Origin: Nesterenkonia ebinurensis
GTDB taxonomy: Bacteria > Actinomycetota > Actinomycetes > Actinomycetales > Micrococcaceae
Assembly: GCF_008711175.1 (NCBI RefSeq)
Contig: NZ_VWNF01000041.1
Coordinates: 62,001-126,000, forward strand
Reading direction: 5' to 3'
DNA: 64,000 nt
Shown here: positions 1 to 64,000 of the stretch, piece after piece
Position numbering within the stretch: the stretch's first letter is position 1
How the letters are laid out: each line of letters starts with the position of its first letter
The notes under the pieces: generated by a model
What the model was told of the DNA's origin: nothing
The model's database searches: none
Seen by the model: only the letters and a program-made list of their open reading frames with translations
Program-made: the position numbers and the translations under genes

Positions 1-556
1 TCAGTTCATGTCGACGCCCGATGTCTGCCATGAATTTCTCCTGGTAGCTCGGCGACCCGACGAGCGCCACGAAGGCATCCTGCAGCGTGCCATCGTGACG
101 CAGTGTGGTCCCGTCCGGGTACCGGACGCCACTTGCCTCGCCCGGATGGGCGACCGACCATACGACGTACCCATGGCTGGCCAGGTGCTCCATGAGCGGC
201 GTGTTCTGCGATACCCAGGCTGTCGCGCCGTGCGAGAAAATCACGGTGGGAAAGGTTCCCTCCGCTACCGGCGCGTCCACGACGGAGAACGTTGCCATAG
301 ATGCCAGCGAAGTCGCCCACCGTGTGGGCAATCCCCCGGGCTCGACACACCACTCGACGAGCCGGGCCTCTTCGCCAATGAGGTATGGGCGGTGCTCGCC
401 GTCGGCAGTGCTGGCCGGATACCAGACCCGCAACATGATCCGCCGGCCCAAGGAGTCCTCGGCTCTCACTACTGGGTAGGTGCTGTCGACCAGTTCGCCA
501 TCGCGCACTCCAACCGGGCGCGGGCCAGTCGGAGGGTCATAAGTCAAGTAGGTCAT
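1..556 (-). CDS. alpha/beta hydrolase, PAF-acetylhydrolase-like (C-terminus beyond window)
   Basis: About 185 codons are visible and the frame runs open off the left edge, so the C-terminal half with the catalytic acid and His is not seen. The segment VIFSHGATAW resembles the HG oxyanion region of dienelactone hydrolase and platelet-activating-factor acetylhydrolase-like enzymes, followed by GYVVWSVAHPGE, typical of the strand before the nucleophile. Family members cleave small esters or lipids. The proposed ATG overlaps the TGA of the upstream amidohydrolase gene (ATGA), so the two are probably translated together in one catabolic operon. No signal peptide is evident. The fold is fairly clear; the substrate is unknown. 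Confidence 0.7.
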   Translation of the reverse strand, partial: MTYLTYDPPTGPRPVGVRDGELVDSTYPVVRAEDSLGRRIMLRVWYPASTADGEHRPYLIGEEARLVEWCVEPGGLPTRWATSLASMATFSVVDAPVAEGTFPTVIFSHGATAWVSQNTPLMEHLASHGYVVWSVAHPGEASGVRYPDGTTLRHDGTLQDAFVALVGSPSYQEKFMADIGRRHEL

Positions 557-1788
557 GGCCGCTCATCTTTTACAACAGTGCCTGCTTTGACCACGAGGCG
601 GACTTGATCGGGATCCGCAAAGGCAGCCGGGTCGGCCAAAGGATCGACGGCCCAGGCCGTGAGGTCAGCAGACTTGCCGACTTCGATCGTGCCGGTTTCG
701 TCACCAATTCCGAGAATCTCGGCGTTGATGCGGGTGGCGGACTCCAGTGCCGGCATCGGAGTTTCAATCGCGCTGCGAAGTGTGAGCTCCATTCCTCGAT
801 GCTTTTGTTGAGCACCAATCAGGTCGGAGCCAGATCCCACCTTTACGCCGGCCTTTCGCGAGGCTTTGAGTCCAGCGATCTGCCCATCGAGGACAGGACC
901 GATTCGCTCCTTCATGTTCGAGGGAAGGCCTGCGGCAGAAGGGTCCTCAAGCAGTGCATGAACAACTGCCAGAGTCGGTACATGTGCTACGTCGTACTCA
1001 GCCATCAGAGCCGCCGTCTCATCGTCGATCTCCGAGCCATGCTCGACACACTTGGCCCCGGCACGAACTGCATTGCGAATGCCAGCGTTGTTGTGTGCGT
1101 GCACAGTCACGTAGGTGCCGCGAGCGGCAGCCTCTTCGACGGCTACCTCGATCTCTTCGACAGTGAACTGGGTATCGCTCAGTTTGTCGTGAGTGGACAC
1201 CACTCCTCCCGTGACGCACATCTTGATGAAGTCCGCGCCGCGCCGGAAGGTCTCTCGGATGTTCTTGCGCATCTCTGCCGGCCCGTCGGAGAGCAGGGAA
1301 AGGGCTCGTAGTCCCGGGATGCCATGATCGTGCCAGTTGGCGGTCGGTTCCCAGTCTGCCGCGGTATGACCGTGGCCACCGGTCTGACACTGGACCGGAC
1401 CGCATTGGAGGATTCTCGGACCACGGACCTTTCCGGAGGCGACAGCGCGTGCCAGTCCACCATCGATGCCTCCTGTGTCTCTTACGGTGGTAAAGCCTGC
1501 ATCGAGCGTATCGCTGCAGTTCTTGAACATGTCCGCGGCAAGCTCGGCGACAGAAATATCGTGGCGGAGACTAGGGCCTATATCGCTCGACAAGCCGAAG
1601 TGAACATGCGCGTCGATCAGGCCGGGGGTGATGGTGAGACCTTCCGCATTAACGAGCTCAGCGCTATGTGGTGCCTCGCCGAGGTGCGCGATCTGTCCGT
1701 TCACGACATGGATCGCTAATCCGTCAACAGGTTCGCTTCCCGTGCCATCGATGATGCGTGCACCCACGATCCAATAGTCAGAAATCAC
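553..1788 (-). CDS. metal-dependent amidohydrolase (imidazolonepropionase/prolidase-like)
   Basis: A 411-residue amidohydrolase-superfamily enzyme, full length for the family. The metal-binding HxH is in DAHVHFG near residue 60, a likely carboxylated lysine is in FIKMCVTGG near 188, further metal His residues are in VHAHNN and EHGSE, and the catalytic Asp is in GSGSDL. Members hydrolyse C-N bonds in cyclic amides, dipeptides or similar compounds in the cytoplasm. The ATG follows a good AGGGAG site. The stop overlaps the start of a downstream alpha/beta hydrolase, and a gamma-glutamyltransferase-like gene diverges upstream, which suggests use of amide- or glutamyl-linked substrates. Base composition is lower in GC than in the rest of the window. 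Confidence 0.85.
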   Translation of the reverse strand: MISDYWIVGARIIDGTGSEPVDGLAIHVVNGQIAHLGEAPHSAELVNAEGLTITPGLIDAHVHFGLSSDIGPSLRHDISVAELAADMFKNCSDTLDAGFTTVRDTGGIDGGLARAVASGKVRGPRILQCGPVQCQTGGHGHTAADWEPTANWHDHGIPGLRALSLLSDGPAEMRKNIRETFRRGADFIKMCVTGGVVSTHDKLSDTQFTVEEIEVAVEEAAARGTYVTVHAHNNAGIRNAVRAGAKCVEHGSEIDDETAALMAEYDVAHVPTLAVVHALLEDPSAAGLPSNMKERIGPVLDGQIAGLKASRKAGVKVGSGSDLIGAQQKHRGMELTLRSAIETPMPALESATRINAEILGIGDETGTIEVGKSADLTAWAVDPLADPAAFADPDQVRLVVKAGTVVKDERP

Positions 1789-2161
1789 GATTCTCCCTTA
1801 GCTTGAGGGTAGGTGCATTCAACCGTATCCGCACGGGTCCGTCTTTTGCGATGACAGAGGATGGAACTAGCAACAAAATCTCTCAACATTCGTAGTGCGA
1901 CATCCCCCTTCAAGCACCACTGTTTGTTAGACCCGGCGACTCATGTCACCAATGCCTGTCACAGTACGTCTGTCGAGACTTTCCCTTCTGTATTTCATCC
2001 GTCGTCATCAAGTAACCATCCATGGTCTGATTTAGAGTCGAACTGTTGCTGAAGATTAGGGAGACTCCATTGGATAACAGAACTAAGGTGACTAACCGCT
2101 TTCGCACCAGACAACTACCACTGGTCGAGACCCTCCCCACGGATGCGGGGGGCACATTCTA
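1789..2161. other. AT-richer divergent intergenic region
   Basis: The 373 bases between two divergent catabolic genes must hold both promoters. The region is clearly less GC-rich than the neighbouring genes, with long stretches near 45-50 percent GC. I see the ribosome-binding site of the amidohydrolase at its left end but no convincing palindrome, RNA or conserved small gene. A 63-codon frame from 1861 has no ribosome-binding site and does not look coding. Confidence 0.5.
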
Positions 2162-3943
2162 ATGCAGGATTATTCTCTCGCCACTCTCTCCCCACAGCAC
2201 TGGTCCCACCATGTACGCATTGCTGCGGAGAAAACCGAAAGCTCGGACATGGTGGCAAGCGAGTCTAACGTTCATATCGGCCGAAACGGAGCAGTGTCAG
2301 CAACCGCCTCAGCAATCTCCGTAGCAGCCGGCATAGAGACGCTTAAGCGGGGCGGAAGTGCCGCTGACGCCGCCGTCACGATCGCTATGACCGGTACCAC
2401 GACCCAGCTCGGATCGGTGGTCTCCTTCGCGGGCATTATGTCGTTGATCTACTACGACGCGCGGACAGGAAAGATCCATTCCCTCGATGGTGGTTACAAC
2501 ACCTACCGAAATGAAACTGATCCTGAGTCGATCCCGAAAGCGGATTTGGGAGCGCTTGGAACAGCGTACCGCACCGGTACTGCGGGCGGGGGGAACTTTT
2601 CTCCGCCGCCCGCAGAACAGACAGACTTGGGCCGAGAAACTCTGGTCCCGGGATACATGGCCGGTTTCGAGGTGATGCACCAACGTTTCGGGCGCTTACC
2701 TTGGAGGGAGTTGTTTGCCCCCGCAATCTGGTATGCCGAGCGGGGCGTGACCCTGTGCGCCAAATTGGCAGGATTCTTCGAATGGCGCAAAGAATTCCTC
2801 GAACGCACGCCGGAGGGTAGAGCTTTCCTTCATCCGTGTGGCAATCCGATCCCCCGCGCTGGCGATAGATTCCATCAACCTGAGCTGGCAAAGACACTGC
2901 GCGCCGTGGCAGAACAGGGCGCGAGTCACATGTATACCGGCGGATGGGCACAGGAGTTTCTCCGTGTTATCCGACGCGAAGGGGGCAAGGTCTGTGCAGC
3001 AGATCTCGCGGAATACCAACCAACATGGAGCGAGCCTTATGCGGCGAGTTTCGCGGGAACAACCGTTTATGCGCCCGGCGGAGAGAACTTTGCGGGATTC
3101 AACGCCATCCCTTCCTTAAACATCGCTGAGGCAGCCGGGGTCGACCGAATGAGTCCATTTTGGAAAGATCCAAACAGCTTCGCGACGCTCTCCCGTATTG
3201 TCGGCCTGACGGAGGGCGCACCGGTACTGCACGCCGAAGTAGCTAACGGACTCGACCTGCGTGGTATCGATCGGTCACGTGAGGCATTACTCAGCAAGGA
3301 ATTCGGTCAGCAGGCAGCACAGTTGCTTGAGCAAATCGGCCGTCCTCCTGAAGGCGACGGTAAGGATCACCACTCTAATTCGCTCGTTGTGATCGACAAA
3401 GAAGGCAACATCGCGGCCCTCACCCATTCAATCAATTCGGTTGTCTGGGGTTCAACTGGCATTGTAGTCGGCGGCGTTCCAATCCCCGACTCCGCAGGCT
3501 TCCAACAGAAACGACTCGCTACTCTGCGCCCCGGAGCCCGGTTGCCAAACGAAATGGTGCAAACAGTCGCAGTGCGCGACGAAAAGCCGGTGTTTGCCAC
3601 TGCTGGAATAGGGACGGGCCTTGTTCCGGAGAATATTAAGCTCCTCGTCAGCGTCCTTGGCCAACGCTGCGGACTCCCCGAGGTACAGGCGGCTCCTCCC
3701 CTCCTGACAAATTTCGCTCTGGGAGACACATCCACTGTTCGAGATGTGGTGGTGCCTGAAGGGACCTACAGCCCTGAATTCTTGACGAAGGTTGCCACCA
3801 CTGGTCTGAAAGTCACCGAAATTCCGCCTCAGACTGCGGCGGGAGTCCGTGGCACTATAGCTGCGGTGTCGGTTGATCCCGTGACCGGTAAAAGGCAATC
3901 CTCGGACACCAAAGGCCTAGTACTCTTCGGCGACGCTTACTAG
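2162..3943 (+). CDS. gamma-glutamyltransferase-family Ntn hydrolase
   Basis: A 593-residue member of the gamma-glutamyltranspeptidase family, which transfers or hydrolyses gamma-glutamyl groups after self-cleavage into two chains. The N-terminal signature LKRGGSAADAAV (about residues 54-65) and the mid-protein ETLVPGYMAGF support the assignment. At the autocleavage point the usual TTH-S-VVD is replaced by HHSNSLVVID, which puts Ser405 where the nucleophilic Thr normally lies. Only Ser, Asn and Ser are present there. There is no signal peptide, so the product may be cytoplasmic, unlike classic secreted GGT. The first ATG has a weak ribosome-binding site; Met30 is an alternative start. It diverges from the amidohydrolase operon and ends before a strong terminator. 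Confidence 0.8.
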   Translation: MQDYSLATLSPQHWSHHVRIAAEKTESSDMVASESNVHIGRNGAVSATASAISVAAGIETLKRGGSAADAAVTIAMTGTTTQLGSVVSFAGIMSLIYYDARTGKIHSLDGGYNTYRNETDPESIPKADLGALGTAYRTGTAGGGNFSPPPAEQTDLGRETLVPGYMAGFEVMHQRFGRLPWRELFAPAIWYAERGVTLCAKLAGFFEWRKEFLERTPEGRAFLHPCGNPIPRAGDRFHQPELAKTLRAVAEQGASHMYTGGWAQEFLRVIRREGGKVCAADLAEYQPTWSEPYAASFAGTTVYAPGGENFAGFNAIPSLNIAEAAGVDRMSPFWKDPNSFATLSRIVGLTEGAPVLHAEVANGLDLRGIDRSREALLSKEFGQQAAQLLEQIGRPPEGDGKDHHSNSLVVIDKEGNIAALTHSINSVVWGSTGIVVGGVPIPDSAGFQQKRLATLRPGARLPNEMVQTVAVRDEKPVFATAGIGTGLVPENIKLLVSVLGQRCGLPEVQAAPPLLTNFALGDTSTVRDVVVPEGTYSPEFLTKVATTGLKVTEIPPQTAAGVRGTIAAVSVDPVTGKRQSSDTKGLVLFGDAY

Positions 3944-3971
3944 ACCTGAGGCCGACTCAGCAGGGCTACCT

Positions 3972-4010
3972 CGGAGGCCCCCGGCGGAACTCCGCCGGGG
4001 GCCTCCGTTT
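3972..4010. terminator. strong bidirectional terminator hairpin
   Basis: Perfect 16-bp arms (CGGAGGCCCCCGGCGG and its complement) around a 4-base loop, followed by TTT on the plus strand. It lies between the converging GGT-like gene and katG and can stop transcription from either side. Confidence 0.85.
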
Positions 4011-4052
4011 GAGGTGTTATGGGCCACGGCAACGCGGCCGGGACAGGCCAGA

Positions 4053-6323
4053 TCAGGCGTTGGCCGTCTTTCCAGCCGGCTTGCGCAGGTCGAAGCGGTC
4101 CAGCTCGGTGACCTTGTACCAGGCGGCCACGAAGTCCTTGATGAACTTCTCCTGGGCGTCGTCGGAGGCGTAGACCTCGGCGAGCGCCCGCAGCTCGGAG
4201 TTGGAGCCGAAGACCAGGTCGACCCGGGTGCCGCGGCCGAAGGTCTCCCCAGTAGCGTCCATGGTGCCTTCGAAGGCGTGCTGGCCTGAGTCCAGGGCTT
4301 TCCAGGTCTTGCCGAGGTCGAGCAGGTTGACGAAGAAGTCGTTGCTCAGCACACCCGCCCGGTCGGTGAACACACCATATGTGGAGCCGTCCCAGTTGGT
4401 GCCCAGCACGCGCATACCGCCGAGCAGCACGGTCATCTCTGGTGCGGAGAGGGAGAGCAGGTTGGCTTTATCGACCAGGGCGTGCTCGGCCGGCAGCGAG
4501 TTGTCCGGGCCCACGTAGTTGCGGAACCCGTCGGTGACCGGCTCCAGGTAGGCGAAGGAGTCCTCATCGGTCTGCTCCTGAATGGCATCGGTGCGGCCCG
4601 GGTTGAAGGGCACCTCGATACTCACCCCGGCATCGGCTGCTGCCTTCTCCACTGCGGCGTTGCCGGCCAACACGATGAGGTCAGCCAGGCTGATCTTCTT
4701 GCCGGCACCGTTGGAGGAGTCGAACCGCTCCTTGATGGTCTCGAAGGCACCGAGCACCTTGGCCAGCTGCTCGGGGTTGTTGACCTCCCAGTCCTTCTGC
4801 GGGGCCAGCCGAATGCGGGCGCCGTTGGCGCCGCCGCGCTTGTCTGGGTGCCGGAAGGTGGAGGCGGAGGCCCAGGCGGTGGAGACCAGCTCGGAGACGC
4901 TGAGTCCTGAGTCGAGCACCTGCTGCTTCAGGGCGGCGGCGTCGTCTGCATCGATCAGCTCGTGGTCCACTGGTGGCAGCGGATCCTGCCAGATGAGGTC
5001 CTCCTCGGGGACCTCAGGGCCCAGGTAGCGGGCCTTGGGGCCCATATCGCGGTGGGTCAGCTTGAACCAGGCGCGGGAGAAGGCCTCCTGGAAGGAATCC
5101 GGGTTCTCATGGAAACGCCGGGAAATCTTGTCGTACTCCGAGTCGAAGCGCAGAGAGAGGTCGGTGGTGAGCATGCGAGGCTCACGCTTGTCGTCACTGT
5201 GCGCCTCAGGCACCAGACCGTCGCCCTCACCGTTGGTGGGCCGCCACTGCCAGGCACCGCCGGGCCCCTGGTAGACCTCCCACTCGTAGGCGTAGAGGAT
5301 GTGGAAGAACTCGTTGTCCCAGCGGGTGGGGTGGTAGGTCCAGGTGACCTCCAGGCCTGAGGTGATCTGGTCATCACCCTTGCCGGTGCCGTTGGAGTTC
5401 CGCCAGCCCAGGCCCTGCTCCTCCAGCCCGGCGCCCTCCGGATCGGGGCCCAGGTAGTCGTCGGTGTTGGCGCCGTGAGCCTTGCCGAAGGTGTGACCGC
5501 CGGCAATCAGAGCCACAGTCTCCTCGTCGTTCATGCCCATCCGGGCGAAGGTGACGCGGATGTCGTGGGCTGCCTTGACCGGGTCTGGCTCGCCCTCCGG
5601 GCCTTCGGGGTTGACGTAGATCAGACCGAGATGGGTGGCGCCCAGCGGCTTGTTGAGGTCACGCTCGTCACCTTTGGCGAAGCGTTTCTCGCTGCCCAGC
5701 CACTCTTCCTCTGCGCCCCAGTACACGTCATCCTCAGGCTCCCAGACATCGGCGCGGCCGCCGGCGAAGCCGAAGGTCTTAAAGCCCATGGACTCCAGGG
5801 CTACGTTGCCGGCCAAGATCATCAGGTCGGCCCAGGAGAGCTGGCGACCATACTTCTTCTTGATCGGCCACAGGATGCGCCGGGCCTTGTCCAGGCCGAT
5901 GTTGTCCGGCCAGGAGTTCAGCGGGGCGAAGCGCTGCTGTCCGGTGCTGCCGCCGCCGCGGCCATCCACTGCACGATAGGTGCCGGCGGAGTGCCAGGCC
6001 ATGCGGATGATCAGCGGGCCGTAGTGCCCGAAGTCGGCCGGCCACCAGTCCTGGGATGTGGTCAGAGTCAGCTCGATATCCCTCTTCACCTCGGCCAGAT
6101 CCAGCTTGAGGAACTCAGCGGCGTAGTCGAAGTCCTCGTTGCTGTAGGGGTCGATGGTGGCGGTGTTCTTGGCCAGAATCTTCAGGTTGAGCTGGTGGGG
6201 CCACCAGTACCGGTTGCCACCACCCATGGTCGGATGCGGGGGCCCAGCTGGCTTCTCAGCGGTAGGCACGGTCCCGGTGCCCTCATTGTGCACCACGGGG
6301 CAGCCGTTGGGGTTCTCAGTCAT
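4053..6323 (-). CDS. katG: catalase-peroxidase KatG
   Basis: A 756-residue bifunctional haem enzyme that removes hydrogen peroxide, with catalase and peroxidase activity in the cytoplasm. The distal Arg-Trp-His site is in [12 protein letters not shown], the cross-linking Trp-Tyr pair is represented by this Trp and the Tyr in DDVYWG, and the proximal His is in [10 protein letters not shown]. The second, non-catalytic peroxidase-like half is present, so the protein is full length. An AGAGGAAC site precedes the ATG. It lies 55 bases downstream of a Fur-family regulator on the same strand, the furA-katG arrangement known from mycobacteria and Streptomyces, so peroxide- or metal-responsive control from the palindrome upstream of furA is likely. 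Confidence 0.98.
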
Positions 6324-6378
6324 CAGGTTCCTCTCTTGGGTGGATCAGGACTCTTCAGGTGGACAGGAGACAGTAGGG

Positions 6379-6843
6379 TCAGACAGGCTGGGCCGCTTTG
6401 TGCTCACCGGCATTCTGGGCAGCACAGTTACGGCAGATGCCGCGGAAGACCACATCAGCAACCTCCACCTCCATACCCAGCCCGGCAGGGGCCTCCAGGC
6501 AGGGTGCTTCGCCGTGCACACAGTCCACATCCTCGATGCGGCCGCACTGGGTGCAGATGGCGTGGTGGTGGTTATCGTGGGTGCGCGTCTCGTAGCACGC
6601 CGCGGATCCAGGAGGATCGAAGCGGCGCAGCAGCTGGTGTGCAGTGAGATCGTGCAGCACGGTGTAGACCGACTGCACGGTGATCTCAGGCAGTCGGCGG
6701 GCGACCTCAGCATGGATGGCCTCGGCAGGCTGGTGCGGGTGCTCAGCGACAGCGTCGAGCACAGCCAAGCGCTGCCGGGTGACGCGTAGCCCGCAGTCCC
6801 GAAGTGTTTCGGGCCATGAATGCTGCATAGCGGTCATGACCAC
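6379..6843 (-). CDS. furA: Fur-family repressor (FurA/CatR-like)
   Basis: A 154-residue ferric-uptake-type regulator. The winged helix covers roughly residues 10-85 (LRVTRQRLAVLDAV, ITVQSVYTVLHDL). The metal region has HDNHHHAICTQCG, with the first CxxC, and CRNC near the C-terminus as the second zinc Cys pair. In actinobacteria such proteins repress katG and themselves and are inactivated by peroxide. Position directly before katG and the 21-bp palindrome just upstream of its start fit autorepression. Met3 and Met6 are possible alternative starts; the first ATG is kept because no ribosome-binding site decides. Confidence 0.93.
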   Translation of the reverse strand: MVMTAMQHSWPETLRDCGLRVTRQRLAVLDAVAEHPHQPAEAIHAEVARRLPEITVQSVYTVLHDLTAHQLLRRFDPPGSAACYETRTHDNHHHAICTQCGRIEDVDCVHGEAPCLEAPAGLGMEVEVADVVFRGICRNCAAQNAGEHKAAQPV

Positions 6844-6855
6844 TATCTTGCCGCA

Positions 6856-6876
6856 AATTATGAGTAATTCATAATT
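6856..6876. promoter_or_regulatory. Fur-type operator upstream of furA-katG
   Basis: AATTATGA and TCATAATT form perfect 8-bp inverted arms around a 5-base spacer, 13 bases before the furA start. It is an AT-rich island in GC-rich DNA and resembles the FurA/CatR operators reported in mycobacteria and Streptomyces. It most likely overlaps the furA-katG promoter. Confidence 0.85.
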
Positions 6877-6906
6877 AGGGCAGGCCTGAGGCGTGAAGCA
6901 GCACTG

Positions 6907-7917
6907 TTACATCAGAGATTCGCCGATGGAGTTGAGCTCCTCGTCAGTGATGGTCTCATCCTCCTCCGGCTCATCCTCAGCCAGGTCCTCGGATTCGTTC
7001 CAGTCGGTGAAGCTGATATCCATCTGGATGCCTTCAGCGTCCATGCTGATGGTGTGCAGCAGTGGCGAGTCTTCATCGGCGAGGACCACGAACTCCACGT
7101 ACTCTTCGCCATCCTCCTCGCGGTAGACCCAGACTTCCTGGCCGTCGCGGTTGTCGGCTTCGCCCTGGATCTCCAGATCGGCTAGGGAGTCCACGCCGGC
7201 ACTGGCCAACATCTCGGAGCGGAAGTCCTCGATGAACTGCTCCGGGGTCTCGATCTCCCCGCCGAAACTGAGGGTCATATCGATCCAGGTGCCCTCATCC
7301 TGCAGGGCGGCCTCCAGCTCATCAGCGTCAGGTCCGGCCGCATCATCAGGCTGCAGGGCGCGGTACTCGGCGATGAAGGAGACCACAGATTGATAGACGG
7401 TCTCGCCGCTGTCGTAGAGCAGGTACTCGGAGAGCCCCTGGAGCTCCCACACTGAGCCGTTGCCCTGCATATCACCGCCCACGGTAACCTGAACCGTCTC
7501 ACCGGCAGGCTCCTCATCACCAGGATCATCCTCTTCGCCGTCCTCCTCGGTGAGGTCCTCGGCTTCGCCGTTCTCCAGACCTTCCAGGTCGAATAGTTCG
7601 GCGGGCACATCAGCGGTGATGGTCACAGAATCCTGGGCAACAGAGTTCTCCCAGAGCTCATCTTCAATATCTGCCAGGCCGGGGGCATCTCCGGCGGCGG
7701 GGGCCTCATCATCCGGTTCCTCGCCGTCCTCGTCAGCGATCTCCCCGGGGGTGTCGCCCTGGTCCTCAGCGCCGTCGGGATCCACATCCTCCTGTGCGGC
7801 GTCCTCCGGGTTGTCATCGCCCACAGTGGTGTCCTCGGGGTCGTCCCCGCAGGCGGTCAGTGCCAGTACGGCCACCCCGAAGATTCCGGTGGTCCGGTAG
7901 AGCGTGTTCCTATTCAT
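6907..7917 (-). CDS. acidic secreted lipoprotein (LppX/LprG-like fold suspected)
   Basis: A 336-residue predicted lipoprotein. The signal peptide ends in the lipobox LTAC (Cys near residue 21). It is followed by about 80 residues rich in Asp, Glu, Pro and Gly that probably form a flexible tether, then a folded domain with DSVTITADV and EVWVYREEDGEEY. The strong negative charge suits an outer-surface protein in a salt-tolerant organism. The ATG is chosen because GAGG lies 9-12 bases upstream and the start overlaps the previous gene by 8 bases; longer upstream frames lack a signal peptide. It is a paralogue of the upstream gene. The pattern recalls mycobacterial LppX/LprAFG lipid-binding lipoproteins, but similarity by eye is weak and the function is unknown. 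Confidence 0.75.
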   Translation of the reverse strand: MNRNTLYRTTGIFGVAVLALTACGDDPEDTTVGDDNPEDAAQEDVDPDGAEDQGDTPGEIADEDGEEPDDEAPAAGDAPGLADIEDELWENSVAQDSVTITADVPAELFDLEGLENGEAEDLTEEDGEEDDPGDEEPAGETVQVTVGGDMQGNGSVWELQGLSEYLLYDSGETVYQSVVSFIAEYRALQPDDAAGPDADELEAALQDEGTWIDMTLSFGGEIETPEQFIEDFRSEMLASAGVDSLADLEIQGEADNRDGQEVWVYREEDGEEYVEFVVLADEDSPLLHTISMDAEGIQMDISFTDWNESEDLAEDEPEEDETITDEELNSIGESLM

Positions 7918-8773
7918 TGTTGCCATCCTCAGTGTCCTCGGTCTCGTCCAAGTCAATGTCCTCGGGGTTCCAGCCCTGCTCTGCTGCGATGGCCAGCACA
8001 ATCTCGTCCAGGGTGATCACATCCTCCGGCACCTCGGGGGTCTCGGAGGCGTTCCACTCGGTGAACTCGAAGCGGGAGTCCTCATCGGTGATGGACAGCA
8101 GGTAGGGCTCACTCTCGGCGGCGACCACGAATTCGCTGGCCCCGCCGTCTGCGGTGTAGATCCAGACCTCCTGGCCCTCGCGCTGGCCGGCCTCAGCCTG
8201 CATAGCGTCCACGTCCTCGCCAGTCAGCTCGTTCTGCCAAGTTGTGATGAACTGCTCGGCGGAGAACACCGCGCCCTCGGCGTCCTCGAACAGCACCCAG
8301 GAGTCTCCGATGGTCTCCTCCATAAACTCCTGGTCCACCAGTTCGGCGACCTCATCGTCGAGCTCACTGACCAGCAGGGCGGCGAAGTCCTCACCGTGGA
8401 AGTACTCCTGACCCTCCAGTGCGCGCTGGGTGAAGCTGGAGCCGCCGGCGGAGAAGCTCATTTCCGAGTCGGTGCCGTCCAGGGCCCCTGAGATGGCCAG
8501 CTCACCCATGGTGTCGTCGTCGAGGCCGGAGAACTGCTCGTCGAGATCCGCCTCGCCGGCTTCCACCTCTCCAGTGATGGTCACCGAGTCAGCAGCGAGC
8601 ATGGCGGCGAAGACCTCTTCGCGGATCTCACCGAAAGCCGGAATGTCCTCCGTATCAGGTTGATTCTGAGTGGAACCCTGCTGGTCCGGGGTCTCGCCGG
8701 TGTAGTCGAAGGGGTTGCCGCAGGCAGCCAGGGTGAGTGCCGCGGCGGCGACGGGGAAGGTTGCTCGCCTCAC
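7910..8773 (-). CDS. acidic secreted lipoprotein, paralogue of the next gene
   Basis: A predicted lipoprotein of about 287 residues with signal peptide MRRATFPVAAAALTLAAC, lipobox LAAC. I choose the GTG start because GAGGAGG lies six bases upstream; an ATG seven codons earlier (8794) is possible but would leave that site inside the gene. The mature part is acidic and shares with its neighbour the motifs SVTITGEVEAGE and EVWIYTADGGASEFVV at similar spacing, so the pair arose by tandem duplication. The genes overlap by 8 bases and are surely cotranscribed. An LppX/LprG-like lipid or glycolipid carrier role is possible by analogy only. Confidence 0.75.
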   Translation of the reverse strand: MRRATFPVAAAALTLAACGNPFDYTGETPDQQGSTQNQPDTEDIPAFGEIREEVFAAMLAADSVTITGEVEAGEADLDEQFSGLDDDTMGELAISGALDGTDSEMSFSAGGSSFTQRALEGQEYFHGEDFAALLVSELDDEVAELVDQEFMEETIGDSWVLFEDAEGAVFSAEQFITTWQNELTGEDVDAMQAEAGQREGQEVWIYTADGGASEFVVAAESEPYLLSITDEDSRFEFTEWNASETPEVPEDVITLDEIVLAIAAEQGWNPEDIDLDETEDTEDGNNE

Positions 8774-8836
8774 TATGTGCCTCCTCGTGGACATGATGCA
8801 CCGAGGTTAGTCGGTGAGCCTGAACATGGGCTTCAC

Positions 8837-8857
8837 TCTGCCCGAATGCCGGGCAGA
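8837..8857. terminator. short hairpin between GH13 gene and lipoproteins
   Basis: TCTGCCCG and CGGGCAGA are perfect 8-bp arms around AATGC, about 90 bases past the end of the GH13 gene and upstream of the lipoprotein pair. There is no T-run on either strand, so it may be a Rho-dependent or processing hairpin, or an operator for the lipoprotein genes. Confidence 0.4.
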
Positions 8858-8944
8858 TACGCAGCGCTGGTCCCGACGGGCGCAGGTGTCGCGCCTAAAG
8901 TGCTCAGCTTAGCGGCAAGTACGACGACGCCCACGGAGGCTCAC

Positions 8945-10633
8945 TCATAGCAGCCGGTGATCATTCTCCCCCACCACGCGCAACCACCGGTAGCCGTAGC
9001 CGCCCAGGGGCATTCGGCTGGATGAGCTGCGGTCCAGCCGGCAGGACTCGTCGCTGAGCAGGTCCATCAGGATGGTGCCCGACTGCTGGTCCTCCAGGGT
9101 GAAGTCCGCCACGGTGGGCTCGGGGCCCAGGTTGTGCAGCAGCACCATGGTCTTGCCCTCCCAGCTGAGCTGGTGGGCCAGCACTTCAGACACCCCTGTT
9201 TGGATGATGCTGCACGCCCCCCAGCCCAGTTCTGGGGACTCTCTGTAGCGCTTGGCCAGTCGGGTGATGTGGTGCAGCAGCGAGTCCTGGTCGCGGCGGG
9301 CTTCAGCGGCGTTGACGTGTTCAGGCCCGAACGCTCCTTGGGTCACCTCCCGGCTCAGCGCGGAGGGTTTCGCGGTGGAGAATCCGGCGTTCTTGCCCGC
9401 GGTCCACTGCATGGGGGTGCGCACCGCTTCCCGGCCGGGGACCTCGAGGTTCTCCCCCATGCCGATCTCCTCCCCGTAGAACAGCACCGGGGTGCCGGGC
9501 AGGGTGAACAGCAGCGAATAGGCCATCTTCAGCCGTCGGGGGTCACCTTCGAACATGCCGGGCAGTCGGCGGCGCAGCCCGCGCCCGGCAAAGCGCATCT
9601 GTTCCTCCGGGGCGAATGCGCCCAGCACCTCATTGCGCTCATCCTCACTGAGCAGGTCCAGGGTGAGCTCGTCATGATTGCGCAGGAAGTTGGCGTACTG
9701 GGGCTCCACCCCCAGTGCCGGACGGGAGCTCAGCGCCTCGGCGAGTGGGGCGGCCTCGTGCCGTGCCATGGCCAGGAATAGCCGCTGGTTGGTGAAGAAG
9801 TCGAACTGCATGGTGAGCTGGTCACCCTCGGCCCCGCCGAAGAAATCCAGCTGCTCCTCGTGCGGAAGGTTGACCTCACCGAGCATGACGGCAGAGCCCT
9901 GCCCGGAGGCCCGGCGCTGCAGAAAGCCGCGCAATGCCCGCAGGTAGTCGTGGGGCTCCTCGAACTCGTGCTCATCGTGGCCCAGCAGGGTTTCCTGGTT
10001 GATGGCGAAGGGCACCGCGTCCACCCGGAAGCCGTCGAGGCCGAGCTGTAGCCAGAAGCCCATCATCTTGGCGATCTCATCTCTGACCTGCGGGTTTGCG
10101 GTGTTCAGGTCCGGCTGTGTGTGCAGAAAGTGATGCAGGTACCATTCCCCGGTGCGTTCGTCATAGGTCCAGATCCCGTCCTCCTCGTCCGGGAACATGG
10201 TCTGCTCAGAGGTGTCACCGGGGTCGTCCGCCCGCCAGACGTAGTAGTCACGGGAGGGACTGTCCTTGGAACGCCGTGCGGCTTTGAACCACGGGTGCTG
10301 ATCGGAGGTGTGGTTGATCACCAGATCGGCGATCACCCGGATGCCGCGGTCGTGGGCCACCCGGATCAGCTCCACCAGGTCACCGTGGTCCCCGTAGCGG
10401 GGGTCGACCCCGTACATATCGGCGATGTCATAGCCGTTGTCCCGCCGCGGGGAGGGGTAGAACGGCATCAGCCAGAGGCAGTTGACTCCGATCTCAGCGA
10501 GGTAGTCGATCCGCTGGGTGACTCCGTGCAGGTCTCCGGTGCCGTCGCCGCTGGAGTCCAGATAGGTCTCCACGTCGATGCAGTAGATGATCGCGTTCTT
10601 GTACCAGAGGTCTGCGGTCTCGGTGATGCGCAT
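8945..10633 (-). CDS. GH13 alpha-glucan enzyme, trehalose synthase-like
   Basis: A 562-residue family GH13 (alpha/beta)8-barrel protein. The four conserved regions are visible: VIADLVINHTS near residue 105, GFRVDAVPF near 205 with the nucleophilic Asp, MLGEVNLP near 255 with the general acid, and FLRNHDE near 325 with the third carboxylate. The N-terminus YKNAIIYCIDVETYLDSSGDG matches the subgroup related to trehalose synthase and maltosyl enzymes. It probably rearranges or hydrolyses maltose, trehalose or glucosides in the cytoplasm, relevant to osmoprotection. A GAGAGGAAC site precedes the ATG. The downstream-orientated neighbour upstream of it is a luciferase-like oxidoreductase. True TreS activity cannot be separated from alpha-glucosidase by eye. 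Confidence 0.85.
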   Translation of the reverse strand: MRITETADLWYKNAIIYCIDVETYLDSSGDGTGDLHGVTQRIDYLAEIGVNCLWLMPFYPSPRRDNGYDIADMYGVDPRYGDHGDLVELIRVAHDRGIRVIADLVINHTSDQHPWFKAARRSKDSPSRDYYVWRADDPGDTSEQTMFPDEEDGIWTYDERTGEWYLHHFLHTQPDLNTANPQVRDEIAKMMGFWLQLGLDGFRVDAVPFAINQETLLGHDEHEFEEPHDYLRALRGFLQRRASGQGSAVMLGEVNLPHEEQLDFFGGAEGDQLTMQFDFFTNQRLFLAMARHEAAPLAEALSSRPALGVEPQYANFLRNHDELTLDLLSEDERNEVLGAFAPEEQMRFAGRGLRRRLPGMFEGDPRRLKMAYSLLFTLPGTPVLFYGEEIGMGENLEVPGREAVRTPMQWTAGKNAGFSTAKPSALSREVTQGAFGPEHVNAAEARRDQDSLLHHITRLAKRYRESPELGWGACSIIQTGVSEVLAHQLSWEGKTMVLLHNLGPEPTVADFTLEDQQSGTILMDLLSDESCRLDRSSSSRMPLGGYGYRWLRVVGENDHRLL

Positions 10634-10724
10634 GGGCTCAGGTTCCTCTCGATGGATATCTACCCCGGCTTTTCTTCATCACCCGGGCTTATAAAGCGGG
10701 GGGAACGAGAAACGCGGGGTAATT

Positions 10725-11681
10725 TCACTGAAGTTGGGGCAGGACGTGCTCTCCGAAGGCGTCGATGAACGGCTCCTGCTCCTGGCCCACATGGTGGAGG
10801 TAGACGGCGTCGAACTCCTCCCCTGCTTGGGCAAGCCATGCGGTATGGGCATCAAGGGACGACGACGCCCACACGGCCTCGGTCACCGTATCGGGGCTGA
10901 CCTCCTCAGCGGCGGCATCGAAGTGGGCGGGTGTGGGCAGATCCTGATCCAGGGGCGGGCCGAAGACATTGCTGCGCCACTGGTCGTAGGCGATCTCGCG
11001 TGCCTGTTGATCAGTCTCGGCCCAGCTGAGGTGGACCTGCAGCATGGCCGGGCCCTGACCCCCGGCATCCCGGTAGGCGGTCAACACCTCATTCTGGGCT
11101 CCGCCGGGCTGGTTGAGCGTGATGAATCCGTCAGCCCATCGAGCAGCACGGCGGGCGGATGCGGGGCTGATACAGGCCGCGTAGAGCGGGACGGTGGTCT
11201 CGGGCCGGTCGTAGAGGTAGGCATCCTCCACCCGGGTCAGCCCCTGGTGGCTGCTGATCCACTCACCGCGGTGCAGCCGCCGGATAATCTCTGCCGATTC
11301 CTCCAGCCGGGCCCGCCGTGTTTCCTGGTCCAGCCACTTCTCCGCGGTGACGTGTTCATTCATCGCCTGGCCGGCCCCCAGGGCCACCCAGTAGCGACCT
11401 GGGAACATCTGGCCCAGGGTGGCGGTGGCCTGGGCGGCCAGTGCGGGGTGATAGCGCTGACCCGGGGCGCAGACTGAGCCGATGGGGAAGCTGGTGGTGG
11501 CCAGGGCCGCTCCCAACCAGGAGAAGGTGAATCCGGAGTGCCCCTGGCGATCCGACCAGGGGAAGAAGTGGTCAGAGCTCATGGCAGCCTCGAATCCAGC
11601 ATTCTCAGCATGCCGGACATCACGCAGCAGCTGGGCCGGGGAGATCTGCTCCTGCGATGCGTGGAATCCGTATGTGGTCAT
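10725..11681 (-). CDS. luciferase-like flavin oxidoreductase (probable non-F420 type)
   Basis: A 318-residue member of the bacterial luciferase-like monooxygenase superfamily, a TIM barrel that binds FMN or F420. Diagnostic segments are SSDHFFPWSDRQGHSGF near residue 35, QMFPGRYWVALGAGQAMNEH near 105 and LDAHTAWLAQAGEEFDAVYLHHVG near the C-terminus. These resemble the family annotated as probable non-F420 flavinoid oxidoreductases, which I infer rather than prove. The start at MTTYGFHAS is preferred because GGGTGA lies about 9 bases before it and upstream residues are not family-like. That site sits in one arm of a long inverted repeat. The substrate is unknown. Confidence 0.82.
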   Translation of the reverse strand: MTTYGFHASQEQISPAQLLRDVRHAENAGFEAAMSSDHFFPWSDRQGHSGFTFSWLGAALATTSFPIGSVCAPGQRYHPALAAQATATLGQMFPGRYWVALGAGQAMNEHVTAEKWLDQETRRARLEESAEIIRRLHRGEWISSHQGLTRVEDAYLYDRPETTVPLYAACISPASARRAARWADGFITLNQPGGAQNEVLTAYRDAGGQGPAMLQVHLSWAETDQQAREIAYDQWRSNVFGPPLDQDLPTPAHFDAAAEEVSPDTVTEAVWASSSLDAHTAWLAQAGEEFDAVYLHHVGQEQEPFIDAFGEHVLPQLQ

Positions 11682-11687
11682 AGAACA

Positions 11688-11754
11688 ATCACCCAGATAA
11701 GTAGTCAGTAGATACTCCCTTGTCAGAAAGCCTACCGACACTTACCTGGGTGAT
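11688..11754 (-). promoter_or_regulatory. long inverted repeat covering the ribosome-binding site
   Basis: ATCACCCAGATAAGT at 11688-11702 and ACTTACCTGGGTGAT at 11740-11754 pair at 14 of 15 positions across a 37-base loop. On the transcribed strand the GGGTGA that serves the oxidoreductase start lies inside the 3' arm. If transcription begins upstream of the second arm, the hairpin would hide the translation start. Otherwise the repeat could be a two-site operator. Confidence 0.55.
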
Positions 11755-11775
11755 GGCTGAATACTCCTCGAGGTG

Positions 11776-13992
11776 TTACTTGATGGAGTCGATGATGCCG
11801 TTCAGAGTCTCACTGGGTCGCATGACTTTGAAGGCCTTGGCCTCATCGGGGCGGTAGTAGCCGCCGATCTCGGCCGGGCTGCCTTGAACCCCGTTGAGCT
11901 CAGCGAGGATCTGCTCCTCCTTCTCCACCAGTGCTGAGGCGACCGGAGCAAACGTCTCAGCCAGGGCGGCGTCGTCGTTCTGTGCTGCCAGCTCCTGGGC
12001 CCAGTACTGTGCCAGGTAGAAGTGGCTGCCGCGGTTGTCGATGGTGCCCAGCTTGCGCCCCGGACTGCGGTTCTCCATCAGGAAGGTGGTGGTGGCCTTA
12101 TCCAGGGCTGCGGCCAGCACCTTGGCGCGGGGCGCATCGGCCTGTTCGGCGTACTTCTGCAGGGAGGGCACCAAGGCGAAGAACTCGCCCAGGGAGTCCC
12201 AGCGCAGGTAGTTCTCCTCAGTGAGCTGCTGGACGTGCTTTGGGGCGGAGCCGCCGGCGCCGGTCTCGAACAGTCCGCCGCCTGCCATCAGCGGCACGAT
12301 GGAGAGCATCTTGGCGGAGGTGCCCAGCTCCAGGATGGGGAAGAGGTCGGTGAGGTAGTCGCGCAGCACGTTGCCAGTGACGGAAATGGTGTTCTCACCT
12401 TTGCGGATGCGCTCCACCGAGTACTTGGTGGCGGCAACCGGGTCAAGAATCTCGATGGTCAGGCCGTCAGTGTCGTAGTCGGCCAGGGAGGTCCGGACCT
12501 TGGCGATCAGGTTGGCGTCATGGGCACGGTTCTCATCCAGCCAGAACACTGCGGGCCAGCCGGTCTCCCGGGCCCGGTTGACCGCCAGCTTCACCCAGTC
12601 GGCGATGGGGTCGTCCTTGGTCTGGCAGGCCCGCCAAATGTCACCCGGCTCCACCTGGTGCTCGATGAGCACATCGCCTCTCGCGTTGACCACCTGGACA
12701 GTGCCGGCGGTCTCGATTTCGAAGGTCTTGTCGTGGGAGCCATACTCCTCGGCCTTCTGCGCCATCAGCCCCACATTGGGCACCGTGCCCATGGTGGTGG
12801 GGTCGTAGGCGCCATTGACCTTGCAATCCTCGATGACGGCTTGGTAGACCCCTGCGTAGGAGGAGTCCGGGATCACAGCCAGGGTGTCGTCGGTCTCGCC
12901 GGTTGGGCCCCAGACCTTGCCGCCGTTGCGGATCATGGCTGGTATGGAGGCGTCGACGATCACATCGGAGGGTACGTGCAGGTTGGTGATGCCCTTGCGG
13001 TCATCGACCATGGAGATCCGGGGACCGGCTTCCAGTGCAGCCTGGTATTCGGCCTTGATTGCCTCGCCGGTGGACCCGAGCTTCTCGGCGCCGGAAAGGA
13101 TGGAGGCCAGGCCGTCGTTTGGCGAGAGCCCGACCTCTGCCAGCTGGTCGCCGAACTTCTCAAAGATGGTGGGCACGAAGGCCTTGACGATGTGACCGAA
13201 GATGATCGGATCGGAGACTTTCATCATGGTGGCCTTCAGATGGGCGGAGAACAGCACGTCGAGTTCCTTGGCACGGACCACCTGCTCAGCGAGGAAGGCA
13301 TCCAGGGCCTTAGCGGAGATGAAGGTGCCGTCCACCACTTCGCCGGTCTGGACGGCCAAGCCCTCTTTGAGTGCGGTGACGGTGCCGTCGGCGGTCACGT
13401 GCTGGATGGTGAGCTCATCGGCGGACTCGATGATCACTGACTGCTCGTTGGAGGCGAAGTCGTTCTCGCCCATCGTGGTGACCTCGGTCTTGGAGTCTGC
13501 ACTCCACTGCCCCATCCGGTGCGGGTTGACACGGACGTACTCCTTGATGGAGGCAGGCGCCCGACGGTCGGAATTGCCCTCGCGAAGCACCGGGTTGACC
13601 GCGGAGCCCTTGACCTTGTCGTAGCGGGCGCGGATCTCCTTCTCATCCTCTGTCTGCGGGGACTCGGGGTAGTCGGGAAGGTTGTAGCCTGCGGCCTGCA
13701 GCTCGGCCACCGCGGCTTTGAGCTGAGGCGCGGAGGCAGAGATGTTGGGCAGCTTGATGATGTTGGCCTCGGGGGTCTTGGCCAGCTCGCCCAGCTCTGC
13801 CAGGGCGTCGGCCTCGGCCTTGTCCTCGCCCACATGATCAGGGAACTGGGAGATGATGCGCCCGGCCAGGGAGATGTCGCGGGTTTCGATCTCGACCCCT
13901 GCGGTGGCGGCGAAGGCCTCCACGATCGGCTTCAGCGAGTAGGTGGCCAGCATGGGCGCTTCGTCGGTGTTGGTGTAGATGATCTTTGCCAT
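11776..13992 (-). CDS. icd: NADP-dependent isocitrate dehydrogenase, monomeric type
   Basis: A 738-residue enzyme of the monomeric isocitrate dehydrogenase family, which converts isocitrate to 2-oxoglutarate with NADP in the TCA cycle. It starts [15 protein letters not shown], the family N-terminus; an ATG 17 codons upstream adds unrelated residues and is rejected. Conserved stretches include [15 protein letters not shown] near residue 130 (substrate phosphate contacts), [17 protein letters not shown], and [10 protein letters not shown]. Length matches the family (about 740). It competes with isocitrate lyase, encoded at 30.7 kb in this window, for isocitrate. It is a single gene with its own short leader. 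Confidence 0.97.
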
Positions 13993-14055
13993 AGAACGGC
14001 AACTCCCTCGAGGTCGGAGATGTGCAGAAGTATTCAAGTTCAATCTATCAATGGT

Positions 14056-15390
14056 TTAGAGCCCCAGGACCGCCATAGCGATCATGAAGTAGACGATCAG
14101 CCCGGTGGCGTCCACAAAGGTGGCGATGAAGGGGTTGGCGAAGACAGCCGGGTCCGCGCCCAGCGCCTTGCCCAACAGCGGCATCAGCCCTCCGGCACTG
14201 GCGGCCAGTGTGCAGATGGCCAGTAAGGTCAGTCCGATCACCGTGCCTATGGACCACCCGTAGACCAGCCCCGCCAGCGTGAAGCCCAGCACACCCAGGG
14301 TGGAACCCAGGGTGATGCCCACCCGCACCTCGCGCCAGAGCACTTTGAACACGTCTCTGGTGGCCACATCGCCCAATGCAAGGGCACGGGTGATGGTGGT
14401 GGCGGCCTGGTTCCCGGTGTTGCCTCCGGTGCCGATCAACAGCGGGACGAAAAGCGCCAGGACGGTGACGGCCTCCAGCTGGTCCTCGAAGGCATCCAGC
14501 ACCGAGACAGTCAGGGCCGCGCCCACCGCCAGCACCAGGAGCCAGACGATGCGCGAGCGCATGATCTGCAGCACCGGAGTGGAGAGATAAGGCCGGTGCA
14601 GCGGCTCGGCACCACCATGGCGGGCGGCATCCTCAGTCTCTGCACGTTCCAGGATGTCCAGGGCATCGTCCACGGTGAAGATGCCGACTACCCGGTGCTC
14701 CTTGTCAGTGACCGGCATAGCCAGGTGCTTGCGGTCGGCGCAGCGGCGGGCGGCGTCCTCAGCTTCGTGGTCGGCGTCCACAGAATCGGCCTCAGACATG
14801 ATGGTGCTGATGATGGTCTCCTCATCAGTGACCATCAGTTCGCGCAGACTCACCACACCTTTGAGCAGCCGGGCCCGATCTACCACGGGCAAGGTGTAGA
14901 CGGTCTCCGCATCGGCGCCCACTCTGCGGACTTTCTCCAGAGCCTGCTTAACGCTCCAGTGCTCCGGGATCGCCACGAACTCCGGGGACATCTGACGACC
15001 GATGGTGCCGTCAGGGTAGCCCAACACAATGTTCGTCAGACTGCGCTCGCGCGGGTCCAGGTGGCGCATCATCTTCCGGGCCACCGAGGCTGGCATCTCG
15101 TCCATCAGCCGGACCCGGTCATCAGGATCCAGAGATTCGAAGAAGTGGGCGACGTCGCTGTCCTTCAGGCCTTCGATGATCTCGTGCTGCAGTGCCTGGT
15201 CCAGCCGGTCGAATACCTCCACCGCGGTGTCCTTGGGCAGTAGCCGGAAGGTCACCGCCCGGTCTTTGACGCCCAGACGCTCCAGGAAATCGACGATGTC
15301 GCCGGTGTTGAGCTCATCCAGGGCGATGCGCAGCTCACGCAGCCGCTCATCACGGATGAGATCCTCGAGTTCGTCCAGCTGCTCAGTCAT
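14056..15390 (-). CDS. mgtE: magnesium transporter MgtE
   Basis: A 444-residue MgtE-type Mg2+ channel. A soluble N-domain (about residues 1-130, with helical superhelix repeats such as [18 protein letters not shown]) is followed by two CBS domains (about 135-260), then five membrane helices from about 285 to the end, including [19 protein letters not shown], the family's most conserved pore region. The N-domain and CBS pair act as a Mg2+ sensor that shuts the pore. It starts two bases after the purH stop, so the two genes are cotranscribed although their functions are not obviously linked. Confidence 0.95.
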
Positions 15391-15392
15391 GA

Positions 15393-17027
<1,635 letters not shown>

Positions 17028-17284
17028 ATCTGCTCCTTCACACCTCTCCGTTCTGGGCCGGGTACTACTCTACCGGTGCCTCCACCATCCTCCTCACCAC
17101 GAAATAATGTGTCAGAAAGGTGGAAACTCACCCCGAATCGGCCATCATTCCGCAGCTTCTCACACACTATGTGCGCGGAATCCGGCCGAGTCAGACCTCG
17201 AACGTATCGCCGTCCGGGCTTCCCGCCCACCGCCTGGTCTGTGCGGCCCCCTGCCCGGCCAGCTGTTTGAGCATGCGCTGAAGG

Positions 17285-17965
17285 CTATGCATCAAATTTG
17301 TAGCCCAACCCTCTGACGGTGACCAGCAGGCGGGGCTTGGCGGGGTCGGTCTCGATCTTGGAACGCAGCCGCTTGACGTGCACGTCCAGGGTCTTGGTGT
17401 CGCCCACATAGTCGGAGCCCCAGACTCTGTCAATGATCTGGCCGCGGGTGAGCACCCGGCCAGCGTTGCGGATCAGGATCTCCAGCAGCTCGAACTCCTT
17501 CAGCGGCAGGTTCAGGCTGCGCCCTGCCACTTCCACGATGTGCCGCTCGATGTCCATCCGCACCGGCCCGGCCACAATGGTGGAGGAGTCGTCCAGCTCG
17601 GTGTCCACATGCCGGCGCAGCACCGCCCGGACCCGGGCCAGAAGCTCACGGGATGAGTACGGCTTGGTCACGTAGTCGTCGGCACCGAGCTCCAGACCCA
17701 CCACTTTGTCGATCTCGGAGTCCTTGGCGGTGAGCATGATCACCGGCACTGCTGAGCGCAGCCGGATCTGGCGGCAGACCTCAGTGCCGGGCTGGCCGGG
17801 CAGCATCAGGTCCAGCAGCACCAGATCGGCGCCTTCTTTGTCGAAGACTTCGATGGCCTCAGTGCCGTCCTCGGCCACAACCACGTCGTAACCCTCCTTC
17901 TGCAGCGTGTAGGACAGCGCCTCGGAGAACGAGGCCTCGTCTTCGACGATGAGAATCCTGGTCAA
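17285..17965 (-). CDS. regX3: response regulator RegX3
   Basis: A 226-residue OmpR/PhoB-type regulator. The receiver domain has the acidic pair IVEDE, phospho-acceptor Asp in LVLLDLMLPG near residue 53, and Lys in YVTKPYS. The C-terminal winged helix spans about 130-226 (LTRGQIIDRVWGSDY, VDVHVKRLRSKI-type). In actinobacteria SenX3-RegX3 governs phosphate starvation responses. The start codon is TTG, supported by GAGGAG six bases upstream. It follows senX3 with a 27-base gap, and phoU diverges from the pair, the conserved actinobacterial arrangement. Confidence 0.95.
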   Translation of the reverse strand: MTRILIVEDEASFSEALSYTLQKEGYDVVVAEDGTEAIEVFDKEGADLVLLDLMLPGQPGTEVCRQIRLRSAVPVIMLTAKDSEIDKVVGLELGADDYVTKPYSSRELLARVRAVLRRHVDTELDDSSTIVAGPVRMDIERHIVEVAGRSLNLPLKEFELLEILIRNAGRVLTRGQIIDRVWGSDYVGDTKTLDVHVKRLRSKIETDPAKPRLLVTVRGLGYKFDA

Positions 17966-17992
17966 GGTGACTCCTCAATTTCTTCCTGCCGC

Positions 17993-19249
17993 CTATTCGG
18001 CCGGCGGCTGCTTCTTGGCGGTGTAGGTTCTAACGGTCTGCGATGGTGTGCTGGCAGTGCTGGTGAATGTCTCGGCAAGATCGCCGACGGCGGCGTCGTC
18101 CCCCAGTCCGCTCAGGCTGTCCAAGCCCTCTTCAAGCTCGGGCATGCGCACAGTGAAGGTGGAGCCGCGCCCGGGCTGGGACCACAGCGCCACCTCGCCG
18201 CCGTGGTTGCCGATCACGTGCTTGACGATGCTCAAACCCAGTCCGGTGCCGCCGGTGGAGCGGGAGCGGGCGGCGTCGACCCGGTAAAATCGTTCAAAGA
18301 TGCGTTCCTGATTCTCTGGGGCGATACCGATGCCCTGGTCGGTGATGGTGATTTGGGCGATGCCGTCGCGGGATGAGAGTCCGATGCCGACCCGGGTCAC
18401 CTCAGGCGAGTAGCGCACCGCATTGTCGATGAGATTGCGGAAGGCCATGGTGAGCTGGTCAGGGTCCCCGTGCACACGGCGGGGAAGGCTGCCGCCCACC
18501 CGCAGCTCGATCTGCTTGGCCTCAGCCGGAAGCCTGGAACGGTCCACTGCATCGGCGAGCACTGCGTTGAGATCCACCGGCACCCCGGCATGCACAACGT
18601 TCTTGCCCTGCACCCGGGAGAGCTCGATGATGTCCTGGACCAGCACGGCCAGCCGGTTGGACTCCTTGTGCAGCCGCTTGGAGAAGCGTTGGACGGCGTC
18701 GGGGTCATCAGCGGCGTCTTCAATGGTCTCAGCCAGCAGGCTGATCGCACCGACCGGGGTCTTCAGCTCGTGGGAGACATTGGCCACGAAGTCATTCCGG
18801 ACCGCCTCGGTACGGGAGACCTCGGTGCGGTCATCGGCCAGCACCAGAATGTACTCATCACCCAACGGGGCCACCCGGAGGCTGACCACAATGGAGGTTT
18901 CGCCCTGCAGACCGCGCGGGAGCTCCAGCTGCTCCTCGATGATCACGCCGTCGCCGCGGACCCGTGCGGTCAGCCCCAGCACCTCCTGATGGACCACAGT
19001 GTGGCCGCGGACCAGGCCGAAGGCGTAGGCGGCCGGGTTGGCCCGGACCACCCCGTCCACAGTGTCCACCACAATGTAGGCCAGGCCCAGGGAGGCCAGC
19101 ACCTCGGTGGCGCCCTCCGGCATGGCGGGTTCATCCACATCGATGCCCTCGGCCCGCTGCCGTTCGCTGACCCGGAAAGCGTGCATGCCCACCACGCCAA
19201 TGGCGAGGCCGACGACGCCGGCGAGCACAGCGATCAGCAGGGAGTCCAC
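17993..19249 (-). CDS. senX3: sensor histidine kinase SenX3
   Basis: A 418-residue kinase. One N-terminal membrane helix (LLIAVLAGVVGLAIGVVGM) is followed by a PAS-like domain (about 45-165), the phospho-acceptor His in NVSHELKTPVGAISL near residue 180, and the ATP-binding N, G1 and G2 boxes (NLIDNAVRYSP, TDQGIGI, GTGLGLSIVKH). It senses phosphate status through the Pst system and PhoU and phosphorylates RegX3. GTG start with GGGGA upstream. The C-terminal 40 residues after the catalytic domain are Thr/Ser-rich and variable. Confidence 0.95.
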   Translation of the reverse strand: MDSLLIAVLAGVVGLAIGVVGMHAFRVSERQRAEGIDVDEPAMPEGATEVLASLGLAYIVVDTVDGVVRANPAAYAFGLVRGHTVVHQEVLGLTARVRGDGVIIEEQLELPRGLQGETSIVVSLRVAPLGDEYILVLADDRTEVSRTEAVRNDFVANVSHELKTPVGAISLLAETIEDAADDPDAVQRFSKRLHKESNRLAVLVQDIIELSRVQGKNVVHAGVPVDLNAVLADAVDRSRLPAEAKQIELRVGGSLPRRVHGDPDQLTMAFRNLIDNAVRYSPEVTRVGIGLSSRDGIAQITITDQGIGIAPENQERIFERFYRVDAARSRSTGGTGLGLSIVKHVIGNHGGEVALWSQPGRGSTFTVRMPELEEGLDSLSGLGDDAAVGDLAETFTSTASTPSQTVRTYTAKKQPPAE

Positions 19250-19312
19250 AGTCCCCCAGCTTAGGCCGAAAATTCACCGCGGCGTTGCCTCTGGGTCGCT
19301 CCGCGGTCAACA

Positions 19313-19345
19313 GTTCACGGTCTGTTCACCTTCTGGTTGCCTGGT
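19313..19345. promoter_or_regulatory. PHO-box-like direct repeats between senX3 and phoU
   Basis: GTTCACGGTCT followed directly by GTTCACCTTCT and a weaker GGTTGCCTGGT gives 11-base direct repeat units. This is the form of Streptomyces PHO boxes and mycobacterial RegX3 sites. It lies in the 167-base divergent region and could serve both senX3-regX3 and phoU. Confidence 0.7.
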
Positions 19346-19416
19346 TGTCCGGGCGGTGTTCATCCGGCGGGGCGAGGATAGCGATGCACTCGCGTGAGGA
19401 AAGGACCCGTTGAACT

Positions 19417-20073
19417 ATGCGCAAACTCTTCCAGGAAGACCTCCACAATCTGGGCGATCAGCTCAGCGATATCGCCGTATTGGTCACCGAGGCGATGGAG
19501 AAGGCCTATCGCTCCTTCGAGATGGCCGATGTGCAGCTGGCCGAGGAGGTTATCGCTGCTGACGCCCGGATCGACGCCAAGCAGAGTGACCTGGATGAGA
19601 AGGCCATCGAGCTGCTGGCCCTGCAGGGCCCGGTGGCTTCTGACCTGCGGTTGATCGTTGGGGCGCTGCGGATGTCCACCTCCCTGGAGCGGATGGGTGA
19701 TCTGGCCCGGCACATCGCTCAGCTGACTCGATTACGCTACCCGGACACGGTGGCCCCTGCTGCGCTGGTGGAGGTGTACCGGAAGATGGCGGAGAAGGAC
19801 GTGGCGATCGCCAAGAAACTGGTGGAGTTGATGGTGACGCGTCAGCTGGAGCTGGTGGCTGAGATCCACTCGCTCAACGAGCAGATCAATGAGATGCACG
19901 CCGGGATCTTCATCACTATTGCCCGTCCTGGCTGGGAGGCCTCGGCTGCCACCACCGCCGATGTCACTCTGGCCAGCCGGTACTTCGAGCGCTTCGGCGA
20001 CCACGGTGTCTCAGTGGCCAGGAAGATTCAGTACCTGGTCACCGGCGAGTGGGAGCCGGAGCCCGCAGCCTGA
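19417..20073 (+). CDS. phoU: phosphate transport system regulator PhoU
   Basis: A 218-residue helical protein with two PhoU three-helix repeats (about 10-100 and 115-205), each with the metal-binding E/DxxxD-type pattern, for example MGDLARHIAQL and RYFERFGDHGVSVARKI. PhoU restrains phosphate uptake by the Pst transporter and keeps the SenX3-type kinase in its inactive state. AGGAAAGGA lies upstream of the ATG. It diverges from senX3-regX3 across the PHO-box-like repeats. No pst genes are in the window. Confidence 0.96.
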   Translation: MRKLFQEDLHNLGDQLSDIAVLVTEAMEKAYRSFEMADVQLAEEVIAADARIDAKQSDLDEKAIELLALQGPVASDLRLIVGALRMSTSLERMGDLARHIAQLTRLRYPDTVAPAALVEVYRKMAEKDVAIAKKLVELMVTRQLELVAEIHSLNEQINEMHAGIFITIARPGWEASAATTADVTLASRYFERFGDHGVSVARKIQYLVTGEWEPEPAA

Positions 20074-20102
20074 ACAGAGTGCTCAGCGTAGGATCGGGGA
20101 CT

Positions 20103-20927
20103 ATGACGACGACGCTGCCGCTGAACTCAGGTGCCCATATCCCCCAGATCGGCTTCGGGACCTCCCAGGCCGCAGATGCTGCTCGCTCTGTGGCTGAGGC
20201 GGTGCGGGCCGGGTACCGGCATATCGACACCGCCCAGATGTACGGCAATGAGACCGGTGTCGGTGAGGGCGTGCGCGCCTCCGGAGTGCCGCGGGAAGAG
20301 GTCTTCGTCACCACCAAGCTCAACAACGGGCACCATGATCCGACCGATGTGCACCGCACCTTCCAGGAGTCCCTCGACCGGCTGGGCTTCGACTATGTGG
20401 ACCTCTTCCTCATCCACTGGCCGCTGCCGTTCCTGAACACCGACTATGTGGACACCTGGAAGGCGATGCTCCAGGTGCAGGAGACCGGCCGGGCCCGCTC
20501 GGTGGGTGTCTCCAACTTCCAGCCGGAGCACCTGGAGCGGATCATCGCAGCTACCGGGGTCGTCCCCGCGGTGAACCAGATCGAGGTCCATCCCTACTTC
20601 GCCAATAACGAGCTGCGTGAGTTCTCCAAGGCCCGCGGAATCATGGTTGAGGCCTGGAGCCCGCTGGGCAAGGGCACCGAGCTCAGCGACCCGGTCATCG
20701 CCGAGCTGGCGGCGAAGCACGGCCACGCGCCCGCCCAGGTGATCCTGCGCTGGCACCTGCAGCGGGGCGACGTCGTCATCCCCAAATCAGACAATCCGGA
20801 ACGCATCCGGTCCAATCTGGATCTCTCGGGCTTCGAGCTCACCGAGCAGGATATGGCCGCCCTGGATGCCCTGGACAAGGGTGAGGAGGGGCGGCGCAGC
20901 CCCCACCCGAATGAGTTCGGCAAGTAG
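20103..20927 (+). CDS. aldo/keto reductase (AKR5-like, 2,5-diketo-gluconate reductase type)
   Basis: A 274-residue NADPH-dependent aldo/keto reductase, full length. The catalytic Asp and Tyr are in HIDTAQMYGNE near residue 45, Lys in FVTTKLNN near 75, and His in FLIHWPLP near 108. The NADPH-binding C-terminal signature VVIPKSDNPERIRSNLD is present. It would reduce carbonyls on sugars or small aldehydes; the precise substrate is unknown. The ATG is preceded by GGATCGGGG; a longer frame overlapping phoU has no ribosome-binding site. It converges with the nuclease gene, with palindromic element A in between. Confidence 0.92.
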   Translation: MTTTLPLNSGAHIPQIGFGTSQAADAARSVAEAVRAGYRHIDTAQMYGNETGVGEGVRASGVPREEVFVTTKLNNGHHDPTDVHRTFQESLDRLGFDYVDLFLIHWPLPFLNTDYVDTWKAMLQVQETGRARSVGVSNFQPEHLERIIAATGVVPAVNQIEVHPYFANNELREFSKARGIMVEAWSPLGKGTELSDPVIAELAAKHGHAPAQVILRWHLQRGDVVIPKSDNPERIRSNLDLSGFELTEQDMAALDALDKGEEGRRSPHPNEFGK

Positions 20928-20985
20928 GCCCGCTTAGTCTCCGCGTCCGCCCCCTGGCGCCCCTTTCTGCTTCCCATAAGGCGAA

Positions 20986-21050
20986 TGGTGTGCTGAAATC
21001 CCGGGAAACAGCAGCACTTCAAACCGCTTGCGGCGGATTTCAGCACACCA
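20986..21050. repeat. palindromic element A flanking the nuclease gene
   Basis: Arms TGGTGTGCTGAAATCC (20986-21001) and its exact complement (21035-21050) enclose a 33-base loop that contains a second small hairpin, CCGC-TT-GCGG. The element resembles element B at 22163: both begin GAATGGTGTG, share TGAA-TCC arms, and carry GGAA or GGGAAA just inside. It lies 23 bases past the end of the nuclease gene. No T-run follows, so a plain terminator is less likely than a REP-like or mobile-unit end. Confidence 0.85.
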
Positions 21051-21073
21051 ACCTGCGGGATGCTCAGCCAGTA

Positions 21074-22045
21074 TCAGCGGTGTTGCCGTAGCAATCGCTC
21101 CAGGCGCGCGATCAGGGAGCGAAATCCCTCCTGCTGATCCACCCGGTTGGCCAGGATGACAGTCCAGCCTTCTGCCTCGAACGCTGCGTTGCGGCGCTGG
21201 TCCCGGGCCTGCTGCTCTGCTGTGAAGTGGTGTTGCCCCTCGTACTGCAGCACGATCTTCTGGTCGCGGTACCCAGCATCGCCTGTCGGAGAGTACGCAT
21301 CCCGAGGGTGAAGCTTGATCTGAAGCTCAGGCTCCCGAAGCCCTGCTGCAATTATGGCAAGCCTCATATAGGTTTCCGGTTCGGAGTCTGCCCCCACCCG
21401 GACCAGCTGCAATGCCTCCCTGGCCCGAGAAACACCTATCCGCCCGCGGCCAGCCCGAACGATGCGCTGAAGTTCCTCAACCGTGCACCAAGGGCGCTTC
21501 CGAGACTCAAGGCTGGGATGAGGTTGACGGACCAGCTGGTCACCGACGGCGACGAGTTCATGGACCATCAGCGTCTCAGCCAGTTCCAGGAACACGCGCG
21601 GTCCTGGCGAAAGCGCAGCACCTCGGAACTTCCACAGCTCCGGGGGATATTTCTTGGAGCGGTGGAAGACCACATCAGAGGCACCAGCGAGGGCAGGCGA
21701 ACGATTGAGCCCAGTGATGTGGATGCGCAGATCGTGCTGAAACCGGCGGGGAACCCTCAGCCCAAGACATCTCGCCGCCGTGAAGTGGCTGATCCAGAGG
21801 TTCCCGGACCGCACTGAGAGTGCCCGGGCCTTCGACAGCATGCCCTCAAGCAGCGTCTCAGACTCCCCTGAGGCGGTTCTATGATCCTGATCCAGTGGCT
21901 TGTGCCTATAAACTCCCCAGCTGATCCGTTCCACGTCTCGGGCCTGCAGACGTCCGCCCTCAACACCGTGTTGGGAAGCTTCTTCTCGAGTAAACACGGC
22001 GCCCAGTAGTTCTGGAGGCAGTGGATGCGGATTCCTCATACCCAC
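21074..22045 (-). CDS. AbiEi-like domain plus DUF559/Vsr-like nuclease protein
   Basis: A 323-residue protein of a type scattered irregularly through actinobacterial genomes. The N-terminus (about 1-55, FTREEASQHGVEGGRLQARDVERISWGVYR) resembles the winged-helix AbiEi antitoxin-type domain. The C-terminus (about 220-323) has SEPETYMRLAII, then YRDQKIVLQYEGQHH and ARDQRRNAAFEAEGWTVIL, the order of acidic residues and Glu-x-x-His expected for a DUF559/Vsr-like PD-(D/E)xK nuclease. It probably cuts or nicks DNA; a defence or selfish role is inferred. GTG is the likely start, five bases after GGTGGG. It has no partner gene and is bracketed by two homologous palindromic elements. Upstream DNA is AT-rich. 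Confidence 0.75.
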   Translation of the reverse strand: MGMRNPHPLPPELLGAVFTREEASQHGVEGGRLQARDVERISWGVYRHKPLDQDHRTASGESETLLEGMLSKARALSVRSGNLWISHFTAARCLGLRVPRRFQHDLRIHITGLNRSPALAGASDVVFHRSKKYPPELWKFRGAALSPGPRVFLELAETLMVHELVAVGDQLVRQPHPSLESRKRPWCTVEELQRIVRAGRGRIGVSRAREALQLVRVGADSEPETYMRLAIIAAGLREPELQIKLHPRDAYSPTGDAGYRDQKIVLQYEGQHHFTAEQQARDQRRNAAFEAEGWTVILANRVDQQEGFRSLIARLERLLRQHR

Positions 22046-22062
22046 AGAATCCCACCAAATGA

Positions 22063-22075
22063 GTCCAAAATGGAC
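22063..22075. promoter_or_regulatory. small palindrome before the nuclease gene
   Basis: GTCCA-AAA-TGGAC, perfect 5-bp arms, 18 bases upstream of the nuclease start. With the N-terminal winged-helix domain this could be an autoregulatory operator, which is only inference. Confidence 0.35.
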
Positions 22076-22089
22076 AAAAAGTGACTATC

Positions 22090-22098
22090 TGTGGATAA
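22090..22098 (-). promoter_or_regulatory. consensus DnaA box
   Basis: TTATCCACA on the minus strand matches the DnaA-box consensus exactly. It is a lone copy in the AT-rich leader of the nuclease gene. It may be chance, a regulatory site, or part of the cassette's biology. Confidence 0.35.
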
Positions 22099-22103
22099 AC
22101 AAG

Positions 22104-22120
22104 TCCTCCTAGCAGGAGGA
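22104..22120. promoter_or_regulatory. 7-bp-arm palindrome in the nuclease leader
   Basis: TCCTCCT-AGC-AGGAGGA is perfectly symmetric. It sits 59 bases upstream of the nuclease start, and it resembles a strong ribosome-binding site on the plus strand although no gene follows there. Confidence 0.35.
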
Positions 22121-22162
22121 TGAAGCAAGGATAGTTCTCGGTGCCGACCCTATCGGAGAGAA

Positions 22163-22226
22163 TGGTGTGTTGAATTCCTCGGAAGACTGCCGCGACTACG
22201 GCTATTCACGGGAATTCAACACACCA
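22163..22226. repeat. palindromic element B flanking the nuclease gene
   Basis: Arms TGGTGTGTTGAATTCC (22163-22178) and its exact complement (22211-22226) enclose a 32-base loop with an inner GCCG/CGGC hairpin. It has the same architecture and orientation as element A, with two differences among the 16 arm bases. It lies 117 bases upstream of the nuclease start and 37 bases past the end of gpmA. Confidence 0.85.
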
Positions 22227-22262
22227 AGCCAGACACACCCGTCCCGGTCAGGAGCTTAGGCC

Positions 22263-23009
22263 TTACTTCTTACCCTGGTTGGCAACGGCCTGGATTGCCT
22301 CAGCAGCAGCCTCGGGGTCCAGGTAGGTGCCACCAGTGTTAACCGGTGTGAAGTTCTCGTCCAGCTGGTAGTGCAGCGGAATGCCGGTGGGGATGTTCAG
22401 TCCGGCAATGTCCTCATCGCTGATCCCATCCAAATGCTTCACCAGGGCACGCAGCGAGTTGCCGTGGGCGGCCAGCAGCACGGTCTTACCTGCCTTGAGA
22501 TCGCCGATCACCTCGGACTCGTAGTAGGGGATGAACCGCTCCACCACGTCCTTGAGGCACTCAGTCTTCGGCGCAGCCTCGCCCAGATCTGCGTAGCGAG
22601 CATCCCCGGACTGGCTGTAGGGATCCTCGGCGTCGATCTCAGGGGGAGGGGTGTCGTAGGAGCGCCGCCAGGTCATGAACTGTTCCTCGCCGTACTTCTC
22701 GCGCACCTGGGTCTTGTTCTTGCCCTGCAGAGCACCATAGTGGCGTTCGTTGAGCCGCCAGTCCCGCTTGACCGGGATCCACAGCCGGTCAGCGGTCTCC
22801 AGGGTCAGGTGCGCGGTGGTGATAGCGCGCTGCAGCAGCGAGGTGTGCACCACATCGGGCAGCAGGTTGTGCTCAGCCAGCAGCTGACCGCCGCGGGCGG
22901 CCTCAGCCCGGCCGGTCTCAGTCAGCGGCACATCCACCCAGCCGGTGAAAAGGTTCTTCTGGTTCCACTCGCTCTGGCCGTGCCGCAGCAGGATCAGGTC
23001 ATAGCTCAT
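22263..23009 (-). CDS. gpmA: 2,3-bisphosphoglycerate-dependent phosphoglycerate mutase
   Basis: A 248-residue glycolytic enzyme interconverting 3- and 2-phosphoglycerate. The phospho-histidine motif [12 protein letters not shown] is at the N-terminus, the second active-site Arg/Glu region is in [11 protein letters not shown] near residue 88, and the second His is in [12 protein letters not shown] near 183. I choose MSYDLILL with GGGAGC upstream; an ATG five codons earlier has no site. In many actinobacteria this gene sits close to phoU-senX3-regX3, as here, although the AKR and nuclease genes intervene. Confidence 0.97.
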
Positions 23010-23111
23010 TGCCGGTGCTCCCATTCAGTAGAGGGTGTGAGATCACGACGCCGTTGTCTTCAGTGACCACTCTATCGGGACTCGGGTGCCGCCGGGGCAG
23101 CCCGCAGTGGA

Positions 23112-23426
23112 CTACCGGCCACTGACCGCGGGGTCCACATCAGCCAGGTACACCGAGGCCATGCAGGCGCCGATCACCGGGAAGAGCAGGCTGAACGCTC
23201 CAGGCGGGGAGAGGTGGGAGAGCAGGCCGATGACGGTCAGGGCCAGGGCTCCGCCGGTCATGCCCAGCCAGAATCCTTTGGTGCGCTTGCCCTGCACGAA
23301 GAACATGTCCGAGCTCTTCGGCAGGCAGCGCAGCAGGGCGATCACGGCCAGGATTACGCAGACCACAATGAACGCCAGCTGAATATAGTAGTCGGCGAGG
23401 AATGCCAGGATCCAGAGCTGAGACAT
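23112..23426 (-). CDS. DUF2516-family small membrane protein
   Basis: A 104-residue protein with three hydrophobic segments, about residues 15-35, 53-70 and 75-95, and a short charged loop SSDMFFVQGKRTKGFW between the first two. The length and the WLG-MTGGALA segment match the actinobacterial DUF2516 family. Function is unknown. It lies alone between gpmA and the divergent tmk gene, with 54 bases before the tmk start. Confidence 0.75.
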   Translation of the reverse strand: MSQLWILAFLADYYIQLAFIVVCVILAVIALLRCLPKSSDMFFVQGKRTKGFWLGMTGGALALTVIGLLSHLSPPGAFSLLFPVIGACMASVYLADVDPAVSGR

Positions 23427-23480
23427 GCCTCGATGCTATCGCAGGCTCAGCGCCCGTGCGGTGCAGATAGGCTGAAGTCC

Positions 23481-24140
23481 GTGAGTGAGCAGAGCAAAGG
23501 ACTCTTCGTCGTCTTCGAGGGCGGCGAAGGCGCGGGCAAGACCACTCAGCTTCAGCTGCTGGAGGACTGGCTGACCGGAGCTGGGCACACTGTACTGCGC
23601 ACCCGGGAGCCCGGCGGCACAGAAATCGGCGAGCGGATCCGTGGTCTGCTGCTGGAGCACGGCCAGGGAGAGGTGGACCCGCGGACCGAGACGCTGCTCT
23701 TTGCGGCCTCCCGTGCTGCCCATGTGACCCAGAAGATCCGCCCGGCCCTGGCCTCAGGCGCCGTGGTGCTCTGCGATCGCTACATCGATTCCTCCCTGGC
23801 CTATCAGGGTGCTGGTCGCGGCCTGGGGGTGGCTGAGGTGGCACAGATCAATGCCTGGGCAACGCAGGGTCTGCAGCCAGATGTCACCGTTCTGCTGGAT
23901 CTGGATCCTGCGCTCTCTGCCCAGCGCCGGGCGGCCCGCGACGGGGGTGCGGCCGGGGACCGGATAGAATCGGCGGATCTTGTCTTCCACGCTGCGCTGC
24001 GCCAAGCGTTCCTGGACCGGGCCGCTGGTGCCCCGAAGCGTTACCTGGTGCTTGATGCCACCGGCAGCATGGAGCAGTTGCACGCTGAGATTCGCGGCTG
24101 CCTTCAGCCGCTGCTCAACGGTGCTGCTGGTGCCGACTGA
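23481..24140 (+). CDS. tmk: thymidylate kinase
   Basis: A 219-residue dTMP kinase producing dTDP for DNA synthesis. The P-loop is FEGGEGAGKTTQ near residue 12, the substrate-binding motif is TREPGGTEIGERIR, the DR(Y/H) motif is LCDRYIDSSLAYQG near 97, and the LID follows. GTG is chosen as start because the family begins just before KGLFVVFEGGEG; upstream in-frame codons run into the intergenic region. The 3' end overlaps the converging DUF368 gene by 26 bases. holB is not in sight. Confidence 0.95.
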   Translation: MSEQSKGLFVVFEGGEGAGKTTQLQLLEDWLTGAGHTVLRTREPGGTEIGERIRGLLLEHGQGEVDPRTETLLFAASRAAHVTQKIRPALASGAVVLCDRYIDSSLAYQGAGRGLGVAEVAQINAWATQGLQPDVTVLLDLDPALSAQRRAARDGGAAGDRIESADLVFHAALRQAFLDRAAGAPKRYLVLDATGSMEQLHAEIRGCLQPLLNGAAGAD

Positions 24141-25065
24141 GCCGCCGGTCAAGAACCAGCAGCAGTGCGACGATGCCCGCCCCAGCTGCTGCCAGACCCG
24201 CCGCAGGTGCCAACAGCTCATCCGGCGCCAACAGCCCGCGGTCCTCAGTCTGCCAGGGCCAGAGGGTGCGCAGCGCTCCGAGCATCACTCCGGCAAGCAC
24301 CACCATAGTGACCGTGTGATGGTGGTCCAGCAGCCATTTCAGCCCCTTGACGATGCTCACCAGCCCAATGAGCAGCCCGGCGAAGAACACCGCGAGGTAT
24401 CCGAGGTCGAGGTCCCGAGCGGCGGCGATGGTGGGCTGGTAGAGCCCGAAGGTCAACAGTAAGAAAGACCCGGAGAGTCCGGGAAGCAGTAGCGCGGAGA
24501 CAGCCACTGCGGCCGCTGGCAGCACAATCCACCAATGGGGTTCCACCTGGCCCGGAGGCAGGGAGACCAGCACGAAGGTGACTGCCGCAGCTGCCAGGCC
24601 GATGATCCAGTGCTTTACCGCCAGGGTGCCTGAAGCCGAGTCGCGGGCCATCCGGTAGGGCACCGCCAGGGAGACCAGCACCATGCCGAAGAAGGCAGCC
24701 CGGGTCAGCTCAGGGTAATTTTCCACCCAGTCTCCAATGAACTGCACGGCAGTGAAGAGACCGATTGGCATGCCGATCATCACCGGGATCACCACGGACC
24801 AGTGGACCAGGGCCATCTGCTCCCGAAAGTGCTGCGCCCGGTCGGGACCGGTGATCAGCGCCCGGACGCCGGAGACGATCGCGGAGGCGGAGTCGATGAG
24901 CTGCCGGTATATCCCCACCACCAGGGCCACTGTGCCCCCGGAGACCCCGGGCACAGTCTCCACCACACCGATCAGCCCGCCGCGAATAACATTGCCGGGC
25001 ACCGAGGTGCGCCGAAGCTCATCAAGAACGGGGGCGTCGTCGTAATGGTCAGGAGTGTGGGTCAC
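24115..25065 (-). CDS. DUF368 polyprenyl-phosphate carrier transporter (PopT-like)
   Basis: A 316-residue polytopic membrane protein with about eight helices and the DUF368 N-terminal signature GVVETVPGVSGGTVAL near residue 35, repeated in weaker form as LLLPGLSGSFLLLTFGLY near 205. DUF368 and DedA proteins have been shown to recycle undecaprenyl phosphate across the membrane for cell-wall synthesis, with DUF368 (PopT) important at alkaline pH. Its gene converges with and overlaps tmk. The assignment to the family is good; the transport role is carried over from studied homologues. Confidence 0.85.
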   Translation of the reverse strand: MTHTPDHYDDAPVLDELRRTSVPGNVIRGGLIGVVETVPGVSGGTVALVVGIYRQLIDSASAIVSGVRALITGPDRAQHFREQMALVHWSVVIPVMIGMPIGLFTAVQFIGDWVENYPELTRAAFFGMVLVSLAVPYRMARDSASGTLAVKHWIIGLAAAAVTFVLVSLPPGQVEPHWWIVLPAAAVAVSALLLPGLSGSFLLLTFGLYQPTIAAARDLDLGYLAVFFAGLLIGLVSIVKGLKWLLDHHHTVTMVVLAGVMLGALRTLWPWQTEDRGLLAPDELLAPAAGLAAAGAGIVALLLVLDRRLSRHQQHR

Positions 25066-25074
25066 GGAGGAAGC

Positions 25075-26778
25075 CTACAGCGGATCGAGGGTGTAGGGCT
25101 CCACGGCCTGGAAACGTACCTGATGACCGGGAGGCAGTTGGGCGGCCAGGCCGAGGTCCTCACGGACGACGACGCCGATCACAGGGTATCCGCCGGTGAC
25201 CGGGTGGTCTGCCAGAAACACCATCGGTTCACCTGAGGGCGGGATCTGGATGGATCCGCGCACCACCGGCTCACTGGGCAGCTCCTCCTGGCGGGTGCGC
25301 TGAACCGGCGGTTCGGAATGCTCAGGGCCATCGGGATCCTCGGGGTGCGCAGCTCGCAGCCGCGTGCCCACACGGTTGGAGTCCTCGGAGACTGTCCAAG
25401 TCATTGACTGCAGCGCGGCAAGCCCTGGGTTGCTGTGCTTGGAGGCGAACCACTCCTCCCGGGGCCCCGGGACGAACCTCAGGGTGGTGGGGATTCCCGG
25501 CTCGGGCAGGGCGGTGCGGGCGACGTCGGCGATCCCCACAAAGCCGGAGGGCGCCCCCACCAGGGCGAAGCACTGGCCGGCGGAGACTGGTGCCGGGCCG
25601 AGTCCGGAGAGCAGGTCGGTGGCGGAACTGCCCAGCACCGCCGGGGCGGCCAGTCCCCCGGAGACGGCCACATAGCTGCGCAGTCCTCGGCTGGGAGCGC
25701 TGAGTCTCAGCCGCTCGCCCGGGTAGATGAGGAAGGGGGCGCGCAGCGGAACCTCCCTGATCTGCTCGGGCCCGGGAACGCCGTGGCTGGCCATATTGGA
25801 GGTCTCCGGCACGGACGGAGTGCTGATCTGAAGTCTGCTTTCGGCCCCGGTGACCGCCAGCACGGAGATCTGGTGCACCGCCAGTTCCAGTCCGCCGTGG
25901 AGGACCTCGAAGCCCACTGCCTCCTGAGGGTTTCCCACCAGTTGGTTGACCTGTCGCAGTGCCTGTAGGTCGGCGGCCCCGGAGCGGGGCACGCCCAGTT
26001 CGCTGTGGCCGGGCCGGCCCAGGTCCTGCAGCAGGGTCTGCGGGCCGGGGCTGAGCACCTCCAGCACCACGTCTGTGGCCGGCACCGGCGGGACGGGGGC
26101 AGGCTGCTGGGCTCCGGCGCTCACGGTGATCCGTTCGGCCACGGGCCGGTAACGCACCGTGTCTCCGGCCCGGATCAGGGCAGGTTCGGGACGGCTGATG
26201 TCCCAGAGCGCGGCGTCGGTGGTGCCGATGAGCTGCCAGCCGCCCGGGCTGCTGCGCGGATAGGCTGCAGAGAACTCTCCGGCCAGGCCCACCGCACCGG
26301 CGGGGACCACGGTGCGCGGGGTCTCCAGTCTCGGCACGGGCCCGGGGAGGCCGGACTTCCTGGGCCGGCGCCGGGTAACCAGCTGCTCCGGCAGACAATA
26401 GGTGAACCCGGGGGCGAAGCCGCCGAAGGCAGCCGCCCAGCGGGTGCTGCTGTGCCAGTCGATGAGTCCCTGGGGACTGAGCCCGAGATGCTCGGCGGCA
26501 GAGTCCAGGTCGGCGCCGTCGTAGTGGACCCGCAACTCGATTTCCCGGCCAGTCTCGGAGGCACCGGCCTTAGGACGGATACGGCGCAGCTGCCGCTGCG
26601 CCTCCCGGGCCTGCTGACGGGTGCGGAAGGCGACCAGCACAGTCCGCGCCGCGGGCACCGCCTCAAGCTGCCCGGGCAGCGGCGTGGCACTGAGCTGCCG
26701 GTGGAAGGCCAGCACATCGGCCGGGCTGGCGAATTCGGCCAGCAGAGCCCGCTGGCCCGCCCGGTGCAGGGCCTCCAT
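25075..26778 (-). CDS. 5-oxoprolinase subunits B and C fused (PxpBC)
   Basis: A 567-residue fusion. The N-terminal half (about 1-225) is the PxpB/KipI-type domain, with the family's LPGQLEAVPAARTVLVAF and GFAPGFTYCLPE segments. The C-terminal half (about 245-560) is PxpC/KipA-type, starting EVLSPGPQTLLQDLGRPGHSELGVPRSGAAD and with the later NRVGTRL and DHPVTGGYPVIGVV motifs. Together with PxpA it hydrolyses ATP to open 5-oxoproline to glutamate. The start shares a base with the pxpA stop (TGATG), so translation is coupled. Separate pxpB and pxpC genes are more usual; the fusion recalls urea-amidolyase-like allophanate hydrolase annotations, but pxpA beside it settles the role. Confidence 0.9.
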   Translation of the reverse strand: MEALHRAGQRALLAEFASPADVLAFHRQLSATPLPGQLEAVPAARTVLVAFRTRQQAREAQRQLRRIRPKAGASETGREIELRVHYDGADLDSAAEHLGLSPQGLIDWHSSTRWAAAFGGFAPGFTYCLPEQLVTRRRPRKSGLPGPVPRLETPRTVVPAGAVGLAGEFSAAYPRSSPGGWQLIGTTDAALWDISRPEPALIRAGDTVRYRPVAERITVSAGAQQPAPVPPVPATDVVLEVLSPGPQTLLQDLGRPGHSELGVPRSGAADLQALRQVNQLVGNPQEAVGFEVLHGGLELAVHQISVLAVTGAESRLQISTPSVPETSNMASHGVPGPEQIREVPLRAPFLIYPGERLRLSAPSRGLRSYVAVSGGLAAPAVLGSSATDLLSGLGPAPVSAGQCFALVGAPSGFVGIADVARTALPEPGIPTTLRFVPGPREEWFASKHSNPGLAALQSMTWTVSEDSNRVGTRLRAAHPEDPDGPEHSEPPVQRTRQEELPSEPVVRGSIQIPPSGEPMVFLADHPVTGGYPVIGVVVREDLGLAAQLPPGHQVRFQAVEPYTLDPL

Positions 26779-27557
26779 CAGGCGAAGCTCTCAATGCTGA
26801 CCCCAGCGCCGGTGAGCGCGGCGCGGACCGCCTCGGCCATTGCACCGGCTGAGGGGGTGTCCCCGTGCAGGCAGATGCTGTCGGCCTGGATCTGCAGGCT
26901 GGTGCCGTCCTCGGCGATGATGGTGCCCTCCTCCGCGTAGCGCTGGATTGTCTCAGCCACCGCAGGGATATGGGTGACTACAGCGCCTGGTTCACGCCGG
27001 GAGACCAGCGTACCGTCCGGCCGGTAGGCCCGATCTGCGAAAATCTCCTGAGGGGTGGGGATTCCCCGTTCTGCGGCGATCTGATGGGCCAGGGCGCCGG
27101 GGGCCAGCAGCAGCGGAAGCACCCGACCGGTGGCCTCGGCGAAGGCGGAGAGCGCATCGACCACCGCGAGCGCATGCCCCGGATGGCTGTGGCAGGCGTG
27201 GTAGAGGGCTCCATGCGGCTTGATGTAGCGGACCCTGGTGCTGGCAGCGGCGGCCAGGCCGTCCAGGGCGGAGAGCTGGTAGAGCACATCGGCGGTGAGC
27301 TCCTCAGCTGAGGCGTCCACAAACCGGCGACCGAACCCGGCCAGGTCCCGGTAGGCGGGGTGGGCGCCCACGGTAACCCCGGCCTCTGCTGCGGCCTGCA
27401 GGGTGGTACGCAGGGCCTGCGGGTCCCCAGCGTGGAACCCGCAGGCGATATTGGCCGAGGAGACCTGGCCCAGCATGGCGGAGTCCTGGCCCATGCTCCA
27501 GGAGCCGAAGCTCTCGCCGAGGTCGGCGTTGAGGTCGATGCTGTGCTGGGCAGCCAC
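26778..27557 (-). CDS. pxpA: 5-oxoprolinase subunit A
   Basis: A 259-residue LamB/YcsF-family protein, the third part of the ATP-dependent 5-oxoprolinase. The N-terminal signature IDLNADLGESFG, then SANIACGFHAGDP near residue 33, GAHPAYRDLAGFGRR near 62, and YIKPHGALYH near 110 are all present. It is the first gene of a two-gene operon with the fused pxpBC. Only 29 bases separate its start from that of the divergent MFS transporter, so their promoters must overlap the opposite genes or each other. Confidence 0.94.
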   Translation of the reverse strand: MAAQHSIDLNADLGESFGSWSMGQDSAMLGQVSSANIACGFHAGDPQALRTTLQAAAEAGVTVGAHPAYRDLAGFGRRFVDASAEELTADVLYQLSALDGLAAAASTRVRYIKPHGALYHACHSHPGHALAVVDALSAFAEATGRVLPLLLAPGALAHQIAAERGIPTPQEIFADRAYRPDGTLVSRREPGAVVTHIPAVAETIQRYAEEGTIIAEDGTSLQIQADSICLHGDTPSAGAMAEAVRAALTGAGVSIESFA

Positions 27558-27586
27558 GGTGAGCCCCTTCGTGAAAGAATCGGTAT

Positions 27587-28906
27587 GTGAGTCAGGATGC
27601 CAGCAATCAGGATACGAAAGAACCGCTGTTCAGCTGGAACTTTATCCTGGCGATCCTGATCAACCTATGCATCACTACGGTGTTCTTCACCCTGGTGACG
27701 GCTATGGCGGTCTATGCGGCCAGCGAGTTCGGTGCCGGAGAGACTGCCGCAGGGTTCGCCGCCAGCGCTTTTGTGGTGGGCGCCCTGGCTGCCCGGTTCT
27801 TCGCCGGCAAGTACGTCAACACCCTGGGCCGCAAGCCGATTCTGGTGATCTGCCTGCTGATCTTCACCCTGGCTAGTGTGGGCTACCCGGTGATCAGCTC
27901 CTACGAATGGCTGATCACCCTGCGCATCTTCCACGGCATTGCCCTGGGCTTCGGCCAGACCGCGCTGACCGCTGCAGTCTTCGACATCATTCCCCGCTCC
28001 CGCCGCGGGGAGGGCTCGGGGTACTATCTGCTGGCCAATTCGCTGCCCCCGGCCCTGGGGCCCCTGGCGGCCATTCAGCTCTCGGCGGCCTACGGCTATT
28101 CGGGAATGTTCTCGGTGGTCTCGCTGATCTCGGCCATCGCTTTCCTCTTCGCCTGCCTGGTCCGCACACCTGAGGTGAAGCAGCCCGGGACTCCGCTGCG
28201 GGAGCGGCTGCGCCTAGGCCCCTCTGATGTGATTGAACCGCGGGCCTTCTCCATCGCCCTGGTGGCCATGCTGCTGGGCATCACTTTCGCCTCGGTGATG
28301 ACTTTCCTTAACGGCTATGCCCAGTCGCTGGGGATGACCGATGCCGCCAGCATCTACTTTGTGGTCTATGCCGCCACCATGCTGGTGGCCCGGTTGTTCA
28401 TGGGTCGAGTCCAGGACCGCTTCGGCGACAATGTGGTGATCATGCCCGCACTGGGCGCCTTCATCGTCTCCATGAGTCTGCTGGCCTGGTCACCCAACCA
28501 GGCGGTGATGGTAGCCGCCGGGGTGCTGGCCGGGTTCGGCTTCGGCGCGATGCTGCCGGCGATCCAGGCGATCATCGCCTCCAAGCTGCGCACCCACCGG
28601 ATCAGCATCGGGATCTCCACCTTCTTCATCATGATGGATCTGGGCTTCGGCTTCGCCCCGCTGGCCCTGGGCCCGGTGGTGGAATCCTTCGGCTACCAGG
28701 TGATGTACGCCGGGTGCGCCGGCGTGGTGGTGGCCACCCTGGGCCTGTACTGGCTGGTGCACGGGAAGTTCTCGGTGCGCCAGGGAGTGGCGCGGCGTCG
28801 TGCCCGCAGGTGGGTCAATGAGGCCACCGGCGTGATGCCCCTGGTCCAGCAGAGAAAGCACGATGACGCCACGCCGGCTCCCCGTGCCAGCACGCCCTCG
28901 GTCTGA
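27587..28906 (+). CDS. MFS transporter
   Basis: A 439-residue major facilitator with about 12 membrane helices, from WNFILAILINLCITTVFF at residue 16 onward, a large central loop near 200, and an inter-helix motif A variant (KYVNTLGRKPIL) near 80. The C-terminal 45 residues are cytoplasmic and basic to Ser/Thr-rich. The best guess is a drug or metabolite exporter of the DHA1/Bcr group. GTG start. It is divergent from pxpA with a 29-base gap; the closeness might mean shared control and transport of a related compound, but this is inference. Confidence 0.85.
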   Translation: MSQDASNQDTKEPLFSWNFILAILINLCITTVFFTLVTAMAVYAASEFGAGETAAGFAASAFVVGALAARFFAGKYVNTLGRKPILVICLLIFTLASVGYPVISSYEWLITLRIFHGIALGFGQTALTAAVFDIIPRSRRGEGSGYYLLANSLPPALGPLAAIQLSAAYGYSGMFSVVSLISAIAFLFACLVRTPEVKQPGTPLRERLRLGPSDVIEPRAFSIALVAMLLGITFASVMTFLNGYAQSLGMTDAASIYFVVYAATMLVARLFMGRVQDRFGDNVVIMPALGAFIVSMSLLAWSPNQAVMVAAGVLAGFGFGAMLPAIQAIIASKLRTHRISIGISTFFIMMDLGFGFAPLALGPVVESFGYQVMYAGCAGVVVATLGLYWLVHGKFSVRQGVARRRARRWVNEATGVMPLVQQRKHDDATPAPRASTPSV

Positions 28907-28909
28907 GCC

Positions 28910-30379
28910 TCACTGCCCCGGCTGGGAGTGGTGCTGCAGGAACTGGTAGACCTCGGTGGTGTCCACTCCGGGGAAGGCGCCCTGCGGCATGGCGGCCAGC
29001 AGGTGGGTGTTGGCCCGGCTGGCCGGCCAGGCGGCCCCGGCCCAGACCTCGGCGAGCTCGGCCGGAGGCGTGCGGCAGCAGCCGGGATCGTCAGGGCAGC
29101 CGGAGACCGAACGGGCCTGGGTGTCCTTGCCGCGGAACCATTTGGCGTGCTCGAAAGGCACCCCGATGGACAGCGAGTACATCCCGGAGGAGTGCGCTGA
29201 GGTGCGGGCGGTGCACCAGTAGGTGCCGGCCGGGGTGTCGGTGTATTGGTTGAAGGAGCGGAATTTGTCCTGGACGTCGAAGACCTCCCGGGAGGTCCAT
29301 CGCCGGCAGACGGTCTGGCCCTCGATGGCCCCTGAGTGGTCGGTGGGGAAGCTGACGCCGTCGTTCTCATAGGCCTTGTGGATGATGCCGGACTCGTGGA
29401 CCTTCTGAAAGTGGCAGGTGATGCCCAGATGTTCGGTGGCCAGGTTGGTGAACCGGTGGGCGGCGGATTCGTAGGAGACGGCGAAGGCATCGCGGAGGTC
29501 CTCGATGGCCAGCTCCTTGGCGCCCTTGGCTTCGACTAAGTGCTCCACGGCGGTGCGCTCGGGCATCAGCAGGGCGGCGGCGAAGTAGTTGGTGTAGACC
29601 CGCTGGCGCAGAAACTCAGAGTAGTCCTCCGGCTCGGTGTGGCCCAGCACGTGGTGCCCCAGAGCCTGCAGCAGCACTGAGCGGGCATCCCAGTCGCGAG
29701 AGCGGCCCTGGGTGAGGTAGATGATGCGGTGATGCCGGTCAGTGACGGAGCGGGTGGAGTTGGGGAGATTGGGGACGAACCGGATGGAGAAGCCCAGATG
29801 CTCAGCGACACGGGCGGCGATGTGGTGTCCCAGCGGCCCGGAGGAATAGCCCACGGCGTCAAGCAGCTCGACGGCCTGGGCCTCGATCTCGGGGTAGTAG
29901 TTGTTGCGGGCCTTCATCTCCTCGCGCAGTTCGGTGTTGGCCCGGCGAGCCTCCTCAGGGGTGGCGGCCTGCTCCTCAAGCCGGCGGGTGAGCTCACGCT
30001 GCAGAGCCACCAGGGATTCCAGCACGTCCATCGGCAACCGATTGGATATCCGCACTGTGGGCAGTCCCAGGGCGGCGTAGAGGGGTCCGCGCTGAGTCTT
30101 CTCCAGCTCGATCTCCAGGGCTGCCCGCTTGGAGGGTGGTTCTGCGCCAAGCAGGTCATCGGTGCTCACGCCGAGCGCACGGGCCAGCTGCTGGAGCTGG
30201 GAGAGTTTGGGCTCGCGCCGGCCGTTCTCCAACAGGCTGAGCTGACTGGGTGCGGTGCCCACGGCCTCGCCCAGATCGTCCAGGGTCATGCCCTGTTTCT
30301 TTCGCAGGTGCCGCACCCGGCGGCCCAGGGCAATCAGGTCCAGGACGTCATCTTCGGTTTCAGGCTCCGTGGCAACCAT
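28910..30379 (-). CDS. ramB: RamB/ScfR-type XRE regulator with ImmA/IrrE-like domain
   Basis: A 489-residue regulator. The N-terminal Cro/C1-type helix-turn-helix covers about 20-75 (MTLDDLGEAVGTAPSQLSLLENGRREPK). A central ImmA/IrrE-like domain follows, in which the zinc motif is degenerate (ALGHHVLGH in place of HExxH). The C-terminus has the short-chain-fatty-acid-regulator domain with Cys pairs such as GCPDDPGCC. RamB controls glyoxylate-cycle and acetate genes in corynebacteria and mycobacteria. The location next to aceA repeats the Rv0465c-icl1 neighbourhood, which strengthens the call. It ends four bases from the converging MFS gene. Confidence 0.9.
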   Translation of the reverse strand: MVATEPETEDDVLDLIALGRRVRHLRKKQGMTLDDLGEAVGTAPSQLSLLENGRREPKLSQLQQLARALGVSTDDLLGAEPPSKRAALEIELEKTQRGPLYAALGLPTVRISNRLPMDVLESLVALQRELTRRLEEQAATPEEARRANTELREEMKARNNYYPEIEAQAVELLDAVGYSSGPLGHHIAARVAEHLGFSIRFVPNLPNSTRSVTDRHHRIIYLTQGRSRDWDARSVLLQALGHHVLGHTEPEDYSEFLRQRVYTNYFAAALLMPERTAVEHLVEAKGAKELAIEDLRDAFAVSYESAAHRFTNLATEHLGITCHFQKVHESGIIHKAYENDGVSFPTDHSGAIEGQTVCRRWTSREVFDVQDKFRSFNQYTDTPAGTYWCTARTSAHSSGMYSLSIGVPFEHAKWFRGKDTQARSVSGCPDDPGCCRTPPAELAEVWAGAAWPASRANTHLLAAMPQGAFPGVDTTEVYQFLQHHSQPGQ

Positions 30380-30405
30380 GGTGTGAGTGTACTTCCCGCG
30401 GGAGG

Positions 30406-30447
30406 ACTGCGCCCCCGGAGGACCTCGAATAACTCCGGGGACGCAGT
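30406..30447. terminator. hairpin between aceA operon and ramB
   Basis: ACTGCGCCCCCGGAG and CTCCGGGGACGCAGT form 15-base arms with one mismatch around a 12-base loop. It lies just past the 60-codon gene behind aceA and in the ramB leader, 27 bases before the ramB start. It could end the aceA transcript or shape the ramB leader. No T-run is visible on the minus strand. Confidence 0.55.
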
Positions 30448-30459
30448 GGTCTTCTCCCG

Positions 30460-30642
30460 CTATCTGCGGCTCCGCACTGCCGTCGTTGTCGCGCCTTCGG
30501 CGCTCACATCCTCAATCGCCTCAGCGGACTCCCCCTGGAGTGGGGTCTGCACTGGGCTCAATCGGGTGCCCCGCTCCCCGATGACATTGAGGCTGCAGGC
30601 GTGGGTGGTCACCGGTTTGCCGTTAATCTCGATGGCGCTCAT
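30460..30642 (-). CDS. 60-residue protein of unknown function behind aceA
   Basis: A short frame starting 27 bases after the aceA stop with an excellent GAGGAG five bases before the ATG, so it is probably translated from the aceA transcript. The N-terminal half (IEINGKPVTTHACSLNVIGERGTRLSP) looks structured; the C-terminal half is acidic, then basic, ending in VRSRR. There is no signal peptide or membrane segment. I do not recognise a family. It could be an accessory or regulator of glyoxylate-shunt proteins, but nothing in the sequence shows this. Confidence 0.55.
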   Translation of the reverse strand: MSAIEINGKPVTTHACSLNVIGERGTRLSPVQTPLQGESAEAIEDVSAEGATTTAVRSRR

Positions 30643-30668
30643 GGCATCTCCTCGTGGTGGTCTCCGGC

Positions 30669-32021
30669 TCAGTGAAACTGGCCCTCTTCGGTGGAGCCGC
30701 GAAGGGCCACCGTGGAGGATTCGGGGTTCAGAGTGGTGGAGACGGCGTCGAAGTACCCGGTACCGACCTCGCGCTGGTGCTTGGTGGCGGTGTAGCCCTG
30801 GTCCTCGGCGGCGAACTCCTTCTCCTGCAGCTCCACGTAGGCCTTCATCTGCTCAGCGTTGTAGCCCTTAGCCAGTTCGAACATGGAGTAGTTCAGGGCG
30901 TGGAACCCGGCCAGGGTGATGAACTGGAAGGTGAAGCCCATGGCACCGAGCTCACGCTGGAACTTAGCGATGGTGTCATCGTCCAGGTGCTTCCTCCAGT
31001 TGAAGGAGGGACTGCAGTTGTATGAGAGCATCTGGTCGGGGTGCTCGGACTTCACGGCCTCGGCGAACCGCTTGGCCACTTCCAGATCCGGGGTGCCGGT
31101 CTCCATCCAAATCAGGTCAGAGTAGGGGGCGTAGGCCTTGGCCCGGGCGATGCAGGGGTCGATCCCGTTGCGCACCTTGTAGAAGCCCTCTGCGGTGCGC
31201 TCACCGGTGATGAACTCGGCGTCGCGCTCATCCACATCGGAGGTGATCAGGGTGGCGGCCTCAGCGTCGGTGCGGGCGATGATCACGCTGGGGGTTTTGG
31301 ACACATCTGCGGCCAGTCGGGCTGACTGTAAGGTGCGGATGTGCTGACCGGTGGGCACCAGCACTTTTCCACCCAGGTGGCCGCACTTCTTCTCGGAAGC
31401 CAGCTGATCCTCCCAGTGCACCCCGGATGCACCGGCGGCGATCATGGACTTCATCAGCTCATAGGCGTTGAGCGGGCCGCCGAATCCTGCCTCTGCGTCG
31501 GCGACGATCGGCACCAACCAGTCCTCCACGGTGCGTTTGCCCTCCAGGTACTCGATCTGGTCGGCGCGCAACAGGGCGTTGTTGATCCGCCGGACCACGT
31601 TCGGCACGGAGTTGGCCGGGTAGAGCGACTGGTCGGGGTAGGTCTGCCCGGAGAGGTTGGCGTCACCTGCCACCTGCCAGCCGGAGAGGTAGATGGCACG
31701 CAGTCCGGCCTTGACCTGCTGCACGGCCATGTTGCCGGTCAGGGCTCCGAGCGAGTTGGTGAACTTGCCGGCGGCGTGCTCCTCGGTCAGCTGGGCCCAG
31801 AGCTTCTGCGATCCGCGCTTGGCCAGGGTGTACTCCTCCTGCACGGTGCCTTGGAGCTTCACCACCTCCTCAGCGGAGTAGTCGCGGCTCGCGTTCCGCC
31901 AGCGCGGGTTGGTCTCCCACTCGGTCTGCAGCGCCTGGACCTTCTCTTCGAAGGCCACGCGGCTCTCGGGCTGAAGTCCGCCGGTTCCGGTCCCGGTGGT
32001 CTCGTCGGTGGTGATTGTCAT
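30669..32021 (-). CDS. aceA: isocitrate lyase
   Basis: A 450-residue glyoxylate-shunt enzyme that splits isocitrate into succinate and glyoxylate. The catalytic loop [16 protein letters not shown] is near residue 200. [25 protein letters not shown]-type Mg2+ ligands near 160 and YNCSPSFNW near 320 are conserved. I choose [10 protein letters not shown] because AAGGAGA stands 7 bases upstream; an earlier ATG 13 codons back has no site. Regulation by the adjacent RamB is expected. No malate synthase is in the window. Confidence 0.97.
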
Positions 32022-32396
32022 GGGAATCTCCTTTGATTCTTGGTCTGCCATCGCTGACATTCACCAGTTTTCGGCACTTCGCAACCCCATTTCCAGCTCT
32101 TCTGGGGTGAAGATCTGCATTTCTTTGCTTTTTCGAAGAACTGGCACAACTTGAAGCATTTTCCCAGAGGACGACGGCGCCTGCTCACCTCCATGGCAAC
32201 CTGGGCCACCACCCGTGATCACCTCGTGCCGCACTCCCTGGCGCGACGCCGCTCCGCCCCACGCGGTCCACACATCACCACATCCGCCCCACTCCCCTGC
32301 ACAACTACACCGCGGAATCATGTCTACACCGCCTTATAACCCGGTGTACTCACGAAAGACCGGTGTACTTAGGCTTCTGGGTAGGCTGAACACCCG
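32022..32396. other. intergenic region between aceA and anchored nuclease
   Basis: A 375-base divergent promoter region. The aceA side is AT-richer, with stretches such as TTTCTTTGCTTTTTCG and ACTTCGCAAC that could hold RamB or GlxR sites, but I cannot match a consensus with confidence. On the right side are two copies of CCGGTGTACT, listed separately. No gene or RNA is recognised. Confidence 0.5.
32341..32369. repeat. two direct repeats of CCGGTGTACT before the nuclease gene
   Basis: Exact 10-base copies at 32341-32350 and 32360-32369, 19 bases apart from start to start, ending 27 bases before the nuclease start. The spacing is close to two DNA turns, as in an operator for a direct-repeat-binding regulator or an activator site at the promoter. 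Confidence 0.5.
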
Positions 32397-33059
32397 ATGA
32401 ACACTCAGTCACACACCAATCGGGCCGTGCGCCGTACCACCAGGCGCCAGGCGCGGCGGAACCTGGGCCGCACCATGAACTCCCCGCGCGGCCAAAACCG
32501 GCAGTCACTCGTTCAAGGCCTCTCGATGTGGCTGGGAGTGATTCTGCTGGCCATCCTGGTGGCCGGGGCGCTCAGCTGGTGGCAGAACCGGCCACCAGAG
32601 CTGCCGGAGGGGTTCTCTGATGATGCCGCGGTCGCTGAGCTGGTACGCATTGTGGACGGGGACACCATCGTGGTGGAGCTGGACAGCGGTGAGCAGCGGG
32701 TACGTCTGCTGAACATCGACACCCCTGAGACGGTGCATCCGAACCAGCCGGTGAAATGCGGCGGGCCGGAAGCCTCAGCGGCGATCGCGGAGCTGATCAG
32801 CCCAGGAGACCTAGTGGTGCTGGAATTCGACATGGAGATCCGAGACCACTACGACCGGTTGTTGGCCGGGGTCTTCACCGAGGAGGTGTTCATCAACGAG
32901 GAGCTTGCCGCCCAGGGGTGGGCGGAGCCGGTGTACTTCGCACCCAATGGGCGCTTCCTGCCAGTGATCGAGGAGGCCTGGGCACAGGCTGAGGCAGACG
33001 GCGTCGGGCTCTTCTCACCTGACCTTGGCTGCCGCTCAGGCGAGCCGATCGGGCAGTGA
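32397..33059 (+). CDS. membrane-anchored staphylococcal-nuclease-like protein
   Basis: A 220-residue thermonuclease homologue. A basic N-terminus (first 40 residues) precedes one membrane helix (WLGVILLAILVAGALSWW, about 45-62). The SNase domain spans about 80-210 with IVDGDTIVVEL, VRLLNIDTPET and DHYDRLLAGVF, which supply the Ca2+-binding Asp residues and catalytic Arg. It would be an extracellular, membrane-tethered nuclease cutting DNA or RNA for nutrition or biofilm turnover. The ATG has no clear ribosome-binding site; Met27 is a possible start. Confidence 0.88.
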   Translation: MNTQSHTNRAVRRTTRRQARRNLGRTMNSPRGQNRQSLVQGLSMWLGVILLAILVAGALSWWQNRPPELPEGFSDDAAVAELVRIVDGDTIVVELDSGEQRVRLLNIDTPETVHPNQPVKCGGPEASAAIAELISPGDLVVLEFDMEIRDHYDRLLAGVFTEEVFINEELAAQGWAEPVYFAPNGRFLPVIEEAWAQAEADGVGLFSPDLGCRSGEPIGQ

Positions 33060-33165
33060 GCTGGAGGCCAACGGTGCAAGAGACTTTCCGCGATCGATTG
33101 AGCCGAGTGAAGACTCGAGCTTGCGCGAAGTCTTCCGAGGCGATGGTTAGGGAGGGAAAACGGCC

Positions 33166-33564
33166 TCAGCTGTTTTTCCACCGGCGGGCGGCAAGGAAGC
33201 TGCGCACACCGAGGAACAGGTAAGCCACCAGGATCACCAGGGAGATGAAAGCGGCAATGACGGCTGCCGGACGCTCATGCTCCCCGGCCAGCAGGTCTGC
33301 AGTGCCGCCCAAGGGCATGAACATGCCCAGCGCTCCGATCAGGGCGAAGAGCAGAGCCATATGGATGCCTGCCATCAGGCTCTTCAGCGCGATACCGCCG
33401 CTGATCAGCAGCAGCACACCAATGATCGCCGGGATCAGCGCAGTCCAATGTGCGGCGTCATTGATCAGTGAGAAGATGTATCCGCCTCCGCCGACCAGGA
33501 CCAACAGGCCACCGGTGATGAAAGTCAGCCTCGGCATGGGGGAGTTGGTGTAGGTCTCGGTCAC
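33166..33564 (-). CDS. four-helix membrane protein of unknown function
   Basis: A 132-residue integral membrane protein with four hydrophobic segments (about 14-30, 40-60, 65-85 and 102-122) and a short acidic loop, LAGEHERP, between the third and fourth. It begins 54 bases from a perfect 17-bp palindrome that may control it. GAAGGAGC precedes the start. I do not recognise a named family. Confidence 0.7.
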   Translation of the reverse strand: MTETYTNSPMPRLTFITGGLLVLVGGGGYIFSLINDAAHWTALIPAIIGVLLLISGGIALKSLMAGIHMALLFALIGALGMFMPLGGTADLLAGEHERPAAVIAAFISLVILVAYLFLGVRSFLAARRWKNS

Positions 33565-33618
33565 AGATGCTCCTTCGGGTTGAATGCCACAGTGCTCACC
33601 GGTCAGTCTAACGCCGTT

Positions 33619-33635
33619 TTCTACGTGACGTAGAA
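33619..33635. promoter_or_regulatory. 17-bp palindromic operator candidate
   Basis: TTCTACGT-G-ACGTAGAA is perfectly symmetric with 8-bp arms. It lies 54 bases upstream of the four-helix membrane protein gene, a place where a TetR- or MarR-type repressor might bind. The regulator is unknown. Confidence 0.55.
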
Positions 33636-33807
33636 GTCGCGGATATTAGAAACCCCACGCGCACCTGCCAGAGCCCGCCTACCCTTGCTACCGTCAGGTC
33701 CTGGGGGAGTTCAGCAGGATGACACCACGCGTGGGGCCAGAGACCATCGTATCGCGAGTTGATGATCCTGGGCCAACCCTCGCAATGGCGACCGGTAGGC
33801 TAGCGGA

Positions 33808-34311
33808 GTGAGTTCTGCACAGAGTGAACCTGTACGCCTCGAGGCCGGACCGCATACGGTCAGCTATTCGATCACCGTCCCTGCCCCCGCAGCGGAGATC
33901 TACGCGTTGTTGGCGAATCCACACCGGCACCATGAGATCGACGGTTCGCATACCGTCCAGGCCAGGGCCATCGGCGCCCATGAGCTCACCGAGGGCGCGC
34001 GGTTCAGTGTGCATATGCGCAAGTTCGGGTTGCCTTACCGGCTGCCGCTGCGGGTCACCCAAGCCCGTCGGCCAGCAGCCGGGGCCCAGGGCGTGATTGA
34101 GTGGCGCCAACCCACCGGTCACCGCTGGCGCTGGGAGTTTGAGGTCCTGTCAGAGAACGACGACGCCCTCAGCACTCTGGTAACCGAGTCCTTTGACACC
34201 GGGCAGCAGTTCCCGCCGGCCCGTGCCGCGATAAAGCTGGCTAAGGTGCTGCCGGCTAATGCCAAGAGCATTCAGGAGTCCCTGCGACGGGTAAGGCAGA
34301 AGTTCACATGA
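33808..34311 (+). CDS. SRPBCC-family (polyketide cyclase/START-like) protein
   Basis: A 167-residue START-like protein. The opening VSYSITVPAPAAEIYALLANPHRHHEIDGS is the typical SRPBCC beginning, with the helix after the first strand, and the C-terminal helix FPPARAAIKLAKVLPANAKSIQESL is also present. Such proteins bind hydrophobic ligands in a deep pocket. GTG start. The last four bases overlap the start of the phosphatase gene (ATGA), so the two probably work together or are at least coexpressed. The ligand is unknown. Confidence 0.8.
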   Translation: MSSAQSEPVRLEAGPHTVSYSITVPAPAAEIYALLANPHRHHEIDGSHTVQARAIGAHELTEGARFSVHMRKFGLPYRLPLRVTQARRPAAGAQGVIEWRQPTGHRWRWEFEVLSENDDALSTLVTESFDTGQQFPPARAAIKLAKVLPANAKSIQESLRRVRQKFT

Positions 34312-35096
34312 CTTACGAGACCACCACTGCCTCTTCTGATGCTATGCCGTTGGTGAATCTACGCGACCTGGGTGGGATCCCGGTGGAGGGCGGACGTGTG
34401 AAGCCCGGAGTGCTGTGGCGCTCCGATGACCCGACCATCGCTCCTCGGGAGGAGATCTCCGCCTTGGCCCAGCAGGGGCTTTCCGCAGTTCTGGATCTGC
34501 GTTCCACCCCGGAGGTTGTGAGTTCCCCACACCGACTGACCGGCGAGCTGGGCGTGCGAGCGCATCATCTCCCCTTGGCCGAAACCGCAGTACATCCCCT
34601 GGCGATTGTGGAAGCTGCTCCAGCCATGCGCTCCCCGGTTGATGTGGGCCGCTGGTATGCGGGTCTGGTGCGCAGCCATATCCATGAGGTGGCCGAAGGC
34701 CTGCAGGTGATCGGTCAAGCCGAGGGAGGAGTGCTCTTCCACTGTGCAGCCGGCAAGGACCGCACCGGGATTCTGGCCGGGGTGGCACTGACTCTCTTAG
34801 GTGCTGACCGCAGTGAAATTGTGGCTGACTATGCCCGAACTCAGAAGAACCTCACCAAGATCTTTGAGCGGCTGAGGTACGCGGCCTATGCGCAGCCCAA
34901 GCATCCCGATGATGAGGGCGCCGCCCGCGCCCGCGCTTTCTTCTCCTCGAACCACCCGCTGCTGACCGCCGCTGAAGATTCGATGGATTCGATGCTCAGT
35001 GAACTGGGCGGCTCAGGAGGGATCCTGGACCTGCTGAAGCGTGAGACTGATCCGGATGAGCTTGCCGAGGAGCTGAACGCCAAGCTGGTGGAGTAG
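34308..35096 (+). CDS. tyrosine-protein phosphatase (PtpB/LMO-type)
   Basis: A 262-residue phosphatase of the Tyr_phosphatase3 group, related to mycobacterial PtpB. The CxxxxxR loop is in LFHCAAGKDRTGILAG near residue 145. The N-terminal NLRDLGGIPVEGGRVKPGVLWRSD and VLDLRSTPEV segments are family hallmarks. It may act on phosphotyrosine or phosphoinositides; in a free-living bacterium the partner is unknown. It is translationally coupled to the upstream SRPBCC gene. tRNA-Ser follows 64 bases later. Confidence 0.9.
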   Translation: MTYETTTASSDAMPLVNLRDLGGIPVEGGRVKPGVLWRSDDPTIAPREEISALAQQGLSAVLDLRSTPEVVSSPHRLTGELGVRAHHLPLAETAVHPLAIVEAAPAMRSPVDVGRWYAGLVRSHIHEVAEGLQVIGQAEGGVLFHCAAGKDRTGILAGVALTLLGADRSEIVADYARTQKNLTKIFERLRYAAYAQPKHPDDEGAARARAFFSSNHPLLTAAEDSMDSMLSELGGSGGILDLLKRETDPDELAEELNAKLVE

Positions 35097-35160
35097 CCGA
35101 TGTGCGGAACCGACTAGTTTTCCGCTACGATGTATCGGTCCTCGTATGAGGACAAACTTT

Positions 35161-35249
35161 GGAGACGTGACCGAGCGGCCGAAGGAGCCACCCTGGAATG
35201 GTGGTGCAGGGTTAATTCTCTGCCGAGGGTTCAAATCCCTCCGTCTCCG
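35161..35249 (+). tRNA. tRNA-Ser(GGA)
   Basis: An 89-base serine tRNA. The acceptor stem GGAGACG pairs with CGTCTCC, the anticodon stem is CCACC/GGTGG around CTGGAAT with anticodon GGA, a long variable arm follows as in serine tRNAs, and the T-arm is GAGGG-TTCAAAT-CCCTC. The discriminator is G and CCA is not encoded. An IS481-type element begins three bases beyond the 3' end. Confidence 0.96.
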
Positions 35250-35271
35250 CCGTGTTCTGTCTCAGAACATT

Positions 35272-35306
35272 GGAAAGGCTCTGAACCCTTGGTTCGGGGC
35301 CTTTCC
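35272..35306. terminator. terminator hairpin inside the IS end, behind tRNA-Ser
   Basis: GGAAAGGCTCTGAACC pairs with GGTTCGGGGCCTTTCC (two G-T pairs) across CTT, followed by TGTTTCGTTTT. It can end tRNA transcription on the plus strand and shield the transposase gene on the other side. Confidence 0.85.
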
Positions 35307-35315
35307 TGTTTCGTT

Positions 35316-36458
35316 TTATTGGGGTTGATATCCGCGTGTGGGGTCGAGGATGAAGTCACGTAAGACCTCTCCGGTGCGTTTATCAGCAACGATGATGTGG
35401 CGGTCTTTGACGATCTTGACCACGGGGGTTCCAGCGTGGGTTCGGCCGATGCCGATATGGCGCATCCGGCCGTCATAGCGGATGCTGAGTTTGCCGAATT
35501 TATCGACTCGATCGTGTAGGTAGCGGGTGGTGTCCTCAGGCAAGGGTGCAGGCGCGTCTTTGGGCGCTGAGGTGTAGGCCGCGTAGGGGGTGGCTTTGCG
35601 GGCTGTGTGGATGCGCTCGGTGTTATAGACCTCGGTGAAGCGGCCTAGTAGCTGGTTGAGCTCTGTGATGTTTCCTGGTGAGGACTGGGCGGTGATCCAT
35701 TTCTTCAGGGTCTGCTGGAAGCGTTCGATCTTGCCCTGGGTCTGAGGGTGATTACCACGACCGTTGCGCTGTGCCACATCATGGGTGCGTAGCAGCTTCT
35801 CGAACCGGTTAGACCCACCACGGAACCGGGTGGTGTAGACCAGTCCGTTATCGGTCAGGGTCGCTGCAGGGTGCCCGTAGGCCCGTGCAGCGGCGGTAAA
35901 AGACGAGACCACGGTATTGACGCTCACCCGGGTATGAGCCTGGATGTGCAGGATCATCCTCGAGTAGTCATCGAGCCAGGTAATCACCTCCGCCCTAGAC
36001 TCATCAGCGAGCAGGATTTTGGTGACATCAGATTGCCAGCACCCATTAGGCAGTTCAGCCTCAAACCGGATCAGAGAGGCTTTGGGACGTTTCTTCGGCT
36101 CCGGGGTCACCAGGCCCTGCCGGGCCAGTATCCGGTTAATGCTGGCTCGGGATGGCAGCTGGTCTCTGAAGACCCCAGCGGCCAGGTGATCAGTAATGGT
36201 GGCTGCCCCTGCATCCAGACCCGCAGTGACCAAGCTAGAACGGATCCGCACGATCTCAGCAATCACCTCAGCAGACACAGCCGCAGGGTGAGACCTCGGC
36301 CCTCTGGACTTGGCGTAGAACGCCGCATCGCCTTCTCTAGCCCACTGTCTCAATAGCTTGGAAACCATCGACTCTGAGACCCCATAAGCCCACGCTGCCT
36401 GAGCCTGAGACATCGTGCCGCTATTGATCGCCTGGATGATCTGTCTGCGCTTGGTCAT
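35316..36458 (-). CDS. IS481-family DDE transposase
   Basis: A 380-residue transposase. The N-terminal helix-turn-helix region (QIIQAINSGTMSQAQAAWAYGVSESMVSKLLRQ) covers about 5-40 and a second HTH lies near 100. The integrase core has Asp in WQSDVTKILL near residue 140, Asp in TLTDNGLVY near 202, and Glu in TQGKIERFQQTL near 245. All three catalytic acids and the full length are present, so the gene looks functional. Base composition is lower in GC than in its surroundings. A decayed relative of its C-terminus lies just outside the element. Confidence 0.93.
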   Translation of the reverse strand: MTKRRQIIQAINSGTMSQAQAAWAYGVSESMVSKLLRQWAREGDAAFYAKSRGPRSHPAAVSAEVIAEIVRIRSSLVTAGLDAGAATITDHLAAGVFRDQLPSRASINRILARQGLVTPEPKKRPKASLIRFEAELPNGCWQSDVTKILLADESRAEVITWLDDYSRMILHIQAHTRVSVNTVVSSFTAAARAYGHPAATLTDNGLVYTTRFRGGSNRFEKLLRTHDVAQRNGRGNHPQTQGKIERFQQTLKKWITAQSSPGNITELNQLLGRFTEVYNTERIHTARKATPYAAYTSAPKDAPAPLPEDTTRYLHDRVDKFGKLSIRYDGRMRHIGIGRTHAGTPVVKIVKDRHIIVADKRTGEVLRDFILDPTRGYQPQ

Positions 36459-36565
36459 CGACCATCATCAGCCACCCCTAGCCTTGATGATGTATTGAGA
36501 CATCCCTTGACGATCTATTGAGCCACAACACCCCCGCCTCCGCCAGTGAAGTGTCAAGACATCGG

Positions 36566-36597
36566 AAACACCTCGAACCCTCAGGTTCGGGGTGTTT
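36566..36597. terminator. relic copy of the IS-end terminator hairpin
   Basis: AAACACCTCGAACC pairs with GGTTCGGGGTGTTT around CTCA, followed by TTC. It corresponds in position and sequence to the hairpin at 35272 inside the intact IS, and is part of an older element remnant. Confidence 0.75.
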
Positions 36598-36598
36598 T

Positions 36599-36720
36599 TC
36601 GTTGTGGCCCGTAGTTGCGTATGGGGTCAAGGACGGAGTCTGTGTCGATCTCTCCGGTGCGTTAGCCAGCGACGGCGACATGACGGCCTCTGACGATTAA
36701 CACGGTGATCGCAAAGACAG
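36599..36720 (-). pseudogene. remnant of an IS481 transposase C-terminus
   Basis: Read on the minus strand, this gives VLIVRGRHVAVAG, a stop, then RTGEIDTDSVLDPIRNYGPQ. The intact transposase ends VVKIVKDRHIIVADK RTGEVLRDFILDPTRGYQPQ, so about 40 codons align with an in-frame TAA. The rest of the older element has been deleted. Its right-end hairpin and a TGTC-AGACAT end sequence survive at 36545-36597. Confidence 0.85.
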
Positions 36721-36844
36721 TGCTGCTAAACCCCATAGTATTCCCGGTTGCAAAGCCTCTACAGGCTAAGTGCTCACGCTGATCCAGATGATCACTGACA
36801 TTCCTAGGTATACGCGATCGTGACAAGATAACAGCAATCGTTAC

Positions 36845-36859
36845 ATTATTTGCAATAAT
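36845..36859. promoter_or_regulatory. AT-rich palindrome before the surface-protein genes
   Basis: ATTATT-TGC-AATAAT is perfectly symmetric and lies 104 bases before the first surface-protein start. TTGCG-TT-CGCAA follows at about 36869. Both are unusual in this GC-rich sequence and may be operators. The rest of the gap after the IS remnant (36721-36963) shows no gene. Confidence 0.45.
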
Positions 36860-36963
36860 TCACCTTGCATTGCGTTCGCAAAGAATCTAACGTCGTATCC
36901 AGATGTCCCATGAGCGACATCAGAACACAACGCTGACACCTATCCACGCAAGGAGCGAGGACC

Positions 36964-38295
36964 ATGAACGGCACAGCACAAACCACCGCAACACTCGCCC
37001 GGCCCACGCTGCGCCGGACCCCAGTGCGCGCGCTGACTGCGCTGAGCATCGGAGCAGCAGCAGCCCTGATAGCTGCACCGGCAGCCCACTCCCAGGCAGA
37101 GGAGATTCCCTTCGACCTGCATGGGACCGTAGATGGTGGCGACGTAACCGTCGAATGGGATGACATCGCAGAAGCCGAGGAGTTCATCTTCACTGTGAGT
37201 ATGGCCGGTACTGACGGGGTCTTCATCGAAGAAACCTTCACCACCAGTCCAGCCAGCTTCAACGTGGCCGACATCCCCGTAGAGGGCTACGAGCTCTCCG
37301 ACTACGTGGACTACCTGCTGGCCGTCAACGTCTCCGGCCAGTTCCCCGGTGAGGATACCTACTACGCCTATGAACAGGCCTATTTCAGCGTGATGCAGGA
37401 TGAACAGGGCGAATGGACCATCGGCGCACCTGACGCTGAAGCTGACTCCAACTGGACTGGAATGACCCAGGAGGAGATGGACGCCCATTTCGAGGCACAC
37501 TTCACCGTAATCGGAGACGACTCTGGTGAACCGGAGCCTGAGGGCCCCAGCATCGAGGACTTCAGCGCTGAGCAGGAGAACTCCATCTTCCTCTACACCG
37601 AAGGCGGACCCGCCGCGCGCGGCGTCGAAGCCCTTGTCACCCTCAATACTGAGACCAGCTATCTCAACGAAGAGCTGGATCTCTATCTGCTGCCGCAGCA
37701 GGGCAGCACCAGTGAGACAGTGGCTCTCGGCACTGACCTGGTGGAGGAGCACTACACCGTCAACATCCACCAAGAGAACGTGCAGGTTGACCACACTGCC
37801 CAGATCAGGCTTGATGAGTCGCTGGCGCCTGGTCAATACTGGCTGGTGGCCTACACCAGCAGCGGAGAGCCGGTCGGCTGGCACAACCTGGAGATCGGCG
37901 AAGACGATTTCTCAGATGTAGAGGAGTACCAAGGCGACCAGAAGACCCGGACCCCCGAGGAACTCCATGAGAGTCTGTCCGCTCTGGCTGAAACCGGTGA
38001 GGGCCAGCAACTGCTGGAGATCCTATGTGCCGATCCTGCCTATGGATACCTCTGTGACGACCAGGGCGGCGAACCAGGCCCGAGCGAGTCTCCCAACCTC
38101 ACTGAAGATCCCACTGAAGCCGCATCTCCCTCCGCTCTGCCCAGCGAAACACCTGAGGCTGAGCCGGCCAGTCACACCCAACGCCTGGCCGACACCGGCT
38201 TCGGTGTGCTTATTCTGGGCCTGGTGGCGGCCGGACTGCTCACCACCGGGATCTTCCTCGCCCTGCGCAGCCGGGATAATGGGCATAACGCATAG
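36964..38295 (+). CDS. cell-wall surface protein with LADTG sorting signal
   Basis: A 443-residue exported protein. The signal peptide (about 1-44) ends near AHSQA. A first beta-rich, fibronectin-III-like domain follows (about 50-175), starting DGGDVTVEWDDI, then a second beta domain (about 200-325) with LDLYLLPQQG and GQYWLVAYTSSGEPVGW. A Pro/Ser/Glu-rich stalk (about 370-405) leads to LADTG, a hydrophobic helix and RSRD at the C-terminus. LAxTG is the signal used by class E sortases of high-GC actinobacteria. No sortase gene is in the window. The product is very acidic. Its downstream neighbour shares a related domain. Function, perhaps adhesion, is unknown. Confidence 0.8.
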   Translation: MNGTAQTTATLARPTLRRTPVRALTALSIGAAAALIAAPAAHSQAEEIPFDLHGTVDGGDVTVEWDDIAEAEEFIFTVSMAGTDGVFIEETFTTSPASFNVADIPVEGYELSDYVDYLLAVNVSGQFPGEDTYYAYEQAYFSVMQDEQGEWTIGAPDAEADSNWTGMTQEEMDAHFEAHFTVIGDDSGEPEPEGPSIEDFSAEQENSIFLYTEGGPAARGVEALVTLNTETSYLNEELDLYLLPQQGSTSETVALGTDLVEEHYTVNIHQENVQVDHTAQIRLDESLAPGQYWLVAYTSSGEPVGWHNLEIGEDDFSDVEEYQGDQKTRTPEELHESLSALAETGEGQQLLEILCADPAYGYLCDDQGGEPGPSESPNLTEDPTEAASPSALPSETPEAEPASHTQRLADTGFGVLILGLVAAGLLTTGIFLALRSRDNGHNA

Positions 38296-38325
38296 AGGCG
38301 CACAAGAGACTAGGAGTAATCTGCT

Positions 38326-39597
38326 ATGACAGTGCTGGTTCCGCAGGCGGGGAAACCCCATTCAACTCCCGACCGGCTACAGTGGCACCGGCCTTCACGC
38401 CTAAAGCCGCGACTACTTCCCGCCCTCGGGGTGGCCGGCACCCTGGCGCTGGTCACCCCGGCGGGAGCCTACGCCTCCCCTGATCCTGATGCGCTCTCCG
38501 AACAGACCTATGGCGGGCTCAACCTGGGCGAGGGGGTGGGCACCTTCCCGCTGGACTCCACCTTTGACCTCATGCTGTTGTCCGAGGACTATGACATCCC
38601 AGAGTCAGTAGAGGTCTGGGCGCTCTCCCCCGAGGGTGATGAGATCCTTATCGGCTCAGGTGCCACCGAGTCGAGCACTTACCAGAATCCAGGCTCCGAG
38701 ACCTATCCGGAGGTGGAGGTGGAGCTGATCGAGGTAGAGCTGCCCAGCGCTGAGGTCACTGCCTCCGACTGGTACGCCTTCGTCGCAGTGGACGAGGACA
38801 GCGGCGATCTGGTCACCTGGCAGACCTATCCGGTGCTGCTCGAGGGGGACGACCGTTCCTTCGACGGCGATGAGCTCTACGAGATCTGGCCGGCTCCGGA
38901 TCCGCAGGACCGCACCAGTCCCAGCAGCACCGCCCCCACCGTAGATGTGCTCACTGAGGATACCTACGGGCTGGTGGGAATCCATCAGGATGATGCGCTG
39001 CTGCCCCTGGATGAAGAGTTCACCGTGGAGGTTCAGGCAGACGTCTATGCAGACCTGTGGCTGCTTCCCCCGAGCAGCGGAGAGGAGGCCATCTTCCTCC
39101 CGGCCCGTGTTGCCGAGAGCAGCGATGACCGCATCCAGTGGAATACGCAGATCGGCAGTGAGGATATCGATTACACCGGCATCTACGGCCTGGTCTACGT
39201 CTACGGTGATGAGGTACTGGGCTGGGCTCCTTTCGGAATCACCTTGGACGGGGAGCCCCTGGACGCCGGGCTGCCGGGTGTCCATGCCACAGAGGACGGG
39301 TTCGCCGATCGGAGCATCTGGCCAGTGCCAGACTCTGTTCCCGGCCCTGAGGAGGCTGAGCGGGCGGAAGAAGATGATGATGACGCCGGCGAGGATGAGA
39401 CAGCAGAGGCCACCGAAGAGCCGGCCCCAACACAGGAGCCGGAGGAAGGTTCTGATGAGACTGAGCCGGCCGAAACCGATCAGGCCTCAGACACCAATGG
39501 AATCAACGGCTGGGTGGTCGTGCTGGCGATCGCCGGCGGCGCCCTGATCGCCGCCGGAATCGCCTACCTCATCGGCAACCGCCGCAAAATTACCTGA
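38326..39597 (+). CDS. surface protein with two repeat beta domains and C-terminal anchor
   Basis: A 423-residue exported protein starting 30 bases after the LADTG protein, with TAGGAG before the ATG; the two form an operon. The signal peptide ends near AYASP at about residue 46. Two related domains follow (about 50-170 and 200-310): each opens with TYGGLNLGEG or TYGLVGIHQD, then LDSTFDLMLLS or LDEEFTVEVQA, then EVWALSPEG or DLWLLPPSSG, and ends near a Trp. An acidic Glu/Thr/Pro stalk and a final helix (WVVVLAIAGGALIAAGIAYL) with RRK form a membrane anchor. No clear sortase motif is seen, only SDTNG. Function is unknown. Confidence 0.78.
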   Translation: MTVLVPQAGKPHSTPDRLQWHRPSRLKPRLLPALGVAGTLALVTPAGAYASPDPDALSEQTYGGLNLGEGVGTFPLDSTFDLMLLSEDYDIPESVEVWALSPEGDEILIGSGATESSTYQNPGSETYPEVEVELIEVELPSAEVTASDWYAFVAVDEDSGDLVTWQTYPVLLEGDDRSFDGDELYEIWPAPDPQDRTSPSSTAPTVDVLTEDTYGLVGIHQDDALLPLDEEFTVEVQADVYADLWLLPPSSGEEAIFLPARVAESSDDRIQWNTQIGSEDIDYTGIYGLVYVYGDEVLGWAPFGITLDGEPLDAGLPGVHATEDGFADRSIWPVPDSVPGPEEAERAEEDDDDAGEDETAEATEEPAPTQEPEEGSDETEPAETDQASDTNGINGWVVVLAIAGGALIAAGIAYLIGNRRKIT

Positions 39598-39601
39598 CGG
39601 A

Positions 39602-40735
39602 TCAGCCTCTGGCTGAGGGGGAGACCGTGGCATCGACGCGCTGGAAGGACTTAAGGTCCACGTAGCCGCAGGAGGCCATCGCATGGCGCAGCCCGCCCAT
39701 GAGATTGGATGATCCGTCGGTGTGGTGGCCAGGGCCCAGCAGCACCTCCTCCAGCGAGGCCACAGTACCCACCTTGGTGCGATGGCCCCTGGGGAAGTTC
39801 GGATGCACTGCTTCCAGGCCCCAGTGCCACCCGCTGCCCGGTGCTTCCTCGGCCCGGGCCAGGGTGGCGCCCAGCATCACGGCGTCGGCACCCATGGCCA
39901 GCGCCTTGACGATGTCTCCGGATGAGCCGAGACCGCCATCGGCGATCACGTGGACGTACCGTCCGCCGGACTCGTCGAGATAGTCACGCCGGGCTGCGGC
40001 GATGTCACTGATGGCGGTGGCCATCGGAACCCTGATGCCTAGGGCGCGGTGCGTCGTGGTCGCGCTCCCGCCACCGAAGCCCACCAGCACTCCTGCCGCA
40101 CCAGTGCGCATCAGATGCAGGGCTGGGGTGTAGCCGGCGGCACCTCCCACGATGACCGGCACGTCGAGCTCGTAGATGAACTCCTTGAGGTTCAGCGGGT
40201 CCTCGGTCTCAGAGACATGCTCAGCAGAGACCGTGGTGCCACGGATGACGAACATGTCTACCCCGGCATCAATCACCGTCTGGTAGAACTCCTGGGTGTT
40301 CTGCGGGGTCAGCGAACCGGAGACCACCACTCCGGCCTCACGGATCTCTGCCAACCGCTGAGTGATCAGCTCCGCTTTGATCGGCTCAGCGTAGAACTCC
40401 TGCATCCGCCGTGTGTTGGTCGGGGATATCTCCTGGCTCTCCAAGTGGGCGATCTCTTCGAAGACCGGCTCGGGGTTCTCGTAGCGGGTCCAGAGGCCTT
40501 CAAGGTTGAGCACCCCGAGACCGCCGAGCCTTCCCAGGGCAATGGCGGTGGCCGGGGACATCACCGAATCCATCGGGGCGCCGATCACCGGCATGGTGAA
40601 GGTGTAGGCGTCGATCTGCCAGTCCAGGGAGACGTCCTGCGGGCTGCGGGTCCGCCGAGAGGGGGTGATGTTGACGTCGTCCAGTGCCCAGGCTCGGCGA
40701 CCTGTCTTGGCGAGTCCGATCTGGATCTCATTCAC
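39602..40735 (-). CDS. guaB3: GuaB3-family IMP dehydrogenase-related protein
   Basis: A 377-residue (alpha/beta)8-barrel protein of the GuaB3 group, without CBS domains. It starts EIQIGLAKTGRRAWALDDV, and has VIGAPMDSVMSPATA near 55, VIADGGLGSSGDIVKALAMGADAVMLG near 265-290 and the GuaB3-type flap ARAEEAPGSGWHWG. It is common next to guaB in actinobacteria. Its reaction in this group is not settled; some GuaB3 proteins have been reported to reduce GMP rather than oxidise IMP. GTG start with AGGAG upstream. It follows guaB by 11 bases in the same operon. Confidence 0.92.
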   Translation of the reverse strand: MNEIQIGLAKTGRRAWALDDVNITPSRRTRSPQDVSLDWQIDAYTFTMPVIGAPMDSVMSPATAIALGRLGGLGVLNLEGLWTRYENPEPVFEEIAHLESQEISPTNTRRMQEFYAEPIKAELITQRLAEIREAGVVVSGSLTPQNTQEFYQTVIDAGVDMFVIRGTTVSAEHVSETEDPLNLKEFIYELDVPVIVGGAAGYTPALHLMRTGAAGVLVGFGGGSATTTHRALGIRVPMATAISDIAAARRDYLDESGGRYVHVIADGGLGSSGDIVKALAMGADAVMLGATLARAEEAPGSGWHWGLEAVHPNFPRGHRTKVGTVASLEEVLLGPGHHTDGSSNLMGGLRHAMASCGYVDLKSFQRVDATVSPSARG

Positions 40736-40746
40736 AGTGAGGCTCC

Positions 40747-42279
<1,533 letters not shown>

Positions 42280-42380
42280 TCAACTTCTTGTGCGGTGACG
42301 GGTCAGGCAAGTAACAACCAGTCTACTGGCAGTGAAATTCCGGGGCACCCGCGGTGACCGGGGCGTCGTCGTTCTGGTGA

Positions 42381-42400
42381 ATATGAACTTATATGAACTT
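42381..42400. repeat. perfect tandem repeat ATATGAACTT x2
   Basis: Two exact head-to-tail copies of ATATGAACTT in the gap between the divergent guaB and rhodanese genes. It is an AT-rich patch in GC-rich DNA, about 72 bases before the rhodanese start, and is a plausible -10/-35 region or activator site. Confidence 0.6.
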
Positions 42401-42471
42401 TTTCCTGCGGAGCCTGAAGATATTGCCGCATAGTGGTGAGTGCACTGCACCGATTGCGAAAGGCTTCCCTG

Positions 42472-43659
42472 ATGAGCACCGAAGACAGCACCCCGGCCGG
42501 GGACACTCCAACCCAGGCCACATCCAACTCCGGGCTGAAAACCGGAATCGCCATTGTGGCAGTGGCCGCACTGGCCGGTACCGCAGGCTTCGTAGTGGCT
42601 AACTCCACCGGTGACTCCGCGGACACCGGCACCACAACCTCCGACGGCGACGGCGCCACAGCAGGAGAGTCCGCCACCACCGTCACCTCGGTCAACATCC
42701 CTGGCGAGAACCGGGGGTACGACGACGTCCACACCGACGAGCCGCTGGTGGACACCGACTGGCTCGCCGAGCGGATCGATGAGGGTGACCTCTACGAGCA
42801 GGGCATCGTGCTGCTGGACGTCTCCGAGGAGTTGGCCAGCTCTGAACTGACCCCTTACTCCGAGGCGCATATCCCGCAGGCCCAGTACGTGAACTGGACC
42901 ACCGAGTTCACCCAGGAGAACACCCGGGAGTTCATCGACCAGGATCAGTTCACCGAGTTGGCTCAGCGTCTGGGCATCGAGGACGACACCACTGTGGTGA
43001 TCTACGGTGACAACAACAACTGGTTCGCCGCCTACGCCGCCTGGGTGTTCAACCTCTACGGTGTGGAGGACGTCAAGCTGCTCGACGGCGGCCTGCACAA
43101 GTGGGAGGTCTACGACGGTCGCGAACTGGTCGAGGAAGTGCCCTCCGTGCCTGAGGGCAGCTTCGAGGCCCAGCCGCAGAACCACGATATCCGCGCCTTC
43201 CAGCCTGAGGTGTTAGAGGTTGCCGAGGCCAATGCCGCCGCTGACGGCGAGGTCGTGGGTGACTACAACCTGGTGGATATCCGCTTCCAGGACGAGTACG
43301 ACGGAGAGGTGGGCGTCAACGCCGAGATCTTCGAGGGCGAAGGCGCCTCCATCTGGGGCCATATCCCCGGCGCGGTCAACGTCCCGTGGGGCTCCATTGT
43401 GGACTCTGAGACCGGCGAGTTCCTGCCCGCTGACGAGATCCGGGCTATCTATGAGGAGGCCGGGGTCGATTTCGACAAGCCGATCATCGCCTACTGCCGG
43501 ATCGGTGAGCGTGCCTCCCACACCTGGTACGCGCTGAGCCAGGTTCTGGGCGAGGACGTCAAGGTCTACGACGGCTCCTGGTCTGAGTGGGGCAACTCCG
43601 TGGGTGTTCCGGTGGCGAATAACACCGGCGAGCGCGGCGGAGTCTGGGGCGGCAACTGA
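42472..43659 (+). CDS. exported/membrane-anchored thiosulfate sulfurtransferase (tandem rhodanese)
   Basis: A 395-residue protein with two rhodanese domains. An N-terminal membrane segment (TGIAIVAVAALAGTAGFVVA, about 22-41) and a Thr/Ser/Gly linker place the enzyme outside the membrane. Domain 1 (about 85-215) is inactive, with Asp in place of Cys in VVIYGDNNNW. Domain 2 (about 245-385) has the active Cys in IIAYCRIGERASHTWY. It would move sulfur between thiosulfate and cyanide or another acceptor. The start MSTEDST is chosen because GAAAGG lies upstream; 13 extra codons are possible. A YeeE-type transporter follows 81 bases later. Confidence 0.9.
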   Translation: MSTEDSTPAGDTPTQATSNSGLKTGIAIVAVAALAGTAGFVVANSTGDSADTGTTTSDGDGATAGESATTVTSVNIPGENRGYDDVHTDEPLVDTDWLAERIDEGDLYEQGIVLLDVSEELASSELTPYSEAHIPQAQYVNWTTEFTQENTREFIDQDQFTELAQRLGIEDDTTVVIYGDNNNWFAAYAAWVFNLYGVEDVKLLDGGLHKWEVYDGRELVEEVPSVPEGSFEAQPQNHDIRAFQPEVLEVAEANAAADGEVVGDYNLVDIRFQDEYDGEVGVNAEIFEGEGASIWGHIPGAVNVPWGSIVDSETGEFLPADEIRAIYEEAGVDFDKPIIAYCRIGERASHTWYALSQVLGEDVKVYDGSWSEWGNSVGVPVANNTGERGGVWGGN

Positions 43660-43684
43660 GCTGCTCTCATAACTGAGTAACCTA

Positions 43685-43717
43685 GTGGGCCGGACCTGAG
43701 TCTCAGGTCCGGCCCAC
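43685..43717. terminator. hairpin between rhodanese and transporter genes
   Basis: GTGGGCCGGACCTGA pairs perfectly with its complement across a 3-base loop. No T-run follows, so it may dampen rather than stop transcription into the transporter gene 24 bases on. Confidence 0.65.
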
Positions 43718-43740
43718 ATCTGTGAATGAGGATCTGGTAA

Positions 43741-44994
43741 ATGACAGTAGAAGTGAAGGCTGATCGTGAACTCGGCTGGACCCGCGGAGATACGATCCGC
43801 ACCTCGCTTGCAGTGACTGTGGCCGCGGTGCTTTTGGGGCTTGCCTGGTACCTGGCGGCCACTGGCGGTGAGGGGCTGGGCGGTTCCAACGCCGCACTGA
43901 TGCTGCTGGTCGGAGCCGGACTGGGCATCCTCTTTGAACGCGGCAGGTACTGCTTCTTCTGTGTGTTCCGTGACCTGTTCGAGAAGAAGGACAGCCGCGG
44001 GATGTACGCCATCCTGGTCTCCATCGCAGTAGGCATGATCGGCTACGCGGTGATCTTCTCCACCCGCATCCCCACCCCCACCGCAGACAACACTCCCTCT
44101 GACGCGCATATTGCACCAGTCTCGATCGCGCTGGTGATCGCCGGGCTGGCTTTCGGACTGGGCATGGTGATCTCCGGGGGCTGCATCGCCGGGCACCTGT
44201 ACCGGCTGCCCGAGGGGCATCTTCGCTCCATACCCGCCCTGGGCGGTGTGGTACTCGGCTTCGGCGCGGGGTTCCTCAGTTGGGACTTCATGTACTCCAG
44301 CTTTATCCTCGGCGCGCCGGTGCCCTGGCTTCCGGCGGGCAATGGATACACCATCGCCGTGCTGGTGCAGCTGGGTGTGCTGGTGGGGATCGGCTGGTGG
44401 CTGCTGCGCTGGAACCCGCCCGTGGCCGGCCGTGGGGACCGGGTGGTGGATGCCACCGAGGTGCGGCGCCTGGTGTTCTTCAAACGCTGGCCGGCCCTGA
44501 TGACCGGGGTCGCGGTGGGTCTGCTGGCAATCCTGGCCTATTACAAGGACGTGCCCTTGGGCGTGACCTCTCAGATCTCTTCGCTGACCCGCACCGGAAT
44601 GACCGAGGCCGGGATGCTGCCGCACTTCATGCCCGGACTCGACGAACGTTTGGCCGGCTGTGTTGCCGTGGTGGTGCACACCATCACCACCAATGGCTGG
44701 CTGATCCTGGGCATCATGCTGGCCTCGCTGGCCGCAGCACTGCCCGGGCGCCGGGTGCGGCTGGAGAAGACCACCACCTTCAACTCAGCCACAGCCCTGC
44801 TGGGCGGGGTGCTTCTGGGCTGGGGCGCGATGATCGGGCTGGGCTGCACTATCGGCGTGCTGCTCTCCGGCACCCATGCCTTTGCGCTCTCCGGCTGGGT
44901 CTTCGGTACAGCCGTGGTGGTGGCTGCCGGTCTCGCCTTCCGGCTCGGCCTGCACCGCAAAGCCGCGCCGGGCGTTTTCCCCGGCGGTAGATGA
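43741..44994 (+). CDS. YeeE/YedE-family sulfur (thiosulfate) transporter
   Basis: A 417-residue membrane protein with about ten helices. The Cys-containing motifs of the TsuA/YeeE family are present: GRYCFFCVFRDLF near residue 62, GGCIAGHLYRLPEG near 143 and GLGCTIGVLLSGTHAFALSGW near 365. Homologues import thiosulfate through a row of Cys residues. Directly behind an extracellular rhodanese, the pair suggests processing or capture of thiosulfate at the surface followed by uptake. The first CIRCE operator starts eight bases after its stop. Confidence 0.88.
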   Translation: MTVEVKADRELGWTRGDTIRTSLAVTVAAVLLGLAWYLAATGGEGLGGSNAALMLLVGAGLGILFERGRYCFFCVFRDLFEKKDSRGMYAILVSIAVGMIGYAVIFSTRIPTPTADNTPSDAHIAPVSIALVIAGLAFGLGMVISGGCIAGHLYRLPEGHLRSIPALGGVVLGFGAGFLSWDFMYSSFILGAPVPWLPAGNGYTIAVLVQLGVLVGIGWWLLRWNPPVAGRGDRVVDATEVRRLVFFKRWPALMTGVAVGLLAILAYYKDVPLGVTSQISSLTRTGMTEAGMLPHFMPGLDERLAGCVAVVVHTITTNGWLILGIMLASLAAALPGRRVRLEKTTTFNSATALLGGVLLGWGAMIGLGCTIGVLLSGTHAFALSGWVFGTAVVVAAGLAFRLGLHRKAAPGVFPGGR

Positions 44995-45002
44995 CACTCT
45001 AA

Positions 45003-45029
45003 TTAGCACTCTGCTTGATTGAGTGCTAA
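45003..45029. promoter_or_regulatory. CIRCE operator 1 of groESL
   Basis: TTAGCACTC, nine bases, GAGTGCTAA: a perfect CIRCE element, the site of the HrcA heat-shock repressor. Confidence 0.96.
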
Positions 45030-45044
45030 CTGGCGTTCTATAGT
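45015..45044 (+). promoter_or_regulatory. groESL promoter
   Basis: TTGATT (45015-45020) and TATAGT (45039-45044) are spaced by 18 bases, a good vegetative-type promoter. It overlaps the first CIRCE, and the predicted start of transcription falls at the second, so HrcA bound at either would block it. Confidence 0.75.
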
Positions 45045-45049
45045 TCTAC

Positions 45050-45076
45050 TTAGCACTCGGCACCACCGGGTGCTAA
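45050..45076. promoter_or_regulatory. CIRCE operator 2 of groESL
   Basis: TTAGCACTC, nine bases, GGGTGCTAA: CIRCE with one mismatch in the right arm. It lies at the predicted transcription start. Confidence 0.92.
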
Positions 45077-45102
45077 TGCTCTGGGCCGTCAACCCGGGGC
45101 TG

Positions 45103-45237
45103 ATGAAACGCCTAACGGAACTCACCGGCTCCCGCGACACGGTGGCTCCCAAGGCGAGCAACAAGAAAAGCCGGGTGCGGCGTCGTCGTCCCGGTAAGCC
45201 CAAGAGAAGATTCAACTTCAGCAAAGGAGAGAGCTGA
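45103..45237 (+). CDS. possible 44-residue basic leader peptide before groES
   Basis: An open frame of 44 codons from ATG within the groES leader, ending two bases before the GTG of groES so that its last codons overlap the groES ribosome-binding site. The peptide is strongly basic ([16 protein letters not shown]). No good ribosome-binding site precedes the ATG. It could be a translated leader that couples to groES, or simply a chance frame in GC-rich DNA; I lean slightly to chance. Confidence 0.25.
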
Positions 45238-45238
45238 C

Positions 45239-45535
45239 GTGTCAGTCTCCATCAAGCCCCTCGAGGATCGTATTGTTGTCCGCCCCCTGGAGGCCGAGCA
45301 GACCACCGCATCCGGCCTGGTCATCCCGGACACCGCTAAGGAAAAGCCGCAGGAGGGCGAGGTCGTGGCCGTAGGCCCCGGCAAGGTCTCCGACGCCGGT
45401 GAGCGCCTGCCCGTAGACGTCGCCGAAGGTGACGTGGTCATCTACTCCAAGTTCGGCGGCACCGAGGTCAAGGTCGGCGGCGAGGAGTACCTGGTGCTCA
45501 ACGCCCGCGACGTCCTGGCCAAGGTCGAGAAGTAA
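45239..45535 (+). CDS. groES: co-chaperonin GroES
   Basis: A 98-residue Cpn10 that caps the GroEL ring during protein folding. It opens [18 protein letters not shown], has the mobile loop around [19 protein letters not shown] and the GKVSDAG and [14 protein letters not shown] segments. GTG start with AAAGGAGAG upstream. First gene of the groESL operon under double CIRCE control. Confidence 0.98.
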
Positions 45536-45569
45536 ACCACTTTCACGCTCGACTTATCTCAAGGAGTAA

Positions 45570-47174
<1,605 letters not shown>

Positions 47175-47204
47175 TCTTCTGATCACTGCCTGACTCACCT
47201 TCGC

Positions 47205-47239
47205 GAGGCCCCGTCCAGCAGCACGCTGGGCGGGGCCTC
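47205..47239 (+). terminator. terminator of the groESL operon
   Basis: GAGGCCCCGTCCAGC pairs with GCTGGGCGGGGCCTC (one G-T pair) across AGCAC, 31 bases after groEL. Only a weak T content follows. Confidence 0.8.
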
Positions 47240-47269
47240 ATCGGTATCTGCTGTGGAAAGATAGAGACA

Positions 47270-47797
47270 ATGAGTACGACGCCGCCCCCCGCCATTTCCA
47301 CTGCCCTGATCCGCATCGCAGAGCCCGCAGACTATCAGCGCATCGGCGAACTCACTGTCGCAGCCTATGTGAACGGCGGGCATATGCGAGCCTCCGACAA
47401 TTACGTCCAGCACCTCACCGAGGTGGCTGAGCGGGCAGAGCAGGCGAGGCTGCTGGTTGCGGAGGTGGACGGTGTGGTCGCTGGCTCTGCCACGGTCACC
47501 GATTACGATGGAGCCTTCGCGGAGGTCTCCCTGCCCGGGGAAATCGAGTTCCGGATGTTAGCCGTAGCCCCAGAATTCCAGGGCCGAGGTGTGGCCCGCA
47601 CCCTGGTCCGCCATATAGTGGCGCAGGCTCAGTCCCGACCTCAGATCCACGGTGTGGCGCTGTGCAGCCTGAGATCTATGACCGCAGCCCATACGCTCTA
47701 CGAATCCGAGGGGTTCATCCGCGATCTGCGCCGCGACTTTGTGCTCAATATCCCGCATAAGCAGGCCACTTTCCCCTTCTTCCGCAGAGAGGTGTGA
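47270..47797 (+). CDS. GNAT-family acetyltransferase
   Basis: A 175-residue N-acetyltransferase. The acetyl-CoA-binding loop is VAPEFQGRGVARTLVRHIV near residue 100, preceded by the strand IEFRMLAV and followed by TAAHTLYESEGF near 142. The substrate is unknown; it could be a small molecule or protein N-terminus. It lies four bases before a low-molecular-weight phosphatase gene, so the two are probably one transcript. Confidence 0.88.
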   Translation: MSTTPPPAISTALIRIAEPADYQRIGELTVAAYVNGGHMRASDNYVQHLTEVAERAEQARLLVAEVDGVVAGSATVTDYDGAFAEVSLPGEIEFRMLAVAPEFQGRGVARTLVRHIVAQAQSRPQIHGVALCSLRSMTAAHTLYESEGFIRDLRRDFVLNIPHKQATFPFFRREV

Positions 47798-47801
47798 TCC
47801 T

Positions 47802-48380
47802 GTGAGGACTACGAGGTTCACCATCCTGGCTGTCTGTACCGGCAATATCTGCCGCTCACCCGCCATGGAGCGGCTGCTGGCCCACTTGTTCCACGATGAG
47901 CCGGAGATTGAGGTGATCTCTGGGGGCACCTATGCCCATGACGGTGAGGATATGCAGGAGCCGATGAAGCGGCGCATCGCCGGCTATGGGGCAGAGGTGG
48001 AGGGCTTCGTGGCCGAGCAGGTCACCCCGGGGATGATCGAGCGCGCCGACCTGATCCTGGCCGCTACCCGGGTCCACGTGCAGGACATGCTGGCCGAGGT
48101 GCCGGAAGCCCGGGCGCGGATGTTCACCCATCCGGAGTTCGGCCGCCTGCTAGAGAGTGTGGATGACCACGCCCAGGGCGACTCTGTCACCGAGCAGCTT
48201 ACCGCTCTGGTTCCGGTGCTCAACCGGGCACGGCAGAAGACCGGGCCGCCCACTGGAGAGGAGGACGTCGTCGATCCCTATATGCTCCCGGAGTCGGTGT
48301 ACAGCGAATCCTTCCGGCAGATCCGGGAGCCGGTGGAGAAGCTGGCAGAAGTGTTGGCGATGAGGGAGCAGCTCCTTTAG
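47802..48380 (+). CDS. low-molecular-weight protein-tyrosine phosphatase
   Basis: A 192-residue LMW-PTP. The P-loop with catalytic Cys and Arg is VCTGNICRSPAMERL near residue 13, and the general-acid Asp is in DVVDPYMLPE near 163. Members remove phosphate from protein Tyr or Arg, for example on tyrosine kinases of exopolysaccharide synthesis. GTG start is chosen because FTILAVCTGNICRS must lie near the N-terminus and GAGAGG lies upstream. The protein is longer than the usual 150 residues, with an insertion around 115-150. Confidence 0.9.
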   Translation: MRTTRFTILAVCTGNICRSPAMERLLAHLFHDEPEIEVISGGTYAHDGEDMQEPMKRRIAGYGAEVEGFVAEQVTPGMIERADLILAATRVHVQDMLAEVPEARARMFTHPEFGRLLESVDDHAQGDSVTEQLTALVPVLNRARQKTGPPTGEEDVVDPYMLPESVYSESFRQIREPVEKLAEVLAMREQLL

Positions 48381-48425
48381 GTAGGCGTGAAGGCCGGCGC
48401 CGCCGGCTGAGCCGGGAAAACTAAC

Positions 48426-49253
48426 TCAGAGGGAATCGAGTCCGAAGGTGGTGAGCACCAGGGGGAAGGCCAGAAACGCCACAGCGTCGAGCAGGAAGTG
48501 GGCGATGACCAGCGGCATCACTCGCCCATACTTCAGATAGAGCCAGCCGAAGATCACCCCCATGACCAGATTGCCGAACCCGGGTCCGAATCCCTGGTAG
48601 AGGTGATAGGCCGCGCGCAGAGCCGCTGAGGCGAGGATCAGGATCCAGAGGCCGGCGGTAGCGCCGTTCAGCTGCGGCCAGATGCGCCGTGCCCGGTCGA
48701 AGAGGTAGGCCACCATGATGATCTCCTCCAACAAGGAGTGCCGCAGAGCTGCGAAGAGAAGCACTGGGGTGCTCCACCAGTATTCGGCGACATCGGCCGG
48801 GATGATCTGTACAGTCAGGCCCAGGCTGCGTCCGGCGAAGTACACCGCCAGCGTGCCCAGCCCGAGCACGGCGAACAGCCCAGTGCCGAGAACCCAGTCC
48901 TTACCCGGGCGGCGGAAGTCCAGGCCCCAGCTCCGGAATGGGTTGCCGGCGCCAAGGAACACCAGGTAGATCACCAGGGCCACCGGGGTCAGGGCGAAGA
49001 GCGAATCCAGCAGCTGGTAGCTGAAATCGAAGAACTCGGCACGGGACCGGGAGCGCTGCACGGTGGCGCTCTGCTCAGACAGCGGGGCGATGCTCAGCCG
49101 CTCGGCCAGCTGCAGCACGGCATAGACCGCACTGCGCCCCAGAGAGAGTGCCAGCACGATCCCCACTTCCCACGCGTAGAAGCGTCGGGAGGCCATGCTG
49201 CTGTCCACTCCTGGTCTGGCAGGATGGTGAGAAGGCGGCGTCGTACTGGTCAC
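48426..49253 (-). CDS. CPBP-family intramembrane glutamic protease
   Basis: A 275-residue polytopic protein of the CAAX-protease and bacteriocin-processing family. The EE-xxx motif is in SLLEEIIMVAYLFDRARR near residue 165, a conserved His is in ALRAAYHLYQGFGPGFGN near 210, and the last His is in IAHFLLDAVAF near 255. About eight helices are predicted. Homologues cut within membranes or process peptides; some confer bacteriocin immunity. GTG start is weakly supported; Met20 (MASRRFYAW) with CAGGAG upstream is an alternative. It stands apart from its neighbours functionally. Confidence 0.85.
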   Translation of the reverse strand: MTSTTPPSHHPARPGVDSSMASRRFYAWEVGIVLALSLGRSAVYAVLQLAERLSIAPLSEQSATVQRSRSRAEFFDFSYQLLDSLFALTPVALVIYLVFLGAGNPFRSWGLDFRRPGKDWVLGTGLFAVLGLGTLAVYFAGRSLGLTVQIIPADVAEYWWSTPVLLFAALRHSLLEEIIMVAYLFDRARRIWPQLNGATAGLWILILASAALRAAYHLYQGFGPGFGNLVMGVIFGWLYLKYGRVMPLVIAHFLLDAVAFLAFPLVLTTFGLDSL

Positions 49254-49289
49254 TTATCCAGTCTAGGAGTGAAGCGAGGGACGATGGGC

Positions 49290-50891
49290 TCAGGAGTCGG
49301 CTGAGGTGCTGCCTGAGTCGTTGTTGGTGACTTTGCGACGACGACGGCGGCGGCGCTGCGAGGATGAACGGGAGCCGCTCTCCTTGGGCTGCTGAGCCGA
49401 GGCCGCGGCGTCGTTGTTGCCTTGGTCACTGCGTTCACCGCCTGAGCGACGACGGTTACGGCCGCGGTTCCGACCACCGCCCCCGGAGTGCCCGCTCTCC
49501 CGCTTGCCACGATCGCCGGAGCGGTCCGGGCCGCCGAGGTCCTCGAGCTCCTCCCCTTCGAGCCCCTCCTTGGAGCGCTTATGCCGCGGCAGCCGCCCCT
49601 TGGTGCCTTTGGGAATATCCAGGTCCTCGAAGAGATGCGGGGAGGATGAGTAGGTCTCCACCGGCTCGGGCTGATCCAGGCCGATCGCCTTGTTGATCAG
49701 CGACCAGCGCGGTACATCCTCCCAATCCACAAAAGTGACTGCAGTGCCTTTCTGGCCGGCGCGGCCGGTGCGGCCGATCCGGTGCAGGTAGGTGGACTCG
49801 TCCTCGGGGCAGACGTAGTTGATCACGTGGGTGACGTCAGTGACGTCGATGCCGCGGGCGGCCACATCGGTGGCCACCAGCACGTCGACCTTGTCATTGC
49901 GGAAGGCGCGCAGGGCCTGCTCGCGGGCGCCCTGGCCCAGGTCGCCGTGGATGGCTCCGGCGGCGAATCCGCGGGACTTCAGCTCATCGGCCAGCTTGTC
50001 AGCCTGCCGCTTGGTACGGGTGAAGATGATGGTCCGCCCGCGGTTTGAAGCCTGCAGGATCCGGGCAATCATTTCGTCCTTGTCCAGGGAGTGCGCCCGG
50101 TAGACCACCTGGCGGATGTCCTTCTTGGTGACACCCTCGTCGAAGGGGTCAGCCGCGGAGATATGGGTGGGTTTGGTCATGAACCGCCGCGCCATGGAGA
50201 CCACAGGCCCGGGCATCGTGGCGGAGAACAGCATGGTCTGGCGCACCTCGGGCACAAAGCTCAGCAGCTTCTCCACATCGGGCAGGAACCCGAGGTCGAG
50301 CATCTCATCGGCCTCGTCCAATACCACGATCTTCACGTTCTTCAGGTTCAGGTGCTTCTGCCGGTGCAGGTCGATGAGCCGGCCCGGGGTGCCCACCACA
50401 ATCTCCACACCGGCCTCCAGCTGTTTGATCTGCGGCTCGTAGTCGCGGCCGCCGTAGATGGTGGCGATCCGTGCACCCAGCTTGGCTCCGGCGGTGGTGA
50501 GGTCCCCGGCCACCTGTACGGCCAGCTCACGGGTGGGTGCAACGATCAGCGCCTGCGGTGCCCCAGGGGCTGGAAGTGCGTCATAGAGCCCAGTCCCTGG
50601 CGCGGCCACCCGCTGCAGGGCGGGGATGCCGAAGCCCAGGGTCTTGCCGGTGCCGGTCTTGGCCTGGCCAATGATGTCAGCCCCGCGCAGGGCGATCGGC
50701 AGGGTCTCGGCCTGGATGGGGAAGGGGGTGGTGATGCCCTTCTCGGTCAGGGCCTCAACGATTTCGCTGCGGACGTCGAAGTCCGCGAAGGTCAGCGTTG
50801 GCTCGCTTCCCGCTCGCTCACTTACAGGCTCTGCGGTGCCGATGTTCGGCTCAGTGGTCGTCTGTGAATTTTTTGTCATTCGTTCTTTCAT
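49290..50891 (-). CDS. DEAD-box RNA helicase (RhlE-like)
   Basis: A 533-residue ATP-dependent RNA helicase. All motifs are present: Q motif, AKTGTGKTLGF near residue 80, PTRELAVQV, VLDEADEMLDLGF near 200, SAT, and HRIGRTGRAGQKG near 370. The C-terminal 110 residues are Arg/Gly/Ser-rich and basic, a disordered RNA-binding tail (GKRESGHSGGGGRNRGR). It would remodel structured RNA in ribosome assembly or cold adaptation. Its start overlaps the DUF3107 stop (ATGA), and TetR and DUF3107 genes precede it, a block also known around Rv3211 in mycobacteria. Confidence 0.95.
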   Translation of the reverse strand: MKERMTKNSQTTTEPNIGTAEPVSERAGSEPTLTFADFDVRSEIVEALTEKGITTPFPIQAETLPIALRGADIIGQAKTGTGKTLGFGIPALQRVAAPGTGLYDALPAPGAPQALIVAPTRELAVQVAGDLTTAGAKLGARIATIYGGRDYEPQIKQLEAGVEIVVGTPGRLIDLHRQKHLNLKNVKIVVLDEADEMLDLGFLPDVEKLLSFVPEVRQTMLFSATMPGPVVSMARRFMTKPTHISAADPFDEGVTKKDIRQVVYRAHSLDKDEMIARILQASNRGRTIIFTRTKRQADKLADELKSRGFAAGAIHGDLGQGAREQALRAFRNDKVDVLVATDVAARGIDVTDVTHVINYVCPEDESTYLHRIGRTGRAGQKGTAVTFVDWEDVPRWSLINKAIGLDQPEPVETYSSSPHLFEDLDIPKGTKGRLPRHKRSKEGLEGEELEDLGGPDRSGDRGKRESGHSGGGGRNRGRNRRRSGGERSDQGNNDAAASAQQPKESGSRSSSQRRRRRRRKVTNNDSGSTSADS

Positions 50892-51121
50892 TCAGCGACG
50901 GCGGCGAATCCCACCGTCTGTTTGGTGTCGGAGCCGATCTCTACGTATCCGATCGAGGCCACCGGCACCACCACTTTCTTCTCGCGGCGGTCGGTGAGGC
51001 TCAGCAGCGGCTTGGACTTCTCGATCGCCTCAGCCACAGCCTTCTCGACGTCCTCAGCCGAAACCTCCGTGTCGATCACGATCTCGCGGGCCACGTTCTG
51101 GACTCCGATACGTACTTCCAT
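50888..51121 (-). CDS. DUF3107 protein (TB9.4-like)
   Basis: A 77-residue protein of the actinobacterial DUF3107 family, similar to the mycobacterial TB9.4 antigen. It begins MEVRIGVQNVAREIVIDTE, with a predicted ferredoxin-like strand-helix pattern, and ends near YVEIGSDTKQTVGF. The start is set by AAGGAG; the much longer upstream frame is not conserved. Its stop overlaps the helicase start, and a TetR regulator gene precedes it. Function is unknown. Confidence 0.88.
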   Translation of the reverse strand: MEVRIGVQNVAREIVIDTEVSAEDVEKAVAEAIEKSKPLLSLTDRREKKVVVPVASIGYVEIGSDTKQTVGFAAVAE

Positions 51122-51224
51122 GCCACTCCTTGAGGTCTTTGGGGCGGTGCCGGGTCGGCTCAGCGAAGAGCACAACGACGCCGCGGTGCAGGTCTTTATG
51201 CCCGATCCTACCTGCCCAGCCCGG

Positions 51225-51857
51225 TCAGGACTGCTCTGACTCCTTGGGAAATCCACTTATTCCGCGCCAGGCTAAACGTGAGGTGAGCTGGGCAGAGGTG
51301 TCGAGGTCGGGGCGTTCGGAGAGTTTGGACCAGTGGCGGGCGGCAGAGGTGGCCATGCCGATCAGTCCGTGGCCGAGCATCGTGGCCTCGGCCATGGGCT
51401 GGCCGGTGTCATCGGCAATCACTTCAGCGATAGCCACAGCCAGGGCGTCGTGGAACCGTTCCAGACGCTCGGCCACTGTGTGGTCGTTGTCCATACCGGC
51501 GGCGAAGATCAGCCGATAGGCCTCATCCTTGCGGGCGATGAACTCATAGAACGCGGTAACGGTGCCGGAGACCCGCTCTTTATTGGTCTCCGCGCTGCTC
51601 AGTACGGAGGTCAGCTCGTTCTGCAGCTGGTGGAGGTGAGTGTCCAGCAGGTCCAGGAACAGTTCGTGCTTGCCGGGGAAGTGCTGGTAAAGCACCGGTT
51701 TGGAGACCTCGGCAACCTCGGCGATATCGTCCATGGAGGCGGCGTGGAAGCCTTTGGCCACGAACACCTTCAGGGCTGAGTCCAGCAGCTGGACACGACG
51801 CTGCTCGCGCGGCAGTCGTTTGGCTCGGGCAGTCTCCGTGATCGGTCCGTTCGTCAT
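51225..51857 (-). CDS. TetR/AcrR-family transcriptional regulator
   Basis: A 210-residue regulator. The helix-turn-helix spans about 18-65 (QLLDSALKVFVAKGFHAASMDDIAEVAEVSKPVLYQHFPGKHELF). The C-terminal ligand domain has the TetR_C_33-like sequence found beside DUF3107 genes (FAAGMDNDHTVAERLERFHDALAVAIAEVI). It corresponds in position to Rv3208. It may sense membrane or lipid stress, but no operator is identified here. Confidence 0.92.
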   Translation of the reverse strand: MTNGPITETARAKRLPREQRRVQLLDSALKVFVAKGFHAASMDDIAEVAEVSKPVLYQHFPGKHELFLDLLDTHLHQLQNELTSVLSSAETNKERVSGTVTAFYEFIARKDEAYRLIFAAGMDNDHTVAERLERFHDALAVAIAEVIADDTGQPMAEATMLGHGLIGMATSAARHWSKLSERPDLDTSAQLTSRLAWRGISGFPKESEQS

Positions 51858-51893
51858 GGGTGACGATTCTAGAGCACTGTGACGTAACCCGGG

Positions 51894-52751
51894 TCACGTG
51901 GGCAGGGGCCCCGAGGCTGTAGCTCCGGTGCCGATCTGCAGTATCCGCACCACCTGTTCGGGCTCGGTGCTGTTCTCGCCCAGCCTGTTGGGCTTGCCGG
52001 TGATGCCGTGGTAGTCGGAGGAGCCGGTAATGATGAGGTCGCGGCGTCGAGCCAGGTCCAGCAGCAGCTGCTGGCCCTCCGGCGGGTTGTCCCGGTGGTG
52101 CACTTCCACTCCCAGCATCCCGGCCTCAACCAGTTCCTCCAGTTCAGTCAGAGACAGGGTGTTTCCACGGGCACCAGCCATCGCGTGGGCGATCACCGGC
52201 ACCCCGCCGGCCGCCCGCACCCGTTCCACCACTTCGGCAGGATGCGGATTGTCCTGCCCCACGTAGTAGCGGGATCCCTTATAGAGGTGGCGCTGGAAGG
52301 CCTCAGTGCGGGATTCCACCACACCGGCTGCCACCAGGGCATCGGCCAGATGCGGGCGGCCGATCGAGGCGTCTTCGCTAACCTGCTCCATCACCAGCTC
52401 CCAGGTGATGGGGAAATCCTCAGCCAGGAGTTCACAGATCCGCTTGGCCCGCTCCACCCGGCCGCCACGGGTGGCAGCGTTGATCTCCAGCATGGCCGGG
52501 TCCAGCGGGTCATGCAGGTAGCTGAGCATATGTACGCTGGCGGTGTCCGTCTTGGAGCTGATCTCCATCCCGGGGATGAACACCAGGCCGTGCTGCTGCG
52601 CGGCGGCGCGCGCCTCATCCCAGCCTGCGGATGAGTCGTGGTCGGTCAGCGCGATCCCGGCCAGCCCCACCCGCGCAGCCTCAGCCACCACATGGGCCGG
52701 GGGCTCGGTCCCGTCGGAGACTGTGGAGTGGGTGTGCAGATCGAAGCTCAT
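51894..52751 (-). CDS. PHP-domain phosphoesterase
   Basis: A 285-residue metal-dependent phosphoesterase with the PHP fold. The metal motifs are FDLHTHSTVSDGT at the N-terminus, ALTDHDSSAG near 38 and IPGMEISS near 60, with HAMAG near 190 and later SDYHG. Relatives of this length, such as RNase AM/YciV, hydrolyse 3',5'-bisphosphates or trim the 5' ends of RNA. The start is placed at MSFDLHTH because the family begins there. It diverges from the aminopeptidase P gene. Confidence 0.9.
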   Translation of the reverse strand: MSFDLHTHSTVSDGTEPPAHVVAEAARVGLAGIALTDHDSSAGWDEARAAAQQHGLVFIPGMEISSKTDTASVHMLSYLHDPLDPAMLEINAATRGGRVERAKRICELLAEDFPITWELVMEQVSEDASIGRPHLADALVAAGVVESRTEAFQRHLYKGSRYYVGQDNPHPAEVVERVRAAGGVPVIAHAMAGARGNTLSLTELEELVEAGMLGVEVHHRDNPPEGQQLLLDLARRRDLIITGSSDYHGITGKPNRLGENSTEPEQVVRILQIGTGATASGPLPT

Positions 52752-52825
52752 AGAGCAACTGTATCCACTGGCCTCCGCACTGGAGGTGCGCCGGGACCTC
52801 TGCACGGGGACATAGACTGATTTTC

Positions 52826-54391
52826 ATGACATCTGATGCGCAGACCAGTGATGAGAACCAGCAGCTGCAGGACCGGGTCAACAATCGTTCCCAGCGCCCC
52901 CAGTCGGAGGCTTTCAAGAAATTCATGGCCTCCCACTGGGCGCCTTCTGATGCAGGCATACACTCCCGTGATGAGGTGGCAGACTTCACCCCGCGGCGTC
53001 GTGCTGCGGTCTCTGAGCAGTTCGCCGGCGAGCGCGTGGTGGTCCCGGCGGGCCCGCTGAAGGTCCGCTCCAATGACACCGACTACCGGTTCCGCCCGCA
53101 CTCTGCTTTCGCGTATCTGACCGGGCTCGGGGTGGACCATGAGCCCAATGCGGTGCTGGTCTTCGAACCCACCAACGACGCCCCCAGCAGCTCTGATTCA
53201 ACTGGTGCCTCGGATACCCCGCACCATGAGGTGGCCCTGTACTTCAAGCCGATGGCTAGCCGTGACACCGAGGAGTTCTATGCGGACTCCCGGCATGGCG
53301 AGTTCTGGATCGGCCCGCGGCCTGACCTGGCGGAGTTCGAACAGCGGCTGGGCATCCGCACCAAGGACCTGGACCAGTTCGAGGCTGCGGTCACCAAGGA
53401 TGTGGGCCCAGCGGAGAGTGGCGGGACCCAGGTGCGTCTGCTGCGCGAGGCCGATCAGAATGTGGACGCCCTGGTGGACACCGCCCGGGCCAATACCAGC
53501 ATGGACCTGGAGGCTGCTGATGCTCTGGACGCTGAGCTGACCGAGTTCTGCTCTGAGCTGCGCCTGGTCAAGGATGACTGGGAGGTGAACCAGCTGCGTA
53601 ACTCCGTGGCCGCCACCATCGCCGGATTCGAGGATGTGGTCCGCGCCCTGCCCCGGGCGGTGGGCCATGACCGCGGGGAGCGAATCGTTGAGGGCGCTTT
53701 CTTCGCCCGCGCCCGACTGGAGGGCAATGACCTGGGCTATGACACCATCGCAGCCTCCGGCAACAACGCCACCATCCTGCACTGGATCCGCAACCATGAC
53801 CGGATTGATCCCGGTGAGCTGCTGCTGCTGGATGCCGGGGTGGAGGCCGATTCGCTCTACACCGCTGATATCACCCGAACCATCCCGGTCTCAGGCAGGT
53901 ATACCCCGGTGCAACGGAAGGTCTATGAGGCGGTGCTGGCCGCCGCAGACGCCGCCTTCGCAGTGGTCGAGCCCGGGATCAAGTTCCGCGATATCCACAC
54001 CACTGCAGTCACAGTGCTGGCTGAGCACCTTGATGAGTGGGGCCTCCTGCCGGTGTCCCTGGAGGAGGCGCTCTCCCAAGAGGGCCAGCAGCACCGGCGC
54101 TGGATGCCGCACGGCACCAGCCACCATTTGGGTCTGGATGTGCACGACTGTGCCCAGGCCAAGCGCGACCTCTACCTGGACGGGGTGTTGGAGCCCGGCA
54201 TGGTGTTCACCATTGAGCCTGGCCTGTACTTCAAGAATGAGGATCTTGCGGTGCCGGAGGAGTACCGCGGCATCGGGGTCCGCATTGAGGATGACGTGCT
54301 GGTCACCACCGACGGCTGTGAGAACCTCTCAGCAGCTCTGCCCCGCAAACCCGACGACGTCGAGGCTTGGATCGCCCACCTCCAGTCTTAG
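52826..54391 (+). CDS. pepP: Xaa-Pro aminopeptidase (aminopeptidase P)
   Basis: A 521-residue M24 metallopeptidase that removes N-terminal residues preceding proline. The N-terminal creatinase-type domain covers about 40-235. The pita-bread catalytic domain has both metal Asp residues in LLLDAGVEADSLYTADITRTIP near 330-350, His in PHGTSHHLGLDVHD near 430, and Glu in FTIEPGLYF and IRIEDDVLVT-type ends near 460 and 495. It is longer than E. coli PepP (about 440) through an N-terminal extension and an inserted loop near 120. The intergenic strip after it holds no obvious terminator. Confidence 0.95.
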   Translation: MTSDAQTSDENQQLQDRVNNRSQRPQSEAFKKFMASHWAPSDAGIHSRDEVADFTPRRRAAVSEQFAGERVVVPAGPLKVRSNDTDYRFRPHSAFAYLTGLGVDHEPNAVLVFEPTNDAPSSSDSTGASDTPHHEVALYFKPMASRDTEEFYADSRHGEFWIGPRPDLAEFEQRLGIRTKDLDQFEAAVTKDVGPAESGGTQVRLLREADQNVDALVDTARANTSMDLEAADALDAELTEFCSELRLVKDDWEVNQLRNSVAATIAGFEDVVRALPRAVGHDRGERIVEGAFFARARLEGNDLGYDTIAASGNNATILHWIRNHDRIDPGELLLLDAGVEADSLYTADITRTIPVSGRYTPVQRKVYEAVLAAADAAFAVVEPGIKFRDIHTTAVTVLAEHLDEWGLLPVSLEEALSQEGQQHRRWMPHGTSHHLGLDVHDCAQAKRDLYLDGVLEPGMVFTIEPGLYFKNEDLAVPEEYRGIGVRIEDDVLVTTDGCENLSAALPRKPDDVEAWIAHLQS

Positions 54392-54727
54392 AGAGATCCC
54401 AGCCACTAGGTCATGCCTCGTTGACTCGCTTCCCACCGCCCACCAGACCGCGGATCCCCGGCTCGCTCACTTGGGCTGCACGCTGACACGTAACTGGCTC
54501 TGCGCCTGGCCCGGTCACACATGCCTCCGGGATCTGCTCCACTCCCCCAGACTTGCCCAGCACGCACTATCGCGCATGCTCACAACGGCAGCACCCACCG
54601 GCGGACCCCTTAATCGCTGAGACGTTCGGTGAGCAGATTCCGCTCATCAGACCTGATGGCTCCCTTAACGTCTCATTCCGGGACTCTGAGGTCTTGCCGG
54701 TGCTACTTATGGGGAGTCAGCAGGCCC
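54392..54727. other. intergenic region with no recognised gene
   Basis: The 336 bases between two converging genes hold no strong hairpin. A plus-strand frame near 54620-54720 reads ETFGEQIPLIRPDGSLNVSFRDSEVLPVLLMG, which is unusually protein-like for noncoding DNA, but it has no start signal and runs on into the antisense of the next gene. It may be a worn fragment of a lost gene. Confidence 0.4.
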
Positions 54728-55654
54728 TCACCGCGAGGATGGCTCCCCCCGCGTCTCATCGGAGACTTCGGGGCGTGTGGCGTCGTCGTCCTCCGTCTGC
54801 TCCGGCTCGGCAGGCTCGGGCTTCTGCACGTCGGAGAGGCGCACGCCATAACGGGGCTTGCCGTCGGGCTGCGCCCACTCTTTCTGGGATGCTGCACCGG
54901 CGCCTTCGAATGACGACGCCGGTTCCCCACCCTCTCTCTGCTCACCGTAGGTGGGGGAGGAACCTTCACCTGAGGGAGTTGTGCCGGAAGCAGGGTCAGA
55001 GTCAGTGTCCGACGGCGGCGTCGTACTGGAATCTGGTGAGCCGAGACCGGGGCGGGGGGCACTGGGGTCGTTGGGCGTGCTGCTCTGTGTGGACTGCGCA
55101 GAGGTGGCCGACTCACGGCGGGCCGCCGCATCTAGGTTGGTGGATTTACCGGTGGGGTCATTGAGCGCATTAAGGCTGCTGACTCCGGCCTTAGCCACCA
55201 GCTGGCGGGCCTTCCCAGCCACCTGGAAGTCGCAGACCACATCGAAGGTGGTAGCAGTCAGCTGGGAGACCGAGATGAAGCTGCGAGCTCCACGCCGGGC
55301 CGAGAAGCTGATCACCCCGATGATCATCCAGATGGCCATGCCCATCAGCACCGCCATGCCGAAATTGACCAGCACCATCCCCTCCGGGGTGAACAGCATC
55401 AGCAAAAGTCCTATGAACGCACCGAACAGGGCCCCCTGCACCGCACCGGTCAGTGCAACCCGCGGATAGCTGAGCCGGCCGCGGACCTTCTCCACACTGC
55501 GCAGGTCATTTCCCACAATGGTGATGGCCTTCAGATCCAAGCCCTCGGCCGAGGCGAGGTGGTCCACCACTTTCTGGGCGTCCTCATAGGTGCGGTAGCG
55601 GCCCAGCAGTTCGCCGCGGGGCAGTCCGCCGGTGTGCAGTCCAAGATTCGCCAT
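54728..55654 (-). CDS. general-stress-type membrane protein with acidic tail
   Basis: A 308-residue protein. The N-terminus (about 8-60, RYRTYEDAQKVVDHLASAEGLDLKAITIVGNDLRSVEKV) matches the GSP17M/YflT stress domain. Two membrane helices with Gly-rich faces follow (about 70-120). After about residue 165 the protein is a long disordered tail rich in Ser, Pro, Asp and Glu. The ATG is preferred over a TTG six codons earlier. It is divergent from mrp with 31 bases between starts. Role unknown; possibly membrane stress. Confidence 0.78.
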   Translation of the reverse strand: MANLGLHTGGLPRGELLGRYRTYEDAQKVVDHLASAEGLDLKAITIVGNDLRSVEKVRGRLSYPRVALTGAVQGALFGAFIGLLLMLFTPEGMVLVNFGMAVLMGMAIWMIIGVISFSARRGARSFISVSQLTATTFDVVCDFQVAGKARQLVAKAGVSSLNALNDPTGKSTNLDAAARRESATSAQSTQSSTPNDPSAPRPGLGSPDSSTTPPSDTDSDPASGTTPSGEGSSPTYGEQREGGEPASSFEGAGAASQKEWAQPDGKPRYGVRLSDVQKPEPAEPEQTEDDDATRPEVSDETRGEPSSR

Positions 55655-55685
55655 AACCCCATTGTTCCCCAACTAGACTGGACGG

Positions 55686-56831
55686 GTGAGTGAATCAGCT
55701 GCTGCCGAACGCGTACGCCGCCGGCTTGCCGAGGTGCTGGACCCCGAACTGCGGGTGCCGATCACCGAGCTCGGCATGGTGGGTGCGGTGGGAGTCGACG
55801 ATGCCGGACTGGCAGAGATCACCGTCAAGCTCACCATCTCAGCCTGTCCCATGCGCAGCAGGATCGTGGAGGAGGTCAGCACCGCCGCAGTGCGCGCCGA
55901 GGGGGTGCGCACCGCCGAGGTCACCCTGGCTGTGATGAGCCCTGAGGAGCGTGCGGAGCTGAAGGAGCAGCTGCGCGGCGGCCAGGGAGCTGGGCCGAAT
56001 GGGACCAAGATCAACCGGTTCGCCCAGCCGGATTCGCTCACCAAGGTCTATGCGGTGGCCTCCGGCAAGGGCGGAGTGGGCAAGTCCACCGTCACGGTGA
56101 ACCTGGCCTGCGCGATGGCCGCCCAGGGTCTGAAGGTCGGGGTGATCGACGCTGATGTGCACGGTTTCTCCGTGCCAGGAATGTTGGGCATCACCGATAG
56201 GCCCACAAGGCTGGATGAGCTGATCCTGCCGCCGGTGGCCTACGAGGTCAAGACCATCTCGATCGGCATGTTTGTGGACGGCAACCAGGCGGTGGCCTGG
56301 CGCGGGCCGATGCTGCACCGGGCGGTGGAGCAGTTTCTCACCGATGTGCACTTCGGAGACTTGGACGTGCTGCTGCTGGACCTGCCCCCGGGCACCGGTG
56401 ACATCGCCATCTCGGTGGCCCAGCTGCTGCCGGGATCGGAGCTGCTGGTGGTCACCACCCCGCAGGCCGCCGCCGCCCAGGTGGCGGAGCGGGCCGGAGC
56501 CCTGAGCACCCAGACCGACCAGCGGATTGCCGGGGTGATCGAGAACATGGGCCCGATGACCCTGCCTGATGGCAGCCTGCTGGACCTCTTCGGCTCCGGG
56601 GGCGGGGAACTGGTGGCCGAGCGGCTCAGCGAGCAGCTGGAGACTGAGGTGCCGCTGCTCGGCTCGGTCCCCCTGGACACTGGTCTGCGGCAGGCAGGCG
56701 ACGACGGCGTCCCAGCCGTGGTCTCCGCACCGGACTCCCCTGCCGGACAGGCCTTACAGGCTGTGGCGCAGCGCCTGGCGTCCCGTTCCCGTCACCTCGC
56801 CGGCAAGCATCTGCCGGTCAGTCTGCGATAG
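55686..56831 (+). CDS. mrp: Mrp/ApbC iron-sulfur cluster carrier ATPase
   Basis: A 381-residue P-loop NTPase. An N-terminal DUF59/MIP18 domain (about 1-90) has the Cys of SACPMRSRIVEE. The deviant Walker A VASGKGGVGKSTVTVNLA is near residue 125, Walker B-like LLLDLPPGTGD near 235, and ENMGPM near 285. Mrp proteins hold and deliver Fe-S clusters to apoproteins. The usual CxxC of some homologues is not visible near 300. GTG start. It is convergent with the GntR gene. Confidence 0.93.
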   Translation: MSESAAAERVRRRLAEVLDPELRVPITELGMVGAVGVDDAGLAEITVKLTISACPMRSRIVEEVSTAAVRAEGVRTAEVTLAVMSPEERAELKEQLRGGQGAGPNGTKINRFAQPDSLTKVYAVASGKGGVGKSTVTVNLACAMAAQGLKVGVIDADVHGFSVPGMLGITDRPTRLDELILPPVAYEVKTISIGMFVDGNQAVAWRGPMLHRAVEQFLTDVHFGDLDVLLLDLPPGTGDIAISVAQLLPGSELLVVTTPQAAAAQVAERAGALSTQTDQRIAGVIENMGPMTLPDGSLLDLFGSGGGELVAERLSEQLETEVPLLGSVPLDTGLRQAGDDGVPAVVSAPDSPAGQALQAVAQRLASRSRHLAGKHLPVSLR

Positions 56832-56875
56832 TTCCGCAGCTCGGGAGCTCTCGCACCGGTCGCAGCGGGGTGCCC

Positions 56876-57538
56876 TTATGGTTTGGCGTAGTCAAGATGG
56901 CGGGCCATCAGCTCGGCAGCCCGCTCAGCATCACCGGAGATGACAGCCTCGGCGATTGCCACGTGTTCATCGGCGGTCGTCGGCAGACCGTTGTCCTCTG
57001 CCAGGTAGGCATAGAAGCCGTTGACTCGTGACTGGTCGCGCAGAGTGTTGACAATATCCAGCCAGCGGCGGTTGCCCACCAGCCCCACCAGGCTGGAGTG
57101 GAAGCTCTGATCCACCTCCAGGTACTCGGAGACATCATGGTGGGTGGAGAACTCCACGGTCTGCTCCGCCAAGGCGCGCAGTTGCTGGATGGTCTCCGCG
57201 TCCAGGTCCAGCTGTGCGGCCCGGCGGACGGCCTCCACCTCAATGAGCATACGCAGGTCGTAGACCTCCAGCTTGTCCTGCGGAGTCAGCTCCACCACCC
57301 GGAACCCGCGATTGCGCACCAGCTCCAGCAGGCCCTTGTCCACCAGGGACATCATCGCCTCGCGCGCCGGCGAGTTGGAAATACCAAGTTGGCTGGCCAG
57401 GGCGTTCGCTGAATAGATTTCACCAGGCTTCATCTGACCGCTCAGCAGGGCACGGCGGATCATGGCCTCCGTGGAGTCCTTCAGTGTCTGCCGGGTCACT
57501 GAGCCGGCCACCCACCCCTGGCTTGTGCTGATCCTCAA
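56876..57538 (-). CDS. GntR-family (FadR/FCD) transcriptional regulator
   Basis: A 220-residue regulator. The winged helix covers about 15-80 (NALASQLGISNSPAREAMMSLVDKGLLELVRNRGFRVVELT), and the FCD effector domain about 90-215 carries likely metal ligands in VDQSFHSSLVG and EHVAIAEAVISGD and ARHLD. FCD regulators usually control neighbouring catabolic genes and respond to an organic acid or amino acid. It is the last gene of a cluster with symporter, dehydrogenases and oxidase, and is the obvious candidate to control it. Confidence 0.92.
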   Translation of the reverse strand: MRISTSQGWVAGSVTRQTLKDSTEAMIRRALLSGQMKPGEIYSANALASQLGISNSPAREAMMSLVDKGLLELVRNRGFRVVELTPQDKLEVYDLRMLIEVEAVRRAAQLDLDAETIQQLRALAEQTVEFSTHHDVSEYLEVDQSFHSSLVGLVGNRRWLDIVNTLRDQSRVNGFYAYLAEDNGLPTTADEHVAIAEAVISGDAERAAELMARHLDYAKP

Positions 57539-57596
57539 CGGCTGCCCCGCATCCAGTTAGTCCTCTCCACGGTCTAGAGCAGTGTACTATCCACAG

Positions 57597-58175
57597 TCAG
57601 CCCAGGCTCAGCCAGGAACTGGCGGACCATTGGTCAGCCATATAGGTCTCTGGCTCTCCGGTGTTGGCATTGATGATCAGTTCATCGGGGCCCTCAGCCA
57701 GATCGAGTTTGACCCTCCACAGGGGCAGGTAGACCAGGGTGATCTCCTCAATGCTGTGCCGGGGCTTCTTCATCATGTAGCTGCGGTCTACCTTGTCCAG
57801 CACCGCCTTGATGTAGGGCCTGGTCTGCTCAGCGGTGGTGATCTTCAAGGCACTCTGGTGTGCTGCGGCGTCGTCGTCCCCCAAAGGATCACGCAGCGGC
57901 GGGATGGTCTCCATGACCCCCCGGTATCCGGAAACGGCATCGATGAAGACCACATTAGGCCGGACCTTCGGCGGAAACGGCGGGCGGTCCGCATAGCTGA
58001 GGATCTTGGCCAGCCATATCGGGTGGTGGATCAGCTTCCTGGAGCTGATGGCAGCCTCCGCCTGTGCGGAGGAGACCCGAAACCGGCGCACCGGACCCAG
58101 TCCCCTCCGCACACCGGAGAGAAATGCCTTATCGCTGAGCGGAGCGGATTTTTCTCCGATCAGTTGGATGCCCAA
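57597..58175 (-). CDS. unknown protein in the symporter operon
   Basis: A 192-residue protein that starts three bases after the symporter gene. It has no signal peptide or membrane helix. The C-terminal part, EITLVYLPLWRVKLDLAEGPDELIINANTGEP, resembles the strand pattern of PepSY-like or other small beta domains that end in an ITNANTGEV-type motif. The N-terminal part is basic and unfamiliar. I do not recognise a family; being cotranscribed with a Na+ symporter, it may be an accessory or binding protein. Confidence 0.65.
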   Translation of the reverse strand: MGIQLIGEKSAPLSDKAFLSGVRRGLGPVRRFRVSSAQAEAAISSRKLIHHPIWLAKILSYADRPPFPPKVRPNVVFIDAVSGYRGVMETIPPLRDPLGDDDAAAHQSALKITTAEQTRPYIKAVLDKVDRSYMMKKPRHSIEEITLVYLPLWRVKLDLAEGPDELIINANTGEPETYMADQWSASSWLSLG

Positions 58176-58178
58176 CAG

Positions 58179-59630
58179 CTATACCTCCAATTTGTCCCGT
58201 ACGTTGGTGTGGTTGAGCTCAACTTCGCGCTGGATGTGCGCCGGCGGCGGGGTGGTGAGCAGGCTGACCACTACCATCAGGACCAGTGAGACCGGGGCGG
58301 CGATAATCGGCTCAGCGACCAGGGCAAAGAAGTCTCCTGAGACCAGAATCACGAATGTGATGCCGCCGCCGAGCATGCCGGCCATAGCTCCTGCCGCATT
58401 GGCACGCTTCCACCAGATCCCCAGCACAATCGGGAACCCGAAGGCTGACAGCAGCGCGCCACCGACCCAGCCGACCATGATGGCGATCAGCCCCGGTGGG
58501 TCCAATGCGATCAGGATGCCGGCGAATGCCGCGAGGAACATGACCACCAGGCCAAGCCGCACCACGGTCTTCTCTTTGGCATCAGTTTTGATGTATCCCT
58601 TGAAGAGGTCCTGGGAGACTCCGGCCGAGATGGCCAGCAGCATGGCATCAGCAGAGGACATAATGGCCGAGATCAGCGAGGCCAAGAGAATCCCAGCGAC
58701 TATCGGCGGAAGGTAGAGCTCGATGACCTGAAGGAAGATCATGTCATTGTTGTCCAGTTCACCGATAGTGCCTAACGTGGCGCCGGCACCGGCCATCATG
58801 AAGCCGAAGCAGAAGACCGACGCGTAGAAGATGGCAGCCACGAAAGCTGACCGGCGGGCTACTTTCGCGCTCTTAGAGGCGAAGTTACGCATCACTGCGG
58901 AGGGGGAGATCACACCGAACCACAGGAAGGCCAGGAAAATACCGAAGTAGGTCATCCAGTGCTGGCTCACATCGCCGAATGCGGGGTCTACTTCGAGTGC
59001 TTCCTGAATAAGGTTGAGCGGACCATCATGGGAGACCCAGATGACGGTGGCCACGATAGCCAGGCCACCTACCATGATGATGCCCTGGATGAGGTCCGTG
59101 TAGGTAATGGCCCACATTCCGCCCAATGCAGCATAGAGGGTGAAACCCAGGCCCAAGATGATGACCGCAGCGGTGTAGTCAATACCGAGGACATACTGGC
59201 CGATCAGCCCGGAGGCAGTCAGCTGCGGCACCATGTAGAAGGTCATGGTGATCACCACAATCACTGCGGCCACTGCGCCGACTGCCTTGCTGTAGCGCAG
59301 CTTGAAGTACTCCGGCATAGTGCGCACTCCGGTGCGCCGGATCTGTCCTGAGATCAGAAATACCGCGAAGGGGAGGATGGCCGTGGCCGCGAAGCCGTAG
59401 GTCATCAGGAAAGGCAGCCCGAGTGATACGCCACCGCCGACCGCACCCATCAGGGAGCTGGCTGAGGCCAGGGCTGCGAAGAGGGCCACCCCGCCGACAA
59501 AGCTGTTAATGTTGCGTCCCGCCGTCCAGTAGTCATCCGCTGAACGCTGAGCCCGCTTGGAGAAATAGATTCCGATGCCGATCATCGCGGCCAGATAGAC
59601 CGTGACGATGATGGTTTCCTGTACTTGCAT
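58179..59630 (-). CDS. sodium:solute symporter (SSS family)
   Basis: A 483-residue transporter with about 13 helices in the SSS/LeuT fold. The signature region ALGGMWAITYTDLIQGIIMVGG near residue 175 and the N-terminal ALASASSLMGAVGGGVSLGLP near 55 carry the Na+ and substrate residues. It belongs near the pantothenate/proline/unknown-solute subgroup that is always found with a DUF3311 partner, which is encoded nine bases upstream. It probably imports the substrate broken down by the enzymes of this operon. Confidence 0.92.
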   Translation of the reverse strand: MQVQETIIVTVYLAAMIGIGIYFSKRAQRSADDYWTAGRNINSFVGGVALFAALASASSLMGAVGGGVSLGLPFLMTYGFAATAILPFAVFLISGQIRRTGVRTMPEYFKLRYSKAVGAVAAVIVVITMTFYMVPQLTASGLIGQYVLGIDYTAAVIILGLGFTLYAALGGMWAITYTDLIQGIIMVGGLAIVATVIWVSHDGPLNLIQEALEVDPAFGDVSQHWMTYFGIFLAFLWFGVISPSAVMRNFASKSAKVARRSAFVAAIFYASVFCFGFMMAGAGATLGTIGELDNNDMIFLQVIELYLPPIVAGILLASLISAIMSSADAMLLAISAGVSQDLFKGYIKTDAKEKTVVRLGLVVMFLAAFAGILIALDPPGLIAIMVGWVGGALLSAFGFPIVLGIWWKRANAAGAMAGMLGGGITFVILVSGDFFALVAEPIIAAPVSLVLMVVVSLLTTPPPAHIQREVELNHTNVRDKLEV

Positions 59631-59639
59631 GGTTTTCCC

Positions 59640-59960
59640 TCAGCTCTCTGCCTGGTTGGCCGCCGTGCCGCTCAGTTCACTTGTGGTGCCAGACTCGACC
59701 TCATCGATGTCTTTTCCGACAGCCTTCTCTAGGCGTTCCATCCACAGCACGTAGATGCCGGTCAGTGCGATAGACACCGGCATGGTGGCGAACATGATCC
59801 ATCCCACCAGCGCTACGCCGCCGGGATGGGGCTCTCTGGGCCACCAGATGAAGATGATCGCGGACATCACCAGCAGTACGATCAGCAGGACAATGCCCGG
59901 ATCGCTCCACGTAGACCGATGTCGCGCAGGATACTCTGCGGGTTCTGATCTTGATGTCAT
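59640..59960 (-). CDS. DUF3311 small membrane protein, symporter partner
   Basis: A 106-residue protein with two membrane helices (about 21-38 and 48-68) and the DUF3311 pattern. A short acidic C-terminal tail follows. It precedes the SSS symporter by nine bases, as YhjC-type proteins precede YhjB-type symporters in Bacillus and others. Its role, perhaps stabilising the transporter, is not known. Confidence 0.85.
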   Translation of the reverse strand: MTSRSEPAEYPARHRSTWSDPGIVLLIVLLVMSAIIFIWWPREPHPGGVALVGWIMFATMPVSIALTGIYVLWMERLEKAVGKDIDEVESGTTSELSGTAANQAES

Positions 59961-59966
59961 TCTCTC

Positions 59967-60911
59967 TCATTTCCTTCTCTTGAGTGCGTAAATCCCCGCC
60001 ACCACGGACAGGTCCTGCCACGGCATTCCAGTGCCTTTGAAGAACCGGGGGATGTCTGGCGGAAGTTCCGCCCTGCCGGTGACGAGGTCTTTGAGGGTGG
60101 TGGCGGCGCCCCAGTCGAAGCTGCCCTCTGTGGCAGGGATGATGAGGTCTCCAGCCTCGCGCTGAGCACTGGAGCGGGACTCCACGATGACGGCGGATCG
60201 TTGCGCCAGTGCACTGTCAGTCTCACGGTGGTGGGGGTCATGGGAACCGATCGCGGCAACCGTCGCATGATCCTTCAGCAGACCGGAGTCGAACAGCGGC
60301 TCCGGAGATGCAGTGCAGCAGACCACCACATCAGCTTCAGCCACGGCCTCCGGCCCGCTCACGCGCGCACTGACACCCAGGGATTCGGCCGTTTCAGCTA
60401 CGGCTTGTACTTTTTCCGTGCTGCGGCCCACAACATCGAGGTGAACCAGGTTCATCACAGCCTGCAGCGCCTCAATATGAGCGTGTGCCTGGACACCGGT
60501 GCCGAAGACCACCGCACGACTGGCTGAAGCTGCTGCGGCGTGCCTGACCGCCAGAGCGGTGGTGGCCGGTGTGCGCAGGGTAGTCAGTGCGGCACCGTCT
60601 AAGGTGGCCACCGGGGTGTGAGTCTCCCCGTCAAAGAGCAAGTAGACACCTTGAATGACGGGCAGGCCCACTTTCTCATTGCCTGGCCGCAGAGTCACCA
60701 CCTTGGTGCCGCACCACGCAGAGCTGGCTGAGGGCATCTGCAGCATTTGGCCCCGCGGGGTGGTCAGCCTGGAGCGCTCCCCGTCATCCTCAGGGTCGAA
60801 CCCAGCTACTAACGTCTCCTCCAGAGCGTCGACCGCTGCGCGCATCGGCATGAGCTCTGCAATCTCCTCCACCCCGATCCATAGAGGTGCCCCGGACTCA
60901 GGCTGCGACAT
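59967..60911 (-). CDS. ornithine cyclodeaminase/mu-crystallin family dehydrogenase
   Basis: A 314-residue NAD(P)-dependent enzyme. The nucleotide-binding GxGxxA-type loop is AVVFGTGVQAHAHIEAL near residue 135, the N-terminal substrate Lys is in CGTKVVTLRPGN near 68, and EVPGSHDP-like AAIGSHDPHHRETD near 235 is typical. The family includes ornithine cyclodeaminase, alanine dehydrogenase and ketimine reductase (Delta1-piperideine-2-carboxylate to pipecolate). With an ALDH7-like dehydrogenase and an FAD amine oxidase alongside, ketimine reductase is my favoured role. Start MSQPESG follows GAGGGG; the longer frame upstream is rejected. Confidence 0.85.
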   Translation of the reverse strand: MSQPESGAPLWIGVEEIAELMPMRAAVDALEETLVAGFDPEDDGERSRLTTPRGQMLQMPSASSAWCGTKVVTLRPGNEKVGLPVIQGVYLLFDGETHTPVATLDGAALTTLRTPATTALAVRHAAAASASRAVVFGTGVQAHAHIEALQAVMNLVHLDVVGRSTEKVQAVAETAESLGVSARVSGPEAVAEADVVVCCTASPEPLFDSGLLKDHATVAAIGSHDPHHRETDSALAQRSAVIVESRSSAQREAGDLIIPATEGSFDWGAATTLKDLVTGRAELPPDIPRFFKGTGMPWQDLSVVAGIYALKRRK

Positions 60912-60933
60912 AAACCCCTCGTTCTGTCGGTTA

Positions 60934-60951
60934 TCGATCACTAATGATTGA
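60934..60951. promoter_or_regulatory. operator candidate for the GntR regulator
   Basis: TCGATCA-CTAA-TGATTGA is an inverted repeat with one mismatch in 7-bp arms. It sits 23 bases upstream of the cyclodeaminase-family gene in the only gap over 100 bases inside the cluster, which probably holds an internal promoter. Binding by the FCD regulator is inferred. Confidence 0.5.
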
Positions 60952-61035
60952 AAAGGTAATTTAGCAGCTGCCAGGCGCCACGGGAAGAGGTGAGGGCCAG
61001 GCCCTCCTAAACACTCTCTGCAGGGGTGAACACCC

Positions 61036-62544
61036 TCAGATGAACTCCACGCCCTGGGCCAGGGGCAGCTCCCCGGAGTAGTTGATGGTATTGGTGGCCC
61101 GGCGCATATAGGCCTTCCAGGCATCTGAGCCGGATTCACGGCCGCCGCCGGTTTCCTTCTCTCCGCCGAAGGCCCCACCGATCTCAGCTCCGGAGGTGCC
61201 GATATTGACATTCGCGATACCGCAGTCCGAACCGGCAGCAGAGAGGAAGATCTCCGCCTCACGCTGATCTTCAGTGAAGATTGAGGATGAGAGTCCTTGT
61301 GGAACGGAGTTGTGCAGTTCGATGGCCTCCTCCAGTGTCTGATAGGTCAGCACGTAGAGGATGGGAGCGAAGGTCTCCTGGGTGACCACCTCGGTCTGGG
61401 TGGGCATCTTCACAATGGCCGGTTCCACATAGTAAGCCTCAGGAAACTGGTCCTGCAGAACACGGGAACCGCCCACCAGCAGTTCGCCGCCCTGCTCCTT
61501 GGCTGCGTTGAGCGCCTTGTGCATCCCCTGATAGGCGGCTTGGTGAATCAGCGGCCCAACGAGGGTGCCTTCCTTTCGGGGATCGCCGATGCTGAGTGTC
61601 TTATAGGCGACCACGAGCTGCTCGGTCAGTCGTTCACTGACCGATTCGTGGACGATGAGTCGGCGCAGCGTGGTGCAGCGCTGGCCGGCAGTACCAGCAG
61701 CGGCGAATGCCACTCCACGCAGGGTGAGCTCCAGGTCGGCCTTATCGCTGACAATGGCGGCGTTATTGCCCCCCAGCTCCAGCAGGCATTTGCCGAAGCG
61801 CTGAGCGACCCGGGGGCCGACCTCCCGGCCCATTCGGGTGGAACCGGTGGCGGAGACCAGTTTGACCGCAGGGTTGTCCACCAGTGCTTGACCGCCTTCA
61901 CGGTCGGTGAGCACCAACTGGTGGATGCCTTCAGGCGCCCCAGTTTCGCTGACCGCGCGGGCTAGCAGCGCATCAGTGGCCAAGGCGGAGAGCGTAGCGA
62001 TTTCAGAAGGCTTCCACGCCACTGTGTCGCCGGCTACCAGGGCGTTGGCGGTGTTCCAGGCATAGGGGGCTACTGGAAAGTTGAAGGCGGTGATGATGCC
62101 GACGACCCCAAGCGGGTGCCAGGTCTCCATCAGCCGGTGACCGGGTCGCTCCGAAGGCATGGTCTTGCCGTAGAGCATGCGTGACTGCCCCAGGGCGAAT
62201 TCACAGATGTCGATCATCTCCTGCACTTCGCCCTCAGCCTCGGAAGTGATCTTGCCCGCATCCACCTGCACCAGGAAGGCCAGGTCCTTCTTGTGTTCGG
62301 CTAGCAGCTCGCCCCAGCGCTTGACGGTTTGGCCGCGGACTGGTGCGGGGGTGTCGCGCCATGCGGGGAATGCGTCTTCAGCCTTCTCGACCGCCTGAGC
62401 GACCTCGGCCTTGCTGTGCAGCGGAAGGTGCAACAGATTCTTCCCGTCAATGGGGTTACGGGCGGCGAGGCCGCCGCTGAGCGAATCGACATCGACTCCG
62501 CAGGCGGAGAGTGCGGCCTTGGTGTGCTCAATGAGGTCTGACAT
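61036..62544 (-). CDS. ALDH7-like aldehyde dehydrogenase (aminoadipate-semialdehyde type)
   Basis: A 502-residue aldehyde dehydrogenase. The catalytic Glu is in FGKCLLELGGNNAAIV near residue 260, and the catalytic Cys in AGTAGQRCTTLRRLIVH near 297. The N-terminal NPIDGKNL, GVVGIITAFNFPVAPYAWN near 150 and GGAFGGEKETGGGRESGSDAWKAYMRR near 470 match the ALDH7/AmaB (L-2-aminoadipate 6-semialdehyde or P6C dehydrogenase) group. It would oxidise the semialdehyde formed from lysine or pipecolate. It follows the FAD oxidase by 14 bases. Confidence 0.9.
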   Translation of the reverse strand: MSDLIEHTKAALSACGVDVDSLSGGLAARNPIDGKNLLHLPLHSKAEVAQAVEKAEDAFPAWRDTPAPVRGQTVKRWGELLAEHKKDLAFLVQVDAGKITSEAEGEVQEMIDICEFALGQSRMLYGKTMPSERPGHRLMETWHPLGVVGIITAFNFPVAPYAWNTANALVAGDTVAWKPSEIATLSALATDALLARAVSETGAPEGIHQLVLTDREGGQALVDNPAVKLVSATGSTRMGREVGPRVAQRFGKCLLELGGNNAAIVSDKADLELTLRGVAFAAAGTAGQRCTTLRRLIVHESVSERLTEQLVVAYKTLSIGDPRKEGTLVGPLIHQAAYQGMHKALNAAKEQGGELLVGGSRVLQDQFPEAYYVEPAIVKMPTQTEVVTQETFAPILYVLTYQTLEEAIELHNSVPQGLSSSIFTEDQREAEIFLSAAGSDCGIANVNIGTSGAEIGGAFGGEKETGGGRESGSDAWKAYMRRATNTINYSGELPLAQGVEFI

Positions 62545-62558
62545 GGTGTTCTGCTCCT

Positions 62559-63752
62559 TTAGATGATGTTGACTTCATGCAGTACAGATTCAGCGTTCAT
62601 GAACCGATCTGCGGAGAATTGCGTGGCATCCATGAAGGATTCCCTGCCCAGGTAGAGGTCAGTGATCAGTTCGCCCACCGCAGGACCCTGGAGGAAGCCA
62701 TGGCCAGAGAAGCCGGTGGCGTAGAAGAAGCCGGCGACATGGGAATCCTGGCCGATCAGCGCGTTGTGGTCAGGGGTGGCTTCATAGAACCCGGCCCAGC
62801 CTGAGGCTAGTTCCGGCTCAGCAAGCTGCGGGGCGCAGATACGGGCAGCGGCGTTGAACTCAGCTAGCCACTCGTTGGAGTATTCGCGGTTGAGGCCAGG
62901 TTCCTGCTGGTGGGAGATGCCCAGCAGCAGGCCGTTGCGGTAGTTGTGGAAGTAGAAAGTGGTGCCCAGGTCCAGGGTGAAGGGGACTGCGGGGTGGGCG
63001 GCATGCTGCTGCGGGGTCAGGCCGATCATCCGACGTACCGGCACCACGGGGAGTTCGACGCCGGCCTGTGCGCCTATCTGGGCGCTCCATGCCCCGGCGC
63101 AGCAGATCACCGCATCGGTGGTGATACATCCGCGGTTGGTGGTCACTGCACAGATCTCTCCTGCTGCCCGTTGGACTTCTAACGCCTCAGTACGGGGCAG
63201 GATGGTCACCCCCAGCCGGCGCGCAGCAACGGCGTAACCCTCCACTACTGCGCTGGGATCAGCATGCCCATCCTCCGGAGAGAAGGAGGCCCCCAACAGT
63301 GCACCAGTATTGAGGTAGGGATTGAGCTCTCCTGTCTCCTCGGGACTGATCAGCCGGGAGTTGACCCCCAGGCTGTTCTGCCGTGCGGTGGCTTCTTCCA
63401 TGGCGGCCAGCTGCTCTTCGGTACGGGCCAGGAAGAGGTAGCCGACCCGGGAGAGTTCAATATCAGTGCCGAAGTCCTCGGTAAAACGCGCAAAGCGCTC
63501 CAGCGAGCGCTGGCCCAGCTGGATATTGCCCGGGTCGGAGAAATTGGCACGCACCCCGCCCAGTGGTTTTGCTGAGGATCCGCTGCCAAGCTCGAACTGC
63601 TCCACCAGCACTATGTTCCGCACCCCGGCAGCGGCCAGGTGATACGCGATGGAGACCCCCATGATGCCCCCTCCGATAAGCACCACATCAGCAGCACGGG
63701 GCTGGGTGAGGTCGTCGGAGGGCAGCGTCAGCGGTACGGTGCGGACACTCAC
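62559..63752 (-). CDS. FAD-dependent amine oxidase (DAO family)
   Basis: A 397-residue flavoprotein of the D-amino acid/sarcosine/pipecolate oxidase family. The Rossmann motif VVLIGGGIMGVSIAYHLAAAGV is near residue 24, SSAKPLGGVRANFSDP near 58, and the C-terminal FAD loop FYATGFSGHGFLQGPAVGE near 345. It probably oxidises a secondary or cyclic amine such as pipecolate, giving an imine that opens to the semialdehyde for the next enzyme. GTG start overlaps the upstream SDR stop (GTGA). The exact substrate is inferred from context only. Confidence 0.88.
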   Translation of the reverse strand: MSVRTVPLTLPSDDLTQPRAADVVLIGGGIMGVSIAYHLAAAGVRNIVLVEQFELGSGSSAKPLGGVRANFSDPGNIQLGQRSLERFARFTEDFGTDIELSRVGYLFLARTEEQLAAMEEATARQNSLGVNSRLISPEETGELNPYLNTGALLGASFSPEDGHADPSAVVEGYAVAARRLGVTILPRTEALEVQRAAGEICAVTTNRGCITTDAVICCAGAWSAQIGAQAGVELPVVPVRRMIGLTPQQHAAHPAVPFTLDLGTTFYFHNYRNGLLLGISHQQEPGLNREYSNEWLAEFNAAARICAPQLAEPELASGWAGFYEATPDHNALIGQDSHVAGFFYATGFSGHGFLQGPAVGELITDLYLGRESFMDATQFSADRFMNAESVLHEVNII

Positions 63753-64000
63753 AGGACAAAGACCTTGCCAGTGTCCACTCCTTCAACAGCACGCCGGTAG
63801 GCCAGCCCCACAGACCGGTCTGAAACCGGCTCAAAGCCTGGGAAGAAAGCATGGTACTTCTCCGCGCTGCTCAGCACGTTCGGGCTGACGATATTCAGCC
63901 TGATCCCGCGCGAATACTCCACCGCGGCTGCTTTGACGAAGTGCTCCAATGCGCCGTTTGCCATCGCAGAGGCAGCACCGGCAGCAATTTGTTCACGCCC
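63749..64000 (-). CDS. short SDR-like protein, N-terminus beyond window
   Basis: The last 83 codons of a gene that continues past the right edge. GALEHFVKAAAVEYSRGIRLNIVSPNVLSSAEKY and the final VDTGKVFVL match short SDR proteins of about 200 residues. Where normal SDRs have YxxxK before the long helix, this has SAMAN, so the catalytic Tyr and Lys appear missing, as in a subgroup of atypical SDRs. It overlaps the oxidase start by four bases and so belongs to the same operon. Its reaction is unknown. Confidence 0.7.
   Translation of the reverse strand, partial: GREQIAAGAASAMANGALEHFVKAAAVEYSRGIRLNIVSPNVLSSAEKYHAFFPGFEPVSDRSVGLAYRRAVEGVDTGKVFVL

Follow-up and report, generated by a model that had tools for sequence, protein, structure and literature searches.

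Comparison of genome sequences showed that a DUF559/AbiEi-like nuclease gene in the window (the whole stretch of 64,000 nucleotides from Nesterenkonia ebinurensis that was analysed) belongs to a group in which each nuclease type appears to go with its own palindrome type, also across genera. The gene and its two flanking elements probably represent a resident, fast-diverging AbiEi-like/Vsr-like nuclease with a cognate family of REP-like palindromes. The organisation would be similar to that of REPINs and RAYTs, but with an unrelated enzyme and a mechanism of cutting and conversion. REP-like palindromes are common bacterial repeats. To our knowledge, the enzymes that go with them are HUH tyrosine transposases.

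The nuclease gene was located on the minus strand at 21074..22039 (coding 21077-22039, stop to 21074) and encodes 321 amino acids. The ATG at 22039 was chosen as the start, and a GTG at 22045 opens a longer reading frame. An AlphaFold2 model of the protein had a mean pLDDT of 93.9. The AbiEi-like N-terminal and middle part (residues 15-161; 21557..21997, minus strand) was assigned from a match to the PADLOC AbiEi model. The C-terminal Vsr-like/DUF559 nuclease domain (approximately residues 219-321; 21077..21385, minus strand) was assigned from DUF559 and REase_MTES_1575 profiles and from Foldseek. The window protein itself scored 16.5 bits against PF04480 (DUF559), under the cut-off of 20.6, and its AbiEi match was weak with an E of about 0.0039. 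In an alignment of 65 homologues, 54 gave a hit to the same AbiEi model, and the match was stronger in homologues than in the window protein. This alignment comprised the window protein and 64 of the 84 usable nuclease proteins obtained from 97 loci tried. Pfam searches at E <= 0.01 matched five families in the 65 members, with DUF559 in 41/65 and REase_MTES_1575 in 39/65, and none of the five was a HUH family. Defence profiles matched among the homologues included AbiEi, mREase_II and others; the AbiEi and REase matches were weak. E222, D254, H271 and D280 were identical in all 65 members and residue 267 was D or E throughout. We take this invariant E-D-H-D set to be the EDxHD signature. The best Foldseek match of the catalytic domain was the homing endonuclease I-Bth0305I (PDB 3r3p), with a probability of 1.00, an E of 0.024, a target TM of 0.71-0.74 and an identity of about 10%. 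By profile, I-Bth0305I was found only weakly (E 0.42), and the best solved sequence was the endonuclease-like 3hrl (E 0.00037). The likeness to homing nucleases proposed in the earlier note is in line with the identity of the best structural match, but its E value of 0.024 is modest. Homologues with E <= 1e-20 were present in 97/149 genomes of the family, and Micrococcus terreus held one with 33%. The window genome carried two diverged nuclease paralogues. One of these, at C1:28344, had a different palindrome pair of its own.

Eight neighbouring genes were scanned with protein families and comprised a kinase, phoU, an aldo/keto reductase, gpmA, DUF2516, tmk and others. The gpmA-type histidine phosphatase gene (22263..23009, minus strand) served as the anchor of the junction comparison. 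phoU was located at 19417..20073 on the plus strand, and in relatives the nuclease cassette sits between gpmA and phoU. The aldo/keto reductase gene (20103..20927, plus strand) was not found within about 1.5 kb around gpmA in the loci of 28 relatives. As noted before, a transposase was absent from these eight genes. An AbiEii-type nucleotidyltransferase partner was likewise absent from them, and a type IV toxin-antitoxin pair was rejected on that ground. RNA families recovered in the window at gathering scores were an SRP RNA and a tRNA only, and a reading of the palindromes as known RNA families was rejected accordingly.

Both palindromes were confirmed exactly at their noted positions and with the noted arm and loop lengths. 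Element 1 (65 nt; 20986..21050, no strand assigned) lies 3' of the nuclease gene, and its perfect 16-nt arms at 20986-21001 and 21035-21050 are separated by 33 nt. Element 2 (64 nt; 22163..22226, no strand assigned) lies 5' of the gene in the interval between gpmA and the nuclease, with perfect 16-nt arms at 22163-22178 and 22211-22226 and 32 nt between them. Both are members of one family, for which 12 sites were detected genome-wide. They share a 25-nt direct repeat of 84%, which bears out the claim that they are alike beyond the arms. The claim that they lie in the same orientation says little, because both are near-palindromes. Nested hairpins were present in both loops as described, but with 3-6 pairs they are short. 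Folding of the elements beat dinucleotide shuffles on all four strands (z -4.8 to -9.2), with none of 200 shuffles reaching an equal value. The exact arm pattern was matched four times in the window, each time within elements 1 and 2. With up to three mismatches, five matches were obtained against a shuffle mean of 1.08, and 2/100 shuffles reached five.

Matched palindromes were searched at the window gene and at 60 regions hand-picked from the upper part of the homologue match list, giving 61 nuclease genes. The selection left out contig-edge, partial and some other matches. Another 316 genes within the same fetched regions served as controls. Palindromes at the nuclease loci often lay on both sides, alike within a locus and differing between loci. 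Using a 10-mer criterion, a common palindrome on both sides was detected at 19/61 nuclease genes and 0/316 control genes. Palindromes of any kind flanked 27/61 and 7/316 on both sides, respectively. At an alignment score of at least 12, matched palindromes were present on both sides of 25/61 nuclease genes and 0/316 controls; lower scores admitted one control gene at 11 and two at 10. Since the other 36/61 nuclease genes fail this two-sided alignment test, the link between nuclease and palindrome is common and not universal. A class-wide search, which had no control genes and included one genome of the same family, detected a palindrome common to both sides at 12/28 loci. Nucleases of another family, f26 (L215, L216, L219, L224 and L229-L231), had palindromes holding GTTGATCATGGAG or close variants on one or both flanks.

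Similarity of the nucleases was correlated with similarity of the palindromes over the 40 loci at which a palindrome was close to the gene. The Pearson coefficient, calculated with same-genus pairs included, was 0.47 and was reached by none of 5000 permutations. The Spearman coefficient was weak at 0.14, so the signal rests on few closely similar pairs. Clearly the same palindrome was shared across genera by G135 with G071 and G047, and by G137 with G091 and G019. The genomes so joined were nearest or second-nearest nuclease neighbours among 39, and pairs with lower palindrome scores ranked anywhere. The G071 palindrome, CGACTGCTCCGT..TGTCGTT with up to one mismatch, was found in 6/149 genomes, with 0 for the reversed pattern. 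Nucleases with no less than 60% identity to the G071 enzyme were also found in 6/149 genomes, counting the query genome G071 and using a cut picked after the list was seen. Both sets had five genomes in common (P 6e-8, from kin genomes that are not independent). G123 had a single match to the palindrome arm, and G019 had the palindrome with a nuclease of 47%. All six G071-like nucleases were bracketed by close variants of the G071 palindrome. G091 and G019 each held at least two nucleases with different palindromes. The pairing of nuclease and palindromes after the manner of REP-linked transposases, as first proposed, stands as an association, with matched palindromes that recur and follow the nuclease type, but the enzyme is not of the HUH kind.

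Further copies in the window's own genome were searched with a sequence-only model of the element. It recovered 12 sites at E <= 0.01, two of them flanking the nuclease; ten of the 12 were found by construction, as the model was built from ten copies. Matches occurred in 3/30 genomes of the genus, own genome included; because 150 candidates were scored per genome, the numbers of copies are minimum values. Of the 12 sites in the window's genome, eight were outside the long reading frames called (one overlaps a gene end) and four were inside, at C1:250300, C9:31892, C22:245555 and C22:259362 of G000. The copy within a predicted oxidase reading frame displayed no clean insertion against solved homologues. 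For another internal copy, the best alignments began just after the element. No nuclease homologue was detected around the ten other copies in the 8-20 kb read around each, which contradicts the idea that copies are tied to DUF559 genes within this genome. The link between nuclease and palindrome, as read from the sequences, is one that emerges from comparison between genomes and not inside the window genome. By eye, the translated genes adjoining the own copies had no evident common function. Window-like palindromes were also present in G158 and G153 (loci L054-L079), and no nuclease was detected in about 1.5 kb around the fetched ones.

An AbiEi-like regulator might bind the palindromes at its own gene and at dispersed sites, while the nuclease acts elsewhere, for example on foreign DNA. 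This model was framed post hoc, in the light of published work on AbiEi (PMC3985639, PMC11062541). In Streptococcus agalactiae, the binding site of AbiEi is a perfect 11-bp inverted repeat, spaced by 27 nt and extending to 23 bp (PMC3985639), a geometry near the 16-nt arms and the 32-33 nt spacing in the window. A similar sequence at the origin of transfer of an ICE is also bound by a streptococcal AbiEi (PMC11062541). Because AbiEi binds similar inverted repeats (PMC3985639), palindrome recognition is plausible and a regulatory role stays the main rival. The AbiEi profile matches in the front part of the nuclease, the inverted repeat upstream of the gene (element 2) and the co-variation of site and protein, which would be expected here too, agree with such a role. 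However, the gene has a palindrome on each side, and the downstream one is often within 50 nt of the stop. The arm lengths of 55 strong flanking palindromes, 15-36 nt with a median of 23, also tell against it. In addition, solo palindromes exist without the gene, and copies adjoin genes that have no evident function in common. A purely regulatory role was considered unlikely on this balance, and a nuclease with cognate palindromes was retained as the preferred reading.

The gpmA junction was compared within the genus. gpmA was found in 29/30 genomes, and the nuclease adjoined it in 7/29 loci, the window's included. The gene looks resident because it occupies this junction in 7/29 genomes of the genus. 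The six other junction nucleases were 49-54% identical to the window protein and their gpmA 87-92%. Both flanks were readable in 6/7 junction genomes, G012 being cut by a contig end. Flanking palindromes of one genome had a median similarity of 35, in contrast to a median of 11 between same-side palindromes of different genomes (P 2e-4). In 5/6 genomes the own pair was more alike than the same-side palindromes of others. The exception was G154, with 25.5 for its own pair and 28.5 between the 5' palindromes of G154 and G169. The palindromes of G169 were imperfect and the 5' palindrome of G151 was weak. Concerted evolution of the bracketing palindromes is shown by this comparison.

Loci in different states gave a view of gain and loss. 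At the gpmA-phoU junction of G160, one of 22 loci without the gene, the nuclease was absent and one palindrome similar to that of G164 was kept, so that the gene-free junction with one element anticipated in the earlier note does exist. Several other gpmA loci had unrelated palindromes or terminator-like hairpins with short loops. The nuclease-free gpmA-phoU loci L241, L243, L245, L250-L252 and L255 held solo palindromes of other families, and the solo palindrome of G107 at gpmA-phoU resembled the one that accompanies the nuclease of G107 at another place. A second locus, in genus g19, was empty in G071, had one palindrome in G047, and had the series palindrome, nuclease, palindrome in G019 and G091; flank identity was 75-83% for G071 and 91-94% for the other genomes. 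A third locus carried the gene at the same site in all four g19 genomes, with flanks 85-91% identical. Here, little could be aligned as DNA between the nuclease of G071 and G047 and that of G091 and G019. Presence and absence of the gene at palindromes is shown by these comparisons.

The occurrence of empty, solo and full alleles at a locus whose flanks are 75-94% identical could also indicate that palindrome, nuclease and palindrome move as a unit by transposition or homing, the palindromes being the ends. The catalytic domain, nearest to a homing endonuclease by Foldseek, and the erratic distribution over 97/149 genomes point in the same direction. Against this, the gene was inherited at the same site in 7/29 genomes of the genus and in 4/4 g19 genomes, and the solo state is equally explained by recombinational loss. 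Homologues were also few on mobile replicons, with 1/50,697 phage records and 4/72,556 plasmid records, and a mainly phage- or plasmid-borne element was set aside for this reason. A search of viral contigs with a single peptide pattern confirmed no homologue. Movement as a composite cassette is therefore held to be quite improbable. The description of a cassette at a single site was too narrow, given the gene's presence at the junction in several genomes.

Dispersed copies numbered dozens in g19. With up to three mismatches, a related 23-base pattern was matched 33+38, 31+28, 23+25 and 6+5 times in four genomes, whereas its reversed form had 0 to 2 matches in all. Pairing of the arms was analysed in 17 dispersed copies from five genomes, chosen by intact arm ends, which favours paired copies. 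Two-sided changes within pairs affected 24 cells versus 9.5 (sd 2.6) in shuffles, and the covariation score was higher than in every shuffle. There was no excess in the number of pairs changed on both sides (6 versus 4.9 shuffled) or of further pair types (19 versus 18.7), so that two of five measures did not exceed shuffles. Maintained pairing of the palindrome arms is supported by part of the measures.

The age of the copies was judged from G091 and G019, which are about 93% identical. Counterparts were found for 17/17 and 16/16 copies in alignable sequence, and five more copies were outside it. Both counts refer largely to the same sites, and two G091 copies at L200/L201 were counted as common with one G019 copy. 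The copies are old, since each one within alignable sequence is matched in the second genome. Comparison of G091 with G019 yielded no clean insertion of a solo palindrome, leaving active mobilisation of the palindromes a conjecture. At three places read, whole genes differed between two palindromes. Where G091 had a gene between two palindromes, G019 had a single palindrome at L200/L201 and two neighbouring ones at L194/L195; at L196/L197 the gene set between the palindromes was a different one in each genome. These three places in close genomes have the look of cassette-like gene turnover between palindromes. At an orthologous place in G071 and G047 (L176:3823-3886 and L182 near 3166), the palindromes had the same outer ends and differing inner sequence, as if the interior had been exchanged.

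Ordinary terminators or mRNA-end hairpins beside the gene by chance would account for palindromes at gene ends and for the terminator-like hairpins at other gpmA loci. This explanation is highly improbable in view of the lack of matched two-sided palindromes at the 316 control genes under the alignment criterion, the window loops of 32-33 nt, and palindrome sequences that follow the nuclease and not the neighbours. A T-run after either arm was present in 1/55 strong flanking palindromes, and intrinsic terminators were set low for that reason. A terminator scan did not call the window elements; it took loops of 3-8 only and says little. A defence module, in which foreign DNA is the target of the nuclease while the palindromes label self or keep the enzyme inactive, would suit the AbiEi, mREase_II and other defence-profile matches and the strong divergence of the nuclease, but no partner gene was recognised among the eight scanned neighbours and solo palindromes persist without the gene, leaving it a very small chance.

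For the nuclease with its cognate palindromes, we infer binding, cutting, conversion and spread of the palindromes by the enzyme. The AbiEi-like part would recognise the inverted repeat, much like AbiEi at the promoter of its own gene. The nuclease part would then nick or cut at the palindrome or at a hairpin formed by it. Repair from another copy would homogenise the copies, resulting in concerted evolution, and might at times plant a copy elsewhere. Recombination between the two bracketing copies could remove the gene and leave one palindrome.

A bolder form of this reading is more doubtful. We tentatively propose, while regarding it as somewhat less than probable, a class of genome-resident systems in Actinomycetes, undescribed in the literature searched, that arose independently of HUH-based REPIN-RAYT systems. 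In these, cutting and conversion by an AbiEi-like, Vsr-like nuclease would cause its own palindromes to spread and to evolve in concert, and the palindromes would also serve as joints for the gain and loss of whole genes. In open-access literature, a body outside which most subscription journals and all preprints fall, no paper was listed whose title or start of abstract links nucleases of the DUF559 or MTES_1575 type with palindromes beside the gene or dispersed, and an earlier description may exist. If true, this would be a second, unrelated class of enzyme with cognate palindromes, and such a lifestyle would have arisen more than once. It would give a function to many genes annotated as 'DUF559' or 'AbiEi-like', which occur in 97/149 genomes of one family. 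It would also provide a natural series of nuclease-palindrome pairs from which recognition could be read in sequence and directly tested. What drives the nuclease to diverge so strongly while its locus is fixed is a question that can be tested.

Among known systems, REase_MTES_1575 (PF18741; PMC3710099) shares the Vsr-type nuclease domain matched by 39/65 homologues. There, the domain is found within a very large multidomain protein, and the stem 'palindrom' does not occur in that text. AbiE type IV toxin-antitoxin systems resemble it in the front part of the nuclease, to which the AbiEi model matched in most homologues. The present system differs in having no AbiEii among its neighbours, in the nuclease domain that follows the AbiEi-like part, and in palindromes that are two-sided and dispersed. 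I-Bth0305I is similar as the best Foldseek match (probability 1.00), and the homologues here hold the invariant E-D-H-D set. It is set apart by the E of 0.024, the identity of about 10% and the better profile match of 3hrl, and by the palindrome pair around the gene in the present case. The REPtron, including REPIN-RAYT and TIRYT (PMC3733652), is similar in that a lone gene has palindromes or inverted repeats at its flanks, in repeat-specific gene variants within one genome and in repeats dispersed in intergenic DNA. REP sequences are 20-40 bp units with GTAG or CGTC (PMC3733652), whereas single long palindromes with arms of 15-36 nt are found here. The window system is not filed as a REPtron because the HUH transposase is absent: the RAYT described there combines a HUH domain with a catalytic tyrosine (PMC3733652), and the nuclease family described here matches DUF559/MTES_1575 and AbiEi models.
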